The notes under the pieces: generated by a model
Databases searched by the model: none
What the model saw: the letters and a program-made list of their open reading frames with translations, nothing else
What the model was told of the DNA's origin: nothing
In this document: piece after piece, positions 1 through 64,000 of the stretch
Layout of the letters: the number at the start of each line of letters is the position of its first letter
Position numbering within the stretch: the first letter of the stretch is position 1
Position numbers and translations under genes: made by a program
Assembly (NCBI RefSeq): GCF_000266945.1
Contig: NC_018025.1
Coordinates: 4,592,001 to 4,656,000 of the forward strand
DNA length: 64,000 nt
Source of the DNA: Desulfomonile tiedjei DSM 6799
Lineage (GTDB): Bacteria > Desulfobacterota > Desulfomonilia > Desulfomonilales > Desulfomonilaceae
Direction: 5' to 3'

Positions 1-1219
1 CCAGGTCTATCGTTCTTTCCTCAACTTTGGCGGCAAGGGAAGAGGAATACTCGGCCAATGCCTCGTGACTGGCTCTCAGAGAGAGTTCGGTAGCTTTTAT
101 CGCTGTTATGTCTTGAACAGTGGTGATTATGCCGATTACTTCACCTGTCTCACTTTTCAGAACATTATTGTGCATCAGACAAGGAAATAGCGTGCCGTCC
201 TTCCGTCGATTCCAGCATTCGCCTCCAGTGCACTCTTTTGTGGTCAACTCATTCAGCATTTCAGCAATATTGGGAAATTCATCGGGCGAGTTCAGTGACT
301 CCAGGCTCCTGTTCATGAGTTCTTCACACGTATACCCATGCACTTCGGCAAAAGCTTTGTTCGCGAAGACAATCGTGTGATCCAACTTCAGGAAAGCTAT
401 CCCTTCCGAACTCTGCTGAACCATTTCGGAAAGCAATCGCAAATGCTTCTCATTCCGGAGTCGCTCGGAAATATCGCGAAAAACGACAACCAAACCGATT
501 ATGCGGTTTTCCATATTCCGGATAGGAGCCACCCTGACCTCCAGGGGAATCGTGCTGCCATTCCGGGCATTGAGAGTAACATTCTCCAGGCACACAGCCG
601 AACTTCGCTTCTGAAACGATTCCAGGGAAAGATCGTCCATCGATTCCTTTGTAGTCCCGCCCGCCAGGGACAGAACAGTCCCAAGTGCTCTTCCCGTGGC
701 CTCGCAACATGTCCATCCAGTCAGAGATTCGGCGACAGCGTTCATAAATCTGATGGAGCCCTTCTGGTCGGTCGCGATAAGAGCATCAGCTATACTGCTG
801 AGCGTCACTGAAAGCCATTCTTCGCTCTCCATCAACTTGCGTTGATAATCATATTTGCAGAGCGCCATTTCTATGGTGGAATTGAGTTCCACATCGCGGA
901 ATGGTTTCGTGAGATATCCGAAGGGTTCTGTGATTTTTGCGCGCTCGAGTATTGTGTTGTCCGCGTACGCCGTCAGATATACTATGGGGATTCTTAGAGT
1001 GGAGTTGATCTGGTGTGCGGCTTCTATGCCGTCCATGGAGCCCTGCAATACGACGTCCATGAGAACGAGGTCCGGCCTCAACAATTGCGCCATGGCTACA
1101 GCATCTTCCCCGGTAGCTGCAATTGCGCACACTTCATAACCGAAATCCTGCAGGCTCATCTGAATGTCTTCAGCAATTATGCCTTCATCTTCGACGAGCA
1201 AAATACGAGCCCTTTGCAT
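1..1219 (-). CDS. Response regulator / PAS sensor protein, C-terminal part outside window
   Basis: The frame is open from an ATG at 1219 to the window edge, so only the first 406 residues are visible. A CheY-like receiver comes first: acidic pair ED near residues 10-11, phospho-acceptor Asp55 in LVLMDV, Thr83 and Lys105 in LTKPF. Two PAS domains follow, about residues 120-250 and 255-375, then a helical stretch ending EERTIDL that usually leads into a histidine kinase. It probably belongs to a phosphorelay that senses an unknown signal. A GAGGGGG ribosome site lies just upstream of the ATG. The output domain is not visible, so kinase identity is inference. Confidence 0.85.
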   Translation of the reverse strand, partial: MQRARILLVEDEGIIAEDIQMSLQDFGYEVCAIAATGEDAVAMAQLLRPDLVLMDVVLQGSMDGIEAAHQINSTLRIPIVYLTAYADNTILERAKITEPFGYLTKPFRDVELNSTIEMALCKYDYQRKLMESEEWLSVTLSSIADALIATDQKGSIRFMNAVAESLTGWTCCEATGRALGTVLSLAGGTTKESMDDLSLESFQKRSSAVCLENVTLNARNGSTIPLEVRVAPIRNMENRIIGLVVVFRDISERLRNEKHLRLLSEMVQQSSEGIAFLKLDHTIVFANKAFAEVHGYTCEELMNRSLESLNSPDEFPNIAEMLNELTTKECTGGECWNRRKDGTLFPCLMHNNVLKSETGEVIGIITTVQDITAIKATELSLRASHEALAEYSSSLAAKVEERTIDL

Positions 1220-1381
1220 TGAAGCGCCCCCTCATCTTGTCAGATGAATCATCAAAATTTTACGACAATGAGTATGAACAATACAAGACGCAATACAAGA
1301 AGTAAGTCGTCAGTCCGAGATTCCTTTGTGGATGTGCACAGTACTATGAAGAATGTATTGAAGCATAGTCATTCACATTGT

Positions 1382-1416
1382 GGGATAATTTCATCCGCTT
1401 GTTTCGGAATTATCCC
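1382..1416. repeat. Inverted repeat between divergent/leftward genes
   Basis: GGGATAATT at 1382-1390 is matched by AATTATCCC at 1408-1416, with an additional CCG/CGG pair inside. It lies in the 377-bp gap upstream of the sensor gene. No T-tract follows. It could be an operator or a decayed repeat; nothing else was found in the gap besides the hairpin at 1556. Confidence 0.4.
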
Positions 1417-1555
1417 TTAGCACCAGGAATTGCTTAAATCCTTGAAATTGGTCGGTACGAATGAGGTAATTTTCTCGAGTTATTCAGGGGATTTTCAAAT
1501 CGATTGGTCCGGTTGGTTTTTCTGAATCTTTCGGTAAGATTCTGACAGATCTTGT

Positions 1556-1583
1556 ACGGGACCTTACTCAAGGAAGGTCCCGT
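1556..1583 (-). terminator. Hairpin downstream of the SH3-domain gene
   Basis: ACGGGACCTT and AAGGTCCCGT form a perfect 10-bp stem with an 8-nt loop, 14 bp past the stop of the leftward gene. There is no clear T-run on the minus strand, so it may be a weak terminator or only an RNA 3' end stabiliser. Confidence 0.45.
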
Positions 1584-1596
1584 ATTGTTCAAAAGG

Positions 1597-2391
1597 CTAC
1601 ATATTTCCTTCGAGCTTAAGGTAGCGGACGTCAACCCAGCCGGCTTTGCCTCCGGGAGTAACGATCCTGAACCAGACCTGTTCGTTTGAGGCGCGTTTTT
1701 CCGTGACTTTGACTTCCTGTCCTACGGAAAGCTGATCTATGATCGGCGAATCTGCTTGAGGCTGTTTTCGAACGCGAAGACTATCCGTAGTTGCACGTCC
1801 TGTTCGCGACAAGCGCATGGAATAGACCTTGGTGTCTTCAGTCTTCTCAGGAGCCGGCTCGAGCGGTTTTGGTGCTGAGTATGCTCTTGCTTCGTTGGCA
1901 AATCGGTCTTTTGGGGCCAGCGCGGCAGAGGGTCCCCTCATGCTCATCAATGGGTCTTTTTCCGCATTTGCCGAGGCCATCTTCGTAGTTCCGCTGGCCT
2001 CCATGTATTTTATGAGCGCGTACTGGTCCGCAGTCTGGGCACGCAGGGATTTGAAATTGGACTCGACTTCGTGGCGAAGCTTCGCGACCGATCTTCTCAG
2101 ATCTTCCAGGGCTTGCGCTTCCTGCTCATGCTTCAGCAACAGTCCCGACAGAGAAGCAAATTGGTCGTGGACAGATGCAGACACGCGCACAAAATGGATC
2201 TGGACCAATGCAACGGCTACGATCAATCCAATGAAGATCCAAGAGAAGTAACGGAACGGAAAAAGCACCTGCTCGTTGTCTTCCAGGAGAAATGAGGCGG
2301 TGAATTTTTTTCGTACCCAGTAATACCAGAGGAGCAAAAAGGCTGCTACCACGGCTATCTGTAATGTGATGATGAGGTATTCGACGATCAT
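1597..2391 (-). CDS. Membrane-anchored protein with C-terminal bacterial SH3 domain
   Basis: The 264-residue protein has two N-terminal membrane helices (about 4-22 and 45-65), a helical/coiled stretch around 75-125, a low-complexity linker, and a C-terminal SH3b-type domain (about 200-262) with RVRKQPQADSP, VKVTEKR and GWVDVRYL typical of that fold. SH3b domains usually bind peptidoglycan or peptides, so a cell-envelope role is likely. I chose the ATG at 2391 because GGAGG lies 5 nt upstream; a longer frame to 2448 lacks a site and would add 19 residues before the first helix. No enzymatic domain is visible. Confidence 0.75.
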   Translation of the reverse strand: MIVEYLIITLQIAVVAAFLLLWYYWVRKKFTASFLLEDNEQVLFPFRYFSWIFIGLIVAVALVQIHFVRVSASVHDQFASLSGLLLKHEQEAQALEDLRRSVAKLRHEVESNFKSLRAQTADQYALIKYMEASGTTKMASANAEKDPLMSMRGPSAALAPKDRFANEARAYSAPKPLEPAPEKTEDTKVYSMRLSRTGRATTDSLRVRKQPQADSPIIDQLSVGQEVKVTEKRASNEQVWFRIVTPGGKAGWVDVRYLKLEGNM

Positions 2392-2648
2392 GGGGACCTC
2401 CGGTGAGGTAGTTACGGAGCAAATAGCATTGGTTCCAACTAAATGCAAGCCATATATAAAGTAAATTCTTTAAAAGATATTATTAATCGCAATAAAAAAA
2501 GAGAATAGCCTCATTAATTTCTCCCCCGTGCCTGGAATTCTCCTTTCCGGTGACAATCGGCGGTATTGCTCGAGGGTCATCCTGATGATAAAAGAGTAGT
2601 TCTTTCCATTGAGAAGGACGGAATAGATGTGTCAGCTCGAAAAGGGAC

Positions 2649-2677
2649 TTGACAGAACAACACGGATCTGCTCAAAT
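2649..2677 (+). promoter_or_regulatory. Candidate sigma-70 promoter of the rpmH operon
   Basis: TTGACA at 2649-2654 is a perfect -35. TCAAAT at 2672-2677, 17 bp away, matches the -10 consensus at four of six positions. It lies about 40 bp before rpmH in an otherwise empty, A+T-rich gap (2392-2717) in which I found no DnaA boxes. Confidence 0.5.
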
Positions 2678-2717
2678 GATCGTTTTAGAGCATTTACTAG
2701 AAGTCTGAGGAATTACC

Positions 2718-2852
2718 GTGAAAAGAACATATCAACCGAGCAATCTCTCGCGCAAAAGAACTCACGGTTTCCGCATTCGGATGAGGACAAAAGGTGGTAG
2801 ACTCGTCCTCCAGCGGAGAAGGGCAAAAGGACGCAAGCGCCTGTCGGTCTGA
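2718..2852 (+). CDS. rpmH: 50S ribosomal protein L34
   Basis: This 44-residue basic protein begins [19 protein letters not shown] and ends GRKRLSV, the full L34 pattern at the family's standard length. It is a structural component of the large ribosomal subunit. It starts with GTG, with GAGG 7 nt upstream. It opens the rpmH-rnpA-yidD-yidC-khpB-mnmE cluster conserved in many bacteria. The last 59 nt also encode the start of rnpA in another frame. Confidence 0.97.
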
Positions 2853-3195
2853 GGCACGCACTTTCAGGCTGACCAGAGAGGACAGGATTCGGCGACCCTC
2901 CGAGTACAGGAGGATCATAAAAGAAGGTGTCCGCTACCGAACCCCGCATTTTTTCATCCGGATGCTTGAGAATCCGCAGGGCCTGCAAAGGCTGGGGATC
3001 GCAGTCGGCAGGAAAGTTGGCAAGGCTTGCGCGCGAAATCGGATCAAAAGGAGGCTCCGAGAGTACTTCAGACTGAATCGGGACAAAATTCCCCCCGGGA
3101 CAGATGTGGTATTCAACCCTTTGGTAGGAGCTTCCGTCTTGGATACAAAGCAGCTTTTCGAAGAGTTGGACCGTTTTTTCGGAACCAATTGCTGA
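2794..3195 (+). CDS. rnpA: Ribonuclease P protein component
   Basis: The 133-residue protein is the protein subunit of RNase P, which trims the 5' leader of pre-tRNAs with an RNA partner not present here. The core from about residue 24 (FRLTRE) through [24 protein letters not shown], the RNR signature, is canonical. The only in-frame ATG/GTG/TTG upstream of the core is GTG 2794, inside rpmH, with GAGG 7 nt before it. The protein thus carries a Ser-rich N-terminal extension of about 22 residues encoded in the rpmH overlap. A CTG start at 2866-2870 is the alternative. Confidence 0.95.
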
Positions 3196-3209
3196 ATTCC
3201 GGGAAATAT

Positions 3210-3410
3210 GTGGCTGGTGGATTAATCCGTTGCTACCAGATCTTCATTTCTCCTGTATTCCCTTCTGCTTGCCGCTTTTATCCCACCTGTTCCGAGTACG
3301 CCCGAGAAGCCGTGCTGACGCATGGTGTTGTCAAAGGAACTTGGCTAGCCGTTAAGAGACTGGCTCGCTGTAGGCCTTTCGGGCCAGGTGGATTCGACCC
3401 GGTCCCCTGA
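3210..3410 (+). CDS. yidD: Membrane protein insertion efficiency factor YidD
   Basis: The 66-residue protein is YidD, a small membrane-associated protein that assists YidC-dependent insertion. The diagnostic run is [10 protein letters not shown], then [11 protein letters not shown], then [15 protein letters not shown] and the GGFDPVP end. The GTG at 3210 gives the family's usual length; a TTG at 3189 overlapping the end of rnpA is also possible. Neither has a strong ribosome site, consistent with coupling to rnpA translation. It sits 81 bp before yidC. Confidence 0.9.
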
Positions 3411-3491
3411 GCACACACGCCCGGCTTTCTGCGCCCCTCGTACTACGACCTGTAAACTCAAAAAAGCATCCCCTTACTTGGGGAGAGAAGA

Positions 3492-5183
3492 ATGGATCGA
3501 AATTTCCTCTTAGCTATCGTACTGTCGATCGTCATTATTGTGGCTTTTCAGTTCTATCATCAATCTGTCGCGCCGCCCCCGCCCAAAAAACCTCCGGTGA
3601 CCACAGAAGCCGAAAAAGAACCTCTCCCCGTTCCTCAGGCCCTCAAGGCACCGGAAAAAGCGCCGGAAGCGGTAATGGAACCCAAGAAGACCCAGCCGCA
3701 AGCCGAAATAAAGGTTCCGGAAGTTCCGGAGACGAGGACCAGGATAGAGACCCCGAATTTCGAGGCGCTACTCACCTCCAAGGGCGGCAAGATAGTATCT
3801 TTCAAGCTTAAGAATTATACAGTTTCCGTCCAGGGAACAGAGCTGGTCGACCTGTTCGATGCGGGAGGCAAGGATACTTCGGGACCGTCTATCATGTTTA
3901 CCCGGAGAGACGAAACCTTTAGTGATTCTGCCCTGAGTTATCAGACTGACGCACAGCCGACTGTCAAATTACGCGACGGACAAGGCAAGACGTCCATAAG
4001 CTATCGAGCTACTACCGAAACAGGTCTCACGATCACCAAGACCTACACGTTCGATTCCGACACCTATGAAGTTGGTTTTTCCGTACTTCTGGCAAATGGT
4101 TCCAATGAAGATCGTAACTATCTCATTACCTTTCCGCTGCAAAAATACTATCCTCCTGAGGAAAATGAGAGATTCGCATGGAACAGTGCCGAAATTCTTA
4201 TCAACGGATCGTTAAAGGATTATTATTTTAAGGACATCAAAGGTGATGAGGAACTTTCGGGCCAGGTCGAATGGTCAGGATTGGGAGACGCATATTTCTT
4301 CAAGTCTCTGGTATTCAAGAATAAACCCGCCAATAAAGTAACCCTGTTCAAGCCGGTGGATTCGGTGGCAGAGATTTGGGCTCGATTTGGCGCGGTGGAT
4401 ATTCCTGCGGGTCAATCTGTCAACACTGCACTGGCATTATACTTGGGACCGAAGCAACAGCAAGCTTTGACTGCAGCAGGCGACAACCTGTCGAAGGCTC
4501 TTTTCTATAGTAATTACAAAATACTGGACATTATGGCCGAGTACCTCATCGCGTTCTTGAGGCTCAGTCATTCGGGCTTTACGATTGCCGGCATCCGAAT
4601 ACCCGGCACCGGAAACTACGGCATTGATATCATCATCTTGACCATAATCATAAAGATCCTGTTTATACCTCTCACCCATAAGAGCATGAAATCTATGAAG
4701 AGGATGCAGGATATTCAGCCCCAGATTCAAAAGCTTAGAGATAAATACAAAGATGACAAGGCGGCAATAAACAAAGCCACCATGGAACTGTTCCGCGAGC
4801 AGAAGGTCAATCCGCTCGGTGGATGTTGGCCCATGTTTCTGCAACTGCCCGTTTTTATAGCACTGTACCAGGCCTTATCATACGCCATCGAACTTCGGCA
4901 TGCCCATTTTACGTGCATCCCGTCTATTTACTTATGCATAAACGATCTGTCTGCGCCCGATCCTTACTATGTGACACCGATACTCATGGGCGGAACCATG
5001 GTGCTTCAGCAGTGGATGACTCCTTCAGGCGGAGATCCAACGCAAAAGAAGATGATGCTGCTCATGCCCGTGGTCTTCACCTATTTGTTTCTCAGTTTTC
5101 CTTCGGGCCTGGTCCTCTACTGGTTGGTAAGCAATGTGCTTTCGATTGCTCAGCAGATTATTACCAATAAAATGGCCGATTGA
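3492..5183 (+). CDS. yidC: Membrane protein insertase YidC
   Basis: The 563-residue protein is the Gram-negative form of YidC, which inserts and folds inner-membrane proteins with or without Sec. An N-terminal membrane helix (about 4-22) is followed by a Pro/Lys/Glu-rich linker (28-80), a large periplasmic beta domain (about 85-330), and the conserved five-helix insertase core (about 350-560) with NPLGGCWPMFLQLPVFIALY. GGAGAG precedes the ATG. Length is close to the E. coli protein. It lies between yidD and khpB, as in many proteobacteria. Confidence 0.97.
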   Translation: MDRNFLLAIVLSIVIIVAFQFYHQSVAPPPPKKPPVTTEAEKEPLPVPQALKAPEKAPEAVMEPKKTQPQAEIKVPEVPETRTRIETPNFEALLTSKGGKIVSFKLKNYTVSVQGTELVDLFDAGGKDTSGPSIMFTRRDETFSDSALSYQTDAQPTVKLRDGQGKTSISYRATTETGLTITKTYTFDSDTYEVGFSVLLANGSNEDRNYLITFPLQKYYPPEENERFAWNSAEILINGSLKDYYFKDIKGDEELSGQVEWSGLGDAYFFKSLVFKNKPANKVTLFKPVDSVAEIWARFGAVDIPAGQSVNTALALYLGPKQQQALTAAGDNLSKALFYSNYKILDIMAEYLIAFLRLSHSGFTIAGIRIPGTGNYGIDIIILTIIIKILFIPLTHKSMKSMKRMQDIQPQIQKLRDKYKDDKAAINKATMELFREQKVNPLGGCWPMFLQLPVFIALYQALSYAIELRHAHFTCIPSIYLCINDLSAPDPYYVTPILMGGTMVLQQWMTPSGGDPTQKKMMLLMPVVFTYLFLSFPSGLVLYWLVSNVLSIAQQIITNKMAD

Positions 5184-5196
5184 GGGGGGAAATCTG

Positions 5197-6012
5197 ATGT
5201 CCGATTATTACGAGTTCACTGGAAAGACTGTCAAAGAAGCTATAGCCCGGGCTTGTGAAGAATTGAAAATTGAAGAGGCCCTTCTCGATATCGAAGTACT
5301 TGAAGAAAGCACAAGGGGCTTCCTTGGACTGGTTGGACAACGGGATGCCAAGATACGAGTCCGCAGGCGTGACATACTGAAAGAAGTGCTGGATGCCGTT
5401 CCTCAACCCGCTCCGGAACCTGAAGAACCCGCGGAACCTGGAGAAGAGGTGTTCGAAGAGGCCGGCGAGCCTGAAAGCGAATTCCTGGAACCTGAAACCG
5501 AAACCGAAGCTGTAATTACTGAGGCGGATTCGGCTGCACTCGAAGAAGCTCGGACCATTCTTGAGGAAATACTGAAAAGGATCCCCGTTGAAACGGAGAT
5601 AGACGCATCCATCGTAAACGGAGCCGTGTACCTGGACATCAAGGGAGATGGTTCGGGACTTCTCATCGGCAAGAAAGGCCAGACTCTGGATGCCTTACAA
5701 TTTCTGGTCAACAAGATCATTAATAAGAACAGCCCAGCCGGTGAGAAGATCGAGGTTGTAGTCGATACCGAGAATTATCGGATGCGGAAAACCGAAAATC
5801 TCAGGGAAATGGCTATCAAGATGAGTCAAAAAGCCAAGAAGACCCTGAAACCGGTTTCCTTCAACCCCATGCCTCCCCACGAACGGCGCATCATTCATCT
5901 TATTCTCGCTGAAGACAAAGAAGTCTATACCAAGAGTTATGGAGAAGGTGCTCTTCGAAGAATTATTGTCTATCCCAGAAGAGGCATGTCCAGCAAACGG
6001 AGAAGACGCTAA
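5197..6012 (+). CDS. khpB: RNA-binding protein KhpB/Jag
   Basis: The 271-residue protein has an N-terminal Jag_N domain (about 1-50, with GKTVKEAI and RGFLGLVG), an acidic Glu/Pro-rich linker (65-115), a KH domain with the GKKG loop near residue 155, and a C-terminal R3H domain with a basic tail. This is the KhpB/Jag architecture; the family binds RNA and is linked to cell-envelope control. The ATG at 5197 follows a GGGGGG site. A longer frame back to 5134 lies inside yidC and lacks the family's start. Confidence 0.93.
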   Translation: MSDYYEFTGKTVKEAIARACEELKIEEALLDIEVLEESTRGFLGLVGQRDAKIRVRRRDILKEVLDAVPQPAPEPEEPAEPGEEVFEEAGEPESEFLEPETETEAVITEADSAALEEARTILEEILKRIPVETEIDASIVNGAVYLDIKGDGSGLLIGKKGQTLDALQFLVNKIINKNSPAGEKIEVVVDTENYRMRKTENLREMAIKMSQKAKKTLKPVSFNPMPPHERRIIHLILAEDKEVYTKSYGEGALRRIIVYPRRGMSSKRRRR

Positions 6013-6099
6013 CCATCGGTTTTCCCTGGACCCTGGACACTTGATAGTACGAACGCGTTTGTCTCCATGCGTTCTCACTGAGCGCGTCCGGAGCGATAA

Positions 6100-6317
6100 G
6101 ATTTGGGGAATTTTTCTTGTAAGAAGTGTCTCCCGGTTTGCCCATATGGACCAGCTTTGTCGTATCTTCGTCCCTACGGGACGAAAGGAAATAGCCCGGT
6201 AATTTATTGCCGGGATTCCTGTGGATCAGCCGTCCCTCTGGGACTCAAAATCCCTGTAATTGCTCAAGCAACCGGCGATGAATCGCCGGCCTATTATCAG
6301 TTGTTCCTCTGGAACAA
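6100..6317. repeat. Cluster of short hairpins
   Basis: The 600-bp gap between khpB and mnmE holds consecutive small palindromes: CGTCCC/GGGACG (6169-6183), CCCGG/CCGGG (6195-6214), GTCCC/GGGAC (6232-6244), CCGGCGAT/ATCGCCGG (6272-6289) and TTGTTCC/GGAACAA (6301-6317). Upstream, GGG...TTCTTGTAAGAA...TCCC near 6101-6134 resembles the left hairpin of the elements at 42037 and 45617. No gene is supported here. Confidence 0.65.
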
Positions 6318-6411
6318 ATGACCAAGAGACTCTGGGTTAGCGCATATGCCGAGTTTGCCTTCTTGATTCTGAATCGGTTCAATACCTATTCGCTTTTATG
6401 AACCCAATTTT

Positions 6412-6478
6412 GGCCGGCACGGAGGCACGGCCACTACCGGCTGGTTGGTAGGGGTGCCGGCGTCTATGCGGACCTCTA
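6412..6478. repeat. Fragments of the CCGGCACGGAGGC dispersed repeat
   Basis: GGCCGGCACGGAGGCACGGCC at 6412-6432 matches the right hairpin of the 187-bp elements described at 52873 and 62782. GGGGTGCCGGCGTCTATGCGG just after it resembles their left hairpin. The ends are missing, so this is a degenerate copy between khpB and mnmE. Confidence 0.6.
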
Positions 6479-6616
6479 GGATTTATTGAATTTATTGGCG
6501 AAAGGGTTTAATACAATTTAGCATTCACAAGAGTAATACTGGGGGATCCTGTTTGTGAAAATATCCTCCAACTCCTATATTTGATTGAGAAATCCTATAA
6601 GAGACCTCTCCTGTAC

Positions 6617-7978
6617 ATGACCATGCCAACACCAGACACCATTGTTGCCATTTCCACACCCCGGGGATACTCGGGAATCGGCGTGGTACGTATGAGCGGT
6701 CCCGACTCTCTTCCTATTCTGACACAGATTTTCATGCCGACCGCAGCCGACGGGTTCAATGACCGAACAGCCGTCCACGGGAAGCTTGTCGACAGAGACG
6801 GCCGGATACTCGATGACGGGATTGCCGTCTTTATGAGAGGTCCTGGCTCGTACACGGGGGAAGACGTGGTGGAGATCAGTCTTCATGGCAGTCCCGTGAT
6901 ATTGGATGCTGCAGTCGGGCTGATCCTCGCTTCCGGCGCTCGTATGGCGCAAAGAGGTGAATTCACGCGCCGGGCTTTTCTCAATGGCAAATTGGATTTG
7001 CTGCAAGCTGAAGCGGTGGTGGATCTCATAGAATCCAAGACCGAAGGCGCAGCACGAGAGGCCCGATTGCGCCTGGACAAAGGCATGTCGTCGCGCATCG
7101 CAAACATTGCTTCCACTCTGAAGGATATCCTGGCAGAGCTTGAAGCTCACATGGATTTTGACGAAGATGACGAAAATCCTGCTCCGGATCCTGAGTCGCG
7201 ACTTGCCGCTTTAATATCGGAGTTCACCGCTCTGCAGCGTTCCGTGGATTCCAGCCGTATGCACCGCGACGGAATACGTGTGGTGATCGCAGGAAAACCC
7301 AATGTGGGCAAATCGACATTGTTTAACACGCTTATGGGCTCGAACCGCGTCATCGTCACGCCCTACCCCGGGACGACCCGTGATCCTGTGGATGATTTTC
7401 TGGTGTTGAATGGAATGGGGTTCCTCCTGTGCGATACGGCAGGAATGAGACAAGAGCCTGACCCAATCGAACGAGAAGGCATATTCAGGACACAGCAACG
7501 CATCGATAACGCCGACATTGCCATCGTTGTACTGGATGGTTCCGCTCCTCTTGATCAGGAAGACGAAAAAGTTCTTTGCACCTGTCGCGAAAAAGCGTCG
7601 ATTACCGTTCTCAATAAAGCCGATCTCGGTCTCGTCATCGATCCCGGCCATCCGCTTCTTCAGAGCACTGCGATTCCCATAAGTGCAAAGACGGGCTTCG
7701 GAATCCAAGACCTGGAGGAACAGCTTCGAATGACGGGCAGCGCACGTTTCTCGTCTGATGCGGGTAGTCTCCTGAGTTCCTGGTGTGTTCAGCCGCTTGC
7801 TTCCGCGGAGCAGCACGTGAAAGCTGTCCTGGATGGGCTTCATACGAGGAGCATGGCTCCGGAAATTATTGCTCTGGAACTCAAGAAAGCACTTGAGTAC
7901 CTGGAAGAAATTACCGGAGAAAGGGCAGATGACGGGATTCTCGACCGTATTTTTGAGAGATTCTGTATAGGCAAGTAA
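6617..7978 (+). CDS. mnmE: tRNA uridine-5-carboxymethylaminomethyl modification GTPase MnmE
   Basis: The 453-residue protein works with MnmG to modify wobble uridine 34 of certain tRNAs. The N-terminal folate-binding domain begins DTIVAISTPRG. The inserted G domain shows GKPNVGKST near residue 226, DTAG and NKAD. The C-terminus ends CIGK, the catalytic Cys motif of the family. I prefer the ATG at 6617, which gives the family length (E. coli 454); TTG 6581 and ATG 6623 are alternatives, none with a strong ribosome site. A repeat-filled gap separates it from khpB. Confidence 0.96.
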   Translation: MTMPTPDTIVAISTPRGYSGIGVVRMSGPDSLPILTQIFMPTAADGFNDRTAVHGKLVDRDGRILDDGIAVFMRGPGSYTGEDVVEISLHGSPVILDAAVGLILASGARMAQRGEFTRRAFLNGKLDLLQAEAVVDLIESKTEGAAREARLRLDKGMSSRIANIASTLKDILAELEAHMDFDEDDENPAPDPESRLAALISEFTALQRSVDSSRMHRDGIRVVIAGKPNVGKSTLFNTLMGSNRVIVTPYPGTTRDPVDDFLVLNGMGFLLCDTAGMRQEPDPIEREGIFRTQQRIDNADIAIVVLDGSAPLDQEDEKVLCTCREKASITVLNKADLGLVIDPGHPLLQSTAIPISAKTGFGIQDLEEQLRMTGSARFSSDAGSLLSSWCVQPLASAEQHVKAVLDGLHTRSMAPEIIALELKKALEYLEEITGERADDGILDRIFERFCIGK

Positions 7979-8003
7979 TTGGTTATTTGCAGATTCGTCT
8001 AAT

Positions 8004-8300
8004 TATAGTAAGCGCCAAAACTAATGTCTGATTCAGAAAAAAGAGTGTTGGTAGGTGCCGTGCCTCCGTGCCGGCACGTGTTCAATATGATCAATGATAT
8101 CGATAAAATGGATCGGTAAGGAGAGATTGTCTCAAGATTCTCCAATGCATAACAATCGTGCCACGATTCTCCTTCTTTGGTAGGGGCAGACCTATGCGTC
8201 TGCCCTTATTTGGGCGGACACGCAGGTCCGCCCCTACAATACGGCCGAGAATATAATGAGAACTTCGTGCCACGATCCGGGGACAAATTTCGACTCTTGG
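8004..8300 (-). repeat. Variant 187-bp-family element interrupted by a second palindrome
   Basis: From TATAG at 8004 the sequence follows the inverse of the elements at 62782 and 52873, with the GTGCC...GGCAC hairpin at 8055-8077 and the TATGATCAATGATATCGAT centre. After about 8110 it continues as the long variant with ATCGTGCCACGATT. A separate imperfect palindrome, TAGGGGCAGAC...GTCCGCCCCTA (about 8181-8237), interrupts it. It fills the gap between mnmE and the carboxylase operon. No gene or clear terminator is seen. Confidence 0.65.
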
Positions 8301-8374
8301 AACAAGCTCCGAGACCTACTCTACAGTGGCATCGCTCTCAACAACAAGATTGCACCTCTTTGGCCTTGTTCGCT

Positions 8375-10420
8375 CTAACGGGCTTCTTCGGATCTTCCCG
8401 CAGGAGAAGCCGGAGTGCCAAACAGAATCAGGACTTCATCCGTATCCACCGTTTGCCCCGGAGAGACCAAGATACGCTCAACTGTTCCTTCACACGGGGA
8501 GGCAACACTGCTTTCCATTTTCATGGATTCCAGCCGGATAAGCTCCTGGCCTTTACGCACGTAGTCTCCCTCATTGACATTCACTGCCGTAACGAGGCCG
8601 GGCATGGGGCATTTGAGCTCGTTTTCCGTAATCTCTTCTCGGTTCCTCAACATGTAGGGAGCAAGCTTCCATTCAGCAGGGGTATAGATTTCAAAAAGTC
8701 GCACGATACCGCAGAAAAATGCCTTGATGTGATTTTCGTCGTACTGAAGCCTGAACATGTGCGAGGAGCCATCGATCCTCAGGACAAGGCGACGGCGATA
8801 ATACTCAAATTCCGGCGTGATCACGTCGTATTCGTGACCGTCCACGGTGACATTCCAGTTGTGGGTTTGCGGGTCGCCTCCAAGTCTGACCGGAAAGACA
8901 TGGTCCCCTACGTTTACGACATAATCATGTGATTCTTTGAGAGCCGGTATTCCGCCGACCAGCGGTCTCATGTGCTTCAAAGATTCCTTCATAAGGCTTT
9001 GACGAAAATGGTACACCAGGACGGAAGCAATGGTCATGTAGCGAAGGTGCTCCAGATTCGGCTCACGGTCGAACTCCGATCCGGAAAAATGCTCATCGAT
9101 AAAACGCGTAGACAAATTCCCGTTAACAAAAGCAGGATGATTGATTACCGCATTTACGAAATCCACGTTGGTTGTGATTCCCTCGATATGGTACCCGTTC
9201 AGAGCTTTCACCAGAGTTGTCCTGGCTTCTTCTCGGTTTGTGCCCCACGCGGCCACTTTTGCGAGCAGCGAGTCATAGTAAATGGTGATGGCACTCCCCG
9301 CCTGGATGCCGCTGTCTACACGGATATTCTCACCACTGGGCAATGCGTACCGAGTGACCATACCCGTTGTGGGGACAAAACCCTTGGACGGGTCCTCGGC
9401 GCATACTCGAGCTTCAATAGCCCATCCTTTGAACGCTACCTGCTTCTGTTGCATCGGTAACGGCTCGCCTGCCGCAATACGAATCTGCAGCTCGACAAGA
9501 TCCAGATTCGTCACCATCTCTGTGATCGGATGCTCCACCTGGAGTCGCGCATTCATCTCCAAAAAGTAGAACGCACCATCCGGGCCAAGGATGAACTCCA
9601 CTGTTCCGGCATTGGAGTAACCGGCCTCTCTTGCGAGGTTGCATGCTACCTCAGTCATTTTGCTCCGGAGAGTCGCATCAACCGCAAGAGAAGGAGTCTC
9701 CTCGATAATCTTCTGGTAACGCCGCTGAATGGAGCATTCTCTCTCTCCGAGATGAATCACATTGCCATGCATGTCGGCTATAATCTGAATTTCTATATGG
9801 CGTGGATTTTCGATATATCGCTCCATAAAAATTCTGTCGTCAGCAAATGCCTTTCTGGTCTCGTCGCGAGCCGCACTCAATGCAGAAGCCAGTTCGTCTT
9901 TTGTCATGACAATCCGCATACCGCGGCCACCGCCTCCGGCAGCGGGTTTCAGCAGTATCGGCCACCCGATGGCATCCGCAAGAGCGTACGCTTCTTCAAT
10001 ACCCAGAATCGGCTGGTGATGGCCCGGAACAACAGGCACCCCTCCCCTCGCTGCCAATGCCTTGGATTCCATCTTATCGCCCAGGAGTCTCATGGCAGAG
10101 GCAGGCGGTCCGATAAAGGCTAAACCGGCATTGGTAATCATCTCCGCAAAGTGCGCGTTCTCGGACAGAAAACCGTACCCCGGATGAATGGCTTCGCATC
10201 CGCGGTTCAAGGCAGTCTCTACGATGCGCTCCGCATTGAGATAGGAATCGGCCGGTCGGGAACCGTCGATGCAAATCGCATCGTCTGCTTCCTGAACGTG
10301 CCGGGAGCGAACATCAATCTCCGAAAAAATGGTTACTGCTTTGATGCCCATTTTTTGGCAAGTCTTCATGATTCTCACGGCAATTTCGCCGCGGTTTGCT
10401 ATAAGAACGCTACCGAACAT
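8375..10420 (-). CDS. Acyl-CoA carboxylase biotin carboxylase/biotin carrier subunit
   Basis: The 681-residue protein fuses biotin carboxylase to a biotin carrier domain, as in the alpha subunits of propionyl/acetyl-CoA carboxylases. The N-terminal part reads VLIANRGEIAVRI; the ATP-grasp region has KPAAGGGGRGM and LEMNARLQVEHP. The C-terminal carrier domain holds the biotinylation site ESMKMES near residue 640. It carboxylates biotin with ATP and bicarbonate and passes CO2 to the carboxyltransferase encoded just upstream. ATG 10420 is chosen because GAGGA, overlapping the upstream stop codon, lies 5-6 nt before it. Substrate is not evident from sequence alone. Confidence 0.93.
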   Translation of the reverse strand: MFGSVLIANRGEIAVRIMKTCQKMGIKAVTIFSEIDVRSRHVQEADDAICIDGSRPADSYLNAERIVETALNRGCEAIHPGYGFLSENAHFAEMITNAGLAFIGPPASAMRLLGDKMESKALAARGGVPVVPGHHQPILGIEEAYALADAIGWPILLKPAAGGGGRGMRIVMTKDELASALSAARDETRKAFADDRIFMERYIENPRHIEIQIIADMHGNVIHLGERECSIQRRYQKIIEETPSLAVDATLRSKMTEVACNLAREAGYSNAGTVEFILGPDGAFYFLEMNARLQVEHPITEMVTNLDLVELQIRIAAGEPLPMQQKQVAFKGWAIEARVCAEDPSKGFVPTTGMVTRYALPSGENIRVDSGIQAGSAITIYYDSLLAKVAAWGTNREEARTTLVKALNGYHIEGITTNVDFVNAVINHPAFVNGNLSTRFIDEHFSGSEFDREPNLEHLRYMTIASVLVYHFRQSLMKESLKHMRPLVGGIPALKESHDYVVNVGDHVFPVRLGGDPQTHNWNVTVDGHEYDVITPEFEYYRRRLVLRIDGSSHMFRLQYDENHIKAFFCGIVRLFEIYTPAEWKLAPYMLRNREEITENELKCPMPGLVTAVNVNEGDYVRKGQELIRLESMKMESSVASPCEGTVERILVSPGQTVDTDEVLILFGTPASPAGRSEEAR

Positions 10421-10428
10421 CGAATTCC

Positions 10429-12060
10429 TCACAATGGTATGTTTCCGTGTTTTCTTGTCGGCCTTGTAGATTCTTTTCCTTCCAGAAATTGCAGACTCCG
10501 GATCAGTCTTTTCCGAGTCTCGCTCGGGAAGATCACATCGTCAATGTATCCACGCTTGGCAGCCAAAAATGGGTTGGCAAAAGTGGTACGGTAGACCTCT
10601 TCTTTTTCCAGGAGTGCTGCTGCAGGGTCAGACGCTGTCTCGATCTCTTTACGATAAATCACTTCCGCAGCCCCGCGTGGTCCCAGGACCGCAATTTCGG
10701 CAGTCGGCCACGCGTAGTTGACATCGGACCCAATGTGTTTGGAATTCATGACAATGTATGCTCCACCGTACGCCTTGCGAACAATCACGGTAATTCTGGG
10801 GACTGTAGCCTCGATAAAAGCATACAGGAGCTTGGCGCCATGTCGTATAATGCCGCCGTGTTCTTGTTCCGGGCCGGGCATAAATCCCGGAACGTCAACG
10901 AGACATATGAGCGGAATGTTGAACGCATCGCAAAATCTCACAAACCTTGCACCCTTTACCGAGGCATTGTTGTCCAACACTCCAGCCAGAACCGCAGGTT
11001 GATTGGCCACCAGCCCGATGGTCTCCCCGCCGAGCCTACCGAATCCGACAATCAGATTGCGCGCAAAATGCGCGTGAACTTCCAGAAATTCGGCTCCATC
11101 CAAAATACTGTTGATAAGAATTCTCATGTCATACGGTTGATTCGGGCTCGTGGGCACCAGATAATCAAGCGCAGGGTCGGTTCTATCGAGTGGATCTCTG
11201 AGATCCAATATGGGAGGCTTTAGCCGATTGTTCGAAGGCAGATAGTTAATGAGCCTGCGCACTTCCCGGAGGCACAGGATGTCGTTCGGAACAATGAAAT
11301 GGGCAACTCCGCTCTTAGTCGCGTGAGAATGTGCACCGCCCAGCTCTTCGAAACTGATGTCTTTATGAATGACGGTCTTCACCACATTGGGGCCCGTGAC
11401 GAACATGAAAGATGACTTGTCCACCATGAAAGTGAAATCCGTCATGGAAGGGCTGTAAACCGCTCCTCCTGCACAAGGTCCCATGATGCACGAGATCTGT
11501 GGAACAACGCCGCTCGCCATGACATTCCGGTTGAAGATCTGACCGTACGCGGCGAGAGCATCTACGCCTTCCTGAATTCTCGCTCCTCCGGAATCGTTGA
11601 GCCCGATGAACGGTGCCCCGACTCGTACCGCCTGGTCCATGATTTTACAGATCTTCTCGGAATGAGCTTCTCCAAGCGAGCCGCCGACCACGGTAAAATC
11701 CTGGCTGTACAGGAAGACTTCTCGACCGTCTATCATGCCGTGACCGGTGATAACTCCGTCACCCAGGTATTCCCTCTCCCGGCCCAGATGCCCTCCCCTG
11801 CCTAACTTCAGCATATCGAATTCTTCGAACGATCCCTCATCCAGGAGGAGTTCCACGCGCTCCCTGGCCGTAAGCTTTCCCCGCGCCCGTTGGTCCATTA
11901 GCTTTTGGGAGCCACCTGCCATTCTGGCGGCGTCCCGCATATTCTGCAAAGTGGAGAGAGTGGTCTGAGGAAGCCACACCTCAGACTTACACGTGCCGTG
12001 CTCAAGGGAACTCTTCCCTGATTGCGACCCACTTGAGGGTTCGTTCTTCTTGTCCGTCAT
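10429..12060 (-). CDS. Acyl-CoA carboxylase carboxyltransferase (beta) subunit, propionyl-CoA type
   Basis: The 543-residue protein is a carboxyltransferase of the PccB/MmdA family, which moves CO2 from biotin to an acyl-CoA. Seen motifs include RARGKLTARERVELLLD, the oxyanion GLNDSGGARIQEG and GPCAGGAVYSP, and AYGGAYIVMNSK. The first 30 or so residues are a Ser/Lys-rich extension not typical of the family. GGAGG lies before the ATG. Only 8 nt separate it from the biotin subunit gene, so the two form an operon. Propionyl-CoA is the likeliest substrate; a decarboxylase partner gene was not seen, making a Na+-pump role less likely. Confidence 0.92.
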   Translation of the reverse strand: MTDKKNEPSSGSQSGKSSLEHGTCKSEVWLPQTTLSTLQNMRDAARMAGGSQKLMDQRARGKLTARERVELLLDEGSFEEFDMLKLGRGGHLGREREYLGDGVITGHGMIDGREVFLYSQDFTVVGGSLGEAHSEKICKIMDQAVRVGAPFIGLNDSGGARIQEGVDALAAYGQIFNRNVMASGVVPQISCIMGPCAGGAVYSPSMTDFTFMVDKSSFMFVTGPNVVKTVIHKDISFEELGGAHSHATKSGVAHFIVPNDILCLREVRRLINYLPSNNRLKPPILDLRDPLDRTDPALDYLVPTSPNQPYDMRILINSILDGAEFLEVHAHFARNLIVGFGRLGGETIGLVANQPAVLAGVLDNNASVKGARFVRFCDAFNIPLICLVDVPGFMPGPEQEHGGIIRHGAKLLYAFIEATVPRITVIVRKAYGGAYIVMNSKHIGSDVNYAWPTAEIAVLGPRGAAEVIYRKEIETASDPAAALLEKEEVYRTTFANPFLAAKRGYIDDVIFPSETRKRLIRSLQFLEGKESTRPTRKHGNIPL

Positions 12061-12333
12061 AATACCTCCATCGAACAGCTCCGATCTCCAAATGCAAATC
12101 TCCCGATAGAGTTATCAGTGAGTTATCAGTTTCACAGAGAATCTAGGAGCTGTACTGAATTCCTCCGGGATCTTGCAGGAGTTATTCTCGTTGTTGTTAT
12201 AAACTTGTGGGCCATGGATTTCCACTATTCGCCCGCGGTTACCGAGCAACACAAGAATTCTTGTCGACGATCACCATTCATTACGTATTTAAAATTACTT
12301 CAGTTACTCACAGAGGTGAGACGCCGGGGACAT

Positions 12334-12432
12334 GTCATTGCGAGGAGCGCAGCGATCCCGCGTCTCGCGGGACAATCGCCTGGGATTCAAACGCCTAATT
12401 TCAGGCGATTGCTTCGCTTCGCTCGCAATGAC
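12334..12432. repeat. GTCATTGCGAGGAGCG palindromic repeat
   Basis: GTCATTGCGAGGAGCG opens and CGCTCGCAATGAC closes this 99-bp element, which contains inner palindromes (CCCGCGTCTCGCGGG; ATCGCCTG...CAGGCGAT). It is a type of extragenic repeat common in deltaproteobacteria and other phyla. It lies in the 800-bp gap 12061-12863, which also contains, near 12455-12490, a half copy of the GCGGTTCGCTTCGCTCA repeat seen again at 54868. Frames here are artefacts of the repeats. Confidence 0.8.
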
Positions 12433-12863
12433 AGGCATTCAGACGCTCTGTCATCAACGATGCGGTTCGCTTCGCTCACCAGCATCCTACGTACTCAAAC
12501 AAGGTACCTCTCAAACCACCGCCCGGGACTGAAGTCTTAGAGTACATATTTCATTTTTCTTCACGAACAGGGTGCGAATAAATGCTGTCTCCATAATAAA
12601 GGGAATGGCCCGTAAGCAGGGCTTCATAAATGAACTTTTACTTTAATATTTAGTAACAACATACGAAATTTTATTGACTTTTCTTCCGGTTTGATATACG
12701 CATCAGAAACATCATGCGAAGTCCCGGGGTATACCGGGTCTGTCGAGCAGCAGGGAAATTCCGGTGCGTTCCGGGAAAGGACCATCCCATTATTGAAGAA
12801 TACTGCCGAATGTTTCGCGATAAGGGGAAACACTCCGGTTCTACACCGTCTGGAGGTACGCTT

Positions 12864-13853
12864 ATGCTAGCAAGGGGCACAATGAGAACTCCCTGTGCTT
12901 TCTTTGTCGTGGCCATTTTACTTATGGTCGCAATCCAGGCCGAAGCCGTGGATGGAAAGTACAGATATCCTCTGAAAGTCAGGGTCTCCGAACAGGATTC
13001 CGGGAGATTTTCAGGCGTGGCATCTGCCCGAGCCCACTCGGGAAATATCGGTGCGACAGCACGCGATTCAGCCGACTGGGAAGTTGCCGCGGGCCAGGCA
13101 CGCCGGGAAATACTTTGCCCGAAACGCGGGTTCAACTTCGCCATAGGCATGCGACCGTACTTTGCGACACTCACCGGTGCGACTAAGGTGTCGAGCAGAG
13201 GTGGCGAAGGGGGATTTTTAAGTCTGATCGGACACTTGAGAATTCCTCCGGAAGCTACACTCTGGGAATTTTATGGAGCAGTTCGAGCGTATGACAAGGT
13301 GACAGTTCGTCTCGATTACCTTCCCTGGCATTGGGGCGGCCCCGGACACACGCCAATCGAAGCTAATTTTGGCGGACTTCTCCTCAAGACGGGTGATTAC
13401 ATTCAGTCCGATATCAATATTGCGTCCCTGGTGCTGGGTGCAGATTATGACGTATCGTTCAGCCGTGACCTGATATTCGGACCCAATGCCGATCTGCACC
13501 TCATCAAGTACTCGCAGACGGTAAGCAGAATTCCCGGCGGAGAGGGCGTGGACTTCTCACAGACGATTCTGCAACCGGCTATCGGAGCACATCTCAAATA
13601 CGAACCGACCAACACCGGTTATTTTTCATGGTTCAAGCCGTTCCTCGAAGGTCGTTTTAGCTGGATGAGTTTCACGGGACTTGGACTCTCCACATGGGAC
13701 CTGGGAGCGGGTGTTGCTCCACCAGTCAGCCGAAACGTAGATGCCGGCATGAAACTCGGATACAAACAGTGGCGCATGGAAGGCAGCCGAGGCAGACTTT
13801 CTGCAGATCTGGGTGTCGAAGGTCTCTACATGGATTTCAACCTTCAATTCTGA
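12864..13853 (+). CDS. Exported beta-barrel-like outer-membrane protein, unknown function
   Basis: The 329-residue protein starts at ATG 12864, 7 nt after GGAGG; a longer frame back to 12714 lacks a site. A signal peptide is evident: a hydrophobic stretch CAFFVVAILLMVAIQ ending AEA before VDG. The mature part alternates short amphipathic strands rich in Gly, Tyr, Phe and Trp, and the C-terminus is DFNLQF, with the terminal Phe typical of BAM-assembled barrels. I do not recognise a specific family. It stands alone with its own terminator. Confidence 0.65.
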   Translation: MLARGTMRTPCAFFVVAILLMVAIQAEAVDGKYRYPLKVRVSEQDSGRFSGVASARAHSGNIGATARDSADWEVAAGQARREILCPKRGFNFAIGMRPYFATLTGATKVSSRGGEGGFLSLIGHLRIPPEATLWEFYGAVRAYDKVTVRLDYLPWHWGGPGHTPIEANFGGLLLKTGDYIQSDINIASLVLGADYDVSFSRDLIFGPNADLHLIKYSQTVSRIPGGEGVDFSQTILQPAIGAHLKYEPTNTGYFSWFKPFLEGRFSWMSFTGLGLSTWDLGAGVAPPVSRNVDAGMKLGYKQWRMEGSRGRLSADLGVEGLYMDFNLQF

Positions 13854-13880
13854 TTTTCTCACCCCCTTGCTCCTTATCGA

Positions 13881-13915
13881 TGCCCGCGGGATACTCCTGC
13901 GGGCATACTTTATTA
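13881..13915 (+). terminator. Rho-independent terminator of the outer-membrane gene
   Basis: TGCCCGC (13881-13887) pairs with GCGGGCA (13899-13905) around an 11-nt loop, followed by TACTTTATT. It begins 28 bp after the stop codon. Confidence 0.75.
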
Positions 13916-13988
13916 CTGCTTGACACGGCAGCACGATATATTTACAATTTCGGTTAACTATCTTTTGCGATAATTCCTTTCTGACGCC

Positions 13989-15035
13989 ATGAAAACCTTC
14001 GGAAAATATGCCAAAGAACGAATACGACAGCTCGGCAAGAGCCAAAAGGACTTAGCCGAGAAACTTGGCGTATCCCGAGCCTACATATCTCAAATTTTAT
14101 CTGGGAAAAAGAATCCTCCGGATCTCGGGAAACCGAAGAATCGGTCTCAACTTCTCATATGGTCGGAATTCTTTGCCGTACCCGAAGACCACGTCTTGGG
14201 ATTGGTTCGTTTTGAGCTGCATCGCGTGCCTCCTAAGCCATCCCCCAGGTATCCCGGTTTGAGACGCCTTTTACTTGAGAGGTTAAGATTTCCCGACAAG
14301 GTGCTTGTTGACGAAATCCAGGCTTTGGAATTGCATCCAGCCGAAAATCAGGCACTCCATCAAATGGTGAGAATGTTCTTTATCCTCCAGGAAAATCAGG
14401 AAGCCGGTTCCGCGTATGGGCCTGCCCGATTCAAGGATTTCTGTTTTCGGGCAAAATCCAACAGGGATTTCGTAGAATCGGAGTTGCTGACTTTTTTCCG
14501 TGATACTCCGTTCACCTGGATCTGGGACAGAGAGGCCAACGACGTTACGTTCTATTCGGAAGCGGATTACATGCAATCGGCCGTGTCCCGGTTACAGGAG
14601 CTCTTTTCGGACAGCCCGAACATGCAACTGAGCCGGACTATTCCGGTGGTGGGTCACGTGAGTGCGGGCGAAGGATTTGAGTTCACCGACGGAGGATATG
14701 CTCCGGGCGAAGGGTTTGAGCAGGTGGAACTCCCACCGGGTATAAATCCTTGTCTTGCCCCGACATTGTACTGTGTCAGGGTGAGAGGGGATTCGCTCCG
14801 GGAATATTTTGGCGACGGGACTCTCTTGTTCATCAAACCTCAGTCCTGGGAGCAGATAAAAGACGGTGACCTCGTCATATTTAAAGACAAGAACGGGAAC
14901 AAGGCTTTCGTCAAAAAGGTGGAGTTTTCAGGAGACAATCTGATTCTGAAATCCATGAATCCCCTGTACAAACACATGGTTCTTGCTCGGTCGGACATTG
15001 TTTTGCTCGAGAGGGTCATGTCAATCCTGTTGTGA
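13989..15035 (+). CDS. XRE-family repressor with S24 (LexA-like) self-cleavage domain
   Basis: The 348-residue protein has an N-terminal helix-turn-helix (about 8-60; QKDLAEKLGVSRAYISQILSGK), a middle part of unknown fold, and a C-terminal S24 peptidase domain. That domain shows Ser269 in VRGDSLREYF, Lys309 in AFVKKVEF, and an Ala226-Gly227 bond in VSAGEG where LexA/CI proteins cut themselves. It is most likely a stress-inactivated transcriptional repressor. There is no phage gene nearby, and it precedes the transglycosylase by 9 bp, so it may be an operon partner. No clear ribosome site precedes the ATG. Confidence 0.85.
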   Translation: MKTFGKYAKERIRQLGKSQKDLAEKLGVSRAYISQILSGKKNPPDLGKPKNRSQLLIWSEFFAVPEDHVLGLVRFELHRVPPKPSPRYPGLRRLLLERLRFPDKVLVDEIQALELHPAENQALHQMVRMFFILQENQEAGSAYGPARFKDFCFRAKSNRDFVESELLTFFRDTPFTWIWDREANDVTFYSEADYMQSAVSRLQELFSDSPNMQLSRTIPVVGHVSAGEGFEFTDGGYAPGEGFEQVELPPGINPCLAPTLYCVRVRGDSLREYFGDGTLLFIKPQSWEQIKDGDLVIFKDKNGNKAFVKKVEFSGDNLILKSMNPLYKHMVLARSDIVLLERVMSILL

Positions 15036-15044
15036 GGAAGAAAC

Positions 15045-16175
15045 GTGATACAGTCTTTTTCGAGAGTGTTCTTGACCGCTTGCCTGGCCGTTTTCCTTTT
15101 TTGTTCCGCAATTACACAGGCCAGCGCGTGCCCCAGTGCGCACATGGCCTCTATTGAAGATGGGTTTCGATACGGATTTCCTCCTCAGATAACAAAAGGG
15201 TTCAATTTTGCCGGACAGCATGTCTCACTGGATAGACATGACATTCGTTATCGAATTCTCAAGGAATTGAACTATCTCCTGCAGGATCGCCGTTCGAGAG
15301 TCCTCTTGTGGCTGCAGAAAGCCGACGAATTGAAGCCCGTCATCTCACCCATTTTGCGGAAGTACGAGGTTCCTTCGGAATTTATCTTTCTCGCGGCTAT
15401 CGAAAGCAGTTACAACGGACGCGCTATGTCTTCTGCAGGCGCTTACGGGTTTTGGCAATTCATAAAGTCCACAGCGATGTGCGGTCCTTCCGGCTGCGAT
15501 CAGTATGATTGGAAGATGCACATTAACCACTGGAAAGACGATCGCGGGGATCTTGTTATCTCCACGAATTCCGCAGCCAAGTACCTTGCCTGGATGTATC
15601 GGGTAAAGAAGGTCACTTTAGGAGATAAGCCCGAGCAGGAGGGATTCCGTGACTGGTTTCTCACTGCCGCCGCTTACAATGCCGGTCCCGGAAGAGTAAC
15701 TCAAAGGCTGAATGGTTTCGGCTCCGTGTCGTACTGGGACATTCCGCTCCCCATTGAAACGGAACGGTATGTTCCCCGATGGATAGCGGTGGGCCTGATT
15801 CACAAGTACCGTGATTACTACGGCGTGCAGATTCCGAATTCTCGCACGATTGCATTCGATACGATTGATAAGATACGCCTGCAAAAAGATCTGCCATTTG
15901 CCTCAATGGCAAAACTGCTGAACTCCACTCCACGAGGTGTGTGGACCCTGAACAGCCACATTCCCCCGGAAAAAGCTGTTTTCCCGGCGCGGTCCGGAAA
16001 GACTCTCATCGAGCATTGCATTCATGTTCCCAAAGGTTCACGTCAGAAATTTCTCGCTCAACTGGCTGCTCACGGATACACCAAGAATGTGAAGGAACCG
16101 CCCGCTCCAAAGGCAAAAAGCCAACCGACCAAGAATGCCTTTAAACCGGGAGTAGCGAAGTTGGGGAAGGAATGA
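15045..16175 (+). CDS. Exported lytic transglycosylase, MltD/SLT type
   Basis: The 376-residue protein has a signal peptide (about 1-26) and a goose-lysozyme/SLT-like catalytic domain (about 95-260) with the catalytic Glu in AAIESSYNGRAMSSAGAYGFWQF and the AAAYNAGPGRV motif. It should cut peptidoglycan glycan strands in the periplasm. The C-terminal 100 residues resemble the linker region that in MltD leads to LysM repeats, but I see no clear LysM; the tail is Lys/Pro-rich. The GTG start has GAGGAAG 5 nt upstream. It follows the S24 repressor closely. Confidence 0.88.
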   Translation: MIQSFSRVFLTACLAVFLFCSAITQASACPSAHMASIEDGFRYGFPPQITKGFNFAGQHVSLDRHDIRYRILKELNYLLQDRRSRVLLWLQKADELKPVISPILRKYEVPSEFIFLAAIESSYNGRAMSSAGAYGFWQFIKSTAMCGPSGCDQYDWKMHINHWKDDRGDLVISTNSAAKYLAWMYRVKKVTLGDKPEQEGFRDWFLTAAAYNAGPGRVTQRLNGFGSVSYWDIPLPIETERYVPRWIAVGLIHKYRDYYGVQIPNSRTIAFDTIDKIRLQKDLPFASMAKLLNSTPRGVWTLNSHIPPEKAVFPARSGKTLIEHCIHVPKGSRQKFLAQLAAHGYTKNVKEPPAPKAKSQPTKNAFKPGVAKLGKE

Positions 16176-16178
16176 CCT

Positions 16179-16508
16179 TTGGAATCCGTGAACGTCAAGA
16201 CTGCCGTCACTCTCATTTGCCTGGGGTTCATCCTTGTTGCCGTAAGCCTCCCTCTCTACCTGGGCAAAATAAAGATGAACTACTTGTACGGATTTCGCAT
16301 TCGGAAGGCTTTTGAATCTGAGAAGAATTGGTACCTGATCAATCAGTACGGGGCAAAGGCAATGATGGCCTGGTCTGTGGTTCTCGTGATTGTCGGGATC
16401 GCTTGCCTCTACATCGAATCCCAATGGGTGCTCGTAGTTGCCAACATTTGTTTCTTGTCAATATTGATACCGATCATGCAGACTGTGTGGTACGCCAAGA
16501 AAATCTGA
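16179..16508 (+). CDS. SdpI/YhfL-like small membrane protein
   Basis: The 109-residue protein has three predicted membrane helices (about 8-28, 62-82, 84-104). The loop MNYLYGFRIRKAFESEKNWYL fits the SdpI-family signature in which a YG-R-P/K loop and a Trp follow the first helix. In Bacillus, SdpI gives immunity to a toxin, but most relatives have no known role. It starts at TTG 16179, 8 nt after GGAAGGA; a GTG at 16188 is possible. It is probably cotranscribed with the transglycosylase. Confidence 0.65.
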   Translation: MESVNVKTAVTLICLGFILVAVSLPLYLGKIKMNYLYGFRIRKAFESEKNWYLINQYGAKAMMAWSVVLVIVGIACLYIESQWVLVVANICFLSILIPIMQTVWYAKKI

Positions 16509-16549
16509 ATAATTCGAGTGAGTGATTTATCTATGGTAACGCGCAGTTA

Positions 16550-17007
16550 GACTGATTGCCAAAAATTCTGACGGTTATATCTCACGGTCCAATTCAAGAT
16601 GTCAGTGAGGACCGGCGTCCCGAAGCTATCTCAAGACTCATGAATGACAAAACATCGTGCCACTATTTGGAATGAACGACTTTTATAGCGGTTATCGAAA
16701 GTCTTGACGGAATCCAATGCCTGCAATTGGAAGAATCAGTAGCGCCGGCGTCTCTGCCGGCGATAACTGTAGGATTTATTTGGTGAATTGGTCACCGGCA
16801 CGGAGGCCGGCGCTACCAATTGCTGGGAGCTGTTCTTCACAATCCGTGATTACTTTCGAGAATCGGTATAAGACAGTCTCTCCCTGCCAATCCATCGTAT
16901 TGATATTATTTATTATATTGAGAATGTGCGGCTCGGAAGCCGGCACCCACCAGTACTCTTATCCTCAATCGGACATTATTTCAGCAATTGCTGTATCTAT
17001 TGCGATT
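16550..17007. repeat. Long dispersed element split by a nested 187-bp copy
   Basis: The left part (about 16555-16683: TTGCCAAAAATTCTGACGG, then GACCGGCGTCCC and ATCGTGCCAC) and the right part (16871-17007: AGACAGTCTCTCCCTGCC, then GTGC...GCCGGCACC, TCAATCGGACATTA) together correspond to the long element at 54770-55143. They are separated by the complete 187-bp element at 16684-16870. Nothing coding is supported between the SdpI-like gene and the XRE-cupin gene. Confidence 0.7.
16684..16870 (+). mobile_element. Complete 187-bp MITE-like palindromic element (copy 1)
   Basis: The element runs from TATAGCGGTTATCGAAAGT to ACTTTCGAGAATCGGTATA, inverted ends matching at about 16 of 19 positions. 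Inside are two hairpins, GCCGGCGTCTCTGCCGGC and CCGGCACGGAGGCCGG. The copy at 48795-48981 has exactly the same length and about 93% identity by my count (13 mismatches, half of them clustered in the centre). It carries no open frame for a transposase, so it would be non-autonomous. Confidence 0.75.
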
Positions 17008-17036
17008 TCACAAACAACGGCCTCAATTCGGTCCGG

Positions 17037-17582
17037 CTAGTCTTTCACATACACAATCAGCAGAGAAGCCGTCTGCGAAGATCTGTTGGCAAGATGTGCG
17101 GCAGCTTCGGGCGACAGATACAGGCTGTCTCCTTGTTTTAAGAAATACGTGTTCTTGCCGGTTCCGGCTTCCAGCTCACCCATGAGGCAATGGAGAAACC
17201 GATCGTTCTTGTCGGACTCCACAGAGATTTCGGAACCTGACTGAAGCTCCAGAATTTTCGCATCGATTTTCCGGAGCCAAACGTCCTGCGTGAGCATTTG
17301 CACGCGAACGCCCGGCATGATCTCCACAGACTCGATTTTGTCACGCGGACAGAAGATGGCTTCTCCATAGAGAACTTCATCCAGAAACGCGCCTGCTTTC
17401 ATCCCGAATGCTTCTGCAATTTTGACCAGAGTGCCGAGCGTGGGAGACGATTTCCCCAATTCCATCGAGCTGAGATTTGACGGAGCAATACCTGTCGCTC
17501 GTGATAAATCGTTCAACGAAAGCTTCTTCCGTTGGCGGAAAGCTCTGATTTTTGCGCCCACGTCTTTGTCGGCGGATCCCAT
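17037..17582 (-). CDS. XRE-family transcriptional regulator with cupin domain
   Basis: The 181-residue protein from ATG 17582 has a helix-turn-helix (about 8-62; LSLNDLSRATGIAPSNLSSMELGKSSPTL) and a C-terminal cupin_2 barrel (about 100-178). This architecture is common for small-molecule-responsive repressors of metabolic or transport genes. AAGAG lies upstream of 17582; a frame from ATG 17645 adds 21 residues before the HTH but has no ribosome site. It is divergent from the O-antigen-ligase-like gene, which it might regulate. The last codons abut the repeat region. Confidence 0.82.
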   Translation of the reverse strand: MGSADKDVGAKIRAFRQRKKLSLNDLSRATGIAPSNLSSMELGKSSPTLGTLVKIAEAFGMKAGAFLDEVLYGEAIFCPRDKIESVEIMPGVRVQMLTQDVWLRKIDAKILELQSGSEISVESDKNDRFLHCLMGELEAGTGKNTYFLKQGDSLYLSPEAAAHLANRSSQTASLLIVYVKD

Positions 17583-17775
17583 AGGAATACTCTTGTCATA
17601 CCGGTTATGGACAAGCAGAATATCAGCGATTTCGAGTAACTTCATCTTTTTTGTACTATGATTTTCATTCGTTCTTCAAAGCCTATGCATTCGGATCGTT
17701 CGGTCGCTTTTTCACCTTAGGGCACGTCGCTTCGAAATCTCTGTGATATAGTTGTTCAAGAATTGATTCATTCAA

Positions 17776-19071
17776 TTGTCGAAAGCAGACTTGGGAAGAT
17801 CAGTGCAGTTAACGGACATACAGGTGAGCAGTGGCGGGATTCGGAATCTTTTCTCCACGTTAATAAACGTGGGACCTCTCGAAAAGACAGCTATTGCGCT
17901 ATTTATCGCGACCTCGTTTCAAGCCGCATTTCTTACGCCCTATGTCATTGTCGTGCATGGAGAGCGGGCAAACCTCTTCACCGGATTACTCTGCGCGATC
18001 AGCCTGATTGCCGCGCTCATTGCTAGAGACAAGAATGGCAAGTTCTTCACGAATGCCGAGATTGCCGTTGCAGCGATACTGACAATTCTCGCTGCGGTGA
18101 GCGGATTGCTGAGCATCACTCCGCAAGCGTCGTTGTTTCGCGGATTTGTGGTCGTCTCATCAGGACTAGGGGGATTCGTGTGTGCACGGATACTTCTGAG
18201 AACCACCGACAGAAAATTCCTGTTCGCGTGGTTTTGCACAATCCTCGTGTGTGGGATCTTGCTCGTGAGTCTCATCGGACGCGTTTTTCTCGCTGACAAC
18301 GTTTTTCAATTGCTCGACGCAAATCCCCATCCGCTCGCAAATCGGTTGTTCATTTTGTTCTTCGGACCTCTAGCGTTGCTGTTGGCAGGTCAGCCCGGTT
18401 CGGTTGCGATATTTCTCACTCTCTTGCTTGGCGCATACGTGTTCTTCTATTTAAGCCATTTAAGGTCCGGTTATGTCATTCCTATTCTGCTGGCAACGGG
18501 AGCATTCGTCTTCGGAAAGATGAAGCTGCGACATTTTGTCTGGCTGCTCGTCCCCTTGATCGTTGTGGGCATATTCTTTGTGAGGGGCCTGGACAAGGCA
18601 AAATTCGATCCGAAAGACGAACCGACATACTATCGCGCTGAAAACTACCCATTCTCATGGCATATTGCCTCTCAGCACCCCTGGTTCGGCATCGGTTTGC
18701 GAGCTCCGCGTGATGCGTATCTTGAAAATTACTCTCTGAAATATCCGTATGTCGATAAGGAACGGTTTTCCGACTCGGTCCGGCGAGTTGTCAATTCCGA
18801 GAACATTTTTCTAACGTTCATGGCTGAGCTGGGTTTCCCTTTCGTTGTTCTTTACTGTCTCGGTATCGGCTACTTACTGCTGCAGCTCGTGAAACAGGCC
18901 CGACTCCCCGTTCCCGCAGGTTCTCTCAATCCTTTGGCGCTGCTCCTGCCAATCGGAGCCGGTCTATTGCATTTTCTCGTGCTTGACGGTCTGCTTCATC
19001 CTCAGATAAGCTGGTTCTTTCATGTGCTCCTTGGGATGATTCCCACTGAGAAAATATCGAGGTCCAAATAA
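17776..19071 (+). CDS. O-antigen ligase/polymerase-like membrane protein
   Basis: The 431-residue protein has about ten to twelve hydrophobic helices. The periplasmic-loop segment HPWFGIGLRAPRDAYLENY followed by NSENIFLTFMAELGFPFVVLY is the Wzy_C/O-antigen-ligase pattern. Such proteins transfer or polymerise polysaccharide on lipid carriers. The TTG start at 17776 is uncertain; GTG 17824 would remove 16 residues before the first helix. Unusually there are no glycosyltransferases next to it; instead its stop codon overlaps the start of a ferredoxin-nitroreductase gene. Confidence 0.75.
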   Translation: MSKADLGRSVQLTDIQVSSGGIRNLFSTLINVGPLEKTAIALFIATSFQAAFLTPYVIVVHGERANLFTGLLCAISLIAALIARDKNGKFFTNAEIAVAAILTILAAVSGLLSITPQASLFRGFVVVSSGLGGFVCARILLRTTDRKFLFAWFCTILVCGILLVSLIGRVFLADNVFQLLDANPHPLANRLFILFFGPLALLLAGQPGSVAIFLTLLLGAYVFFYLSHLRSGYVIPILLATGAFVFGKMKLRHFVWLLVPLIVVGIFFVRGLDKAKFDPKDEPTYYRAENYPFSWHIASQHPWFGIGLRAPRDAYLENYSLKYPYVDKERFSDSVRRVVNSENIFLTFMAELGFPFVVLYCLGIGYLLLQLVKQARLPVPAGSLNPLALLLPIGAGLLHFLVLDGLLHPQISWFFHVLLGMIPTEKISRSK

Positions 19072-19892
19072 TGACTCTGAACGTGAATACCGAATTATGT
19101 AAGCGCGACGGTTTTTGTGTTGCGGTGTGTCCTCTCGGACTGATCCACATGCAATCCAAAGACGCGTTTCCCTCCCATGAAGAACGAGAAGAGGAGTTGT
19201 GCATAAAATGCGGCCATTGTGTCGCAATATGCCCGGAAGGGGCCTTGTCCGTGGGAGACATCACCCCAGATCGCTGTATGCCGATTCAAAAGGAAAAAAT
19301 TCTCGATCCGGAACACGTCGAACATTTTCTCCGGTTCAGGCGTTCCATTCGCAATTATTCACGAGAAAAGGTCCCCCAAGAGATTCTGTCCGAGCTTATC
19401 AGAGTGGCATCGCATGCTCCCTCGGGCCATAACACTCAGCCCGTCCGCTGGTTGGTCATCAGCAGCGAAGAAGAGATGAAGCATCTTGCAGCTCTGGTTG
19501 TCGATTGGATGCGAACCATCATCCGAGAATTCCCCGATCTTGCGGATTTGATGCATTTGGACCGAGTAGTGGCGGCATGGGAATCAGGCCGGGACCGTAT
19601 CTTGCGATCTGCTCCGCATCTGATCGTCGCCCATGCCCCTGAATCCGAGCGTACTGCTCAAAGTGCGTGTACTATTGCTTTAACCTACCTTGAGCTTGCA
19701 GCCACTGGATTCGGTTTAGGTGCTTGTTGGGCGGGTTACTTCAATGCTGCAGCCGGCATGTATCCGCCTCTCAAGACAAGATTGAATTTGCCTGAAGGTC
19801 ATCAATCTTTTGGCGCAATGATGATCGGTTATCCGACCTACTCGTACCGTCGTCTTCCACCCAGAAATACGCCTGTAATCGAATGGCGGTGA
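19071..19892 (+). CDS. Ferredoxin-nitroreductase fusion, first cluster with Asp in place of Cys
   Basis: The 273-residue protein joins an N-terminal 2x[4Fe-4S]-type ferredoxin (about 1-65) to an FMN nitroreductase domain (about 85-260; RRSIRNYSREKVP, SHAPSGHNTQPVRW). The second cluster motif is complete (C44-x2-C47-x2-C50-x3-C54-P). In the first, C10-x2-D13-x2-C16-x3-C20-P, Asp replaces the second Cys, as in some ferredoxins whose cluster is 3Fe-4S or Asp-ligated. It likely reduces an unknown substrate with electrons from a low-potential donor. Its ATG overlaps the upstream stop (TAATG), with GAGG before it. Confidence 0.88.
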   Translation: MTLNVNTELCKRDGFCVAVCPLGLIHMQSKDAFPSHEEREEELCIKCGHCVAICPEGALSVGDITPDRCMPIQKEKILDPEHVEHFLRFRRSIRNYSREKVPQEILSELIRVASHAPSGHNTQPVRWLVISSEEEMKHLAALVVDWMRTIIREFPDLADLMHLDRVVAAWESGRDRILRSAPHLIVAHAPESERTAQSACTIALTYLELAATGFGLGACWAGYFNAAAGMYPPLKTRLNLPEGHQSFGAMMIGYPTYSYRRLPPRNTPVIEWR

Positions 19893-19935
19893 CCGATATC
19901 GGTCGTTGATGGCATCGTAATTGAGCAATTGCCTG

Positions 19936-22020
19936 TTACGTCAGTAGATCTCCAAATTTCTGTGCGTCGTACAGCAAGAGCACAAAAGCATCCAGCACAT
20001 TCCAGGCTTCGGAAGGATTCTCCGGGGAAGCGGCTTGAAGGTCCTTTACTATCGTTTGTATGGCACCGCCGAGCAGCAGTGGGATTGCGGAATTCTCATG
20101 TAAGCGAATCTTTGCATCAATGACCTCAACTATTTCCATCAACGAGAATTCCCTGTCAAACAGATCTTTGCGGACTGCGTCAACGAATTCCTGAACTCTC
20201 GGATCGGCAACCGCAGTGAAATCGATCATGGGAACAGGCAGCGATTCCAGTTCCCGTGCTGAAATATAGTTGTTCGTGCTGGTAAGCTTGAATCGCCAGT
20301 TCAGAAGCCGTGAGTTGAGGACCCCCAAGAGATAGTCCAGCGGGACACAGCGGGTCACAATGGAATTGGTCATGTCGCCGAGAAACACCCCTTTTGGAGC
20401 CAACGCGGCCTTCAATCTCCGTGCTGAGTCCATATTCACCACGCGTCCGACAACGATCCGCTGCGCATCCCACGGTGTACCTCGGGTTCTGCGCGAAGCA
20501 GCACCGCCGTTCATGAGCTTTTCCGCAAGCTCCGGCTCGACCCAGTCAAGACGGTCACCGCTGGGGGCTGGGTGCTCGATTGCCAGTGGAAGAACGTGTT
20601 CGCCTCGAATGAGCGGATAATCAGTGCGGTGCGCTGTTATGAATTTCCGGTGGACCGACACGTTCACTTCGCCCTGGGATATGGAGACTCTTGATGGGGC
20701 GCGATCGTTTCCTCCAAGCGGAGGGAACAAGGAAATTTTCTCCAGCAATGTCAATTCTCGAGAGGCTCTGACAAGAGGCACTCTGCACCCGCAATCCCCG
20801 ATAGTTTTGCGGGAAATGGAAACACGAGATGTTTCCGGAATCGGGCCGATCCCATCCCAAAAAGCGGGTTTGAGCGATTCTGTTCGCCCTCCTTTACGCG
20901 TAATAAGAATCAGGAGCGCTTGCGTGACATTTGAGAAGACCCGCGCTTTTTCGGGAATCACCACTGCATGAAGAACCGTGGTTCGGTTGAAGACCATGTT
21001 TCTAAGCGCTTCTGCAGTTGAGTCGGCCAGGAGAGTTGCCGGAACGATATACCCAAGGATTCCGCCTTCTCTGAGCAGTTGCAGTCCGCGCTCCATCATG
21101 AGTCTGTATGTGTTGATTTTGCCGGAGCACGTCTCATACGTTTTGCGAAAGAACGCTTGATCGAGACTGCGAGAAGCGATTCCGGATTCTTTCACCGAGA
21201 CTATTTCATACGGCGGATTCCCAATTACCGCATCGAAGCCGTTTCCGGGCGGTGAAAACACTTCGGGAAATTCAGCCGGCCAATGGAAAGCATCGGGCAA
21301 GTTTAAGAATTCCGTGCCGTTCTCTGGAATCTCCCGCAGCGAACCTTGCCGTCTCTTTTCATGTGAGTCGAGTCGTCCGATGAGCGTATTTCCTACACGA
21401 ATATTAGGAGTAATACCCGAATTTGGCTGTCCGATACTCCTGTAGAGAACAGCTCGTGCGATTTTCACTGCGACGGGGTCCAGATCCACTCCGAAGAGGC
21501 AGTTCCGGACAATATGAGTTCGAATTTCTTCCGTGCAAGCTGAGCAAGTTCCGTCATTGCGTTGAATGCGCGACGCGAGGGCATTCAGCGCTTCATCAAG
21601 GAATGCCCCGGTTCCGACAGCCGGATCGCAGAGGCGAACGTTGATCAGGTCAGATCCGTTGGATTCCAGGTGGTCCAAAGTGCGCTCTACGATAAACTTC
21701 ACGATACGTTCCGGTGTGTAAAAGAGTCCCTGATTTCTTCTGCTCTTAATACACTGAACCAATGCACCGGATGTGCGGGACGGACGGAATCCCCTCCAGT
21801 ATTCGTACAATTTTCCAAGATCTTCCGGACGGATTGGTCCTTTGAGTTCATCGGGAATTTCCGAATCGTTCAGAACCTCCTCTGGATTTTCACGCAGGAG
21901 AACGTCCACAAGGGACTCCACAGCTCGAGAATACACCTCGTCAGGCGCTAAATCCCCGGACGATGCGTATTCATCCAAATAACGCTTTAGTAATCCTAAA
22001 TATTTATCAGCACCCGACAA
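19936..22020 (-). CDS. Eco57I/TaqI-like N6-adenine DNA methyltransferase (possible type IIG enzyme)
   Basis: The 694-residue protein has the gamma-class adenine methyltransferase motifs: SAM-binding DPAVGTG at about 132-138 and catalytic NPPY at 268-271, preceded by QGLFYTPERIV typical of the Eco57I group. The C-terminal third (about 440-640) resembles a TaqI-type target-recognition region, with LLGVLNSRLLNW and ISARELESLPVP. A separate endonuclease gene is absent; the N-terminal 80 residues lack an obvious PD-ExK motif. It could be an orphan methylase or part of a single-chain system. TTG 22020 follows AAGGAG by 6 nt. Confidence 0.85.
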   Translation of the reverse strand: MSGADKYLGLLKRYLDEYASSGDLAPDEVYSRAVESLVDVLLRENPEEVLNDSEIPDELKGPIRPEDLGKLYEYWRGFRPSRTSGALVQCIKSRRNQGLFYTPERIVKFIVERTLDHLESNGSDLINVRLCDPAVGTGAFLDEALNALASRIQRNDGTCSACTEEIRTHIVRNCLFGVDLDPVAVKIARAVLYRSIGQPNSGITPNIRVGNTLIGRLDSHEKRRQGSLREIPENGTEFLNLPDAFHWPAEFPEVFSPPGNGFDAVIGNPPYEIVSVKESGIASRSLDQAFFRKTYETCSGKINTYRLMMERGLQLLREGGILGYIVPATLLADSTAEALRNMVFNRTTVLHAVVIPEKARVFSNVTQALLILITRKGGRTESLKPAFWDGIGPIPETSRVSISRKTIGDCGCRVPLVRASRELTLLEKISLFPPLGGNDRAPSRVSISQGEVNVSVHRKFITAHRTDYPLIRGEHVLPLAIEHPAPSGDRLDWVEPELAEKLMNGGAASRRTRGTPWDAQRIVVGRVVNMDSARRLKAALAPKGVFLGDMTNSIVTRCVPLDYLLGVLNSRLLNWRFKLTSTNNYISARELESLPVPMIDFTAVADPRVQEFVDAVRKDLFDREFSLMEIVEVIDAKIRLHENSAIPLLLGGAIQTIVKDLQAASPENPSEAWNVLDAFVLLLYDAQKFGDLLT

Positions 22021-22301
22021 AACCGCTCCTTACCATTGGTTTGGGCATTATGCATATTTGCAGTCATTCTACCAAGCGATTCTCTTGACGAGAGGCTTCT
22101 GTGACTCCATTATAATTTGGAATTCTATTCGGCTGCCCGTTGTGGCAGCGACGCTGCGGAAAGGTATGCCTCAGCGCGTTGAGAGCAGTCTGAGTGCATT
22201 ACAGATCTTGTTTGCACGCCGTTGCAGGCATTGTCTCAACCGGGAACGAAGGACAGAGCTTCCTGACGGTAGTATCAAAAAGGCGGAATGCGAAACCGGA
22301 A

Positions 22302-23270
22302 ATGCGATTTCGGACTATATCCCTCGTTGTAATATCCGCGATGTTCTTACTTTTCAGTTCGTACGAAATTCAGAGTGGAGAACTAACAGCGGCTCAGCCT
22401 CCTCAGTTCGATCCTCTTGATTGTCCTTTGCTTCCGTCATGTCCGGGGGACTCATTGGTGCCCCTTCCTCCTTTTCCAGGTTCCCAACCGCAACCTGAAG
22501 GAAAGGGGATTCCTCCGTCTCCCTCCAGGAATGCCAATTTCAGGGAAGGCATGGGTAAGTACTGGGGCATGCTGTTTATACCGGGAGGCCAATTCGACAT
22601 GGGCAGTCTCGAACAGGAGGGCAGACCGGACGAGCGCCCTTTGCAGAAAGTCCTTGTGAAAGACTTTTATGTTTCCAAGCATCAGGTGACGGCAAGAGAA
22701 TTCTGCGAGTTCCTGAATCAAGTGGGAGAAATTGCCAAGGACGGCTCTCCACGAGTGAAGGTCACGTGCCCGGATTGTCCTGTTGTGAAAAAGGGCAAGC
22801 ATTTCGAACCAAAAGAAGGCTATGCCGATCACCCCATGGTATGCGTTTCCTGGCATGCTGCGACAGAATATGCTCAATGGGCCGGTGGCAGATTGCCTAC
22901 TTCGGCCGAATGGGAGAAAGCGGCTCTTATGACCTGCGCTTCTCCTCCCCAGGATAGTCTGGTCATGCTTTCTCGAGAAGGTGCCACCCCGGTCTACCGC
23001 TCACAGCTAGGCATCCAGGGGATGAAAGGCATGATGGGTAATGTATGGGAATGGTGCTCGGATTGGTACGCACGCGACTTTTACGCTCAATCTCCCGGAC
23101 CGAATCCGACGGGTCCGTCTCTTGGGCGAGATAAAGTTATACGCGGTGGCTCCTGGGCTTCTCCCGAATGCTCCAAACGCATACAAAATCGCCACAAAGC
23201 TGTGCCGCGAGGATTTTATCGGACTGTGGGATTCCGTATTGTCAAAGATGTCGATTCATCTGCAAAATAG
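22302..23270 (+). CDS. Exported SUMF1/FGE-fold protein without catalytic Cys pair
   Basis: The 322-residue protein has a signal-anchor or signal peptide (about 5-24), a Pro-rich spacer (35-75), and a formylglycine-generating-enzyme-like domain (about 85-318): FIPGGQFDMGS, HPMVCVSWHAATEYAQWAGGRLPTSAEWEKAA, GNVWEWCSDWY and VIRGGSW. The two catalytic cysteines of true FGEs, expected after RGGSW, are not present in the right spacing (only one Cys in SPECSKR). It is therefore probably a lectin-like or binding member of the family rather than a sulfatase activator; no sulfatase gene is nearby. ATG 22302 fits the signal peptide. Confidence 0.8.
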   Translation: MRFRTISLVVISAMFLLFSSYEIQSGELTAAQPPQFDPLDCPLLPSCPGDSLVPLPPFPGSQPQPEGKGIPPSPSRNANFREGMGKYWGMLFIPGGQFDMGSLEQEGRPDERPLQKVLVKDFYVSKHQVTAREFCEFLNQVGEIAKDGSPRVKVTCPDCPVVKKGKHFEPKEGYADHPMVCVSWHAATEYAQWAGGRLPTSAEWEKAALMTCASPPQDSLVMLSREGATPVYRSQLGIQGMKGMMGNVWEWCSDWYARDFYAQSPGPNPTGPSLGRDKVIRGGSWASPECSKRIQNRHKAVPRGFYRTVGFRIVKDVDSSAK

Positions 23271-23339
23271 TGAGCATACTGTGACTGTCTCAAATAGGTG
23301 TTCGAAGCATTTCCGGTGGCTTTTGTAAGGAACGATAGA

Positions 23340-23430
23340 GCCCGACGTCACTGTCGGATCGAACTAGTCGATTTGTTATGAAAAATGTGCCGGCACGGAG
23401 GCACGGCACCCACCGATTTTCGAGAAGCGC
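23340..23430. repeat. Partial copy of the dispersed palindromic element
   Basis: GTGCCGGCACGGAGGCACGGCAC at 23387-23409, with AAAAAT before and CCACC after, matches the right hairpin of the elements at 62782 and 52873; the remainder is lost. It lies in the 220-bp gap upstream of prmC. Confidence 0.65.
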
Positions 23431-23492
23431 TTTTCGCAATCGGACAGATTGACATTTGCTATAGCATGCCCCAGAAGGAATAATCCGGATTC

Positions 23493-24380
23493 GTGAACAT
23501 GGAACAGCAGCAGAGGATATCTCAAAAGTGGACCATCAAGGATATACTTGAATGGACTACGGCCTTCTTCAAAAAGAGAGGAATCCGAACCGCGCGACTT
23601 GACGCAGAAGTGCTGCTTGCGTTCTGCCTATCCGTGGACCGGCTGTTCCTGTATCTCAATTTCGAGCGGCCTTTGTCACCCTCCGAGCGAATGAACTATC
23701 GCGAGCTTGTCAGACGAAGAGCCATGCGTGAGCCGGTCTCGCTGATTATCGGGAAAAAGGAATTCTGGTCACGAACCTTCAAGGCTGTCTCCGGAGTGCT
23801 CATTCCACGACCGGATACGGAGATTCTTGTTGAGGCGACTCTTAGGGCGCTTGCTACCATCGAATCGCCCCGGCTCCTTGAAATCGGTACGGGTTCGGGA
23901 GCCATATCCATAGTCGTGGCGCTTGAAAATCCGGCAGCACGTATTGTCGCCACGGATATAGACCCGCTTGCCCTGGACACGGCACAAGAGAATGCTGCTC
24001 TGCACGGAGTTGCCTCTGCTATAACGTTCGTGCTGGGGGATCTCTATGCACCATTCAAAGAAGGAGAACGGTTTCACCTAATCTGCTCGAATCCTCCGTA
24101 TATTCCTACCGAAGTCATTGCAACGCTGGAGCCGGAAATCGATTACGAACCTCTTCTCGCTCTTGACGGCGGCCCGGACGGTTTGAACGTGATTCGGAGA
24201 ATTGCCGATGGAGCGCCGGACTTTCTACTTCCCGGCGGGTCTCTTCTTATGGAAATCGGACCGGACCAGGAGATGCAGGCGCGAACCATTCTCGAGCAGA
24301 CCAGCTCGTTCGTCGATATTCGTATCACCCAGGATTTGGCCGGAAGACCGCGGGTAGTAACAGGAAGGCTTTCCCCATGA
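23493..24380 (+). CDS. prmC: Peptide chain release factor N5-glutamine methyltransferase PrmC
   Basis: The 295-residue protein methylates the GGQ glutamine of release factors. The N-terminal helical domain (about 12-85) is followed by the Rossmann methyltransferase with LIPRPDTEILVEA, LEIGTGSGAISI (SAM site) and catalytic NPPY at residue 200. GTG 23493 is preferred over ATG 23499; AAGGAA lies 12 nt upstream, so the start is not certain. prfA, its usual neighbour, is not here. It overlaps the next gene by 4 nt. Confidence 0.93.
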   Translation: MNMEQQQRISQKWTIKDILEWTTAFFKKRGIRTARLDAEVLLAFCLSVDRLFLYLNFERPLSPSERMNYRELVRRRAMREPVSLIIGKKEFWSRTFKAVSGVLIPRPDTEILVEATLRALATIESPRLLEIGTGSGAISIVVALENPAARIVATDIDPLALDTAQENAALHGVASAITFVLGDLYAPFKEGERFHLICSNPPYIPTEVIATLEPEIDYEPLLALDGGPDGLNVIRRIADGAPDFLLPGGSLLMEIGPDQEMQARTILEQTSSFVDIRITQDLAGRPRVVTGRLSP

Positions 24381-24991
24381 GGTACGTAATAGCGGGATTC
24401 GGGAAATTCGGTCGCCTTGCCTATGATCGCATCGGATCGGCTCAGCCTGATAGCAGCTTTATAGTCGTGGAGAGCGATCCGGGAAAAATTCCGTCCTTAC
24501 CGAATTGTTCGTCGATCAACTCGGACGTGACATCGTTTCTCCTGGACAATGAATCCATGCTCTCTGAGGACATCGTTATACCGATGGTTCCGTTTCATCT
24601 CACTGCGACGTACGTCCTTGCTGCCGGTGGACACCAAACAACTGCGCTACCCCCGAATATTGAAGCCAGAGTGCCGAATCCTTATCTCCTGAATGAGAAC
24701 ACTATCTTATGCACCAAAGCGGATTTCATGTGTCCCGACGACTGTCCGGAGGGCGAGACGTGTACAGTGACCGGATTGCCGAGAGTGCCTCTGTACGAGG
24801 AATTAGCATTGCTTAAATCTCCTGATTGGACGGTTTTCATCCAGAGAAGTTTTCAAATTTTACCGGGAGTTGGGGGTTATCCGTTTCGGGATCTGAAAAA
24901 CCTGATGGAGAAAATAAGACCGGGCCTCAATTTAATCGCTACTGCCTGCAAGTGTCACGGGACCGTCACGGCAGTGAAAACTAGGAGCTAA
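24377..24991 (+). CDS. Unknown protein with Rossmann-like start and Cys cluster
   Basis: I do not recognise this 204-residue protein. It begins MRYVIAGFGKFGRLA, a typical nucleotide-binding beta-alpha-beta turn. A compact Cys motif, CPDDCPEGETC, lies at about 117-127, and CKC occurs near the C-terminus; together these could bind a metal or Fe-S cluster. The ATGA overlap with prmC implies coupled translation. Length and composition match its neighbours, so it is probably native. A dinucleotide-dependent redox or sensing role is possible but unproven. Confidence 0.75.
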   Translation: MRYVIAGFGKFGRLAYDRIGSAQPDSSFIVVESDPGKIPSLPNCSSINSDVTSFLLDNESMLSEDIVIPMVPFHLTATYVLAAGGHQTTALPPNIEARVPNPYLLNENTILCTKADFMCPDDCPEGETCTVTGLPRVPLYEELALLKSPDWTVFIQRSFQILPGVGGYPFRDLKNLMEKIRPGLNLIATACKCHGTVTAVKTRS

Positions 24992-25259
24992 CAACGTGCT
25001 ATACGTCTGACGTAACCGGAATTCCGCAAGATTGGCTTGTTACGCTGCCGAAAGGCATCATCTACTAACCACAGATTGACAACTTGACTATTTTATGGGA
25101 TTATTTCAGCCAAATCGACTGCCTTTATTACAGTACTTTCCGATTTGCAGAGATAATCACGCTCGCCGCAGATGTGGTCATTTTGACTCCGCTTGAGATA
25201 CCCCTCTTTTCGAGAATCATATTAGGACAGTCTGGGTAAAGCAAATTCGTTAGGTGAAC

Positions 25260-27443
25260 ATGACAGCCAATAAACTGACCTCAGTTGACTGCGAAAGCTC
25301 CCCGACCAAGGATGTGAGCTCTTGTGATAGCATTTGCGTTGAAGAGGATGCTCAGGAGATTTTCTTCAGGAAATTCCTACAAGCACTACCCATTCCCGCC
25401 TTGTTGATTGACAGATCCGGTTCGGTGGTTTTCGCGAATCAATCTTGCAGCCAAATAGGTGCTGATTTTGAGGACACATCGAGCAGTCTTTTCCTCGGTT
25501 TCTTTCCTAGCCACTGCGATACCACGCGAGTGCATTCCTTAGTAGAGAAAGTCTTTGCGGACGGGAAATCCAGGGTGGGCGAAGCACTGCTCGAGATTAA
25601 CCAAAACAGAGTACGGGCTCGGCTGAGCTTCAAATTAGCCAAAATAGGCACTCGAAGACTTGTCCTTGTCTTCATTGACTTTACTCCGGATACCAAAAGA
25701 CGGTCACAAATGGAGCAATTGCTTCGGAAAAATGAACAGCTTTATCGTCAGTTGGTGGAAGAGGCGAATGATATTGTTTTCCAGTGCAACGCGCATGGAT
25801 ACTTCACGTTTGTTAATCCAATTGCTGTAAAAATGACCGGCTATTCGGAAAAAGAGCTTATGGGCAAACATTACCTTGACTTGGTTCATCCTGAATACAG
25901 AGACGATGCTGCTCGATTCTACGGGGCACAGCTCGTTGAAGGACTAGCAAGCACTTATTATGAATTCCCCTTTTTAACGAAAAAGGGAGAAATGATATGG
26001 GTCGGGCAAAACGTGCGGCTGCTCGTCGAGTCAGGCAAAGTGACAGGGGTTCAGGCAATATGTAGAGACATAACTGAACGCAAACGAATGGAAGATGCGC
26101 TCAGGGAAAGCGAAAAGAGATTCAGGGCAATTTTTGAGGGCGCTGAAGACTACATTTTTCTCAAAGACAAATCATTCAGGTACATCGATGTAAACCCGGC
26201 CGGACAAAGGCTTGTGGGATTATCGGCCTCCGAAATTATCGGTCGGTGCTATGAAGACCTCTTCGGTCCGGAAGATGCAGCTTACCTCAGAGATCTTGAT
26301 ACCCGCGTCCTACAAGGTCAGTCGATAGAGGAAGAGCACACTGTCAAGATCAATGGAATTCCCAGAGTGCTTTTCGAAACGAGAGCGCCGCTGAGGGACG
26401 ATCTGGGTGAAATCATTGGAGTCCTTGTGATAGCACGCGACATAACGGACCGGACGAGAGTTGATGTCTCGGCTGATCCGGAAGAGCAATATCCGTCGGA
26501 GGCGATGCAGAAGACACTGAAGAGCGCTCGTCTGGCGGCAGAGGGAAATATCACGCTTTTGCTCCTGGGAGAGAGTGGCAGCGGAAAGGATCATCTGGCT
26601 CGATACATTCACAAGAATTCGGATCGAGCCAACGGTCCGTATTTTTCAATTAATTGTGCAGCAATAGCTCCGGAGCTTGCCGAATCGGAACTCTTCGGTC
26701 ACGAAAAGGGAGCTTTTACAGGAGCATACGGTCGCAAACGTGGACTTCTGGAATTAGCCGAGGGCGGCACTCTCTTGTTGAATGAGATCGGAGAGCTTTC
26801 ACTTCCATTACAGGCAAAACTCCTGACGTTCCTGGATACCAGAAAATTCACCCGTGTTGGAGGCGAGAAGGTAATTTCAGTGAATGCCAGGCTTATTGCC
26901 GCTACGAACAGAGATCTGGAGCAAGAGGTCCGAAAAGGGCGTTTTCGTGAAGACCTTTTCTATAGGATAAATGTCATGTCCATAGAAATTCCTCCCCTTC
27001 GAGAGAGACGAGAAGATATTCCTTTGCTCGTTGAGCAGGTCCTATCTAAGCTTCTGAATGAACTTCAGATTCAAACGTTTCCTGCCATCGATCCAGCCGC
27101 CGCAAATGCGCTTAAGAGATATGACTGGCCGGGCAATGTGAGAGAGCTGCGTAATGTGCTGGAGCGGGCTTTGATCCTTTCGCATGGAAAAAAGATCGAT
27201 CTTTTTGCTCTTGGATTGTCTGACGCTGAAAGTTTGCCGTCGCGAGAAGAAAAAGCATGTTTTTCAATATCGTTTCCAACGGATCGGTCATTAAACGAGA
27301 TGACCCAGGAGTTGAAACGATTCATGGTGAATGAAGCATTGCGGCGCTCTGGAGGAAGCAGACAAGGAGCCGCGACACTCTTGGGGATCTCCCGTCATTC
27401 TTTGAAACATTATATGAAAACGCTAGGTTATGATGATGAATAA
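25260..27443 (+). CDS. PAS-domain sigma-54-dependent transcriptional activator
   Basis: The 727-residue protein has three PAS domains (about 35-130, 160-280, 285-400), then an AAA+ sigma-54 activation domain (about 405-640) with Walker A GESGSGKD, the sigma-54 contact motif GAFTGA and DWPGNVRELRN, and a C-terminal Fis-type HTH (about 680-725; GGSRQGAATLLGISRHSLKHYMK). It lacks a receiver domain, so signal input is through the PAS sensors. ATG 25260 has AGG 5 nt upstream; GTG 25254 overlaps that site. It precedes an ABC importer operon by 480 bp and could control it, although no -24/-12 promoter was found there. Confidence 0.92.
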   Translation: MTANKLTSVDCESSPTKDVSSCDSICVEEDAQEIFFRKFLQALPIPALLIDRSGSVVFANQSCSQIGADFEDTSSSLFLGFFPSHCDTTRVHSLVEKVFADGKSRVGEALLEINQNRVRARLSFKLAKIGTRRLVLVFIDFTPDTKRRSQMEQLLRKNEQLYRQLVEEANDIVFQCNAHGYFTFVNPIAVKMTGYSEKELMGKHYLDLVHPEYRDDAARFYGAQLVEGLASTYYEFPFLTKKGEMIWVGQNVRLLVESGKVTGVQAICRDITERKRMEDALRESEKRFRAIFEGAEDYIFLKDKSFRYIDVNPAGQRLVGLSASEIIGRCYEDLFGPEDAAYLRDLDTRVLQGQSIEEEHTVKINGIPRVLFETRAPLRDDLGEIIGVLVIARDITDRTRVDVSADPEEQYPSEAMQKTLKSARLAAEGNITLLLLGESGSGKDHLARYIHKNSDRANGPYFSINCAAIAPELAESELFGHEKGAFTGAYGRKRGLLELAEGGTLLLNEIGELSLPLQAKLLTFLDTRKFTRVGGEKVISVNARLIAATNRDLEQEVRKGRFREDLFYRINVMSIEIPPLRERREDIPLLVEQVLSKLLNELQIQTFPAIDPAAANALKRYDWPGNVRELRNVLERALILSHGKKIDLFALGLSDAESLPSREEKACFSISFPTDRSLNEMTQELKRFMVNEALRRSGGSRQGAATLLGISRHSLKHYMKTLGYDDE

Positions 27444-27926
27444 AAATACGTTGACCATAATTTGTAGGTTTGAGAGATGGGCCAAATAGAAGAGTTATTG
27501 TGTCCCCAGATCCCCAAGCATTATTCATAGACTATGGAATATTGCCCAATCAGATACTTGAACCCATCAAATACGTGCCACAAGATCAAACCTCTTCAGT
27601 GAAAGGCTGTGCACCTCCAGGTAACCAGGAGCGATAGCGTTCGTTGTTAAAGCTGCACATGAGCGCTGTTGAAGTGTTTCACAAATCGGAAAAACTTCAA
27701 GAGAAAGCATGGTGCAGCATTATCTCGAGGTGCGGTCTAAAAATGTGGATCTTGGGACACAAGCGCCCAACAAATAAGACTTGACATAATGAGATGTGTC
27801 GCAGTACGTTAGGCATGCGAAATAAAAGTAGACGTGCAAACGTAGGCGTGCTATTCGGCGAATTTGTCGACCAATGCAATAAGAGGCCTATCCCAGAGGC
27901 ATGATTGATGTATGAGGAGCTTTATG
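27444..27926. other. Long intergenic leader before the ABC importer
   Basis: No gene is supported in these 480 bp. TTGACA at 27781-27786 is a good -35, but the best -10 at suitable distance (TACGTT, 27805) is poor. I searched for GG-N10-GC (sigma-54) and found none convincing. No repeat of the families seen elsewhere occurs here. Confidence 0.4.
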
Positions 27927-28922
27927 ATGTATCCATGTAAGCTGCGGCTGATGGTTGTCATTGTGCTTTTAACACTTCCCCTTGTGGCGGGTACTGTTTT
28001 CGCTTCCGAGCAATCTGCTAAGCCCGACAAAATCATTCTGGCGAGCCCATTCTCTCCTTTAGCCATGCCAATGGCTTACATGGTCCGGAAAGGAATGCTG
28101 AAGGATGTGGCAAAAGAGGTTGACCTCATCATATGGAACAATCCTGACCAACTAAGGGCAATAATTACCCAGGGTCAGGCAGATTTCGTTTCCATTCCCA
28201 GTAACGTTGCGGCCATTTTCTACAATAGAGGTGTAAAGCTGAAGTTGTTGAATGTATCTGTATGGGGTGTTTTCTACGTTGTGAGCAAAGATCTGAGTAT
28301 AAAGTCCCTGAATGACATGAAGGGCCGCAAAATCCTCATCCCGTTTCGAGGGGATCAACCCGACCTCCTGTTTCAGCTCGTGTGCAAAGGACGGAGAATA
28401 GCCCCTTTTGAGGACTTCGATATTCAGTACGTGAGCTCTCCCTTGGATATAACCATGAACCTCTTGGGCGGAAGCGCCGAGAACGGGCTCATGATCGAAC
28501 CTGCCGCAGAAGTGGCGATCAAGAAAGCGCAGGAGAAGGGAATCACGTTAAAACGCGTAATCGACATTCAAAAAGAGTGGGGAGAGATTATGGGCACACA
28601 ACCGAAATTCCCCAATGCCGGCGTAGTGGCATTGCCGGAGGTTTTGAAACATCCGGAGGTGGTTGAGGCGTTCCGGAAGTCCTATGACACTGCTGTCAAA
28701 TGGTGTACCGAGCATCCCGAAGAAGCCGGCAAGTTGGCAGCCGAATACGTAAAAGGAGTGCCATCGACTGCTTTCACAGAATCTCTGAAGCACACGATCT
28801 TCGAATCAACGAGCGCCCAAGATTCCAAAGAAGCTCTGATCTTCATGTTCTCGAAACTGGTGGAGATGAATCCATCATCAATAGGCGGCAGATTACCCGA
28901 TGATAGTTTCTACTACAAGTGA
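27927..28922 (+). CDS. ABC importer substrate-binding protein (NMT1/SsuA-like)
   Basis: The 331-residue protein has a signal peptide (about 5-26, VVIVLLTLPLVAGTVFA) and a periplasmic-binding fold of the nitrate/sulfonate/taurine group, with DKIILASPFSPLAMPMAYMV, QADFVSIPSNVAAIFYNRG and SLNDMKGRKI. It should capture a small, perhaps anionic or aromatic, compound for the transporter encoded next. ATG 27927 is 7 nt after GAGGAG; ATG 27912 overlaps the site. It overlaps the permease gene by 23 nt. The substrate cannot be read from sequence. Confidence 0.87.
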   Translation: MYPCKLRLMVVIVLLTLPLVAGTVFASEQSAKPDKIILASPFSPLAMPMAYMVRKGMLKDVAKEVDLIIWNNPDQLRAIITQGQADFVSIPSNVAAIFYNRGVKLKLLNVSVWGVFYVVSKDLSIKSLNDMKGRKILIPFRGDQPDLLFQLVCKGRRIAPFEDFDIQYVSSPLDITMNLLGGSAENGLMIEPAAEVAIKKAQEKGITLKRVIDIQKEWGEIMGTQPKFPNAGVVALPEVLKHPEVVEAFRKSYDTAVKWCTEHPEEAGKLAAEYVKGVPSTAFTESLKHTIFESTSAQDSKEALIFMFSKLVEMNPSSIGGRLPDDSFYYK

Positions 28923-29697
28923 TCCCCAAGAGCGAAGTTCATTCGCGGGAAAATCCCCCGAGGTCTTATTCGGGGTGTGCATCTTCGTTATTTTTTGGCA
29001 AGTGATATCGATTCTTGTGTCAGATATCATCATTGCGTCGCCCGGTGAAACTCTCGTCAGATTAGTGCGAATGATTTTGACGGAGAACTTCTGGCAGACT
29101 TTGGCAATAACACTCAAGCGCTTCGGGATTAGTCTTTTCTCTGGAGCAATAGCAGGTTTTGGATTGGGATTGGTAGCCGGGCTCAGGCCGAGCATCAGAA
29201 ACGTACTGGAACCTGTACGTTGGTCCTTAATGAGCATTCCCCCTGTAGTGCTGGTTACCATCGGCATGGTCTGGTTCGGGATGGGGAGTATCCAGACGAT
29301 ATTTGTCACTTCTCTGCTGATTCTTCCCATCATGTACGTGAACACGATCGAGGGCATAGATGCCGTAGATAGAAGCCTTTTGGAGATGGGCCGCGTGTAC
29401 AAAGCCGGTTCGCTCCTTCTCCTCAGAGATATCTACTTGCCTTCCATAGGGGGACCGCTCTTGGCAGGACTTGCTCTCTCAGCAGGTTTCGGAATCCGAA
29501 TTGTGGTACTTGCCGAAGTGCTCGGGGCCTATACCGGCATAGGCTACGAGTTCTCACTTGCCAGAACGAACTTGGAGACCGCGACACTTTTTGCGTGGAT
29601 TGTCGTGTGCCTTATGCTGGTTGGGGTTTTTGAATTCGGAGTGCTCAATCCTGCAAGGAACTACATCATGAGATGGAAAGAAGGAGAGAGTACATGA
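28900..29697 (+). CDS. ABC importer permease (SsuC/TauC-like)
   Basis: The 265-residue inner-membrane protein has about six helices and the binding-protein-dependent transport signature in the segment MSIPPVVLVTIGMVWFGMG and EMGRVYKAGSLLLLRDIYLPSIGG (EAA loop) that contacts the ATPase. It forms the channel of the importer. Translation is coupled to both neighbours: it starts inside the binding-protein gene and ends in an ATGA overlap with the ATPase gene. Confidence 0.88.
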   Translation: MIVSTTSDPQERSSFAGKSPEVLFGVCIFVIFWQVISILVSDIIIASPGETLVRLVRMILTENFWQTLAITLKRFGISLFSGAIAGFGLGLVAGLRPSIRNVLEPVRWSLMSIPPVVLVTIGMVWFGMGSIQTIFVTSLLILPIMYVNTIEGIDAVDRSLLEMGRVYKAGSLLLLRDIYLPSIGGPLLAGLALSAGFGIRIVVLAEVLGAYTGIGYEFSLARTNLETATLFAWIVVCLMLVGVFEFGVLNPARNYIMRWKEGEST

Positions 29698-30422
29698 TCC
29701 GTTTCACCGGTGTCAACAAATCTTTTCACGGAAGGTCTGTTCTTGAAGACCTGCATTTCTGCGTAGAACGTAATGAAGTGGTTGCTCTATTGGGAAGATC
29801 CGGCTCGGGAAAATCGACAATCTTGAGAATAATTAGCGGACTCACTTGTCCGGATAGCGGAACTCTCATGGTGGGAAGCTCCAAAATCGGATACATTTTC
29901 CAGGAGCCCCGCCTCATACCATGGAAAACTGCACTCGATAATGTTGGTTTTGTTTTAAAAGCCAACGGTTGCGACAAAAAGAAAGCCAGAGAAATTGCCG
30001 CAAACTGCCTCGAGGAAGTGGCCCTGAAAGAATACGCACTTTTCTATCCCCAACAACTAAGCGGAGGAATGCAACAGAGAGTCGCCGTAGCCAGAGCTTT
30101 TGCGACAGATCCGGAGATTTTGCTGATGGACGAACCGTTCAGCTCCTTGGATCCGGGATTAAAGGACGAAATGCATTCTCTCATGAAAAGAATCCTGAGC
30201 GAACGGCCGCTAACTGTATTGTACGTATCTCACAATCCTGAAGAAGTCATCAGGATAGCAAACAAGATCTACATGCTCGGGCCGGAGGGCAAACTGAAGG
30301 AGGTGAGCGCAAAATTACTTGGTGATCACAAGAAAGCGATTTCGAGAACCATTGAATTCTCATCGTGGTATGGGGGTTCCGTAGCACCCTCTAGCCTCTC
30401 ATCAGGCAATCATGTTCAATGA
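29694..30422 (+). CDS. ABC importer ATP-binding protein (SsuB/TauB-like)
   Basis: The 242-residue ATPase shows Walker A GRSGSGKST, Q-loop IFQEPRLIPWK, signature LSGGMQQRVAVARA, Walker B LLMDEPFSSLD and the H-switch VSHNPEEV. It powers the importer. ATG 29694 is preceded by GGAGAG and overlaps the permease stop; a frame from 29673 is less likely. The C-terminal 35 residues are Ser-rich and probably disordered. Its stop overlaps an ATG, but the following cupin gene more likely starts further on. Confidence 0.92.
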   Translation: MIRFTGVNKSFHGRSVLEDLHFCVERNEVVALLGRSGSGKSTILRIISGLTCPDSGTLMVGSSKIGYIFQEPRLIPWKTALDNVGFVLKANGCDKKKAREIAANCLEEVALKEYALFYPQQLSGGMQQRVAVARAFATDPEILLMDEPFSSLDPGLKDEMHSLMKRILSERPLTVLYVSHNPEEVIRIANKIYMLGPEGKLKEVSAKLLGDHKKAISRTIEFSSWYGGSVAPSSLSSGNHVQ

Positions 30423-30448
30423 TGCGGTTGCAGATAAGGAGTAGCACG

Positions 30449-30802
30449 TTGACAGAAGAACTCATGAAAAACATTTCGTTCTCCGAACCCCATCGACTCT
30501 TGGAACAAGTGGATTATGCAGATGAAAAAGTTGTGAGCCGAACTCTTGCGAATACCAGTGGAGTAGGTATAACGCTGTTTGCCTTTTCCGAAGGAGAAGG
30601 ATTAAGCACGCATTCGGCGCCAGGTGACGCCATGGTCCAGATCCTGGATGGAGAAGCTTCCGTTACAATCGGCGGTAAAGAGGTTACCGCCAAAACAGGC
30701 GAGATCGTGATTATGCCGGCAGACGTTCCACACTCGCTTCATGCACATGTCCCGTTCAAAATGATGCTTACAGTAGTAAAGAAGCGAAAAAGTGAAGATT
30801 AG
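30449..30802 (+). CDS. Small single-domain cupin protein
   Basis: The 117-residue protein is one cupin barrel (about 35-110): GEGLSTHSAPGDAMVQILDGEASVTIGG and VIMPADVPHSLHA. The usual metal ligands are partly kept (His in THSAPGD, Glu/Gln variations, His in PHSLHA). TTG 30449 has AAGGAG exactly 7 nt upstream and is preferred to ATG 30419 and ATG 30464. It ends the ABC operon. Such cupins often act as small-molecule binding or isomerase proteins in the same pathway, which is inference here. Confidence 0.82.
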   Translation: MTEELMKNISFSEPHRLLEQVDYADEKVVSRTLANTSGVGITLFAFSEGEGLSTHSAPGDAMVQILDGEASVTIGGKEVTAKTGEIVIMPADVPHSLHAHVPFKMMLTVVKKRKSED

Positions 30803-30838
30803 ATCGACTATTGCCGGTGCTATTTCCTGAATTGACAT

Positions 30839-30870
30839 CTGTCGGTCCGACAACCGCGCCGGACCGACAG
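30839..30870. terminator. Hairpin between convergent genes
   Basis: CTGTCGGTCCG (30839-30849) and CGGACCGACAG (30860-30870) form a perfect 11-bp stem with a 10-nt loop, placed between the cupin gene and the leftward small gene. No T-run follows on either strand, so it may act as a bidirectional, Rho-assisted or processed end. Confidence 0.5.
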
Positions 30871-30956
30871 CGTGCAAGCGTTCTGTTCACAGGCAAGTCT
30901 TTTTCTGGCCAGGCTTGAAAGCAAACTTGGTTTTTCCGCGAAGGATCAACTCGGTT

Positions 30957-31301
30957 TCATCTGCCATCTATGACCGCTTGAAGTTGAGCTAGAATGTCCT
31001 CGGGGGCCTCCTGGCAGCAAGAATCATGCATGCCACCGAGGATCATCTCCTGCTCTTCCATATATTTACGGTAGTTCTTCTTCCCTACGATGCGTTCCAC
31101 CGCCTTGTCCCCTTTTTCAAAACACACTTGGGAAAACAGGGTGGTGAAAGTGCCATACCAGTAAGCGTCCCAAACAGTGGGGAAGCCGGACAGCATGCGT
31201 TCGTGAGCGCCCATGACGCTGGGCCACAGGGTCTTGACCATTGTCTCAAAGTCCATGTTTTCGTCAGGGTGGCAGTCAAATATGTCCTTAAATTTCCTCA
31301 T
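30957..31301 (-). CDS. Small hypothetical protein
   Basis: I do not recognise this 114-residue protein. It is acidic/hydrophilic and mostly helical by composition, rich in Met and aromatic residues (VWDAYWYGTFTTLFSQVCFEKGD), with a Cys pair CC near residue 94. AGGAGG sits upstream of the ATG at good distance, which supports translation. It is transcribed toward the ABC/cupin operon and away from the DsrE-like gene. Confidence 0.65.
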   Translation of the reverse strand: MRKFKDIFDCHPDENMDFETMVKTLWPSVMGAHERMLSGFPTVWDAYWYGTFTTLFSQVCFEKGDKAVERIVGKKNYRKYMEEQEMILGGMHDSCCQEAPEDILAQLQAVIDGR

Positions 31302-31606
31302 AGCGGGCTTCCTCCTTAAGGAATCGTGATCACTGATATTCGCACATTTTGTCGTGTCACCTGGAATTGCCGCAAACCCATATCACCAATTTGCGGCAAA
31401 TGGAATCATTACTCGCGCTTGGTAAGAGAAAATATTTAAGTCTGTAAAATTGTTTCTGTTGTAGAGTGGCAACACCTTTTCCTACTTTTTTTGTAAAAAA
31501 CCTCTTGCACGAAAAAGGCAAACCTGTCAGTATATTCTTGTATTGATATATATGCATCTTTATGTGTGCGACTGGAGGCTTTGACGATAAATCCTTTAAT
31601 CATCGC

Positions 31607-31635
31607 TTTTCCTCAGTGCTCCTCACTGAGGAAAA
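31607..31635 (+). promoter_or_regulatory. Perfect 12-bp inverted repeat in the leader of the DsrE-like gene
   Basis: TTTTCCTCAGTG (31607-31618) and CACTGAGGAAAA (31624-31635) are perfect complements around a 5-nt loop, 8 bp before the AGGAG of the next gene. In RNA it would be a strong hairpin; in DNA it could be an operator for a dimeric regulator. No T-run follows, so it is not a classical terminator. Confidence 0.6.
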
Positions 31636-31657
31636 CCTCTCAAAAGGAGACCGACCG

Positions 31658-32104
31658 ATGAATCACGAAGGCAAAAAGAAACTCATGGTGGTCTGTTCCC
31701 GCGATTCCCTCGACGGGGCATATCCGTCGGCGGTGTTGGCCATCAACGCTGTCCGAATCGGAATGGACGCGACGATCTACTACACTTTCGGTGGTCTGAA
31801 CGTCATTAGGAAAGGATTTGCGGGAAAGCTGAAGTTCTACCCCTCGGGTCCGTTGGGGGCAATACCGGGAATGCCGCATCTGGCTACAGGGCTCATGAAA
31901 AAGAAGATTGAAAAAGCTGAGCTGCCTACTCTGGAAGATCTTCTGGAAATGTGTCAGTTGGAAGGCGTTAAGCTCATAGGCTGCCACATGGCAATGGCCA
32001 TGTTCGAGTTGAACTCCGAAGATTTTATTGAAGGAGTAGACATAGCCAACGCCGCCGATTTTCTAAAGATGGCACAACAGGCCGATGTCACGCTCTTCAC
32101 CTAG
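31658..32104 (+). CDS. DsrE/DsrF-like family protein
   Basis: The 148-residue protein matches the DsrE_2 pattern: KKLMVVCSRDSLDGAYPSAVLAINAVRIGMDATIYYTF (split alpha/beta start) and KLIGCHMAMAMFELNSEDFIEG with a conserved Cys at about 108. Relatives of this group take part in persulfide/sulfur relay or accompany sulfur-metabolism enzymes. It stands alone here. ATG 31658 lies after AAAAGGAG; upstream codons to 31562 cross the hairpin and are rejected. Confidence 0.82.
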   Translation: MNHEGKKKLMVVCSRDSLDGAYPSAVLAINAVRIGMDATIYYTFGGLNVIRKGFAGKLKFYPSGPLGAIPGMPHLATGLMKKKIEKAELPTLEDLLEMCQLEGVKLIGCHMAMAMFELNSEDFIEGVDIANAADFLKMAQQADVTLFT

Positions 32105-32159
32105 AAGCAATAATGAGAATGCCTGCCGTCACCATATCAAGGCATCTGCTCGGCCTGAT

Positions 32160-32240
32160 TGTAGGGACGGGCCTAGTGTCCACCCAAATTAGAGCAGGCG
32201 CCAAGCCTGTCCCTACCAAGATGGCCAATCGTGGCACGAT
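32160..32240. repeat. TAGGGAC palindromic repeat and ATCGTGGCACGAT motif
   Basis: TAGGGACGGGC and GCCTGTCCCTA form the arms of an imperfect palindrome (about 32162-32215), related to the one at 8181-8237. CCAATCGTGGCACGATG (about 32224-32240) matches the ATCGTGCCACGAT motif of the long dispersed elements. Both lie between the DsrE-like gene and a leftward small gene. Confidence 0.6.
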
Positions 32241-32297
32241 GTTTAAGTACGGTGAGTCCAGATCCCGCAAATCCCGATAGGCGCGGTTTATTTCGTT

Positions 32298-32594
32298 TTA
32301 TCCGCCGAATTCAGCAGGAGAAATGTCAGCTTGCTCGAAGGCCTTCCTGCTGTGAATAAATCTGCCCTCTGGTTCGGTTTTCTTAGCCTCGATTGCGGTT
32401 TCACACTCTGTCCTGAGCTTGTGGATTCTCTCATCAAACTCTTCGAGGATCATATGCAAATCGTTGACGAAAGGAACCATCTTTGTTTTGTCCCCGCTTT
32501 CAACGTTGTCGAATTTCTGAACTACCTCATGGAGCCTGGTTTTCCATGTGGCAAGCTCGGCTGACATGCCGTCACAAAAGCTATCGAAATCCAT
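32298..32594 (-). CDS. Small helical hypothetical protein
   Basis: This 98-residue protein is not recognised. It is highly charged and predicted helical (ATWKTRLHEVVQKFDNV, LHMILEEFDERIHKLRTECETAIEAKK), suggesting a coiled-coil or helical-hairpin. GGAGAA is 7 nt from the ATG. It lies 99 bp downstream of another leftward unknown; the pair may be cotranscribed. Confidence 0.6.
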   Translation of the reverse strand: MDFDSFCDGMSAELATWKTRLHEVVQKFDNVESGDKTKMVPFVNDLHMILEEFDERIHKLRTECETAIEAKKTEPEGRFIHSRKAFEQADISPAEFGG

Positions 32595-32693
32595 GGTGTT
32601 TCTCCGTATTTTCTTCCCGGTTGATTTGCTGGTCCAGGAACAACCCCGCTTCCGGTATCAGTGAGGTGTTACGCCAACCACTTGAGAGCCCGA

Positions 32694-33050
32694 CTAGTCA
32701 AAACCGGCGCTCGGCCTGCTGCAACCTTTCTCGGGACATGCTTTTCCAGTGCGTTCTCGCAGTATCTTACTGCTCACGTCATCTCTGACCGCACTGAGAA
32801 TTCTAAGACCTACTTCCAGGTCCTTCACGTGAGGTCTCAAGACTTGTTTGGAGAATCGCTGATAATAGAGATCATCGCAGCCGCCCAGGACGTACAGCAG
32901 ATCATTTGCTTTGCGACGCCATTTGTCGAATCGGCACGTGTCAAATTCGTATTCTGCGACCGCGCCGTGTATCTGCCCGCTCTCGACGAAATCGCGTCCC
33001 TCGTCATGCAAGGCATCAATCTTTTCCAATACATTTGCGTCGATAGTCAC
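32694..33050 (-). CDS. Small hypothetical protein
   Basis: I do not recognise this 118-residue protein. It is charged, with a central DTCRFDKWRRKANDLLYVLGG and a Cys/Lys-rich tail (GKACPEKGCSRP). A GTG start with GGAGTG about 8 nt upstream is used. Position between the CAATTCC repeat array and another small unknown places it in the accessory block 32.3-36.0 kb. Confidence 0.55.
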   Translation of the reverse strand: MTIDANVLEKIDALHDEGRDFVESGQIHGAVAEYEFDTCRFDKWRRKANDLLYVLGGCDDLYYQRFSKQVLRPHVKDLEVGLRILSAVRDDVSSKILRERTGKACPEKGCSRPSAGFD

Positions 33051-33241
33051 TTCTGATCACTCCCTTTCCGGTAAGTAATCCAATTTCTCTTTCGTCGGCA
33101 TGATTAGGACCGATCTCGAGACATCTTTCACAATGGCTCTTATGTACCAGATTGTGCTTACGCAGAAGACGACAGTCAATGCCGTTACTCGGAATTATTC
33201 CCTAAATAGCGCAAGAAACACGGAAGCTCAAAATTGTCCAT

Positions 33242-33311
33242 TAATTCCGTGACACAATTCCGCACAATTCCCGTCAATTCCCAATTCCGGGTCAATTCCG
33301 GTCAATTCCGG
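33242..33311. repeat. CAATTCCGG short tandem repeats
   Basis: Seven copies of an AATTCC core occur in 70 bp, spaced about 8 to 14 bp apart, ending in three close copies of TCAATTCCGG. They lie just downstream of the first ankyrin gene. The irregular spacing suggests slippage expansion. Confidence 0.75.
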
Positions 33312-33316
33312 CGCAG

Positions 33317-34207
33317 TTATTCCTTTGCTCCGTGGGCCTTGAGGAGTTCCGCTATTTTGTTGGCTCCTGCAAACTTAGCAAGTGCAACAGCCCTCATGAG
33401 TGCCGTTTTGCCCTGTTTGTCCTTAACATGTACGTCAGCTCCTCTCTCCAAGAGCAGTCTCACGTCTTCCTCGCGAAAACTGTGGTGCGAATCGATAGCC
33501 CACATTAGTGCTGTCCTCCCATAATCATCCCTAGCATTGACGTCTGCCCCAGCATCCAAAAGCAATTTTACTGCTCCCCCAGGAGGGCTTGATCGGAGGG
33601 AAGGAGCATTTGTATCACCGTCAAAAGGACACTTTTTGTCCACACTTATTTTAGTCTCCAATTGGGCAGGTCTTGCCCAAGAACCGAATGCGCACCCACT
33701 AACCGCCGATATCAGCGCTGTAAATCCCACTGCATTCTTAGCATTAACATCTGCCCCTCGGTCCAGTAGCACTTTTACGGTGTCACAACACAACTCACAG
33801 GAAGCAAGGATCAGCGCAGTATCCCCCGTAATCTCGCGCACATTGATATCAGCGCCGTTGTCAAGGAAGTATTTCACAATGTCCGTCGCACAGCTCCCTG
33901 CAGCATATGTCAGGACTGTCCTGCCGCGCTTGGATTTCGCATTAATGTCAGCGCCCCTTTCCAGCAGCAGTTTCATTAATTCGCTATTTCGAACCCCGTA
34001 CCAATGAATCAGCATTAGAGCTGTACAACCGTTTCTTTTGGCATTGACGTCAACGCCTTTATTCAAAAGGTCTTGGACTCGTTTCAGATCTCGCTTCTGA
34101 ACAGCCTCAAAAAAATCGTCCTTTTCGTCCGCATGTATGGCGGGCCCGAACACTGTAAAGATGACCAATACCCCGGTCACGGTCATAGCGACCATTGATC
34201 TGTGCAT
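33317..34207 (-). CDS. Exported ankyrin-repeat protein
   Basis: The 296-residue protein has a signal peptide (about 5-26, MTVTGVLVIFTVFGPAIHA) and about six ankyrin repeats, each with the LLLERGADINAK/ALM pattern, one repeat (about 165-205) expanded by an insert with GSWARPAQ and Ser/Pro. Ankyrin repeats bind proteins, so a periplasmic scaffold role is likely. ATG 34207 is supported by GGAGGTGAGG upstream. A related ankyrin gene lies 1.1 kb upstream on the same strand. Confidence 0.85.
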   Translation of the reverse strand: MHRSMVAMTVTGVLVIFTVFGPAIHADEKDDFFEAVQKRDLKRVQDLLNKGVDVNAKRNGCTALMLIHWYGVRNSELMKLLLERGADINAKSKRGRTVLTYAAGSCATDIVKYFLDNGADINVREITGDTALILASCELCCDTVKVLLDRGADVNAKNAVGFTALISAVSGCAFGSWARPAQLETKISVDKKCPFDGDTNAPSLRSSPPGGAVKLLLDAGADVNARDDYGRTALMWAIDSHHSFREEDVRLLLERGADVHVKDKQGKTALMRAVALAKFAGANKIAELLKAHGAKE

Positions 34208-34287
34208 TGTAAGCCTCACCTCCGACAATTTGATTCATCATGAGGGTTATCTCATTTACCGGATCCTGCGCGAGCTATTTCGAACTC

Positions 34288-34635
34288 TTAGCGGGAGGCT
34301 CGGCTACGAGGAAATTTTTCTTCTAACACACGTGAGTTCAGCAACGCTCCTGCAAAGATGGTAAATAGACTGACTGAACCGAGAATGATGACTGCTGTGC
34401 CCCATGATCGGCCTGCCATCATGCGCTGCTGTACAAGGTCAATCATGGTATTCATCCAGATGATTGCCGCCAAGTAGGACCAGAGTTGCAGTGCAATCAG
34501 AATCCATCTTCTTCTAATCAGCAAAAAAAGAGGTACCAGAATGGACACCAGCATCAGGCCTATGTTTCCTTCCCTCAAGAAATGAGCACTCAAGAGGACA
34601 GAAGCAATGACGAAGGGTATCAGCCTGAGAACCAT
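34288..34635 (-). CDS. Small membrane protein, unknown
   Basis: The 115-residue protein consists of about four hydrophobic helices (2-20, 26-42, 46-66, 80-100) and a basic tail. I do not recognise the family. AGAGG lies about 10 nt before the ATG. It sits between the two ankyrin genes on the same strand. Confidence 0.6.
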   Translation of the reverse strand: MVLRLIPFVIASVLLSAHFLREGNIGLMLVSILVPLFLLIRRRWILIALQLWSYLAAIIWMNTMIDLVQQRMMAGRSWGTAVIILGSVSLFTIFAGALLNSRVLEEKFPRSRASR

Positions 34636-34822
34636 ATGAACAAACCTCTAGAAAATGGAACTTTGAGATTGGTAATTCTGTAATCCTGAGGACATCATAA
34701 TTCTAGGTATGATTCCAGGCAAATTCTAGGGGCACCATACTTGATTCCTCGAACCTCTTTCGAACCCTTCGGATCTAATACATTCCATGTGTCACCGATT
34801 ATATATGGTGTACCCAGATCCC

Positions 34823-35284
34823 TCAGAATCCACGATTCTTTATGATTCTCTTGAGAAGTCCAAGGAGCCGTGGGATGTATAAGAGGCACAAAGTCAAAAC
34901 TATGAGAATCCGGATAGGCGGAAACAACGACAGTTCTTCTCTACCTCCAAGAAACCACTCACACCACTGACTCACATCCTGCGGTAACAGGGGAATCACA
35001 TAAATCAGAAACAGGCCAACAATTATGCATACAATCCGCTCCACAGGCGACAGCCATCGAGACCGATTTCTCTTATTGCTGTCTGATTGATGCGAAATGC
35101 GAAATGCCGAATTTGTATCACAGGAATCGCATGGCACTTCTGGAGTTTCTATTTCCTTTCCATACAATGCACTTCTGTTCGGCTGATCCAAGTAATGTCC
35201 TTCCGTACGCTTGACCACAGTGACCAGGCACGCGTCAGCTATTAGACCTACCATGGATTTTTTCAGTTTCGTCCCAATCTGCAT
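34823..35284 (-). CDS. Unknown protein with C-terminal membrane helices
   Basis: This 153-residue protein has a soluble N-terminal half with Cys residues (CDSCD near 53-57) and two membrane helices (about 84-104 and 122-142) separated by WCEWFLGGREE. No family is recognised. The start at 35284 has only a distant GGTGAG; ATG 35254 is an alternative. The stretch 34689-34822 before the next gene shows nothing I can name. Confidence 0.5.
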   Translation of the reverse strand: MQIGTKLKKSMVGLIADACLVTVVKRTEGHYLDQPNRSALYGKEIETPEVPCDSCDTNSAFRISHQSDSNKRNRSRWLSPVERIVCIIVGLFLIYVIPLLPQDVSQWCEWFLGGREELSLFPPIRILIVLTLCLLYIPRLLGLLKRIIKNRGF

Positions 35285-35336
35285 TGACTGACGTACTCAC
35301 CCGGTTTCTGAAACGCGCCATGATTCGTCAGAGTAA

Positions 35337-35897
35337 TCATTCCTGAGCTCCGTGAGCCTTCAAAAATGCTACGATCTGGGTGTGATTCTTCTTGAGAGCT
35401 GCTGACAATGCCGTATCACCTCGGGCATCTCTGGCATTGATGTCAGCTTTCCTGTCTACAAGCAGCTTCACAAGGTTAAAATGCCCCACGCCAGAAACCA
35501 AAATTAACGCAGTCCAGCCACCGCCGGCCGTTGCATTGATATCTGCCCCCCTGTCCAAGAGCAGCCTTACTATATCTTCGTGCTCACCCGCGCAAGCTAC
35601 CATTAAGACTGTGCCACCATATTTGTCTCTAATATTAAGATCCGCTCCTTTTTCAAGAAGCAGCTTCACAATGTCGCTATGGCCCATAAGGCAAGCAGCC
35701 ATTAATGCAGTGGCGCCGTGTTCGTTCCGCGCATTGATATCGGCACCAATGAGCAGCAGTAGTTTAACTATTTCAATCTGCCCAGCACCCGAAGAGAATT
35801 CCAGCCCCCGGTCTTGAAGTCCGCATGCTGTCTGAGCAAAGAGCATGCTGATAATCAATAGCGATCTTATGAAATTGGCAATTTGAGACTTATACAT
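35337..35897 (-). CDS. Exported ankyrin-repeat protein, possible lipoprotein
   Basis: The 186-residue protein has a signal segment (FIRSLLIISMLFAQTAC) whose final Cys may be lipidated, although the lipobox is imperfect, and about four regular ankyrin repeats (GADINARNEHGATALMAACLMGHSDIVKLLL type) through the C-terminus AHGAQE. ATG 35897 is preceded by AGGA at 7 nt; a longer frame to 35990 adds a Lys-rich N-terminus without a better site. It resembles the ankyrin protein at 33317, including the closing KAHGA-E. Confidence 0.8.
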   Translation of the reverse strand: MYKSQIANFIRSLLIISMLFAQTACGLQDRGLEFSSGAGQIEIVKLLLLIGADINARNEHGATALMAACLMGHSDIVKLLLEKGADLNIRDKYGGTVLMVACAGEHEDIVRLLLDRGADINATAGGGWTALILVSGVGHFNLVKLLVDRKADINARDARGDTALSAALKKNHTQIVAFLKAHGAQE

Positions 35898-35990
35898 TAG
35901 AAATCCTGGGCTCCGGCGTACACTACGCTTAATTAACTTCGTCTTTTTCTTGACCTGGGTTTTTCTCTTTTCCGTACCTTCGGGCAACAA

Positions 35991-36401
35991 TTGTCTCGAG
36001 TAGCGATCGACAACTCATCGTCCTCACAGGAAAGTATCCCAACATGATGGGGTTAATCTCGCGTCAAGACCTTTGATTTGCCCGTATAACGCATGATTGA
36101 TAGCTTCGCCGAACGATGAAAGACGGAGGCGCCTCTCGAATAACTTTAAGAGAAAAATGTCTCTCTTATCACGAGACCTGGAAATAATGGATTAAGCGTA
36201 GACATAGGACCCCTAACACGTCAAGTTAAAAAGCATTGGTTTTTGGGTTTTCCTCAAACAAATACTTGCCAAACTGCCGCCCAAAACTAAAGCCTGCGGG
36301 CTTGCTCCTTTTTCCCTTTAAGTCCTTAAAGGAGTAAGCTACAATTTATTGTTTCCGGATGTACGTTTCCGTGACTCAACGAGTCCGCGGTCGGTGCAGG
36401 A
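35991..36401. other. Intergenic region between divergent genes, with one hairpin
   Basis: No gene is supported. GCTTGCTCCTTT (36300-36311) and AAAGGAGTAAGC (36328-36339) form an 11/12-bp stem shortly before the RND-type adaptor gene; it could be a leader hairpin. The rest shows no strong promoter. Confidence 0.4.
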
Positions 36402-37742
36402 ATGACTTCAAACAAAATGGGTGAACTGACAGTGAAGAGTAGTGTGAAAGAAATAATTGACCGCACTCTTCGTTTGACCTGCCTCAGGGTGAGGAATGGA
36501 ATTGCTGGAATTCTGTGCTCCTGGAACGGTGATAATGTCAGGCGCACGTGCCTTATCTCGTTCGCGATAATTCTGGCTGTCTCCATGCTGATATCGTGTG
36601 GCCAGCAACAGAACAAGAAGCCTCCGCCACCTCCAATGAAGGTTGGTACGCTCAAGGTGGACAAGGGAACTATCGAGCAGGTTTTGGAGCTCTCGGGTAC
36701 CCTGAACTTCGTAGCCAACACGACTGTCTCGTCTGAAGTGTCTGCACAGGTGAAATCCATAGAGGTTGCAGACGGACAAGCTCTCGAAGTGGATCAGGTT
36801 CTCCTCGTTTTTGATGACACGAAAATAAAGGAAACCGCCAATCAGGCATCCGCCAATCTCCAGAAAGACGAGGCAACACTCGCGTACAACAAAATCGAAT
36901 GGGAAAAGAACCTTGAGCTTTTCAAGAGCGGTTCTATCAGTCATACCCAGTACGAACAGAAGCTTTCCAACTATCAAAATGCACTTGCTCAGGTGGAAGC
37001 CGATAAAGCAGTTCTTGCAAAGGCTCTGCAGGATCTGAACAAGACGACCGTAAAAGCCCCTGTTGCCGGTCTGCTGTCCAACAGATATGTGGAAAGAGGT
37101 GATTGGGTATCGGAGGCTGGGAAGCTCTTTATGATCAGTGACTACACCAGAGTCTATCTCGAGGCGTACCTTTCCGATATCGACGTGGGAAGACTGAACG
37201 TCAAGAGAATTCTTACGGGAGGTATAGAAGGAGAAGTCACGATCGACAGCTATCCCGGCAAGGCTTTCTTCGGCAAATTGACCTACATACAGCCGGTGGC
37301 AAATCAGGGACGTTTGTTTCAGGTGCGTGTTTATCTGGATAATCCGGATATGCTCCTCCTGCAAGGAATGTTTGCCCGCGGTCGCACCGTGTACAAAGAA
37401 ATTCCGGATTGCACCCGAGTACCTTTGCAAGCTCTTTTGGAACAGATTCGAGATAATGACTACAATGCGGTCTATGTAGTGGACAGCGATAGGAAAGCAC
37501 AATTACGGCGAACCAAGATCGGATTAACCGATGCCAAGAACGCGCAAGTTCTCGAAGGGTTAAAAGACGGCGATACCGTAGTGGTGTATGGGAAAGAGAT
37601 TCTTAGTTCCGGGCAGCCTCTGGAGCCGTCGGAGATTCAAAAACCTGCAAAGGCGTCCCGTGGCAAGGAAACTGCCGTGGAAGCGCCCAAGATGCAGCAA
37701 GAATCACCAAAAACCCCCGGAAATGGAAATAAGCGTTCATGA
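36402..37742 (+). CDS. RND-type efflux periplasmic adaptor (HlyD/AcrA family) lipoprotein
   Basis: The protein (up to 446 residues) is a membrane-fusion protein. A hydrophobic stretch ends in LISC, a good lipobox, at about residue 66. It continues with a biotinyl-lipoyl-like half (VSSEVSAQVKSIEVADGQ), a coiled-coil hairpin (about 140-215), and KTTVKAPVAGLLSNRYVERGDWV. It would link an inner-membrane pump to an outer-membrane channel. The start is uncertain: GTG 36489 would give a more normal signal peptide. No RND pump or TolC gene adjoins it, so the partner must be elsewhere or lost. The tail is Lys/Pro-rich. Confidence 0.83.
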   Translation: MTSNKMGELTVKSSVKEIIDRTLRLTCLRVRNGIAGILCSWNGDNVRRTCLISFAIILAVSMLISCGQQQNKKPPPPPMKVGTLKVDKGTIEQVLELSGTLNFVANTTVSSEVSAQVKSIEVADGQALEVDQVLLVFDDTKIKETANQASANLQKDEATLAYNKIEWEKNLELFKSGSISHTQYEQKLSNYQNALAQVEADKAVLAKALQDLNKTTVKAPVAGLLSNRYVERGDWVSEAGKLFMISDYTRVYLEAYLSDIDVGRLNVKRILTGGIEGEVTIDSYPGKAFFGKLTYIQPVANQGRLFQVRVYLDNPDMLLLQGMFARGRTVYKEIPDCTRVPLQALLEQIRDNDYNAVYVVDSDRKAQLRRTKIGLTDAKNAQVLEGLKDGDTVVVYGKEILSSGQPLEPSEIQKPAKASRGKETAVEAPKMQQESPKTPGNGNKRS

Positions 37743-37796
37743 CGTAATACCAATGTGCAGTCGAAGAAGTAATCCCGCCACCGGCAGGAGCAAATT

Positions 37797-37866
37797 CGGT
37801 CCCCGGCACGTCTCCGAAGCGAAGTCAGGCGGTGCCGTTCGTAGCGAAGGAGATTTGCCGGGACCG
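37797..37866. repeat. CGGTCCCCGGCA palindromic repeat
   Basis: CGGTCCCCGGCACGTCTCC and GGAGATTTGCCGGGACCG form the arms of a 70-bp imperfect palindrome between the adaptor gene and the next gene. It resembles the other palindromes in organisation but not in sequence. Confidence 0.6.
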
Positions 37867-37978
37867 GCAAATAAGAGGTTTCTCAATATTCCCTAAACTG
37901 GTCTAACATTCTATGATGATAAGGCTTTTATATCTTACCCCCTTATAATCTGTGTATGCATGCTAAAGGAGTCTTCTT

Positions 37979-38599
37979 ATGAGTGACTTGGGAGGTCTTG
38001 GTATCATATTCACGGAGACGCTCTCCGGATGGGTGGGAATAGGAGAGAGGGATTTTTTCAGCGGGCAAATAAAGGGTGAAGAAAACAACACCTGGATGAG
38101 TTTCGATGCGCGGATAACCATTCCGAATCTTCAGGAGTTCATTGATTCACCCGATCATGCTGCTCAGCTCGACGGAAACGTGACGTTTGAGCCGCTCGGC
38201 GGCACTTTTCCCATGCGAGACGGGGTTTTCACCTTGTATTCCATAGACCCCAAACTGCGCATAAAGCTGATGACCTACGCGTTCAGGTTTACTGCAGACG
38301 ACGGCAGGACGTATTTCGTTTTCGGTAAAAAGAATATAAAACACGATCACTGGAAAATTGACGTGTTCCAGGATATTACTACTCTCTTTACCACGGTGCA
38401 TCAGGGCGACGATTCAGGCGCGCCAATGTATGCGGCTGGAATTCTTCGGTTCAAGTTCTTCCATTTCCTTCCCCTCATGCTGAATATGCAAGTGCCGGGA
38501 GCGGATACATTCTGGCGGATCATGGCCGGTAAATGGGCAATAACCAAGTTCATGGTGGGAACACTTATTCGGGAGTACATTTTGGGTTCCGGCCGGTAA
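37979..38599 (+). CDS. Hypothetical protein, beta-rich
   Basis: The 206-residue protein has no signal peptide. It is beta-rich: FTETLSGWVGIGERDFFSG, then MSFDARITIPNLQEFID, LGGTFPMRDGVFTLYS, MTYAFRFTADDGRTYFVFGKK. From memory this resembles a region found next to or fused with GMC/cholesterol-oxidase-like enzymes, but I cannot confirm it. AAAGGAG lies 8 nt from the ATG. No GMC gene is in the window. Confidence 0.65.
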   Translation: MSDLGGLGIIFTETLSGWVGIGERDFFSGQIKGEENNTWMSFDARITIPNLQEFIDSPDHAAQLDGNVTFEPLGGTFPMRDGVFTLYSIDPKLRIKLMTYAFRFTADDGRTYFVFGKKNIKHDHWKIDVFQDITTLFTTVHQGDDSGAPMYAAGILRFKFFHFLPLMLNMQVPGADTFWRIMAGKWAITKFMVGTLIREYILGSGR

Positions 38600-38716
38600 T
38601 CATCCTGAATTCACTGGAAATGTCCATAGAGCATAAGATGCCGGGCTTTCTCCCTGCATCCCGAGGGTACACTTTTTCATGGACGGGAGCGTAACGTTTT
38701 CTGCATAAATAGAGTG

Positions 38717-40702
38717 ATGAAACAAACCTTATTCGTACAATTGCCTCCACCCCGTTTTTCTTTTGAGATTCCTCCGACAAATATTCCGCTCGCCGCCGGA
38801 TTTCTTATAGCTGCTCTTGGGCGAGACCCGGAATTGACGCTCAAGGTCGATGTTCTGCCGCCGGAATCCGTAGATGTACTCGGGGATAAAGCCTTATGTT
38901 CCGATATTCTCAGGAGAGAACCGGGGATTATCGCATTCAGCCTGTATGTTTGGAACGTGGAGCGAAGCCTTTTTCTCGCATCAACGATCAAACGGCGATC
39001 TCCAGGAACAATTGTTCTTGTAGGCGGACCCGAGGTGACCCCGGACAACAGGTGGGTCCTGGATCATCCTGCAGTGGATCTTGCCGTCTTCGGTGAAGGT
39101 GAATCGAGGATAACCACGCTTCTGGGATCGACCCAAAAACGAGCGTTCACCGGTGTTCCCGGCATTGCCTGGAAGGACCCCAAGAGAAGATTGCAGGTAA
39201 ATACGGATTCACCGGAACCGTGGAATTTGGATGCCTGCGAGTATCCGTACCTGGATAGGAGGATAAACCCGTCACCGGATGGCACATTGTTTCTCGAGAC
39301 CATGCGGGGTTGCCCGTTCAGGTGCAAGTATTGCTATTATCACAAGGCATCGTGCAGTTTGAGGTTTCATTCTAATGAGCGCTTGGACAAGGTCCTGGAT
39401 TTCGTCTATTCGCCTGAATCGAAAATCCGGGAAATGTACCTCATGGATCCCACCTTCAATGCACGCAAAGGTTTTCGGAGACTGCTCAGATCCATGGCGC
39501 GCAGAAGGAGACGAAGCGAATACCCCAAGCTACACACCGAACTTCGAGCGGATCTCCTGGAATCCTCGGACCTGCCGGTCCTTCAAAAGGCCGGCCTTGC
39601 CTCGGCAGAAATAGGTCTGCAGAGCACAAACCAGGAGGCGCTGAGAGCTGCAGGCCGCAAAGGCGATCCTGAGAAGATCGCGGTCGGGGTAGGACTGCTC
39701 AAGCAGATCGGTGTCGAAGTGACCACAGGAATTATTGTGGGGCTACCGCGTGATACTCCGCGTGATTTCAGCCGAACACTTCAGTGGCTGAACAAGAAAG
39801 AAGCGTATTCGGTAGTTCATCCGTTTGTTCTCTCAATACTGCCAGGCACCGATTTCAGGGCGAATGCGGAACAATTGGGCCTCGTTTACGATCCGAAGCC
39901 TCCGTACCACATTCGTTCCACGCCGACATTCAAGTCAGAGAAGATTCAGTCCGCACTTCTGGAATGCGAACAAGCATTCGATATGGAAATGGATTACATC
40001 GCGCCGCCATCTCTGGTGGATCGTGGACCGGAAGTATTGCAGTCTGTAGAAGACGGGTACTACGTCAGCAAGTGGATAGTGAATCCCGCAAGAGAAACAT
40101 GGCGAAAAGATTTCCTGCAAGTAATGGAGAAGGCTTCGGACCCGTTCACCTTATGGTTCAAAGGAGAGTATCACAAGGAGCATATGATCGAGATACTGAC
40201 CGAATTCGCAAACACAAATCCACATGCTGTGGTTCATGTTGTTCTCGAACTGCAGGAACCGCCGCCCATGGATTTCTTCGAAGCTGCCCTCGCGTCTGCC
40301 GGGAACCCTGACCTTTTCCTGAACCGATCCTACTTTCCACTATGCGGTGAGGGTGAGGTGGTCAATATCAATTTTTGCATCATAGTTCCCGATACAGGGA
40401 ACACTGCAGGTAAGCGGGCTATTTCCCGCAAGTATTCTTCCTTCGCGACGGTTATCTGGGATTCTCCCGAGTACAGGCGGGATCTTGTCACGCGGCTGGA
40501 AACACCGATGCTGATCTCCTGGGAATTGGAATCCCACGATGTCACGTTCAAACGCGGGCTGAACCGACTGCTGAAGTTTCACGGTTCGAATCACGAAGAA
40601 GTACTTTTCAGAAATCCTTCACACGTGAGAATCTGGAAGCGTCTTGCTTCAGGCTGGAACACCGATTGGCAGTTCAAGGAATCCATACTGCAGTCGATTT
40701 AG
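38717..40702 (+). CDS. B12-binding-domain radical SAM protein
   Basis: The 661-residue protein has an N-terminal cobalamin-binding-like Rossmann domain (about 1-145; LVGGPEVTPDN, FGEGE), a radical SAM barrel (about 185-420) with CPFRCKYCYY giving the CX3CX2C cluster site, and a C-terminal region (about 480-660) of the type often annotated DUF4080. Members catalyse methyl or other radical transfers on unknown substrates. ATG 38717 follows a GTG 3 nt earlier; no strong ribosome site is seen. It is monocistronic, ending in a hairpin at 40703. Confidence 0.87.
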   Translation: MKQTLFVQLPPPRFSFEIPPTNIPLAAGFLIAALGRDPELTLKVDVLPPESVDVLGDKALCSDILRREPGIIAFSLYVWNVERSLFLASTIKRRSPGTIVLVGGPEVTPDNRWVLDHPAVDLAVFGEGESRITTLLGSTQKRAFTGVPGIAWKDPKRRLQVNTDSPEPWNLDACEYPYLDRRINPSPDGTLFLETMRGCPFRCKYCYYHKASCSLRFHSNERLDKVLDFVYSPESKIREMYLMDPTFNARKGFRRLLRSMARRRRRSEYPKLHTELRADLLESSDLPVLQKAGLASAEIGLQSTNQEALRAAGRKGDPEKIAVGVGLLKQIGVEVTTGIIVGLPRDTPRDFSRTLQWLNKKEAYSVVHPFVLSILPGTDFRANAEQLGLVYDPKPPYHIRSTPTFKSEKIQSALLECEQAFDMEMDYIAPPSLVDRGPEVLQSVEDGYYVSKWIVNPARETWRKDFLQVMEKASDPFTLWFKGEYHKEHMIEILTEFANTNPHAVVHVVLELQEPPPMDFFEAALASAGNPDLFLNRSYFPLCGEGEVVNINFCIIVPDTGNTAGKRAISRKYSSFATVIWDSPEYRRDLVTRLETPMLISWELESHDVTFKRGLNRLLKFHGSNHEEVLFRNPSHVRIWKRLASGWNTDWQFKESILQSI

Positions 40703-40723
40703 CCACGGGCGCAAAACCCGTGG
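40703..40723 (+). terminator. Hairpin immediately after the radical SAM gene
   Basis: CCACGGG and CCCGTGG form a perfect 7-bp stem starting at the base after the stop codon. There is no T-run, so termination is uncertain. Further on, GGGTCGGC/GCCGACCC (40894-40915) forms another hairpin of the repeat type, and the gap to 41041 holds no gene. Confidence 0.45.
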
Positions 40724-41041
40724 ACAGCTTAGGGTCGCGGCTGCCTGAATGGGCACCTCCGAGTATGAAGAAGGCCATCAATGTCCCCCTTTTATAAAGG
40801 GTGATTCAGCGTGATTTCAGTGAGTTAGATCAACACACCCCTCTTGCCCCATGGCGTTAAAATAAGAGCATCCACTCCCAGCTTTCGTGGTGGGGGTCGG
40901 CGTCTCTGCCGACCCATGTTGATGGAAAACGCCCGCGAACAGCGAGGAATCCACCATTCAACAGCCGACTTAATCCTTGTCATTGCGAGGGGTTCTTATT
41001 TCAAGGCCTATGGGGATTCATGGTGCTTTCAGGTATTTATA

Positions 41042-41992
41042 TCAAGATGCTTTCGCTTCATCCAATTCATCTATCGCACTCTTCACGACGAGAGCGCTCT
41101 TTCGCAATTCGTTGTGTTCATCGGCATCGAGAGGTGGTGGAAACGTGTCAAGAATGCCCTCGCCTCCAACCAGTCTGGGAAGAGATATCGTTACGTCCGT
41201 CACACCCTCGATTTCAGGAGTTTTCGCAGAGACCGTCAGAATAGCTCTGTAGTCGTTCAGGATGACATCGACGATGTGAGACACCGCGCCCCCTATACCG
41301 TAATAGGTGGCTCCTTTTCCTTCGATGATCTTGTATGCGGCTTTCTTGACTCGGTATTCAATGGTCTCTTTTATCTCTTTGTCCACGTCACAACGGACCC
41401 TGCAGAATTCTTCCAGCGGCAATGCACCGACTGAAAGTAAAGACCATGTGAGAACCTCCGAATCGCCATGCTCCCCAATGACGTACCCATGAACATGATG
41501 AGGATCGACTCCGAAATGTATCCCAAGCAGCGATCTGAACCGAGCCGTATCAAGGGTTGTCCCGGAACCCATGATTTTTGAAGGGGGGACGCCATGCTGT
41601 TCCGCGAACCTCCATGCAAAGTGAGTCATCACGTCCACAGGATTCGTGACGATCAGGAGAAGCGCGTCAGGCGCATGTTCCAGAATTGAGGGAATCACTT
41701 CTCTGAACACGTCTTCATTTCGCTTGAGAAGCTCGAGTCGAGTCTCCCCGGGTTTTTGGCCGACACCTGCGCCCACAATGACAACCCTGCTGCCCTTGAG
41801 GTTCTGATATTCACCGGAAGTAACCCTGATGCGATTGGCAAAAGGCACGGCATGAGAAATATCGTACGCCTCGGCTTGGGCTCGATTACGGTTCTTATCT
41901 ATGAGAACGATTTCCGTTCCCACTCCTTTCATCACCATTGCATACGCACACGTGGAACCGACAAGCCCGGACCCTACTATTCCAACTTTCAT
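41042..41992 (-). CDS. ldh: L-lactate dehydrogenase
   Basis: The 316-residue protein reversibly reduces pyruvate to lactate with NADH. It begins KVGIVGSGLVGSTCAYA (NAD fold). The specificity loop reads GQKPGETR, with the Gln typical of lactate rather than malate dehydrogenases, and the catalytic His lies in GEHGDSE. Length is standard. It is monocistronic, with the tripartite palindromic element at 42037 upstream. A malate-dehydrogenase assignment is less likely because the Arg of that family's loop is missing. Confidence 0.9.
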   Translation of the reverse strand: MKVGIVGSGLVGSTCAYAMVMKGVGTEIVLIDKNRNRAQAEAYDISHAVPFANRIRVTSGEYQNLKGSRVVIVGAGVGQKPGETRLELLKRNEDVFREVIPSILEHAPDALLLIVTNPVDVMTHFAWRFAEQHGVPPSKIMGSGTTLDTARFRSLLGIHFGVDPHHVHGYVIGEHGDSEVLTWSLLSVGALPLEEFCRVRCDVDKEIKETIEYRVKKAAYKIIEGKGATYYGIGGAVSHIVDVILNDYRAILTVSAKTPEIEGVTDVTISLPRLVGGEGILDTFPPPLDADEHNELRKSALVVKSAIDELDEAKAS

Positions 41993-42036
41993 TCTTCTCC
42001 CCCCATCGACGCAATTTCACGAGTAAATAAAACGCA

Positions 42037-42196
42037 GGGGCCCTTCTTTGTAAAAAATGCTTCCCCAAACTCACTTCGAGAAGCTTCTCTCATTCGTCGG
42101 ACCCATTTTTCTGAAAGGAAAATGGGTCCGACGAATGTGAAAAGTTCTTGAGGTGGGGTTCGGGGAGGAACCTTCTTACAAGAAGAGCCTCCCCGG
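42037..42196. repeat. Tripartite palindromic element A
   Basis: Left hairpin: GGGG, CTTCTTTG and CCCC around 42037-42065. Centre: an 18-bp perfect inverted repeat (ATTCGTCGGACCC and its complement; arms 42092-42109 and 42119-42136, 9-nt loop). Right hairpin: GGGGAGG...CCTTCTTACAAGAAG...CCTCCCC (42162-42195). The whole resembles the element at 45617-45777, which has the same end hairpins but a different centre. It lies between two leftward genes. Confidence 0.75.
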
Positions 42197-42219
42197 TTTT
42201 ATTTTCTTGCGAAACAATA

Positions 42220-42462
42220 TCAGGCGGCCCTTTCATGCATCCTTGAAATTACGTCTTGCACCATATGTTTTTTTCGTTTCAGTTCTTGCCGGAAGCCATA
42301 CTCATCTGTTCGGCCGATCTCGAAGGACAGGTCCGAAAGATAAGTCTCGAGGAGTTCCTCCACCATTCCGGCTTCCTGATCTTCCAATCTCATCTCTATC
42401 ATCGCCGTGATCCTTTCATCAGCTATTTCGTTGAGCAGCCGCACTGTTTTAATGACTTTCAT
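42220..42462 (-). CDS. Small charged hypothetical protein
   Basis: The 80-residue protein is not recognised. It is strongly charged and helical (RLLNEIADERITAMIEMRLEDQEAGMVEELLETYL) and could be a small coiled-coil regulator. The ribosome site is weak (GGATG far upstream), so expression is less certain. It lies between the palindromic element and rpsB, on the opposite strand to rpsB. Confidence 0.5.
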   Translation of the reverse strand: MKVIKTVRLLNEIADERITAMIEMRLEDQEAGMVEELLETYLSDLSFEIGRTDEYGFRQELKRKKHMVQDVISRMHERAA

Positions 42463-42765
42463 TCATAAAAATAATCATCCATGGGGATAATTCCTACCAC
42501 CGTGTCGGAAGAGCAGTTCAACTGGTCGAGTGCATGATTTCATTTTTTTGGGTTATACGAAAACGTCCCGCACGCCATCTCAATTCATCGGGATTATTAT
42601 ATTCATACTGTTTACCTCTTTTTTGTCCATTTTGAGGTTGTATTTTCAGCAAGATTGGAACAAAATAAGGGGTTAACTCGCACACCCCTGGATGTCGGGT
42701 CGTTCCTGTGAATAAGGAACGCAATTTCAAGGGTGGAGGAAAAACCCGAAAAGGAGATTCTCGCA

Positions 42766-43593
42766 TTGTCACTCATTACCATGAAACAACTGTTGGAAGC
42801 TGGAGTTCACTTCGGTCATCAGACCAGAAGATGGAACCCCAAGATGAAACCGTACATTTTCGGCGCCCGTAACGGCATTTATATCATTGACCTGCAGAAG
42901 ACCGTCAGGCTTTTCAAAAGAGCGTATTCGTTCGTCCAGGAGACCTGTGCGAGCGGACAGAGCGTCCTGTTTGTGGGCACCAAGAAACAGGCTCAGGATG
43001 CCATCCAGGAAGAAGCCTCACGGTGCAATCAGTTTTATGTGAATCAGCGCTGGCTCGGTGGGATGCTGACCAATTTCTCCACTATCAAGCAGAGCATCGA
43101 GAGACTCAATCATATTAATGCGATACTGGACAGGCCTGAAGAGACCAACTACACGAAAAAGGAGCTGGTAAACCTTCAGCGCCAGTTTGAAAAACTCAGC
43201 AAGAACCTCTCGGGAATCCGCGAAATGAAGAGACTTCCCGGGGCTGTTTTCATCGTGGATCCCAAAAAAGAGAACATTGGTGTGAAAGAGGCAAGAAAAC
43301 TCAATATCCCCATCGTCGCGATCGTGGATTCAAACTGCGATCCGGATGAAGTGGATTACGTAATTCCCGGAAACGATGATGCAATCCGGGCAATACGTCT
43401 CTTTTCGGCCAAAATGGCAGATGCTTGCATCGAAGGAAGAAGCATGTACGAAGCTTCTTTGAAAGAGGATGTAGGTGAAGCCGGAGCGCCTGCCTGGAAA
43501 ACGGAACCCCAGGTCGAAGCTGCCGCTGGAAATGGAGAGCCTGCCGGCTCGGAAGAAGAAGCGGACGTGGAAAGCGAAGACGAAGAAGAGTAG
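42766..43593 (+). CDS. rpsB: 30S ribosomal protein S2
   Basis: The 275-residue protein starts [27 protein letters not shown] and contains [18 protein letters not shown] and PGAVFIVDP, all S2 hallmarks. It joins the small subunit through S1. The TTG at 42766 is chosen: AAGGAG is 9 nt upstream and the protein then begins at the conserved point. The last 35 residues are an acidic, Glu-rich extension. It heads the conserved rpsB-tsf-pyrH-frr-uppS-cdsA-dxr run. Confidence 0.97.
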
Positions 43594-43668
43594 ACCGGAT
43601 TCCACCCGAAACAGTAGATCATATACCCCAGATGGAGGGATCGCTTTTCAATGCGATAGGAGAAGAAT

Positions 43669-44268
43669 ATGCAAGTAACTGCGCAAATGGTAAAGGAACT
43701 GAGAGAGAAAACCGGCCTAGGCATGATGGACTGCAAGAAAGCTCTGTCGGAGACTGCCGGAGACTTGGACGCGGCGGTAGATTATCTCCGCAAGAAAGGT
43801 GCTTTGAAAGCTGCCAAGAGAGAAGGACGGGCGACCTCGGAAGGTCGGATCGGTTCCTACATCCATATGAACGGGAAGATCGGCGTATTGGTAGAACTCA
43901 ATTGTGAGAGTGATTTCGTGGCCAAGACAGATCAGTACGCAGAGCTGGTCAAAGATTTGTGCATGCACGTTGCCGCAAGTTCCCCCCGCTGGATCTCCTC
44001 CGAGGATGTACCGGAAGAAGTGCTGGCAAAGGAAAAGGAAATCTATATGACTCAGGCAAAAGAAGCGGGAAAACCCGATAAAATGCTTGAGAAGATAGCG
44101 GAAGGTAAGCTCAACAAGTTCTTTTCAGAAGTGTGCCTCCTGAATCAGCCCTTCGTGAAAGACCCTGATAAGACGGTAGACCAACTGATTAAAGAGAAAA
44201 TAGGCCAGCTTGGGGAAAACATCACCGTAGGCCGTTTCGTTCGATTTCAGCTTGGTGAAAGCAAGTAA
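43669..44268 (+). CDS. tsf: Translation elongation factor Ts
   Basis: The 199-residue protein is the nucleotide exchange factor for EF-Tu. It has the N-terminal UBA-like part (VKELREKTGLGMMDCKKAL) and the core ELNCESDFVAKTDQY. At 199 residues it is the shorter form found in several groups, lacking the second half-repeat of the E. coli protein (283). AGGAGAAG precedes the ATG. It lies 75 bp after rpsB and 3 bp before pyrH. Confidence 0.96.
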   Translation: MQVTAQMVKELREKTGLGMMDCKKALSETAGDLDAAVDYLRKKGALKAAKREGRATSEGRIGSYIHMNGKIGVLVELNCESDFVAKTDQYAELVKDLCMHVAASSPRWISSEDVPEEVLAKEKEIYMTQAKEAGKPDKMLEKIAEGKLNKFFSEVCLLNQPFVKDPDKTVDQLIKEKIGQLGENITVGRFVRFQLGESK

Positions 44269-44271
44269 TCG

Positions 44272-44994
44272 ATGAAGAGGAGTGAGGGATATCGCCGCGC
44301 TCTTCTGAAGATTTCCGGTGAAGCCATGTCCGGCGAACGTGACTATGGCTTCGACAAAGACGGGATTTCCCGTATAGCCCGACAGATCGAGATTGCACGG
44401 AATGCAGGCCATGAATTGGGAATCGTCATAGGAGGCGGCAATATTCTCCGCGGAAGAGAAGCTGCCTCCGTTGGGGTCCCTCCCCTTGCCGCGGATCACA
44501 TGGGCATGATTGCCACAGTCCTGAACGGCCTGGCGCTGCGCTGGGCTCTTGAAGAATTGTCAGTGAAATCCCGCGTCATGTGCGCGTTTCCTGTCGGGCA
44601 CTTTGTGGAAGAGGCCGATTCCGAACAAGCCAAAGATTATCTCAGCAAAGGGTTTGTCGTTATTTTTTCAGGTGGCACCGGTAATCCGTGTTTCACTACG
44701 GATTCTGCGGCTGCCTTGAGAGCAGTGGAGATCGATGCGGACGTCGTGATTAAGGCAACCCAGGTAAACGGGGTGTACGACAAAGATCCGCACGTGTATC
44801 CCGATGCCGAATTGTATGAATATGTTACTGTCGAGGAGGCTCTGGAAAAACGACTCGGCATTATGGATGCGGCAGCCATCGAGATCCTGGGACGAAAAAG
44901 AATTCCAACCATTGTCTTGAGTTTGCATGAGAATGGAAACATCCAGAGAGCGCTGGCTGGTGAGAAGGTCGGGACGTTGATGGTCTCGGCCTGA
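44272..44994 (+). CDS. pyrH: Uridylate kinase
   Basis: The 240-residue protein phosphorylates UMP to UDP. It shows RALLKISGEAM, IGGGNILRG, MGMIATVLNGLAL, FSGGTGNPCFTTD and DKDP, as in bacterial UMP kinases (amino-acid kinase fold), at the usual length. The ATG follows the tsf stop by 3 nt, indicating coupled translation. Confidence 0.96.
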   Translation: MKRSEGYRRALLKISGEAMSGERDYGFDKDGISRIARQIEIARNAGHELGIVIGGGNILRGREAASVGVPPLAADHMGMIATVLNGLALRWALEELSVKSRVMCAFPVGHFVEEADSEQAKDYLSKGFVVIFSGGTGNPCFTTDSAAALRAVEIDADVVIKATQVNGVYDKDPHVYPDAELYEYVTVEEALEKRLGIMDAAAIEILGRKRIPTIVLSLHENGNIQRALAGEKVGTLMVSA

Positions 44995-45031
44995 ACAGTC
45001 TCAGGACCCTACTTGAGATAGAGGGAAACAC

Positions 45032-45589
45032 ATGATTGAAGACCTTATCCAGGAAGTAAAAACTTCCATGGACAAATCCGTGGAAGCGTTTCAGAAAGAT
45101 ATAAAAAGAATCCGCACCGGGCGTGCGTCACTGGCTCTCCTCGACGGAATCATGGTAGATTACTACGGTAGTTCAACTCCTATTAACCAATTGGCTACTC
45201 TTTCCATTCCCGAGGCTCGCCAAATAGTCATCCAGCCGTGGGACTCCCAAGCAGTCCCGGACATCGAGAAAGCCATTCTCAAATCTGAACTCGGTCTTAC
45301 CCCCAGTAATGACGGTAAGTTGATTCGCATTGTGCTCCCTCCACTAACCGCGGAGCGCCGCAAGGAGCTGGTAAAAGTCGTGCGAAAAATGAGCGAGGAG
45401 TTCAAGGTTCAAGTACGGAATCACCGCCGGGACGCGAACGAGATGCTCAAAGAGATGAAAAAAGAAAAGGAAATCTCTGAAGACGACATGCACAAGGGTC
45501 AGGAGCGAGTTCAAAAAACTACGGACGATTACATCGCAAAACTGGATAAGGTACTGGCAGAAAAAGAAGCCGAAATTATGGAAATTTGA
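45032..45589 (+). CDS. frr: Ribosome recycling factor
   Basis: The 185-residue protein splits post-termination ribosomes with EF-G. Recognised segments are KRIRTGRASLALLDGIMVDYYG, QLATLSIPEARQIVIQPWD, LTPSNDGKLIRIVLPPLT and ERRKELVK. Length is standard. GAGGG lies 7 nt upstream of the ATG. It is 37 bp after pyrH; the tripartite palindrome at 45617 follows it and may separate it from uppS. Confidence 0.97.
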   Translation: MIEDLIQEVKTSMDKSVEAFQKDIKRIRTGRASLALLDGIMVDYYGSSTPINQLATLSIPEARQIVIQPWDSQAVPDIEKAILKSELGLTPSNDGKLIRIVLPPLTAERRKELVKVVRKMSEEFKVQVRNHRRDANEMLKEMKKEKEISEDDMHKGQERVQKTTDDYIAKLDKVLAEKEAEIMEI

Positions 45590-45616
45590 TATCAGTGTGC
45601 TTTCAAAGAGATAAAA

Positions 45617-45777
45617 TCTGGGAAACCCTTCTTGTAAGAAGTGTTTCCCAGACCCTTCCCAAGAACTTTTAATATTCGCCCAAGCCCATGGTTTTTCTAT
45701 CGAAAAACTATGGGCTTGGGCGAGTGCTAAAAGTTTTTTGGAGGGCTCGGGAACCTTTTTTACAAAAAAGGCTCCCG
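45617..45777. repeat. Tripartite palindromic element B
   Basis: Left hairpin: TCTGGGAAAC and GTTTCCCAGA enclosing TTCTTGTAAGAA (45617-45652). Centre: 21-bp arms with one mismatch (CGCCCAAGCCCAT... 45677-45697 and 45702-45722, 4-nt loop). Right hairpin: CGGGA...CCTTTTTTACAAAAAAGG...TCCCG (45748-45777). The end hairpins match element A at 42037, the centre does not. It could be a terminator for frr or attenuate uppS. Confidence 0.75.
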
Positions 45778-45843
45778 GATATTACTGCCTTAAAAGCAAA
45801 TCAGGTTTGCACGTGATCCTCTGTCATTTTCTACCGGAGAACC

Positions 45844-46599
45844 ATGAGTTTCCAGACCGATTCGCAATCCAATTTCCCCCGGCATGTGGCAATTGTCATG
45901 GACGGAAACGGCCGGTGGGCCAAACGTCGATTGCTTCCTCGTTTGGAAGGCCACAGGCAGGGGGCAAAGTCCGTCCGCCGAGCCGTGGAATTCTGCAGAC
46001 GAAACGGAATCGAATATCTCACGCTTTACGCGTTTTCCACGGAAAATTGGAAACGTCCCCAAGGCGAAGTATCCGGATTGATGAAGCTCCTTATGCAGTT
46101 CATAGATTCGGAACTGGAAGAAATCCACGCAAATGACATTCGACTGATGACCATAGGCGATTTGAAACGCCTGCCTCCCCATGTCGTAGAAAAGATACAG
46201 GCCGCGATTGAAAAAACCAGCCAAAATAAGTCTATGGTCCTGAACATAGCCTTGTCGTACGGGGGAAGACAGGACATCGTCAATGCCGTTCTTCAGGTGC
46301 ACGAAGCGATTCAAGCAGGAAAGATAGAGCAATCTGAGGTGACGGAAGAAACATTCGAACAGTACCTCGACACGGCGAGTATCCCGGACCCGGACCTGCT
46401 GATTCGTACCGGAGGCGAGCAGCGACTCAGCAACTTTTTACTATGGCAGAGCGCGTACGCTGAGCTATACTTTTCCACCGTTCTTTGGCCCGATTTCGAT
46501 GACGCGGAATTTATGAAGGCCATTGAGGAATATAGATCTCGGCAGCGCAGGTTCGGGATGATTTCCGAGCAGATAGAAGCCGAGGGGAGAAGGTCCTGA
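45844..46599 (+). CDS. uppS: Isoprenyl (undecaprenyl diphosphate) transferase
   Basis: The 251-residue protein makes undecaprenyl diphosphate, the carrier lipid for cell-wall sugars. HVAIVMDGNGRWAKRR, EYLTLYAFSTENWKRP, LNIALSYGGRQDIVNA and DPDLLIRTGGEQRLSNFLLWQSAYAEL are the cis-prenyltransferase motifs (the longer run is quoted in parts). GGAGA precedes the ATG. Its stop overlaps the cdsA start (TGATG). Confidence 0.96.
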   Translation: MSFQTDSQSNFPRHVAIVMDGNGRWAKRRLLPRLEGHRQGAKSVRRAVEFCRRNGIEYLTLYAFSTENWKRPQGEVSGLMKLLMQFIDSELEEIHANDIRLMTIGDLKRLPPHVVEKIQAAIEKTSQNKSMVLNIALSYGGRQDIVNAVLQVHEAIQAGKIEQSEVTEETFEQYLDTASIPDPDLLIRTGGEQRLSNFLLWQSAYAELYFSTVLWPDFDDAEFMKAIEEYRSRQRRFGMISEQIEAEGRRS

Positions 46600-47414
46600 T
46601 GCTCAAAGCTCGTGTGATTACAGCGATAATCGTTATTCTTATTCTCGTTCCGGCGATCCTATGGGGAGGCGCTCCGGCGGTCGCTGCACTGGTGGCGCTT
46701 TTTTCCGGAATAGCTGCTTGGGAGTTGACGAGAAACCTGGACGACGTCAAGTCACCCCCGGGAAACCACCTGACGATAGTGCTTGCCCTTGCGGTAGTGG
46801 TTTCGTTCTACTATCTACCTCTCAGGGCGGTTCCAGCGGCAATCGTCTTCATGCCGTTGACTATCTTGCTGTTTCATCTCTTCCTCTATAACCTGATTCA
46901 AAAGACGGTTCCATCGGCTGCGGAGATGACCTTTGTGGTCGGCTATGCAGTCATTCCCTTGAGCCACGCAATCCTGCTTGCGAGATTGGATTACGGGGCG
47001 GCTTGGGTGCTTTTTGTGCTCGTGGTGATCTGTCTGGGAGATGCCGGAGCTTATTTTGCCGGGAAATACTACGGCAAACACAAGTTTTCCAGCAACGTGA
47101 GTCCCTCCAAAACGCTCGAAGGACTGGGCGGGGGAATAGCAGGAAACTTCGTCGGCATGCTCGTCATGGAAGTTGCAGCTCCGGGATTGCCGGGTGTTGC
47201 CATCTTGGCGCAACTGACCCTTATCCTGGCGGTGCTCAGCCCTCTGGGAGATTTATGTGCTTCCGCGCTTAAGCGCCGTTTGGGGATCAAGGATTTCGGC
47301 GGCGTTCTGCCCGGTCACGGCGGAGTCATGGATAGAGCCGACAGCCTGATTTTCGGCTTTCCCGTTGTCTACTATTTCATTGTGGGAACAGGAGTTGTGG
47401 TGCTTCCCTTATGA
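46599..47414 (+). CDS. cdsA: Phosphatidate cytidylyltransferase
   Basis: The 271-residue inner-membrane enzyme makes CDP-diacylglycerol. It has seven to eight helices, GDAGAYFAGKYYGKHKF, SPSKTLEGLGGGI, and the family signature SALKRRLGIKDFGGVLPGHGGVMDR near the C-terminus. It is coupled to uppS upstream and overlaps dxr by 4 nt downstream. Confidence 0.95.
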   Translation: MLKARVITAIIVILILVPAILWGGAPAVAALVALFSGIAAWELTRNLDDVKSPPGNHLTIVLALAVVVSFYYLPLRAVPAAIVFMPLTILLFHLFLYNLIQKTVPSAAEMTFVVGYAVIPLSHAILLARLDYGAAWVLFVLVVICLGDAGAYFAGKYYGKHKFSSNVSPSKTLEGLGGGIAGNFVGMLVMEVAAPGLPGVAILAQLTLILAVLSPLGDLCASALKRRLGIKDFGGVLPGHGGVMDRADSLIFGFPVVYYFIVGTGVVVLPL

Positions 47415-48568
47415 AAGGCCTTTCCATCCTGGGCTCTACCGGGTCCATAGGGATTCAAACACTCGATATCGTCAGATTGCATCCCGACCGCTTTAAAGTA
47501 TGCTCACTTGCGGCCGGGAGCAATATCGACCTCCTCGAACAGCAGATCCGTGAATTTCATCCTGCTTTGGTTTCCTGTGCATCGCCTCAAGGAGCGGCTG
47601 ATCTGCAGAAACGGCTGTCAAAACGCGATCCCCGACCGACCATAGTCACAAATGCAGAAATCGCAGCAACTGCCGAAGGTGTAGATCTCGTCATTGGCGG
47701 ACTTCCCGGCAGTGCCGGGCTTGTCCCGAGCTTTGCTGCAGTGCGTGCCGGAAAAGATATCGCTCTTGCCACGAAAGAAGTCCTTGTCATGGCGGGGGAC
47801 CTCTTCATGCGAACCGCCCGCGAGATGGCGGTGAACGTCCTGCCTGTGGACTCGGAACAATCCGCAATTTTTCAATGTTTGCAAGGAAATGGTGAGTCTG
47901 AAATCAGACGCATTCTCCTTACTGCATCCGGTGGGCCATTCCGGGACATGCCTGTTTCAGATATGGCTGAAGTTACCGCGGCTCAGGCGCTGCAACATCC
48001 CAGGTGGAAAATGGGACCCAAAGTCACCGTAGATTCTGCAACGCTCATGAACAAAGGTCTCGAGGTCCTTGAAGCACGGTGGCTGTTTGACCTGAAACCT
48101 TCTCAGATCGAGGTGGTGATTCATCCCCAAAGCATTGTTCATTCCATGGTGGAGTTCATGGACGGTTCGATCTTGGCGCAGCTCGGTGCGACAGATATGA
48201 GAATTCCCATTAGCTATGCAATGGCATATCCTGAAAGAATTGCATCGGGAACTGAACCGTTGAGCTTCCCAAACGTCCGGAACCTTACTTTCATGGAACC
48301 GGATATGGAAAAGTTCCCGCTCCTTAAAGCTGCTTTCGACGTGCTCGAAAAAAACGATACTGCAGCTTCCATCATTCTGAATGCTGCCGATGAAGTTGCA
48401 GTGGAACTGTTCCTCGCGGGCAAAATTCCCTTCCTCCACATCCACAAGATCGTTCTTGATGCACTCGATTCCATTCCCACCGAAAAAACGAACACGCTCG
48501 AGGAAGTAATGGCTTTTCATGAAGAAGTGGTGGGTCAGGTGCGAGACAGATGCGCCTCATTGCTGTAA
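47411..48568 (+). CDS. dxr: 1-deoxy-D-xylulose 5-phosphate reductoisomerase
   Basis: The 385-residue NADPH enzyme makes 2-C-methyl-D-erythritol 4-phosphate in the non-mevalonate isoprenoid pathway. Seen are the start LSILGSTGSIGIQTLDIV, ALATKEVLVMAGDL, LPVDSEQSAIFQCLQG and HPRWKMGPKVTVDSATLMNKGLE in parts. Full length for the family. The ATGA overlap with cdsA couples translation. The usual following gene (rseP) is absent; the run ends here at repeats. Confidence 0.96.
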   Translation: MKGLSILGSTGSIGIQTLDIVRLHPDRFKVCSLAAGSNIDLLEQQIREFHPALVSCASPQGAADLQKRLSKRDPRPTIVTNAEIAATAEGVDLVIGGLPGSAGLVPSFAAVRAGKDIALATKEVLVMAGDLFMRTAREMAVNVLPVDSEQSAIFQCLQGNGESEIRRILLTASGGPFRDMPVSDMAEVTAAQALQHPRWKMGPKVTVDSATLMNKGLEVLEARWLFDLKPSQIEVVIHPQSIVHSMVEFMDGSILAQLGATDMRIPISYAMAYPERIASGTEPLSFPNVRNLTFMEPDMEKFPLLKAAFDVLEKNDTAASIILNAADEVAVELFLAGKIPFLHIHKIVLDALDSIPTEKTNTLEEVMAFHEEVVGQVRDRCASLL

Positions 48569-48676
48569 TGAGCTGTATGTGCAAGGATGAGAGATGAGGC
48601 GAGTCGGTTTTATTCCGGTAGATTGTGCTTTTAATTTTGCTGAGTGTCATACGATTTTGCATTCAAGATGTTGATG

Positions 48677-48702
48677 CACTGACCTGACTGCGCAGGTCAG
48701 TG
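48677..48702. terminator. Hairpin downstream of dxr
   Basis: CACTGACCTG and CAGGTCAGTG form a perfect 10-bp stem with a 6-nt loop, 108 bp past dxr. A looser related palindrome continues to about 48765 (GGCACCC...GGGTGCC). No T-run is present, so it may be a repeat rather than a terminator. Confidence 0.4.
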
Positions 48703-48794
48703 GCACCCCTGCGTCTGGGATCAATGACGATTTTGGGTGCCACGGACCTGCCCTGTAGGTGCGTGTTACTGCCTCAATAAAGAAACATAAGATT

Positions 48795-48981
48795 TATAGC
48801 TGTTATCGAAAGTCTTGACGGAATCCAATGCCTGCAATGGGAAGAATCAGTAGCGCCGGCGTCCCTGCCGGCGATAACTTATTGCTTTGTTTGGTGAATT
48901 GTTCGCCGGCACGGAGGCCGGCGCTACCAATTGCTGGGAACTGCTCTTCACAATCCGTGATTACTTTCGAGAATCGGTATA
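48795..48981 (+). mobile_element. Complete 187-bp MITE-like palindromic element (copy 2)
   Basis: From TATAGCTGTTATCGAAAGT to ACTTTCGAGAATCGGTATA it has the same length, ends and two inner hairpins as copy 1 at 16684. It overlaps the last 21 bp of the PyrE-like gene, which reads leftward into it and ends at the TAA-type stop it provides. TA-flanked ends suggest, but do not prove, mobilisation by a Tc1/IS630-type transposase. Confidence 0.75.
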
Positions 48982-49722
48982 GCATGAAAATGCGGCGATT
49001 CGCTTCTGCTCGGCTTCTGTCTGGAATGGACTGGAATCCTCCAAATAGCGATTTATCACATCCCATTCCGTGGGATGCATTACGCCTTTGAGCAAGGGCA
49101 ATCCGACTGTTTTGAATGGTACGATGCTGAGGAGCCTGATTCCTTCCTTTTCTGCAGCTTCCTTGCCGCCCTGTTCCCGATCGAGCACTACCAGAACGGT
49201 GTTTGACACTACATCTGAAAGTCCCTTTTTTCGGACCTCATATTTTACCTGTTCCATAGCCACGAGTTTGCTGTCGAATCGGGTTACGAGATCGTCCACA
49301 AGGGCAACTTTATCATTCGACGTGAGTTCGCCTTCCAGAAGAGCGTGCTCGCCGTATGTGGTTATTGCTTTCTTGAATGCTTCTAAAGACTTTACCCCCT
49401 CCATTTTTCGAGTGAATCCCGCAGGAATACCCAGGAGTGACATACCTGCCGCAAGGGGAACACCGGCCATAGCGATACCGATCACTTTGGTGATTTCCGG
49501 AGCCTCCTCCTGCACCATGCGAACCATTCCCTTGCATACGGTTTCGAACACGCGCGGATATGAAATCAAGGGACGGAACTGGATGTACAAGGGGCTGTAA
49601 AGTCCTGAAATCAGCTTCCACCCTTCTGGTTTATCCCTGTAGAACGTTCGGATCATACGGTGTTCGTACAGGAGCGACAGGATTTCTCTTGCAAAGCTTT
49701 CTTTTTCTTGTGCCCAGGACAT
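48961..49722 (-). CDS. Orotate phosphoribosyltransferase-like protein
   Basis: The 253-residue protein has the phosphoribosyltransferase fold with GWKLISGLYSPLYIQFRP (OPRT N-terminal pattern), IGIAMAGVPLAAGMSL and the PRPP loop VALVDDLVTRFDSK, in which the usual TG-GT is changed. It would convert orotate with PRPP to OMP, or act on a related base. ATG 49722 follows AAAGGA; a frame to 49824 is unlikely. The final seven residues and stop are encoded by the repeat element 48795-48981, so the original C-terminus may have been replaced. Confidence 0.8.
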   Translation of the reverse strand: MSWAQEKESFAREILSLLYEHRMIRTFYRDKPEGWKLISGLYSPLYIQFRPLISYPRVFETVCKGMVRMVQEEAPEITKVIGIAMAGVPLAAGMSLLGIPAGFTRKMEGVKSLEAFKKAITTYGEHALLEGELTSNDKVALVDDLVTRFDSKLVAMEQVKYEVRKKGLSDVVSNTVLVVLDREQGGKEAAEKEGIRLLSIVPFKTVGLPLLKGVMHPTEWDVINRYLEDSSPFQTEAEQKRIAAFSCYTDSRK

Positions 49723-49924
49723 CTGAATCCTTTCTCGGGTGTCTTCATCTACAGGAAAACATGAGTATCTTTCTATCTGGATTGCGGTGTATTTCGATAT
49801 TCGGAGAAACGTACAGTAACTCACTCATTGCCATATTTCAAACGAAAGCCGCAGTTGACTATGTCCCGCAGGTACTATAATCTTATTTTTTCGACTCAAT
49901 CAATGAAACCGGGAAATTACATTC

Positions 49925-51508
49925 ATGCTGAAAGGTAGGAATATCCTCCTTATAGGAGCGAGAGCAGGAGGCTACGGAGAAGGGATCGCCCGCGCAGCGG
50001 TAGCAGCCGGAGCGAACGTATACGGAACCACGCTTACACCCTCGGATCCGCAGGAACAGAATTTTTTCGAGTCCCTGCCGGCGGAGCTTATTGACATTCC
50101 CTTGCGATTCGATTCCGAAAACAGGGCTGGTGTTCTTGACACCTTCAAAAGGATTCAAGAATACCTGAGAGACAAAGGGGTTCAGAAGCTTGATGCTGTT
50201 ATTCATACAGTAGCAGGCGGGTTTCCCAGACAACCTTCTGTCATGAAAGCAGTGGCAGACATTCTGCGCGGGAAATCCACTTTTTCGGATATGGCAACCT
50301 GCGTCAAACGAAATGTCTTCTATGTCAACGCTGGTTCATTCGAGGATACGATTACAGGGTTATCCGGGATTTCCGACACCAACACTCAATACGTGGCACT
50401 CACGTATCGTGGAGAACTCCCTTACTTCATCTCCCAGACAAAACACTATCTCGAGAGACTCGCAGTCCGGCAGGCCGGAAAGGGAATTCGCACACTGATT
50501 GCAGCTCTTCCGGAAGCATGGACCCAGTCTTCCCAATTCTTTGCGGGAATTGAAATCGCTGTCATCCACAATTACCTCTCGCATTTGCAGGGACGCGATC
50601 CAGGCCAGGAATTCTCTGAACCTTTTCAGAAGATGGAGAAATCTCTTGCGGCTCTGGCGGGATTCCCGGAATTGCTCTCGGAATTGCAGGAGTTTATACG
50701 CGATCGCTGGGGAGATATAAATGCAGCATCGAATCCCGCTATTGTTTCGGAAAGGGTCGAACGTCTCTTCACGGAACTGCGACACAAAGGGAACTTTTCT
50801 GTTCTTCGCCAGTCGGTCGAAATCATATCGGATTTCGTAAGATCCGCATCCGGCATGATCGTGGTAAGGGATTTCCTGGAACAGAAGGCCTATGAACCTG
50901 GGGACGTAAGGCAGGTATATTATCGCGATTTGTTAGGCTCTACTTCGGTTGAAAAAGCGAAACCTCGCGTCGTCCCGGTGAGAAGAGTAGTGGTCAATCG
51001 CAAGTGGCAGGAATTCGATAAAGAGGACGTGCGCTCCACCCTCAGCATGTACGGGGAGAAATTTCTCTTTCTCGATTCCGTCATCATGGAAGTGGGAGAA
51101 GTGTACACCGGATTTTTGGGGTTCGCGAAATTTAGAGTGCCAACCCCCGACGAAAATCCTATCCTCAAGGATCACTTCATAGGAATGCCGTTGTTTGGGG
51201 GGCATCTCCAGATGGAGGCCGTGGCTCAGTTCGGCACTTTTATGATTCTGAAAGTGCTCAAGGACAAAAGACTGGTACCTATACTGACGGGAACCGAATT
51301 CCCCGATCTGAATACTATGGCGCCGCCGGGCGAGGTGCTCAAGATGATGGGCACCATTCACCTTGCGGAAAAAAGAAATCTCGTACTTGAGGCCACCATA
51401 GAGAACCGCTTTGCTCGCTCGAAGGGGATAATCAGAGGAATGGTTGTCAACCAGCGGGTGATCCGGAAGATGATGTCAGCGTTCGACTCTGTGGAGGGCG
51501 ACGATTGA
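49925..51508 (+). CDS. Enoyl-ACP-reductase-like SDR fused to FabZ-like hotdog domain
   Basis: The 527-residue protein has two parts. The first (about 1-245) is a short-chain dehydrogenase of the FabI/FabV-like type: ILLIGARAGGYGEGIARA, VIHTVAGGFPRQ, VALTYRGELPYF. The last (about 375-520) is a hotdog fold with the FabZ/FabA active-site pattern DHFIGMPLFGGHLQMEAVAQFG, His417 and Glu431. Between them is a helical linker. This could combine dehydration and reduction in fatty acyl synthesis. The SDR lacks a plain GxxxGxG and the Tyr-Lys pair is displaced, so activity is uncertain. No acyl carrier protein gene is nearby. Confidence 0.8.
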   Translation: MLKGRNILLIGARAGGYGEGIARAAVAAGANVYGTTLTPSDPQEQNFFESLPAELIDIPLRFDSENRAGVLDTFKRIQEYLRDKGVQKLDAVIHTVAGGFPRQPSVMKAVADILRGKSTFSDMATCVKRNVFYVNAGSFEDTITGLSGISDTNTQYVALTYRGELPYFISQTKHYLERLAVRQAGKGIRTLIAALPEAWTQSSQFFAGIEIAVIHNYLSHLQGRDPGQEFSEPFQKMEKSLAALAGFPELLSELQEFIRDRWGDINAASNPAIVSERVERLFTELRHKGNFSVLRQSVEIISDFVRSASGMIVVRDFLEQKAYEPGDVRQVYYRDLLGSTSVEKAKPRVVPVRRVVVNRKWQEFDKEDVRSTLSMYGEKFLFLDSVIMEVGEVYTGFLGFAKFRVPTPDENPILKDHFIGMPLFGGHLQMEAVAQFGTFMILKVLKDKRLVPILTGTEFPDLNTMAPPGEVLKMMGTIHLAEKRNLVLEATIENRFARSKGIIRGMVVNQRVIRKMMSAFDSVEGDD

Positions 51509-51522
51509 CGGAGTAATCAAAC

Positions 51523-52707
51523 TTGACCTCTCCTGATTGCTTTGTTACAAGACCGAATAGCAAGCGTCCCCAATTCTGTCCCCCGGAAACGAGCTTGACG
51601 CCAACTCAAACACGGGCTAGCGGAATTGCCAATTCTCTCAAATGGGATTTGGCGAAATCCGTTGCCAAGCTCAATCAACTGTCCGAAGTGCTTGCCCCTG
51701 TCAAAGGGCGGCGTATGCTTGTTCTTTGCCATAACAACCCTGATCCTGATTCCATCGGGGGTGCTTATGCTTTCAGTTTTCTCCTGGCAAAGAAATTTGG
51801 AATTCGCTCGGTTCTGGGTTACGGTGGAGTAGTCACGCGGGCTGAAAACAAGGCCATGATCCATCGTCTGCGCATCAAAATGATGCAGTTGACCAAGGTC
51901 GACCCGTCTAAATATGGCGGAATAGCACTTATTGACGCTCAACCCGGTACCGGGAACAATTTAATGGATGCTCGGAAACCTTCTCCGCTCATCGTGGTCG
52001 ATCACCATCCATTACGGCAGACAACACTGAAAGCGCCGTTTCATGATATTCGCACGCGGTACGGAGCCACATCCACCATCATTACCGAGTATCTTGTTGC
52101 CGCGGGATTAATCCCGTTGCGTTCCGTCGCGAATGCTCTTCTGTACGGCATAAAGGCCGATACGAATTCTCTCACCAGAGCAGCCGCCAAAGTCGACTTC
52201 ACCGCGTTCAACTATCTATCGCCACTTACAAATCATCGCATCATAGGTCTGATCGAGAGGCCCGCGTTATCATCGGAATATTTTGAGGATCTGTACAATG
52301 GTATATCCAAAACAATTATATATCGTGACGTGGCCATATCCGATTTAGGGGAGATTCATTCCGAAGCCATTGTGCCGGAATTGGCCGATCTGCTCCTGCG
52401 GACGGAAGGCGTGAGTTGGTCGTTCTGCATAGGAAAAATGGATAAGCTCCTCATTCTTTCCATGCGATCCACTACTCGGACTCATAAAGCCGGATACGTG
52501 CTAAGACGACTTGTTGCCGGCCAGGGATCGGCAGGTGGGCACAGAGAAATGGCAGGCGGCCAGGTCCCTCTCACAGGGAAATCCCCGCAGGAAAAGAAGG
52601 AGCTTCCCTCGAAGCTCATCGCGAGTTTCTTGAAACTCATCAAGAGGGAGCGCTGTCAGCCCAAGCCTTTCGTTCACACGGATGCCAAATGCAAAGCGGC
52701 AGAATAG
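51523..52707 (+). CDS. DHH-family phosphoesterase (NrnA/RecJ-like)
   Basis: The 394-residue protein has the DHH domain (about 60-225) with VLCHNNPDPDSIGGAYA and IVVDHHPL (DHH motif), and a C-terminal DHHA1 domain with GSAGGHREMAGGQV. Such enzymes degrade short oligonucleotides or 3'-5'-phosphoadenosine phosphate (nano-RNase type) with Mn2+. TTG 51523 has GGAG 9 nt upstream. The first 35 residues are a Pro/Thr-rich extension. It lies 14 bp after the fusion gene, suggesting a shared transcript. Confidence 0.87.
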   Translation: MTSPDCFVTRPNSKRPQFCPPETSLTPTQTRASGIANSLKWDLAKSVAKLNQLSEVLAPVKGRRMLVLCHNNPDPDSIGGAYAFSFLLAKKFGIRSVLGYGGVVTRAENKAMIHRLRIKMMQLTKVDPSKYGGIALIDAQPGTGNNLMDARKPSPLIVVDHHPLRQTTLKAPFHDIRTRYGATSTIITEYLVAAGLIPLRSVANALLYGIKADTNSLTRAAAKVDFTAFNYLSPLTNHRIIGLIERPALSSEYFEDLYNGISKTIIYRDVAISDLGEIHSEAIVPELADLLLRTEGVSWSFCIGKMDKLLILSMRSTTRTHKAGYVLRRLVAGQGSAGGHREMAGGQVPLTGKSPQEKKELPSKLIASFLKLIKRERCQPKPFVHTDAKCKAAE

Positions 52708-52872
52708 CCACTGCAGTACAGTTTGCGGAACCTTTTGTATTCAGTCGGGGGAGATCAGGGGGCTACGATCCGGCTGGCGTCCGTACCGGCATAATCGTTG
52801 TTTATGGAGTTGTAAGAATTCTGTCCGAATCAAAATCTCCCCTTAAGAAAAGGGGGGTATAGATGCGGCCTT

Positions 52873-53059
52873 TATCACAATTGCCAAAATTAGTGTCCGA
52901 TTGAAGATTAGGAATATTGGTGGGTGCCGTGCCTCCGTGCCGGCACATCTTCAATATGATCAATGATATCGATAGAATGGACCGGCAGGGACGCCGGTCC
53001 CCACTAGTATCTTGTATTGGAGCATGGGATAAACGTCAGGATTTTTCGCAATCGCTATA
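52873..53059 (-). mobile_element. Complete 187-bp MITE-like palindromic element (copy 3)
   Basis: Inverse orientation. The ends read TATCACAATTGCCAAAA and, from the other side, TATAGCGATTGCGAAAA. Inner hairpins are GTGCC...GGCAC with CTCCGTGCC and CCGGCAGGGACGCCGG. Aligned to copy 4 at 62782 it has the same length and closely related sequence, including TCAATATGATCAATGATATCGAT. The rest of 52708-53114 holds no gene. Confidence 0.75.
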
Positions 53060-53114
53060 AACAAAGCGTTTCGTAATGAGTAGTTTTAAACGCGAACATA
53101 CCTGATCGATCAAA

Positions 53115-54110
53115 TCAGTTTTTTTCTGATGTATCGTTTTTCTGCTCGCGCTGTTCAAGTATTCCACGATTCACGCAATACTGAGGCACTTTCCCGGACT
53201 TGAACGCCAGAATATTGCCTGCAACGACTTTTCCCACACCTTTGTAATTGAGTTCTGTTGCTCCTGCTACATGGGGAGTGGCAAACACGTTCGGCATAGA
53301 AAGAAGCGGATTTGCCTGATTTACCGGCTCTTGTGCGTAGACATCCAAGCCTGCCCCAGCGATTCTCTTATCCTGAAGGGCACGCAATAGGTCTTTTTCA
53401 TTCACCACAGGTCCCCGGGAGACATTGATCACGTATGCAGTGGGTTTCATGGCAGTAAAGAGAGGTTCGGAAAACAGATCTCTCGTTTGATCGGTCAGAG
53501 AAACCGTAGAGACAACGAAATCGGCATGTTGAGCAAATTTGTAGAAGTCGGACAAGCTGCCTGCTCTGACTACGCCGCATGCTGCTTCCGCATCCGGGTC
53601 GGGAGTCCGGCGGATCGCTTCAACTCTCATGCCGAGCGCATTCAGCCGAGAGGCAAGCGCCTTGCCTACTCTTCCCAACCCCACGATCAACGCAGTCCGT
53701 CCCATGAGGATATCACCGACAGGTGCCCCCCAGAGTCCTTTCTGGAATGCTTCGAAACATTCGTGTATTCGTCGCGAGAGTCCGAGCATCAAGAGCAATG
53801 CGTGTTCGGCCGTGGAGTCCGCATTTACCGTCACATCGCCGGGGACGTTGCAGACGAGTATTCCCCTAGCAGTCGCTGCAGGAATGTCAACTCCCTCCAA
53901 TCCAACACCCCATTGATGAATGAGCCTGGCCGATGTCCTCTCGATCAACTCCGGCTCGAGCCTGTGCATAAGCGGGATGATCACATCCACGCCGAGTCCG
54001 AGTTCTTTTACGTGTTCGGAATGACAGTTAACTATCTGATCTTCCGGCAAAAGCAATGCAAGCAGTTCAGGGGCTCTTGGGAAAGTAGTGCCGCAGAAAA
54101 GGATTTTCAT
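53115..54110 (-). CDS. D-2-hydroxyacid dehydrogenase (SerA-type)
   Basis: The 331-residue protein belongs to the D-3-phosphoglycerate/hydroxypyruvate dehydrogenase family. The NAD domain reads ALIVGLGRVGKALA; catalytic residues appear in the Arg of NVSRGPVV, Glu of VYAQEPV and His of ATPHVAG. No C-terminal ACT domain, so it is not the long SerA form. ATG 54110 follows AGGA; the longer frame to 54248 is not supported. Substrate is not predictable. Confidence 0.88.
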   Translation of the reverse strand: MKILFCGTTFPRAPELLALLLPEDQIVNCHSEHVKELGLGVDVIIPLMHRLEPELIERTSARLIHQWGVGLEGVDIPAATARGILVCNVPGDVTVNADSTAEHALLLMLGLSRRIHECFEAFQKGLWGAPVGDILMGRTALIVGLGRVGKALASRLNALGMRVEAIRRTPDPDAEAACGVVRAGSLSDFYKFAQHADFVVSTVSLTDQTRDLFSEPLFTAMKPTAYVINVSRGPVVNEKDLLRALQDKRIAGAGLDVYAQEPVNQANPLLSMPNVFATPHVAGATELNYKGVGKVVAGNILAFKSGKVPQYCVNRGILEQREQKNDTSEKN

Positions 54111-54151
54111 GTACTTTGATCCTGATAGACGGTCGTTTCCTGACTGAAATG

Positions 54152-54586
54152 TCAAAACTGGGAGACAACCGCATACTGAAGGCCGGGATGCCCATTTATG
54201 GGACACACATTTCGCTCGATGTACGCGGTGATCGGGAAAAGCGGGCATGTGTTGCCAGGGACCAGAAATCTGGGAAGTCTCATAGAAAGCAGTTCGGAAA
54301 ACCCGGTGCCGTACTGCCGAGCCAACAGAGGTTCGCCGGTCACGGGAATGTCCGGATTCAAGGGAACTTTTATACTTCTGATCTGGCCGTTGCGCTCACA
54401 CACTACAATGATATGTTGTATGTTCCTGGCCTGATCGTCGGCATTCGAACCTTGAATGAATTGGCCCCTGTAGCCGCAGGATCTACAGGTGAACTCAAGT
54501 ATTTCTCCTTCAGACCAGGAATAAGTGGCGCTGGCACATAGAATTAGACAAACGAAAAACACCTTGCCGCATATTTTCTTCATCAT
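54152..54586 (-). CDS. Exported Cys-containing hypothetical protein
   Basis: The 144-residue protein has a signal peptide (FFVCLILCASATYSWS) followed by a small domain with FTCRSCGYRGQF, a CxxC that could bind zinc or heme, and later CPLFPI and VCPINGHPG. The Cys pattern resembles a rubredoxin-like or zinc-ribbon fold but I do not recognise the family. GGGAGG is 9 nt before ATG 54586. It lies just upstream of the hydroxyacid dehydrogenase on the same strand. Confidence 0.7.
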   Translation of the reverse strand: MMKKICGKVFFVCLILCASATYSWSEGEILEFTCRSCGYRGQFIQGSNADDQARNIQHIIVVCERNGQIRSIKVPLNPDIPVTGEPLLARQYGTGFSELLSMRLPRFLVPGNTCPLFPITAYIERNVCPINGHPGLQYAVVSQF

Positions 54587-54769
54587 CGTTCTTGGCCTCC
54601 CGGTTTCGCAGGCGCAAGGCCGCGGGGCGGAAGAATCAATAATAAACATTCACGGGAAACGCAATAGGTATCGGCAAAAAAACGAGTGAAGATTTGTCCG
54701 ATGGGATTTGACAATTTGAGGTAAGCGGTCAGTCAAAAGAGCTTTTCAAGGAAGCCTTCCTCGACCTAT

Positions 54770-55143
54770 TAGGGGGGATCGGCGTCCCGAAAGTGTCTCA
54801 AAATTCTCGAATACACAACAAATCGTGCCACGATTATCCATCTCTATAAGCTGACAGCGTGGCCAATGTAGGATGCGATGACCAACGGGAATCGCATCAG
54901 TCGAGGTCTTTCGCGACCGATGCGATTCGCTTCGCTCATCACATCCTACGTGAGCTACAATCAGTCTGGGAAGACTATGAGAAATTCGTGCCACCATCTG
55001 GGACAAATTTCGACTTTTGAGACAGTCTCTCCCTTCCGGTCCATTCTATGGATATCATTGATCATATGAAAAATGTGCCGGCACGGAGGCCGGCACCCAC
55101 CAATATTCTTATTTTCGATCAGACATTGATTTTTGACAATTTT
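54770..55143. repeat. Long dispersed palindromic element with internal GCGATTCGCTTCGCTCA repeat
   Basis: It begins with GGATCGGCGTCCCG and ATCGTGCCACGATT and ends with GTGCCGGCACGGAGGCCGGCAC and TTTTGACAATTTTA, the long variant also seen split at 16550-17007. Its middle contains a palindrome, GTAGGATGCGATGA...TCATCACATCCTAC (54868-54949), of the type common in many bacteria. No gene is supported between 54650 and 55168. Confidence 0.7.
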
Positions 55144-55168
55144 ACAGCCTTGGATCAAGGCGATCAGT

Positions 55169-57244
55169 CTATTTTGCCGTCGATCCGATAAACGAAAAAT
55201 CTGCGATTTGGATGAAGAAATCCGCTATCTTCCGCAGCAGCCCGAGGCGGTTGTTTCTCAACTGTTCGTCTTCCACCATCACCATGACTTTATCGAACAA
55301 AGTGTCTATCGGTGCTTTCAGTTCAGTCATCAGTTCCAGCGCTTTGGCGTAATTGCCGGAATCGATGAGCGGAGCTGATTGTGCGGCAACTTCCTGAAAT
55401 TTTGAAAAAAGCTGTTTCTCAGATTCTTCCTGGAACAAATCGGGAGAACACTCTGTAGGCTCCACATTTTTCAGTATGTTCACCACCCGTTTGAATCCGA
55501 TCATGATGGAGTCGAAATCCGGTCGCATTTTCCACTGATTCAAAGCTTCTACCCGGCGACGAGCGTCCACGACATCATCAAACCGAGCCCGCACCACTGC
55601 TTCGACCACATCGAGAGAAAACTCCCGGGATGTATGGAAATTGACAAACCTGGTGCGGAAAAATTCAAGCACGTCAGCTTCCACTTCCGATAGACCTCTG
55701 GTTCGCTTATCACCGATGAGCTTCACTGCCTCCCTGATGAGCCAGGGAAGGTCCACGGGCCTGTCGAGATTCATCAGGATCTGGATGATCCCAAGCGCAT
55801 TGCGCCGCAACCCGTACGGGTCTGCAGCTCCGGTTGGAATCAAACCTACGCTGAAACAGCCTGCGATCGTGTCCATTCTGTCTGCGATGGAAACGAGTGA
55901 GCCAACGATCCCTTTGGGAAGACTGTCTCCCGCAAATGCAGGAAGATAGTGTTCTCGCACTGCAGTTGATACTTCTTCAGGCTCCCCGTCCATTTTCGCG
56001 TAGTAGCTTCCGATAATTCCCTGCAGCTCAGGAAATTCATAGACAATACCCGTTTCCAGGTCACACTTGCATAAGAGAGACGCGTGCTTCACCACGTCCA
56101 CTTTGTCCGGAGCAAGCTTTTTCGCCAGCATCATTGCAAGCTCTGTAAATCTTTCCACTTTCTCGTGCGCTGTTCCTAATTTCGAGTGGAACACCACACC
56201 CTTGAGTGCCTCTAATCGTTCCATGAGAGGAACTTTTCGATCCTCACGGAAATAAAAGCGTGCATCTTCCAGCCGCGCTTTCAGCACTCTCTGATGACCG
56301 CGCAAAGACATCTGCGGATCCTGGACAGGAGTATTATTGACTGCAATGAAACGGTTCGTGATGCGCCCGCCGTCGTCCTGCACGGAAAAGTATCGCTGGT
56401 GTTTTTTCATGCAGGTGATGAGGATCGAAGCCGGGAGTTCCAGGAAATCCGCGGAGAATTCTCCCATGACAGGGTACGGGCTTTCCACGAGATACGTTAT
56501 TTCATCCAGAAGATCCGGTTCCTCGAATACTTTCAGACCTTTCGACGCTGCAAGCTCTTGCACGAGCCGCGAAATTTCCGAACGCCTCCGCCCTGGATCG
56601 ATAACGACTCCGTGATTCTCGAGGGAATCGCGGAACTGGTCGAACCCTGAAACCGCGAAATTTCCCGGATTGGTGAACCTGTGGCCTCGGGTGCTGTTTC
56701 CGGTTTGAATGTTTCCGAAACTGAACGGAATGACCTGTCCCTCGAAAAGAGCGACAATCCAGTGAACGGGACGGGCGAACCTGACGTCCAGTCCCATCCA
56801 ACGCATGGTCTTGGGAAAGCTGATCTTTTCCAACAGAACAGGAAGCTCTTCCGAGAGCACCTCAACCGTGGGACGTCCTTCTTCTCTCTTGCGGACTGCC
56901 ACCTGCTCGCCCTTCGAGGTGCTCACAATCAGCAGGTCTTTCACGTTTACACCCTGGCTTCTGGCAAACCCTTCTGCAGCTTTGGTAGGATTTCCGTGCT
57001 CATCGAATGCCGCAGATTTTGCCGGACCGGTCTTTTCTATTTCCACAGAGGATTGCACCGGGGCGACATCCAGGGCTCTGAAAATGAGCCGTCTGGGAGT
57101 GGCGTACCATTCCTGTGAACTGTACGAAATACGTGCATTATCCAGGAGCCTCCCGAAAAGCTCACAAAAGGACTGAGTGGCCGGTGGAATGAAGCTCGCG
57201 GGGATCTCTTCGGTTCCTATTTCCAGGAGAAATTCGCCCTTCAT
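55169..57244 (-). CDS. glyS: Glycine-tRNA ligase beta subunit
   Basis: The 691-residue protein is the tRNA-binding and HD-like subunit of the tetrameric alpha2beta2 enzyme. It begins [17 protein letters not shown] and contains the internal [31 protein letters not shown] and [14 protein letters not shown] of bacterial GlyS. Full length for the family. Its ATG overlaps the glyQ stop (ATGA), so the two are translated together. The alpha2beta2 form is typical of most bacteria. Confidence 0.97.
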
Positions 57245-58143
57245 GACTTCGCCCCGCTTTCGCTGAATTTGTTCAACAAAGGAAATCCCATGGCCTCACG
57301 CTGGGCCAGGTATGCCGCAGCAGCCTTTCGAGCCAGATTGCGGACCCGGTGAATGTATGCGGTTCGCTCAGCCACACTTATTGCTCCGCGTGCATCCAAA
57401 ACGTTAAAGACGTGGGAGCATTTGAGACAGAAATCATACCCGGGCAGCACGAGCGGTTCCTCTAAATCGAAGAGGTTATTGGATTCGGTTTCGTAAAGAT
57501 CGAATAGCGTGAACAGCATCCCTATGTCCGCCTTGTCGAAATTGTAGATCGAACCCTCTACCTCGGACCGGTGGTGAATGTCACCGTACGTGATGTCACC
57601 TGTCCATTTGAGATCGTAAATGCTCTCGACTCCCTGAAGATACATGCAAATCCGTTCAATCCCATAGGTGAGTTCCACGGAAACGGGCTTCAGGTCTATA
57701 CCTCCTGCCTGCTGAAAATAGGTGAACTGGGTGATTTCCATACCATCCAGCCACACTTCCCAACCGACTCCCCAGGCTCCCAGGGTCGGAGATTCCCAGT
57801 CATCCTCCACGAACCGGATGTCGTGCTCCAGAGGGTTGATTCCGAAAGCTGAGAGAGACTGGATATAGATGTCCTGTATTTCCAGAGGTGAAGGTTTCAA
57901 GATCACCTGATATTGGTAGTACTGCTGTAAACGGTTGGGATTTTCTCCGTAGCGTCCGTCCGTGGGTCTGCGAGACGGCTCCACGTACGCGACGTTCCAC
58001 GGTTCCGGCCCGAGAACCCTGAGGAAAGTTGCCGGGTTCATTGTTCCCGCGCCTTTTTCCATGTCATAGGGCTGCTGAATAATACATCCCCGGTCGGACC
58101 AGAACTTTTCCAGGGAGAGTATCAACTCCTGAAATGTAAGCAT
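57241..58143 (-). CDS. glyQ: Glycine-tRNA ligase alpha subunit
   Basis: The 300-residue protein is the catalytic subunit; it activates glycine and charges tRNA-Gly with GlyS. It begins [20 protein letters not shown] and has [18 protein letters not shown] and [22 protein letters not shown] 58143 has GAGGA 6 nt upstream; the frame to 58212 adds residues not in the family. The promoter at 58203 lies about 60 bp upstream. Confidence 0.97.
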
Positions 58144-58202
58144 GTCAATCCTCGTACGAGTCATTCTGCCGGTGCAAGAATAAAAGTGGGCAGCAACAGA
58201 AT

Positions 58203-58231
58203 TTTTTAACACCCGCGCTGACGCGAGTCAA
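58203..58231 (-). promoter_or_regulatory. Candidate sigma-70 promoter of glyQS
   Basis: Reading leftward, TTGACT (58231-58226) is separated by exactly 17 bp from TAAAAA (58208-58203), five and four matches to the consensus. Transcription would start near 58196, giving a 50-nt leader to glyQ. Confidence 0.6.
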
Positions 58232-58416
58232 GTCTGGCGGAAAATTAGCAGTGGATCAGTTTGAAAAATATGCTTCGAGTCTCTCCTGTGTTTTTTATAT
58301 CTTGACAAAAAATCATGGGTGTGATTTGACGCGTATTCGGAAAAGCCCCGGGTTTATTGAGGTGTGACGGGTATATTAGTTTTAAAATTTTCGAGGAAGA
58401 TAAGAGTTATTTCCAC

Positions 58417-59250
58417 ATGACAAGTTTTATTTGGACTCTTTTGACATATTTTATGGCTGCAATGGGGCTTTTTTGGTTAATTCTAAAAATGTTAGAGTTT
58501 TTTTTCCCTTCAATTCTGCCGTGGCTTAATTGGAGATGGACGTTTTCAGGTATTGTTGTCACGTCACTTCTCTATGCAGCAATTAGGGTTTGGCCTTGGC
58601 GTCCGATCAGACTTCCAATAGCAGGGACAGACGCCCACATTACCATTCGTTTTGATGACATCCTAAAAAGTGAGGGCAATATTGCAATAGCATCTAGCAA
58701 CTTCTTTAATACTGACTTGAGCTTTATATCAAAATCTAGTTTGCTCGGACAGTATATACTGAAATATTTTAATGGAGGTACAGCAAGAATTGAGGAGGGA
58801 ATATCCAGATCTTTACAGCATATTACTCCCGAAAAAGTCATCGTATCTAGAGGTAAACCGCTATCATATCCAATAGGAACTGTGGCGATGTTCGATGGGC
58901 CTAAGAATAACAAGGTGTTTCTGTTAGCAATTACAGAGATTTTGGAAGAAGATAACGAAGAAAAAATAACCTCAAGCGCTTCGAACGTACAAAAAGCCTT
59001 GGAAACTTTGTGGGATAGGGCAGAACAGAATATTAATGATGGAATATTAAATATGGTGCCTCTCGGATCAGGAATATCGCATAGTTTTCATCGTCTTGTA
59101 GAATCTGTGATGTTTATCGCCCTTTCCTTCGTTAAACGCTGCAAAATAAGGCGCCCTTGTTCGGAATTAGTCATTTTTATTAGAAAATCTGACGTTAAAT
59201 TAAAGGATTATGGTGCCCTAAAGCAAATAATTGAAGCTATAACAGGGTGA
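58417..59250 (+). CDS. Two-helix membrane protein with ThsA-type macro-like domain (Thoeris effector candidate)
   Basis: The 277-residue protein has two N-terminal membrane helices (about 3-30, 37-58) and a cytoplasmic domain (about 75-240): ITIRFDDILKSEGNIAIASSNFFNT, SLLGQYI, YPIGTVAMF, ETLWDRA, VPLGSGISHSFHRL. This order matches, from memory, the TM-macro ThsA effectors of type II Thoeris, which bind a TIR-made ADP-ribose signal (His-ADPR) and damage the membrane. No TIR (ThsB) gene is in the window. The gene is visibly A+T-richer than its neighbours and a transposase remnant follows, suggesting transfer. A possible promoter has TTGACA at 58302 but a weak -10. ATG 58417 is the likely start. 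Confidence 0.7.
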   Translation: MTSFIWTLLTYFMAAMGLFWLILKMLEFFFPSILPWLNWRWTFSGIVVTSLLYAAIRVWPWRPIRLPIAGTDAHITIRFDDILKSEGNIAIASSNFFNTDLSFISKSSLLGQYILKYFNGGTARIEEGISRSLQHITPEKVIVSRGKPLSYPIGTVAMFDGPKNNKVFLLAITEILEEDNEEKITSSASNVQKALETLWDRAEQNINDGILNMVPLGSGISHSFHRLVESVMFIALSFVKRCKIRRPCSELVIFIRKSDVKLKDYGALKQIIEAITG

Positions 59251-59266
59251 CCTACAACTGATTATC

Positions 59267-59480
59267 TCACAGGTTAACTAATTCCTTCACACGTGATCCG
59301 ACGCACCAGCTTCCATAGCAGGCGTGACTCTCAGGTCCGATGCACTCGCCCAAATTGTAATACACGAAGTGAAGGACTACCGCAGCAGCTAAGTTCTCAA
59401 CTTTCTTTGAGAATGCGTTTTTTAGCCGTATAAATCTTCGCATAGACATGCGCATTGTAACTGTTCTACATAGCTCGTGG
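59267..59480 (-). pseudogene. C-terminal remnant of a DDE transposase (IS1-like group)
   Basis: The reading frame includes TMRMSMRRFIRLKNAFSKK and VENLAAAVVLHFVYYN, which match from memory the C-terminal pattern LTMRMSMRRFTRLTNAFSKK and ENHAHAVALHFMHYNF of a widespread transposase group. After YYN the frame becomes degenerate (the expected HKTLR-TPAMAAGV part is recognisable only out of phase) and everything upstream is lost. It lies directly after the macro-domain gene. Confidence 0.65.
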
Positions 59481-59626
59481 ATATGTGGCGCTGTCAGAGT
59501 TGCCTTTTAACCCGCATAATGCAGACGAAGCAAGTGCCCCGCCCTGCTATTCAATCGCGATTTGCTTCTCCCCGTCTTGTCGGTATAATGCCTCGAAAAA
59601 AATGATCCGTGACGAAAGGAAGACGT

Positions 59627-60352
59627 ATGTTGATTCGGCCGCGAGCCGTCATGTTAGGCTTTGTTTTTTGGTCATTGTGCGCGACTGCGGGGGCATCGGA
59701 CCCTCAGCTTCTTGAAAAAGGCAAATCAGCTCTGGAAGCAGGGCTTTCTGATGAGGCCATATCTCTGTTTACTCAACTTATCGGCATCGATCCCTCCGCA
59801 GCCAATTATAATCAGAGAGGCCTTGCGTATTCAGCGGCAGGCAGGGACGGCCTCGCAGTCCGCGACTTCGAGAAAGCGGCATCTCTCGAACCGCAACAGC
59901 CTCTCTACCACCTCAGAAAAGGAGCCGCCCTGACCCGCATTGGCAACTATCAGGAGGCTGTGAAAAGCTTATCTCGAGCTTTGGAATTAGAACCTGATAA
60001 TTTTCAAACCTTCGCGTATCGAGCGAGGGCTTTCTTTCATCTGGGACAGGCTAACGCTGCAATGGACGATTTGACCAGGGCAATTCGCCGTAATCCCAGC
60101 AATGCGTCGCTCTACAAGCTCAGAGGCGACATCCTCTCATCCGCTGGTGAATTCGACAGTGCGATACAAGATTACGATACCGTTATCAGGCTTAAACCCA
60201 ATGATTCAGCGGCGTACAACAACAGAGGCATAGCGCTTGCCCAATTGGGAAAGCTGCGGGAAGCGGTGGACGATCTCAACAGGGCTATGGACATAGCATC
60301 GTCCACTCCGTCTCAAATGCAGGTACCTGGAGTCCAGGGCAACCCATGGTAG
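59627..60352 (+). CDS. Exported TPR-repeat protein
   Basis: The 241-residue protein has a signal peptide (about 6-22, ending ASD) and about six tetratricopeptide repeats (A-xx-LxxGxxxxA pattern, with YHLRKGAALTRIGNYQEAV and AAYNNRGIALAQLGKLREAV). It probably binds partner proteins in the periplasm. ATG 59627 follows AAAGGAAG; a GTG at 59609 is less likely. It precedes the RDD membrane gene by 84 bp, on the same strand. Confidence 0.8.
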   Translation: MLIRPRAVMLGFVFWSLCATAGASDPQLLEKGKSALEAGLSDEAISLFTQLIGIDPSAANYNQRGLAYSAAGRDGLAVRDFEKAASLEPQQPLYHLRKGAALTRIGNYQEAVKSLSRALELEPDNFQTFAYRARAFFHLGQANAAMDDLTRAIRRNPSNASLYKLRGDILSSAGEFDSAIQDYDTVIRLKPNDSAAYNNRGIALAQLGKLREAVDDLNRAMDIASSTPSQMQVPGVQGNPW

Positions 60353-60436
60353 TTCGATCGATACTCGTTTAACGATGGCATTAGAAGCAGCATGAGAAAC
60401 AAGTCGGCAATCATGGAAATTCGTTGAGTGTCTCGT

Positions 60437-61714
60437 ATGGAATCCTATCGTTACGAAATAATCCTTGAGTCCGCCATTCAGGAGGGTCTCGAGCGCTCGC
60501 AGGTTGTCAAGAAGCTGGCCGCTCTGTTCAAACGAGACGAGCCTGCGATCGACAAGCTGCTCACACTGTGTCCGAGAATTATACGAAAAGATGTCGATCG
60601 TGAGACTGCACGTAAATACGTGATGCTCATAAAAGCTGCCGGGGGCACTGCCAGAATACGCATGGAGAAATCAGCAGAGACCCCGGCCCACACCGATTCG
60701 CCTGTTCAAGCCGATAGAGCTCTTCCAGAAAACCGTTCCGGTCAGCCTGTTCAAACCGACTCTCCGGCGCCGGAACCTGCAAACGATACTCCTTTAAAGG
60801 GGAGTGTGTTTGCTTATGCTTCCTCAGGAAGCGACGATCCGGCCCAGTCTGATTCGGTAGTGGAAAAAACAGCGGAATCGGGAAAGATATCGCATCTCTC
60901 GTGCCCGAGATGCGGTTACTCGGCCGAAAGAGAAGATGATGTGATGTTCGTCCGGGGTGATTGCCCTCGATGCGGACTGCTGGTGAGAAAAGAGTTGGCT
61001 CACGCAATTCAGGAAGATGATGAGCAGGAAGAACGTGAGATCGATCTCTATGAAGCCAAGATGCCTGCAACATGGGAAAGACGGGCCCTTGCTTCTTTGT
61101 ACCATTTTTCCCTTTTCCTTGCAGCTCATGCAGGTTTCACTTTGTTGTGCATTTTTCTTTTTGCTCCTCTGGAGTCTGTCGGGGATTACATTTTCCGGAA
61201 TTTCCTGCGCACAGGACTGGAGGCGTTTCCTCTATTTTCCGCAGTGGCGTTCATATTGGCAGCATGCATCGGAGTACCTTTGATTAATGGCGGTCGGACG
61301 TGGGCGCAGAGTAAATTCGAAATATCACTTCTTTATACTGATGAAGCCCAGACAGGTGGATTGTATTTCTCTCTCATTTTTCGCGCTGCAGCTATATGTG
61401 CTATCAGTTTCGTACCCGGTCTGTTTGTTGGCTGGGTGGCGCAGAGCATGAATTGGCTCCGGCACGAGATTATCTGGTTTATCATCATGACCGTGTGCGC
61501 TGCTCTTTCCTGGGGGGCTGCTTGCTACTATGCCTTGAAGCGCCCGGACAAGCGCAGTCTTCTCGATTTGGCTGCAGGCACGATCCAGGTAGAAGAGACA
61601 GTCCTTCCCGACAAAGCTCGAATGATGGCATTTGGTCTATTTGCTGCAGCAACAGGTTTTTGGATTGTTCTCGGCATCCTGCTGCCCTTACTGCAAAGAT
61701 TTGTGAAATTCTGA
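60437..61714 (+). CDS. Zinc-ribbon and RDD-like multi-helix membrane protein
   Basis: The roughly 425-residue protein has three parts. The N-terminal 70 residues (YRYEIILESAIQEGLERSQVVKKLAALFK) look like a small alpha/beta domain that recalls the L7/L12 C-terminal fold. A Glu/Ser/Pro linker follows. Next is a two-CxxC zinc ribbon (CPRCGYSA and CPRCGLLV, about 152-185). The C-terminal half has five to six helices with ISLLYTDEAQ and KRPDKRSLLDLAAGT, the RDD pattern. Its function is unknown. ATG 60437 or GTG 60428 could be the start. Confidence 0.7.
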   Translation: MESYRYEIILESAIQEGLERSQVVKKLAALFKRDEPAIDKLLTLCPRIIRKDVDRETARKYVMLIKAAGGTARIRMEKSAETPAHTDSPVQADRALPENRSGQPVQTDSPAPEPANDTPLKGSVFAYASSGSDDPAQSDSVVEKTAESGKISHLSCPRCGYSAEREDDVMFVRGDCPRCGLLVRKELAHAIQEDDEQEEREIDLYEAKMPATWERRALASLYHFSLFLAAHAGFTLLCIFLFAPLESVGDYIFRNFLRTGLEAFPLFSAVAFILAACIGVPLINGGRTWAQSKFEISLLYTDEAQTGGLYFSLIFRAAAICAISFVPGLFVGWVAQSMNWLRHEIIWFIIMTVCAALSWGAACYYALKRPDKRSLLDLAAGTIQVEETVLPDKARMMAFGLFAAATGFWIVLGILLPLLQRFVKF

Positions 61715-61841
61715 ACCTGCTCACTTTATGGGGAATCGTGAGAGACTATATAAAATAAGTCCCTATTGTTATCTCCTGAATTGCGAAATAGTACAAGATG
61801 TCATACTCGTACAGTTCAAATACATTTGGTGAGAGAAAAAC

Positions 61842-62756
61842 ATGTTCGAAGCCCTAAGTACGGTAATCGACAAAGAACTTTGCACGGGATGCGGCCTTTG
61901 CGTTGAAATATGCCCTGTGCAGGCCCTTTCAATACGCGACGGCAAAGCTGCGGTGACTGGATCGTTCTCGCTCAATTGCGGTCATTGCATGGCTGTCTGC
62001 CCTACAGAAGCAATTAAAGTCGGCGCTCTCGAATCGACAATGTCCAAATTCAAGACTTTCGCTGCCGATGACCGTTGGCTTTCGTACGGCGAGTACGACA
62101 CGACACAATTGGCCGGACTCATGGGATCGCGACGATCGTGCCGCAGTTTTCTCGACACACCCGTGGACAGGCGCATTCTTGAAGATTTGGTCAAATTAGG
62201 ATGTACAGCCCCTTCTGCTACGAATTGTCAGATGTGGACGTTTACCATTCTTCCCTGCAGAAAGGATGTGGAGCACCTCGGGAGGTTGATAGGGGACTTT
62301 TATGCCAAACTGAATGCAATGGCGGAAAAATCCTGGCTTCGTTCCATTATGAAACTCGTCGGAAAACCGGAACTCGATCAGTACTACAAAAACTATTATG
62401 AGTTCGTAAAACAGGGGATGGAGCAATTCAGGCAAACAGGCCGCGACCCGCTGTTTTACGGAGCACCTTCGGTCATAGTAGTAGCTTGCGATCAACGAGC
62501 GTCACTTCCCAAGGAAGATGCCATGCTCGCAACGCAAAATATGCTGCTTGCAGCTCACAGCCTGGGTCTCGGAAGTTGCCTGATAGGAATGGCCGTGGAA
62601 GCAATGAAGCATGAACCGAGCATTCGGCAGTCGTTGCACATTCCCGATACAGAGGCAGTCTATGCCATAATAGCTCTCGGTTATTCCCGCGAGACGTATG
62701 AGCGACAAACAGGCCGCAAGCAAGCTGCCATTCGTTTTTTTGAGACTTCTTCTTGA
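61842..62756 (+). CDS. Ferredoxin-nitroreductase fusion, second cluster missing one Cys
   Basis: The 304-residue protein has an N-terminal ferredoxin (about 1-60) and an FMN nitroreductase domain (about 90-300; RRSCRSFLDTPVD, APSATNCQMW). The first cluster motif is complete (C14-x2-C17-x2-C20-x3-C24-P). In the second, Ser43 takes the place of the first Cys (Ser43-x2-C46-x2-C49-x3-C53-P), the mirror case of the protein at 19071. GAGAG lies before the ATG. It could reduce an unknown acceptor; no partner is adjacent. Confidence 0.88.
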   Translation: MFEALSTVIDKELCTGCGLCVEICPVQALSIRDGKAAVTGSFSLNCGHCMAVCPTEAIKVGALESTMSKFKTFAADDRWLSYGEYDTTQLAGLMGSRRSCRSFLDTPVDRRILEDLVKLGCTAPSATNCQMWTFTILPCRKDVEHLGRLIGDFYAKLNAMAEKSWLRSIMKLVGKPELDQYYKNYYEFVKQGMEQFRQTGRDPLFYGAPSVIVVACDQRASLPKEDAMLATQNMLLAAHSLGLGSCLIGMAVEAMKHEPSIRQSLHIPDTEAVYAIIALGYSRETYERQTGRKQAAIRFFETSS

Positions 62757-62781
62757 TCCGAAGGTCGCGGACTGCAAATTC

Positions 62782-62968
62782 TATAGTCACTGCCAAAAAT
62801 TCTGTCGTTTATCCCGCGTGTGAATTACAGGATATTGGTAGTGACCGGCGTCCCTGCCGGTCCATTTTATCGATATCATTGATCATATTGAAGATGTGCC
62901 GGCAAGGAGGCACGGCACCTACCAGTACCCTTGTCCTCAATCGGACATTAGTTTTGACAATTCCTATA
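62782..62968 (+). mobile_element. Complete 187-bp MITE-like palindromic element (copy 4)
   Basis: From TATAGTCACTGCCAAAAAT to TTTTGACAATTCCTATA. It has the same length as copies 1-3. Inner hairpins are GACCGGCGTCCCTGCCGGTC and GTGCCGGC...GCACGGCAC. Its nearest relative is copy 3. It lies between convergent genes in a 270-bp gap with nothing else recognisable. Confidence 0.75.
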
Positions 62969-63027
62969 ATCTGCTGAATTTGCAGTCCCACTTCCGCTTA
63001 GTGCCTACTTTTAAAACTAAACCAACA

Positions 63028-64000
63028 TCACTGTAACCGTCCGAACTTGCGGATCAATCGTTCTGCAGCTTTAACACCCGAGTTGAAGCTCACTTCGAGA
63101 CTCGACTTGTACAGTCCGTCGCCTGCAATAATCAGATCGTCATACTGCTCTTCAAGGGCTTTCCTTAGCGAATGGGACCGGGAAACCGCTCCGGGTGGAA
63201 GTTGAACTGCTCCATGCTCCCAACGATATACCCGCGAGAAAAGCACCTGTTCTGACAAGCCGGGATATAGACCGCTTATTTCGGCGAGCGCTGCGCGTTC
63301 CACTGCATCGTCAGGTGCATCGAATAAAGCGCGACTCGCGTCTTCGCAAAGGATTGCTGTGATCATCTCCTTGCCGTCCGGCACGTGCGACATTCCCTTG
63401 TGACGGTCAAAAACCAGGGTCCCTACAGTTTTGAAATCCTTTCGAACCAGATTTGAGATCATCGACGTGCCCTCACGCACTCTACTCAGAGCGAATACCG
63501 CCACTATAGATGGAGCGTACACGATTGCGTTCAGGCGAGTCTTTATCTCGGCTGATAAGTCGGGACAGAGCAGCGGGACAATGGGTGCTGGAATCGCGAG
63601 AATAACAGCATCATACAAATTTGTCCCTGATCTATCTCCACCAACCGAGATTGCGTACGCATTTCGTCCGGCCGCACGGCGCACATCCAGGACTGGCGTA
63701 GAGAGACGCACATCCAAAGTTGCCGCAAGTCGTTCCGGCAGCATACCCATACCGCGTTCGAATGAAAATATCTTAAATCGAGTGAGATTCTTGATAGTAG
63801 AGAGAAAGGCAAGTTTGGAGTTGCCTTCCGGAGTACCGAGGAAGATTTCACAGAAAATAGGGTATGCAATCAACTCGAGGATGTCTTCGTCATAGTGGGT
63901 GAGCAGGTAGTCGGCTGACGATTCCTGCTCCAATTCGAGGGTTTTTGCCGTCGGGTCTGCAAGGTTCAACGCTGCACCGAGTGACTGTGCGTAAAGGAAC
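63028..64000 (-). CDS. FAD-dependent protoporphyrinogen/amine oxidase-like protein, N-terminal part outside window
   Basis: The frame is open to the right edge, so the N-terminal FAD fold is missing. The visible 320 residues show the middle and C-terminal parts of the HemY/amine-oxidase-like fold: ERGMGMLPERLAATLDVRL (substrate side), YDAVILAIPAP, and the C-terminal FAD loop LIIAGDGLYKSSLEVSFNSGVKAAERLI in which the usual GxxxGxG motif is partly kept. A protoporphyrinogen-oxidase or carotenoid/amine oxidase role is likely; the data do not decide. TTG 63969 is not taken as start because the frame continues without stop. Confidence 0.75.
   Translation of the reverse strand, partial: FLYAQSLGAALNLADPTAKTLELEQESSADYLLTHYDEDILELIAYPIFCEIFLGTPEGNSKLAFLSTIKNLTRFKIFSFERGMGMLPERLAATLDVRLSTPVLDVRRAAGRNAYAISVGGDRSGTNLYDAVILAIPAPIVPLLCPDLSAEIKTRLNAIVYAPSIVAVFALSRVREGTSMISNLVRKDFKTVGTLVFDRHKGMSHVPDGKEMITAILCEDASRALFDAPDDAVERAALAEISGLYPGLSEQVLFSRVYRWEHGAVQLPPGAVSRSHSLRKALEEQYDDLIIAGDGLYKSSLEVSFNSGVKAAERLIRKFGRLQ

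Follow-up and report, generated by a model that had tools for sequence, protein, structure and literature searches.

The locus considered here raises the question whether enoyl-ACP reductase and FabZ, which are regarded as separate proteins of type II fatty acid synthesis, can occur as one chain, and what such a chain would do. The window, i.e. the whole stretch of 64,000 nucleotides from Desulfomonile tiedjei DSM 6799 that was analysed, holds a gene that a preliminary description had read as a single SDR-hotdog protein (Table 1). The frame is indeed uninterrupted and has copies throughout the family to which the window's genome belongs. Since homologues occur in 18/18 family genomes, and the window copy is 55-69% identical to the 15 other long copies in the family alignment, the joint is not an artefact of frameshift or assembly. 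The reductase and dehydratase domains are genuinely joined in one protein.

Table 1. Features of the fusion gene and its neighbours in the window (positions count from the first nucleotide of the window).
Feature	Position	Strand	Remarks
Fused FabMG-type reductase / FabZ-like hotdog	49925..51508	+	527 aa, ATG start, no internal stop
N-terminal FabMG-type SDR domain	49925..50944	+	about residues 1-340, boundary approximate; PF22046, 6kia, hhalign
Y-x5-K motif, codons Y167 to K173	50423..50443	+	invariant in 16/16 rows; aligned with Y266/K272 of canonical FabMG
C-terminal FabZ-like hotdog	51005..51487	+	about residues 361-521, boundary approximate; predicted model vs FabZ structures
His417, predicted dehydratase catalytic histidine	51173..51175	+	invariant; aligned with hf motif, P. 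falciparum FabZ
Glu431, predicted dehydratase catalytic glutamate	51215..51217	+	invariant where reached; aligned with FabZ EA-AQ helix glutamate
DHH-family phosphoesterase gene	51523..52707	+	PF01368 and PF02272 over cut-off; TTG 51523 is the first possible start
Orotate-phosphoribosyltransferase-like gene	48961..49824	-	product below all NCBIfam cut-offs; no Pfam match at E <= 1e-4

Within the family, 15 genomes hold the fusion whole; two copies are cut by contig ends (G001 and G017) and one is split over two contig ends (G010). The fusion was absent from the other 42 genomes searched, 24 of the sister family f2 and 18 from elsewhere in the phylum, and the best match in f2 (E 0.04) was not a convincing relative. 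A scan of named genomes with two patterns of the reductase half, which leaves an un-fused hotdog outside its reach, gave 15 loci. Nine carry the label Desulfomonile or Desulfomonilaceae; the fusion is whole or nearly so at 13 loci and runs off the contig at the other two. These loci are not independent evidence, because they come largely from the same genomes as the family search. No un-fused precursor was present among the 15 loci, and a plasmid search for the fusion gave no match.

The preliminary description had called the N-terminal half an enoyl-reductase-like SDR, and as a reductase it stands; the type is that of FabMG (Y-x5-K) instead of FabI (Y-x6-K). PF22046 (FabMG) is the best Pfam match of the window protein (35.1 bits, cut-off 27) and is matched by 16/16 aligned fusion members at E <= 0.01, and none of the NCBIfam FabI models matched the window protein. 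When the PDB was searched with the single sequence, FabMG was the sole match, at a non-significant E of 0.14, and with the family profile it ranked first (E 2.2e-5). Comparison by hhalign of the fusion reductase profile with eight canonical FabMG proteins of the phylum gave a probability of 97.7 (E 2.2e-12), and it is in this profile comparison that the invariant tyrosine and lysine of the two groups coincide. FabMG is described as carrying a Yx5K motif and complementing E. coli fabI(Ts), and the changes Y260F and K266A are described as abolishing this complementation (PMC9260719). The predicted structure of the whole protein has a mean pLDDT of 79.5, with values below 50 for residues 98-131 of the reductase part. 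Foldseek with this structure gave FabMG as the best match (E 2.5e-11), and in the fold comparison residues 1-338 of the model matched 6kia (FabMG) with a Z of 26.0 at 3.2 A over 321 residues, whereas FabI-type entries reached at most 22.2. The motif spacing and the better match to FabMG rule out a FabI-type identity. Canonical FabMG is a stand-alone protein of about 440 residues, and because the present reductase is fused and has only about 340, we class it as a FabMG-type domain and not as FabMG itself. The reductase half thus groups with FabMG, a rare type of enoyl-ACP reductase, its activity being predicted from sequence and model.

In the C-terminal half, the preliminary description had placed a FabZ-type pair at His417 and Glu431. 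The placement is correct, and both residues are invariant wherever copies reach the two positions (16/16 and 15/15 rows, respectively, in the family alignment A1, and 17/17 rows for both in the hotdog alignment A2). FabA is described as having Asp where FabZ has Glu (PMC516016), so the His/Glu pair is of the FabZ kind. The hotdog folded alone (17 alignment rows) gave a model with pLDDT 84.2, for which the 27 best rows of the fold comparison were all FabZ-type dehydratases with Z from 17.8 to 16.5 (best match 2.6 A over 141 residues), against 14.5 for the best FabA. The MaoC domain PF01575 gave no match on the window protein in Pfam at E <= 10. Measured against curated FabZ models, the window copy lies below the cut-offs (PF07977, 17.7 vs 23; NF000582, 23.5 vs 113; TIGR01750, 21.1 vs 155.15), and GG replaces PG in the motif relative to FabZ; the PF07977 cut-off is passed by the fusion in 11 of the 18 family genomes. 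The hotdog is FabZ-like and divergent by score, and we predict dehydratase activity from its residues and modelled fold and do not class it as FabZ proper.

From the architecture, the conserved residues, the predicted folds, the distribution of the fusion and the absences reported below, we infer that the protein is probably a bifunctional enzyme which dehydrates 3-hydroxyacyl-ACP and reduces enoyl-ACP, and which replaces FabZ and, in many members, the stand-alone enoyl-ACP reductase. Conversion of 3-hydroxyacyl-ACP to saturated acyl-ACP had been suggested earlier and is plausible, as both sets of active-site residues are present. The hotdog, presumably dimeric as in FabZ, would use His417 and Glu431 to turn (3R)-3-hydroxyacyl-ACP into trans-2-enoyl-ACP, and the FabMG-type SDR would then reduce the enoyl-ACP to acyl-ACP with Tyr167, Lys173 and NADH or NADPH. 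With both sites on one chain, reduction would pull the reversible dehydration forward, and a single protein would carry out both closing steps of every elongation cycle, presumably as a housekeeping function. Channelling between the two sites and a role in a special lipid, both suggested in the preliminary description, are hypothetical.

The alternative that survives best, although we regard it as unlikely, is that the fusion has both activities and serves a side pathway, e.g. for special outer-membrane or branched acyl chains, with bulk fatty acids being made by other enzymes, such as dehydratases of the MaoC type together with FabI or reductases resembling FabK/NMO. The two readings are best weighed against the other dehydratases and reductases of the family. 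PF07977 gave exactly one match in 17 of the 18 family genomes, and this was always the fusion; the copy in G001 is cut by a contig end. The combination that had been named as fatal to the preliminary description, separate full fab genes beside a fusion lacking both active sites, was not found: the residues are kept, and the fusion is the only PF07977 protein in the 18 genomes. MaoC proteins, which count in favour of a side pathway, occur in 17/18 family genomes. Weak NF000582 matches recur in the family in frames of about 160-230 aa. As candidates for a second FabZ, the five of these frames that were inspected (G000, G004, G005, G007 and G015) were rejected and read as thioesterase-type hotdogs, those of G000 and G005 matching 4HBT over the Pfam cut-off; of the other weak rows, some lie at MaoC positions and some inside megasynthase frames.

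In a sample of the phylum, PF07977 was matched in 137/148 genomes at E <= 0.001. The 11 genomes without a match are the window's own, whose fusion scores just outside this limit, four of f2 and six more. The sister family lends the side pathway some support, as it is without the fusion (24 genomes, G018-G041) and, in a sample of four genomes, gave no match to PF07977. A short FabZ-like match in one f2 genome (G028, E 2.5e-6) lies beside a carrier-protein-like frame, and an f2 match in G026 was rejected as FabZ, the protein being MaoC. Lineages close to the window's family thus seem to get by with no recognisable FabZ, so that another dehydratase, perhaps of the MaoC type, may work in the class.

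Among stand-alone enoyl reductases, FabV and FabK over its cut-off (453 bits) were each found in 0/18 family genomes. Relatives of FabK below the cut-off, which are in favour of a side pathway, are present in nine of the 18 (G001, G002, G004, G006, G007, G008, G009, G015 and G016) as stand-alone NMO/FabK-like frames of about 310-392 aa with 120-264 bits. The three FabK-model matches of the window's own genome sit in giant frames of 2648 and 3533 aa; as a FabK candidate the former was rejected, its product being an NMO-KS-AT-ACP-KR-dehydratase protein of 2641 aa. This megasynthase (L046 6674-14599, C1 at about 3.877-3.885 Mb) has NMO, ketosynthase, acyltransferase, carrier, ketoreductase and PKS-dehydratase domains, and similar giant frames with FabK-model matches are seen in most family genomes. 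With E. coli FabI as query, the window's own genome alone gave a clear FabI (42% identity, E 2.5e-61), which passes an NCBIfam FabI cut-off (450.8 vs 337); the remaining 53 of the 54 rows had 22-34% identity. At the 23 of 54 places inspected (all in G000, G005, G006, G007, G009 and G012, 4/5 in G008, 1/2 in G002 and 1/4 in G001), the own FabI has Y-x6-K, and Y-x3-K, as in classical SDRs, is present at the 22 others. The FabI locus (L048 3878-6979, C1 at about 6.01 Mb) is intact and adjoins a DUF3141 gene, on the far side of which lies a frame containing MaoC. The FabI counts in favour of a side pathway and complicates the simple reductase-dehydratase picture of the preliminary description, of which the two residue sets hold good; we read the locus as accessory. 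The cleanest case for the fusion without stand-alone counterparts is G012 (97% complete), in which no stand-alone FabI, FabK, FabV or FabZ was found and MaoC gave four matches. This genome, and the occurrence of the fusion in every member of the family, argue against a side pathway.

Other type II genes were found as well. FabF was over cut-off in 16/18 family genomes, and the order fabD-fabG-acpP-fabF was found in 4/4 clusters fetched (G000, G005, G006 and G012). The fabD of three fetched clusters matches an acyl transferase domain, and fabG and acpP of the window's own genome have family matches; the other gene names in the clusters were read from translations. FabF and this cluster indicate that a type II pathway is present, of which the usual dehydratase, and FabI outside the window's own genome, were not found. 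The fusion gene lies outside the fab cluster, as might be expected of a side pathway; against that reading, no lipid-pathway neighbours were recognised around it. Downstream on the same strand, the DHH gene is present in 13 of the 15 named loci, the other two ending inside the fusion. It had been reported to follow at 14 bp; the gene is real, and this distance holds for its first possible start, which is perhaps not the true one. The DHH gene is a conserved neighbour, and nothing links it to the proposed reaction. The orotate-phosphoribosyltransferase-like gene lies divergently upstream of the fusion, also in 13/15 named loci (absent in L021 and L034). The gene order around the fusion is conserved and suggests no lipid pathway. 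A pair of 190-bp intergenic repeats (16682-16870 and 48793-48981) with 94% identity was also noted in the window, together with diverged intergenic repeats at 52879-53059, 55030-55141, 62782-62962 and 8002-8135 (about 80-87% identity).

The bifunctional enzyme in a housekeeping role is the reading we prefer. The role itself falls short of proof because f2 seems to lack FabZ, MaoC occurs in 17/18 family genomes and the window's own genome has the type I megasynthase with NMO and dehydratase-like domains. MaoC proteins and the megasynthase could supply the same steps, so that the fusion is perhaps dispensable.

A second alternative is that one half is catalytically dead and kept for binding or assembly, leaving a protein with just one of the two activities. 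The low scores of the hotdog against FabZ models and the poorly predicted stretch of the reductase model would fit this; Y167, K173, H417 and E431 are, however, invariant wherever rows reach them, which makes a dead half improbable. An MFE-2-like enzyme of CoA metabolism, in beta-oxidation a hydroxyacyl-CoA dehydrogenase and a hotdog hydratase on one chain, would have the same SDR-hotdog order, but it can hardly be reconciled with a FabMG-type SDR that has Y-x5-K in place of the classical Y-x3-K and with a hotdog that matches FabZ and not, in Pfam, MaoC.

FabMG, FabZ and hotdog fusions are all known already, and what is apparently new is that, in type II synthesis, a FabZ-like dehydratase shares its chain with an enoyl-ACP reductase; no such fusion was found in a literature search that had most subscription papers outside its range. 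The accessible literature describes FabMG from a single metagenomic protein, and the fusion would widen its known range. Annotators would also gain a name for proteins with poor scores against FabZ models. The fusion occurs naturally in all family genomes searched, where it is apparently the sole FabZ relative, and would offer a compact system in which the coupling of dehydration and reduction could be studied. Canonical un-fused FabMG was seen in 8/395 phylum genomes (L071-L078), of which the four in the 148-genome sample also have FabA/FabZ-family matches; no hotdog was recognised by eye within about 1.5 kb on each side of the eight genes.

With FabMG (PF22046; PDB 6ki9/6kia) the fusion shares the fold, the Y-x5-K pair, the glycine-rich start and the PE-x3-T/Q-SS region. 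Canonical FabMG is un-fused with about 440 aa, whereas the fusion reductase has about 340 aa, is 28% identical over the 253 columns of the profile alignment and carries a hotdog. The hotdog fold and the His/Glu pair are common to the fusion and FabZ, while the fusion's hotdog is divergent and joined to a reductase. The LpxC-FabZ fusion of Chlorobium is described as likewise combining a FabZ-like domain with a second enzyme (PMC516016). There the partner is a lipid A deacetylase, and here it is of the enoyl reductase type. It is possible, although we put this forward only tentatively, that the whole bacterial family has merged the last two type II elongation steps into one FabMG-FabZ enzyme in place of both stand-alone enzymes. 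In fungal type I FAS, reductase and hotdog dehydratase are also on one chain, the reductase being a flavin enzyme inside a megasynthase. If our suggestion is true, the family-wide FabMG-FabZ enzyme would stand halfway between type II synthesis, with its dissociated enzymes, and type I synthesis by a megasynthase.
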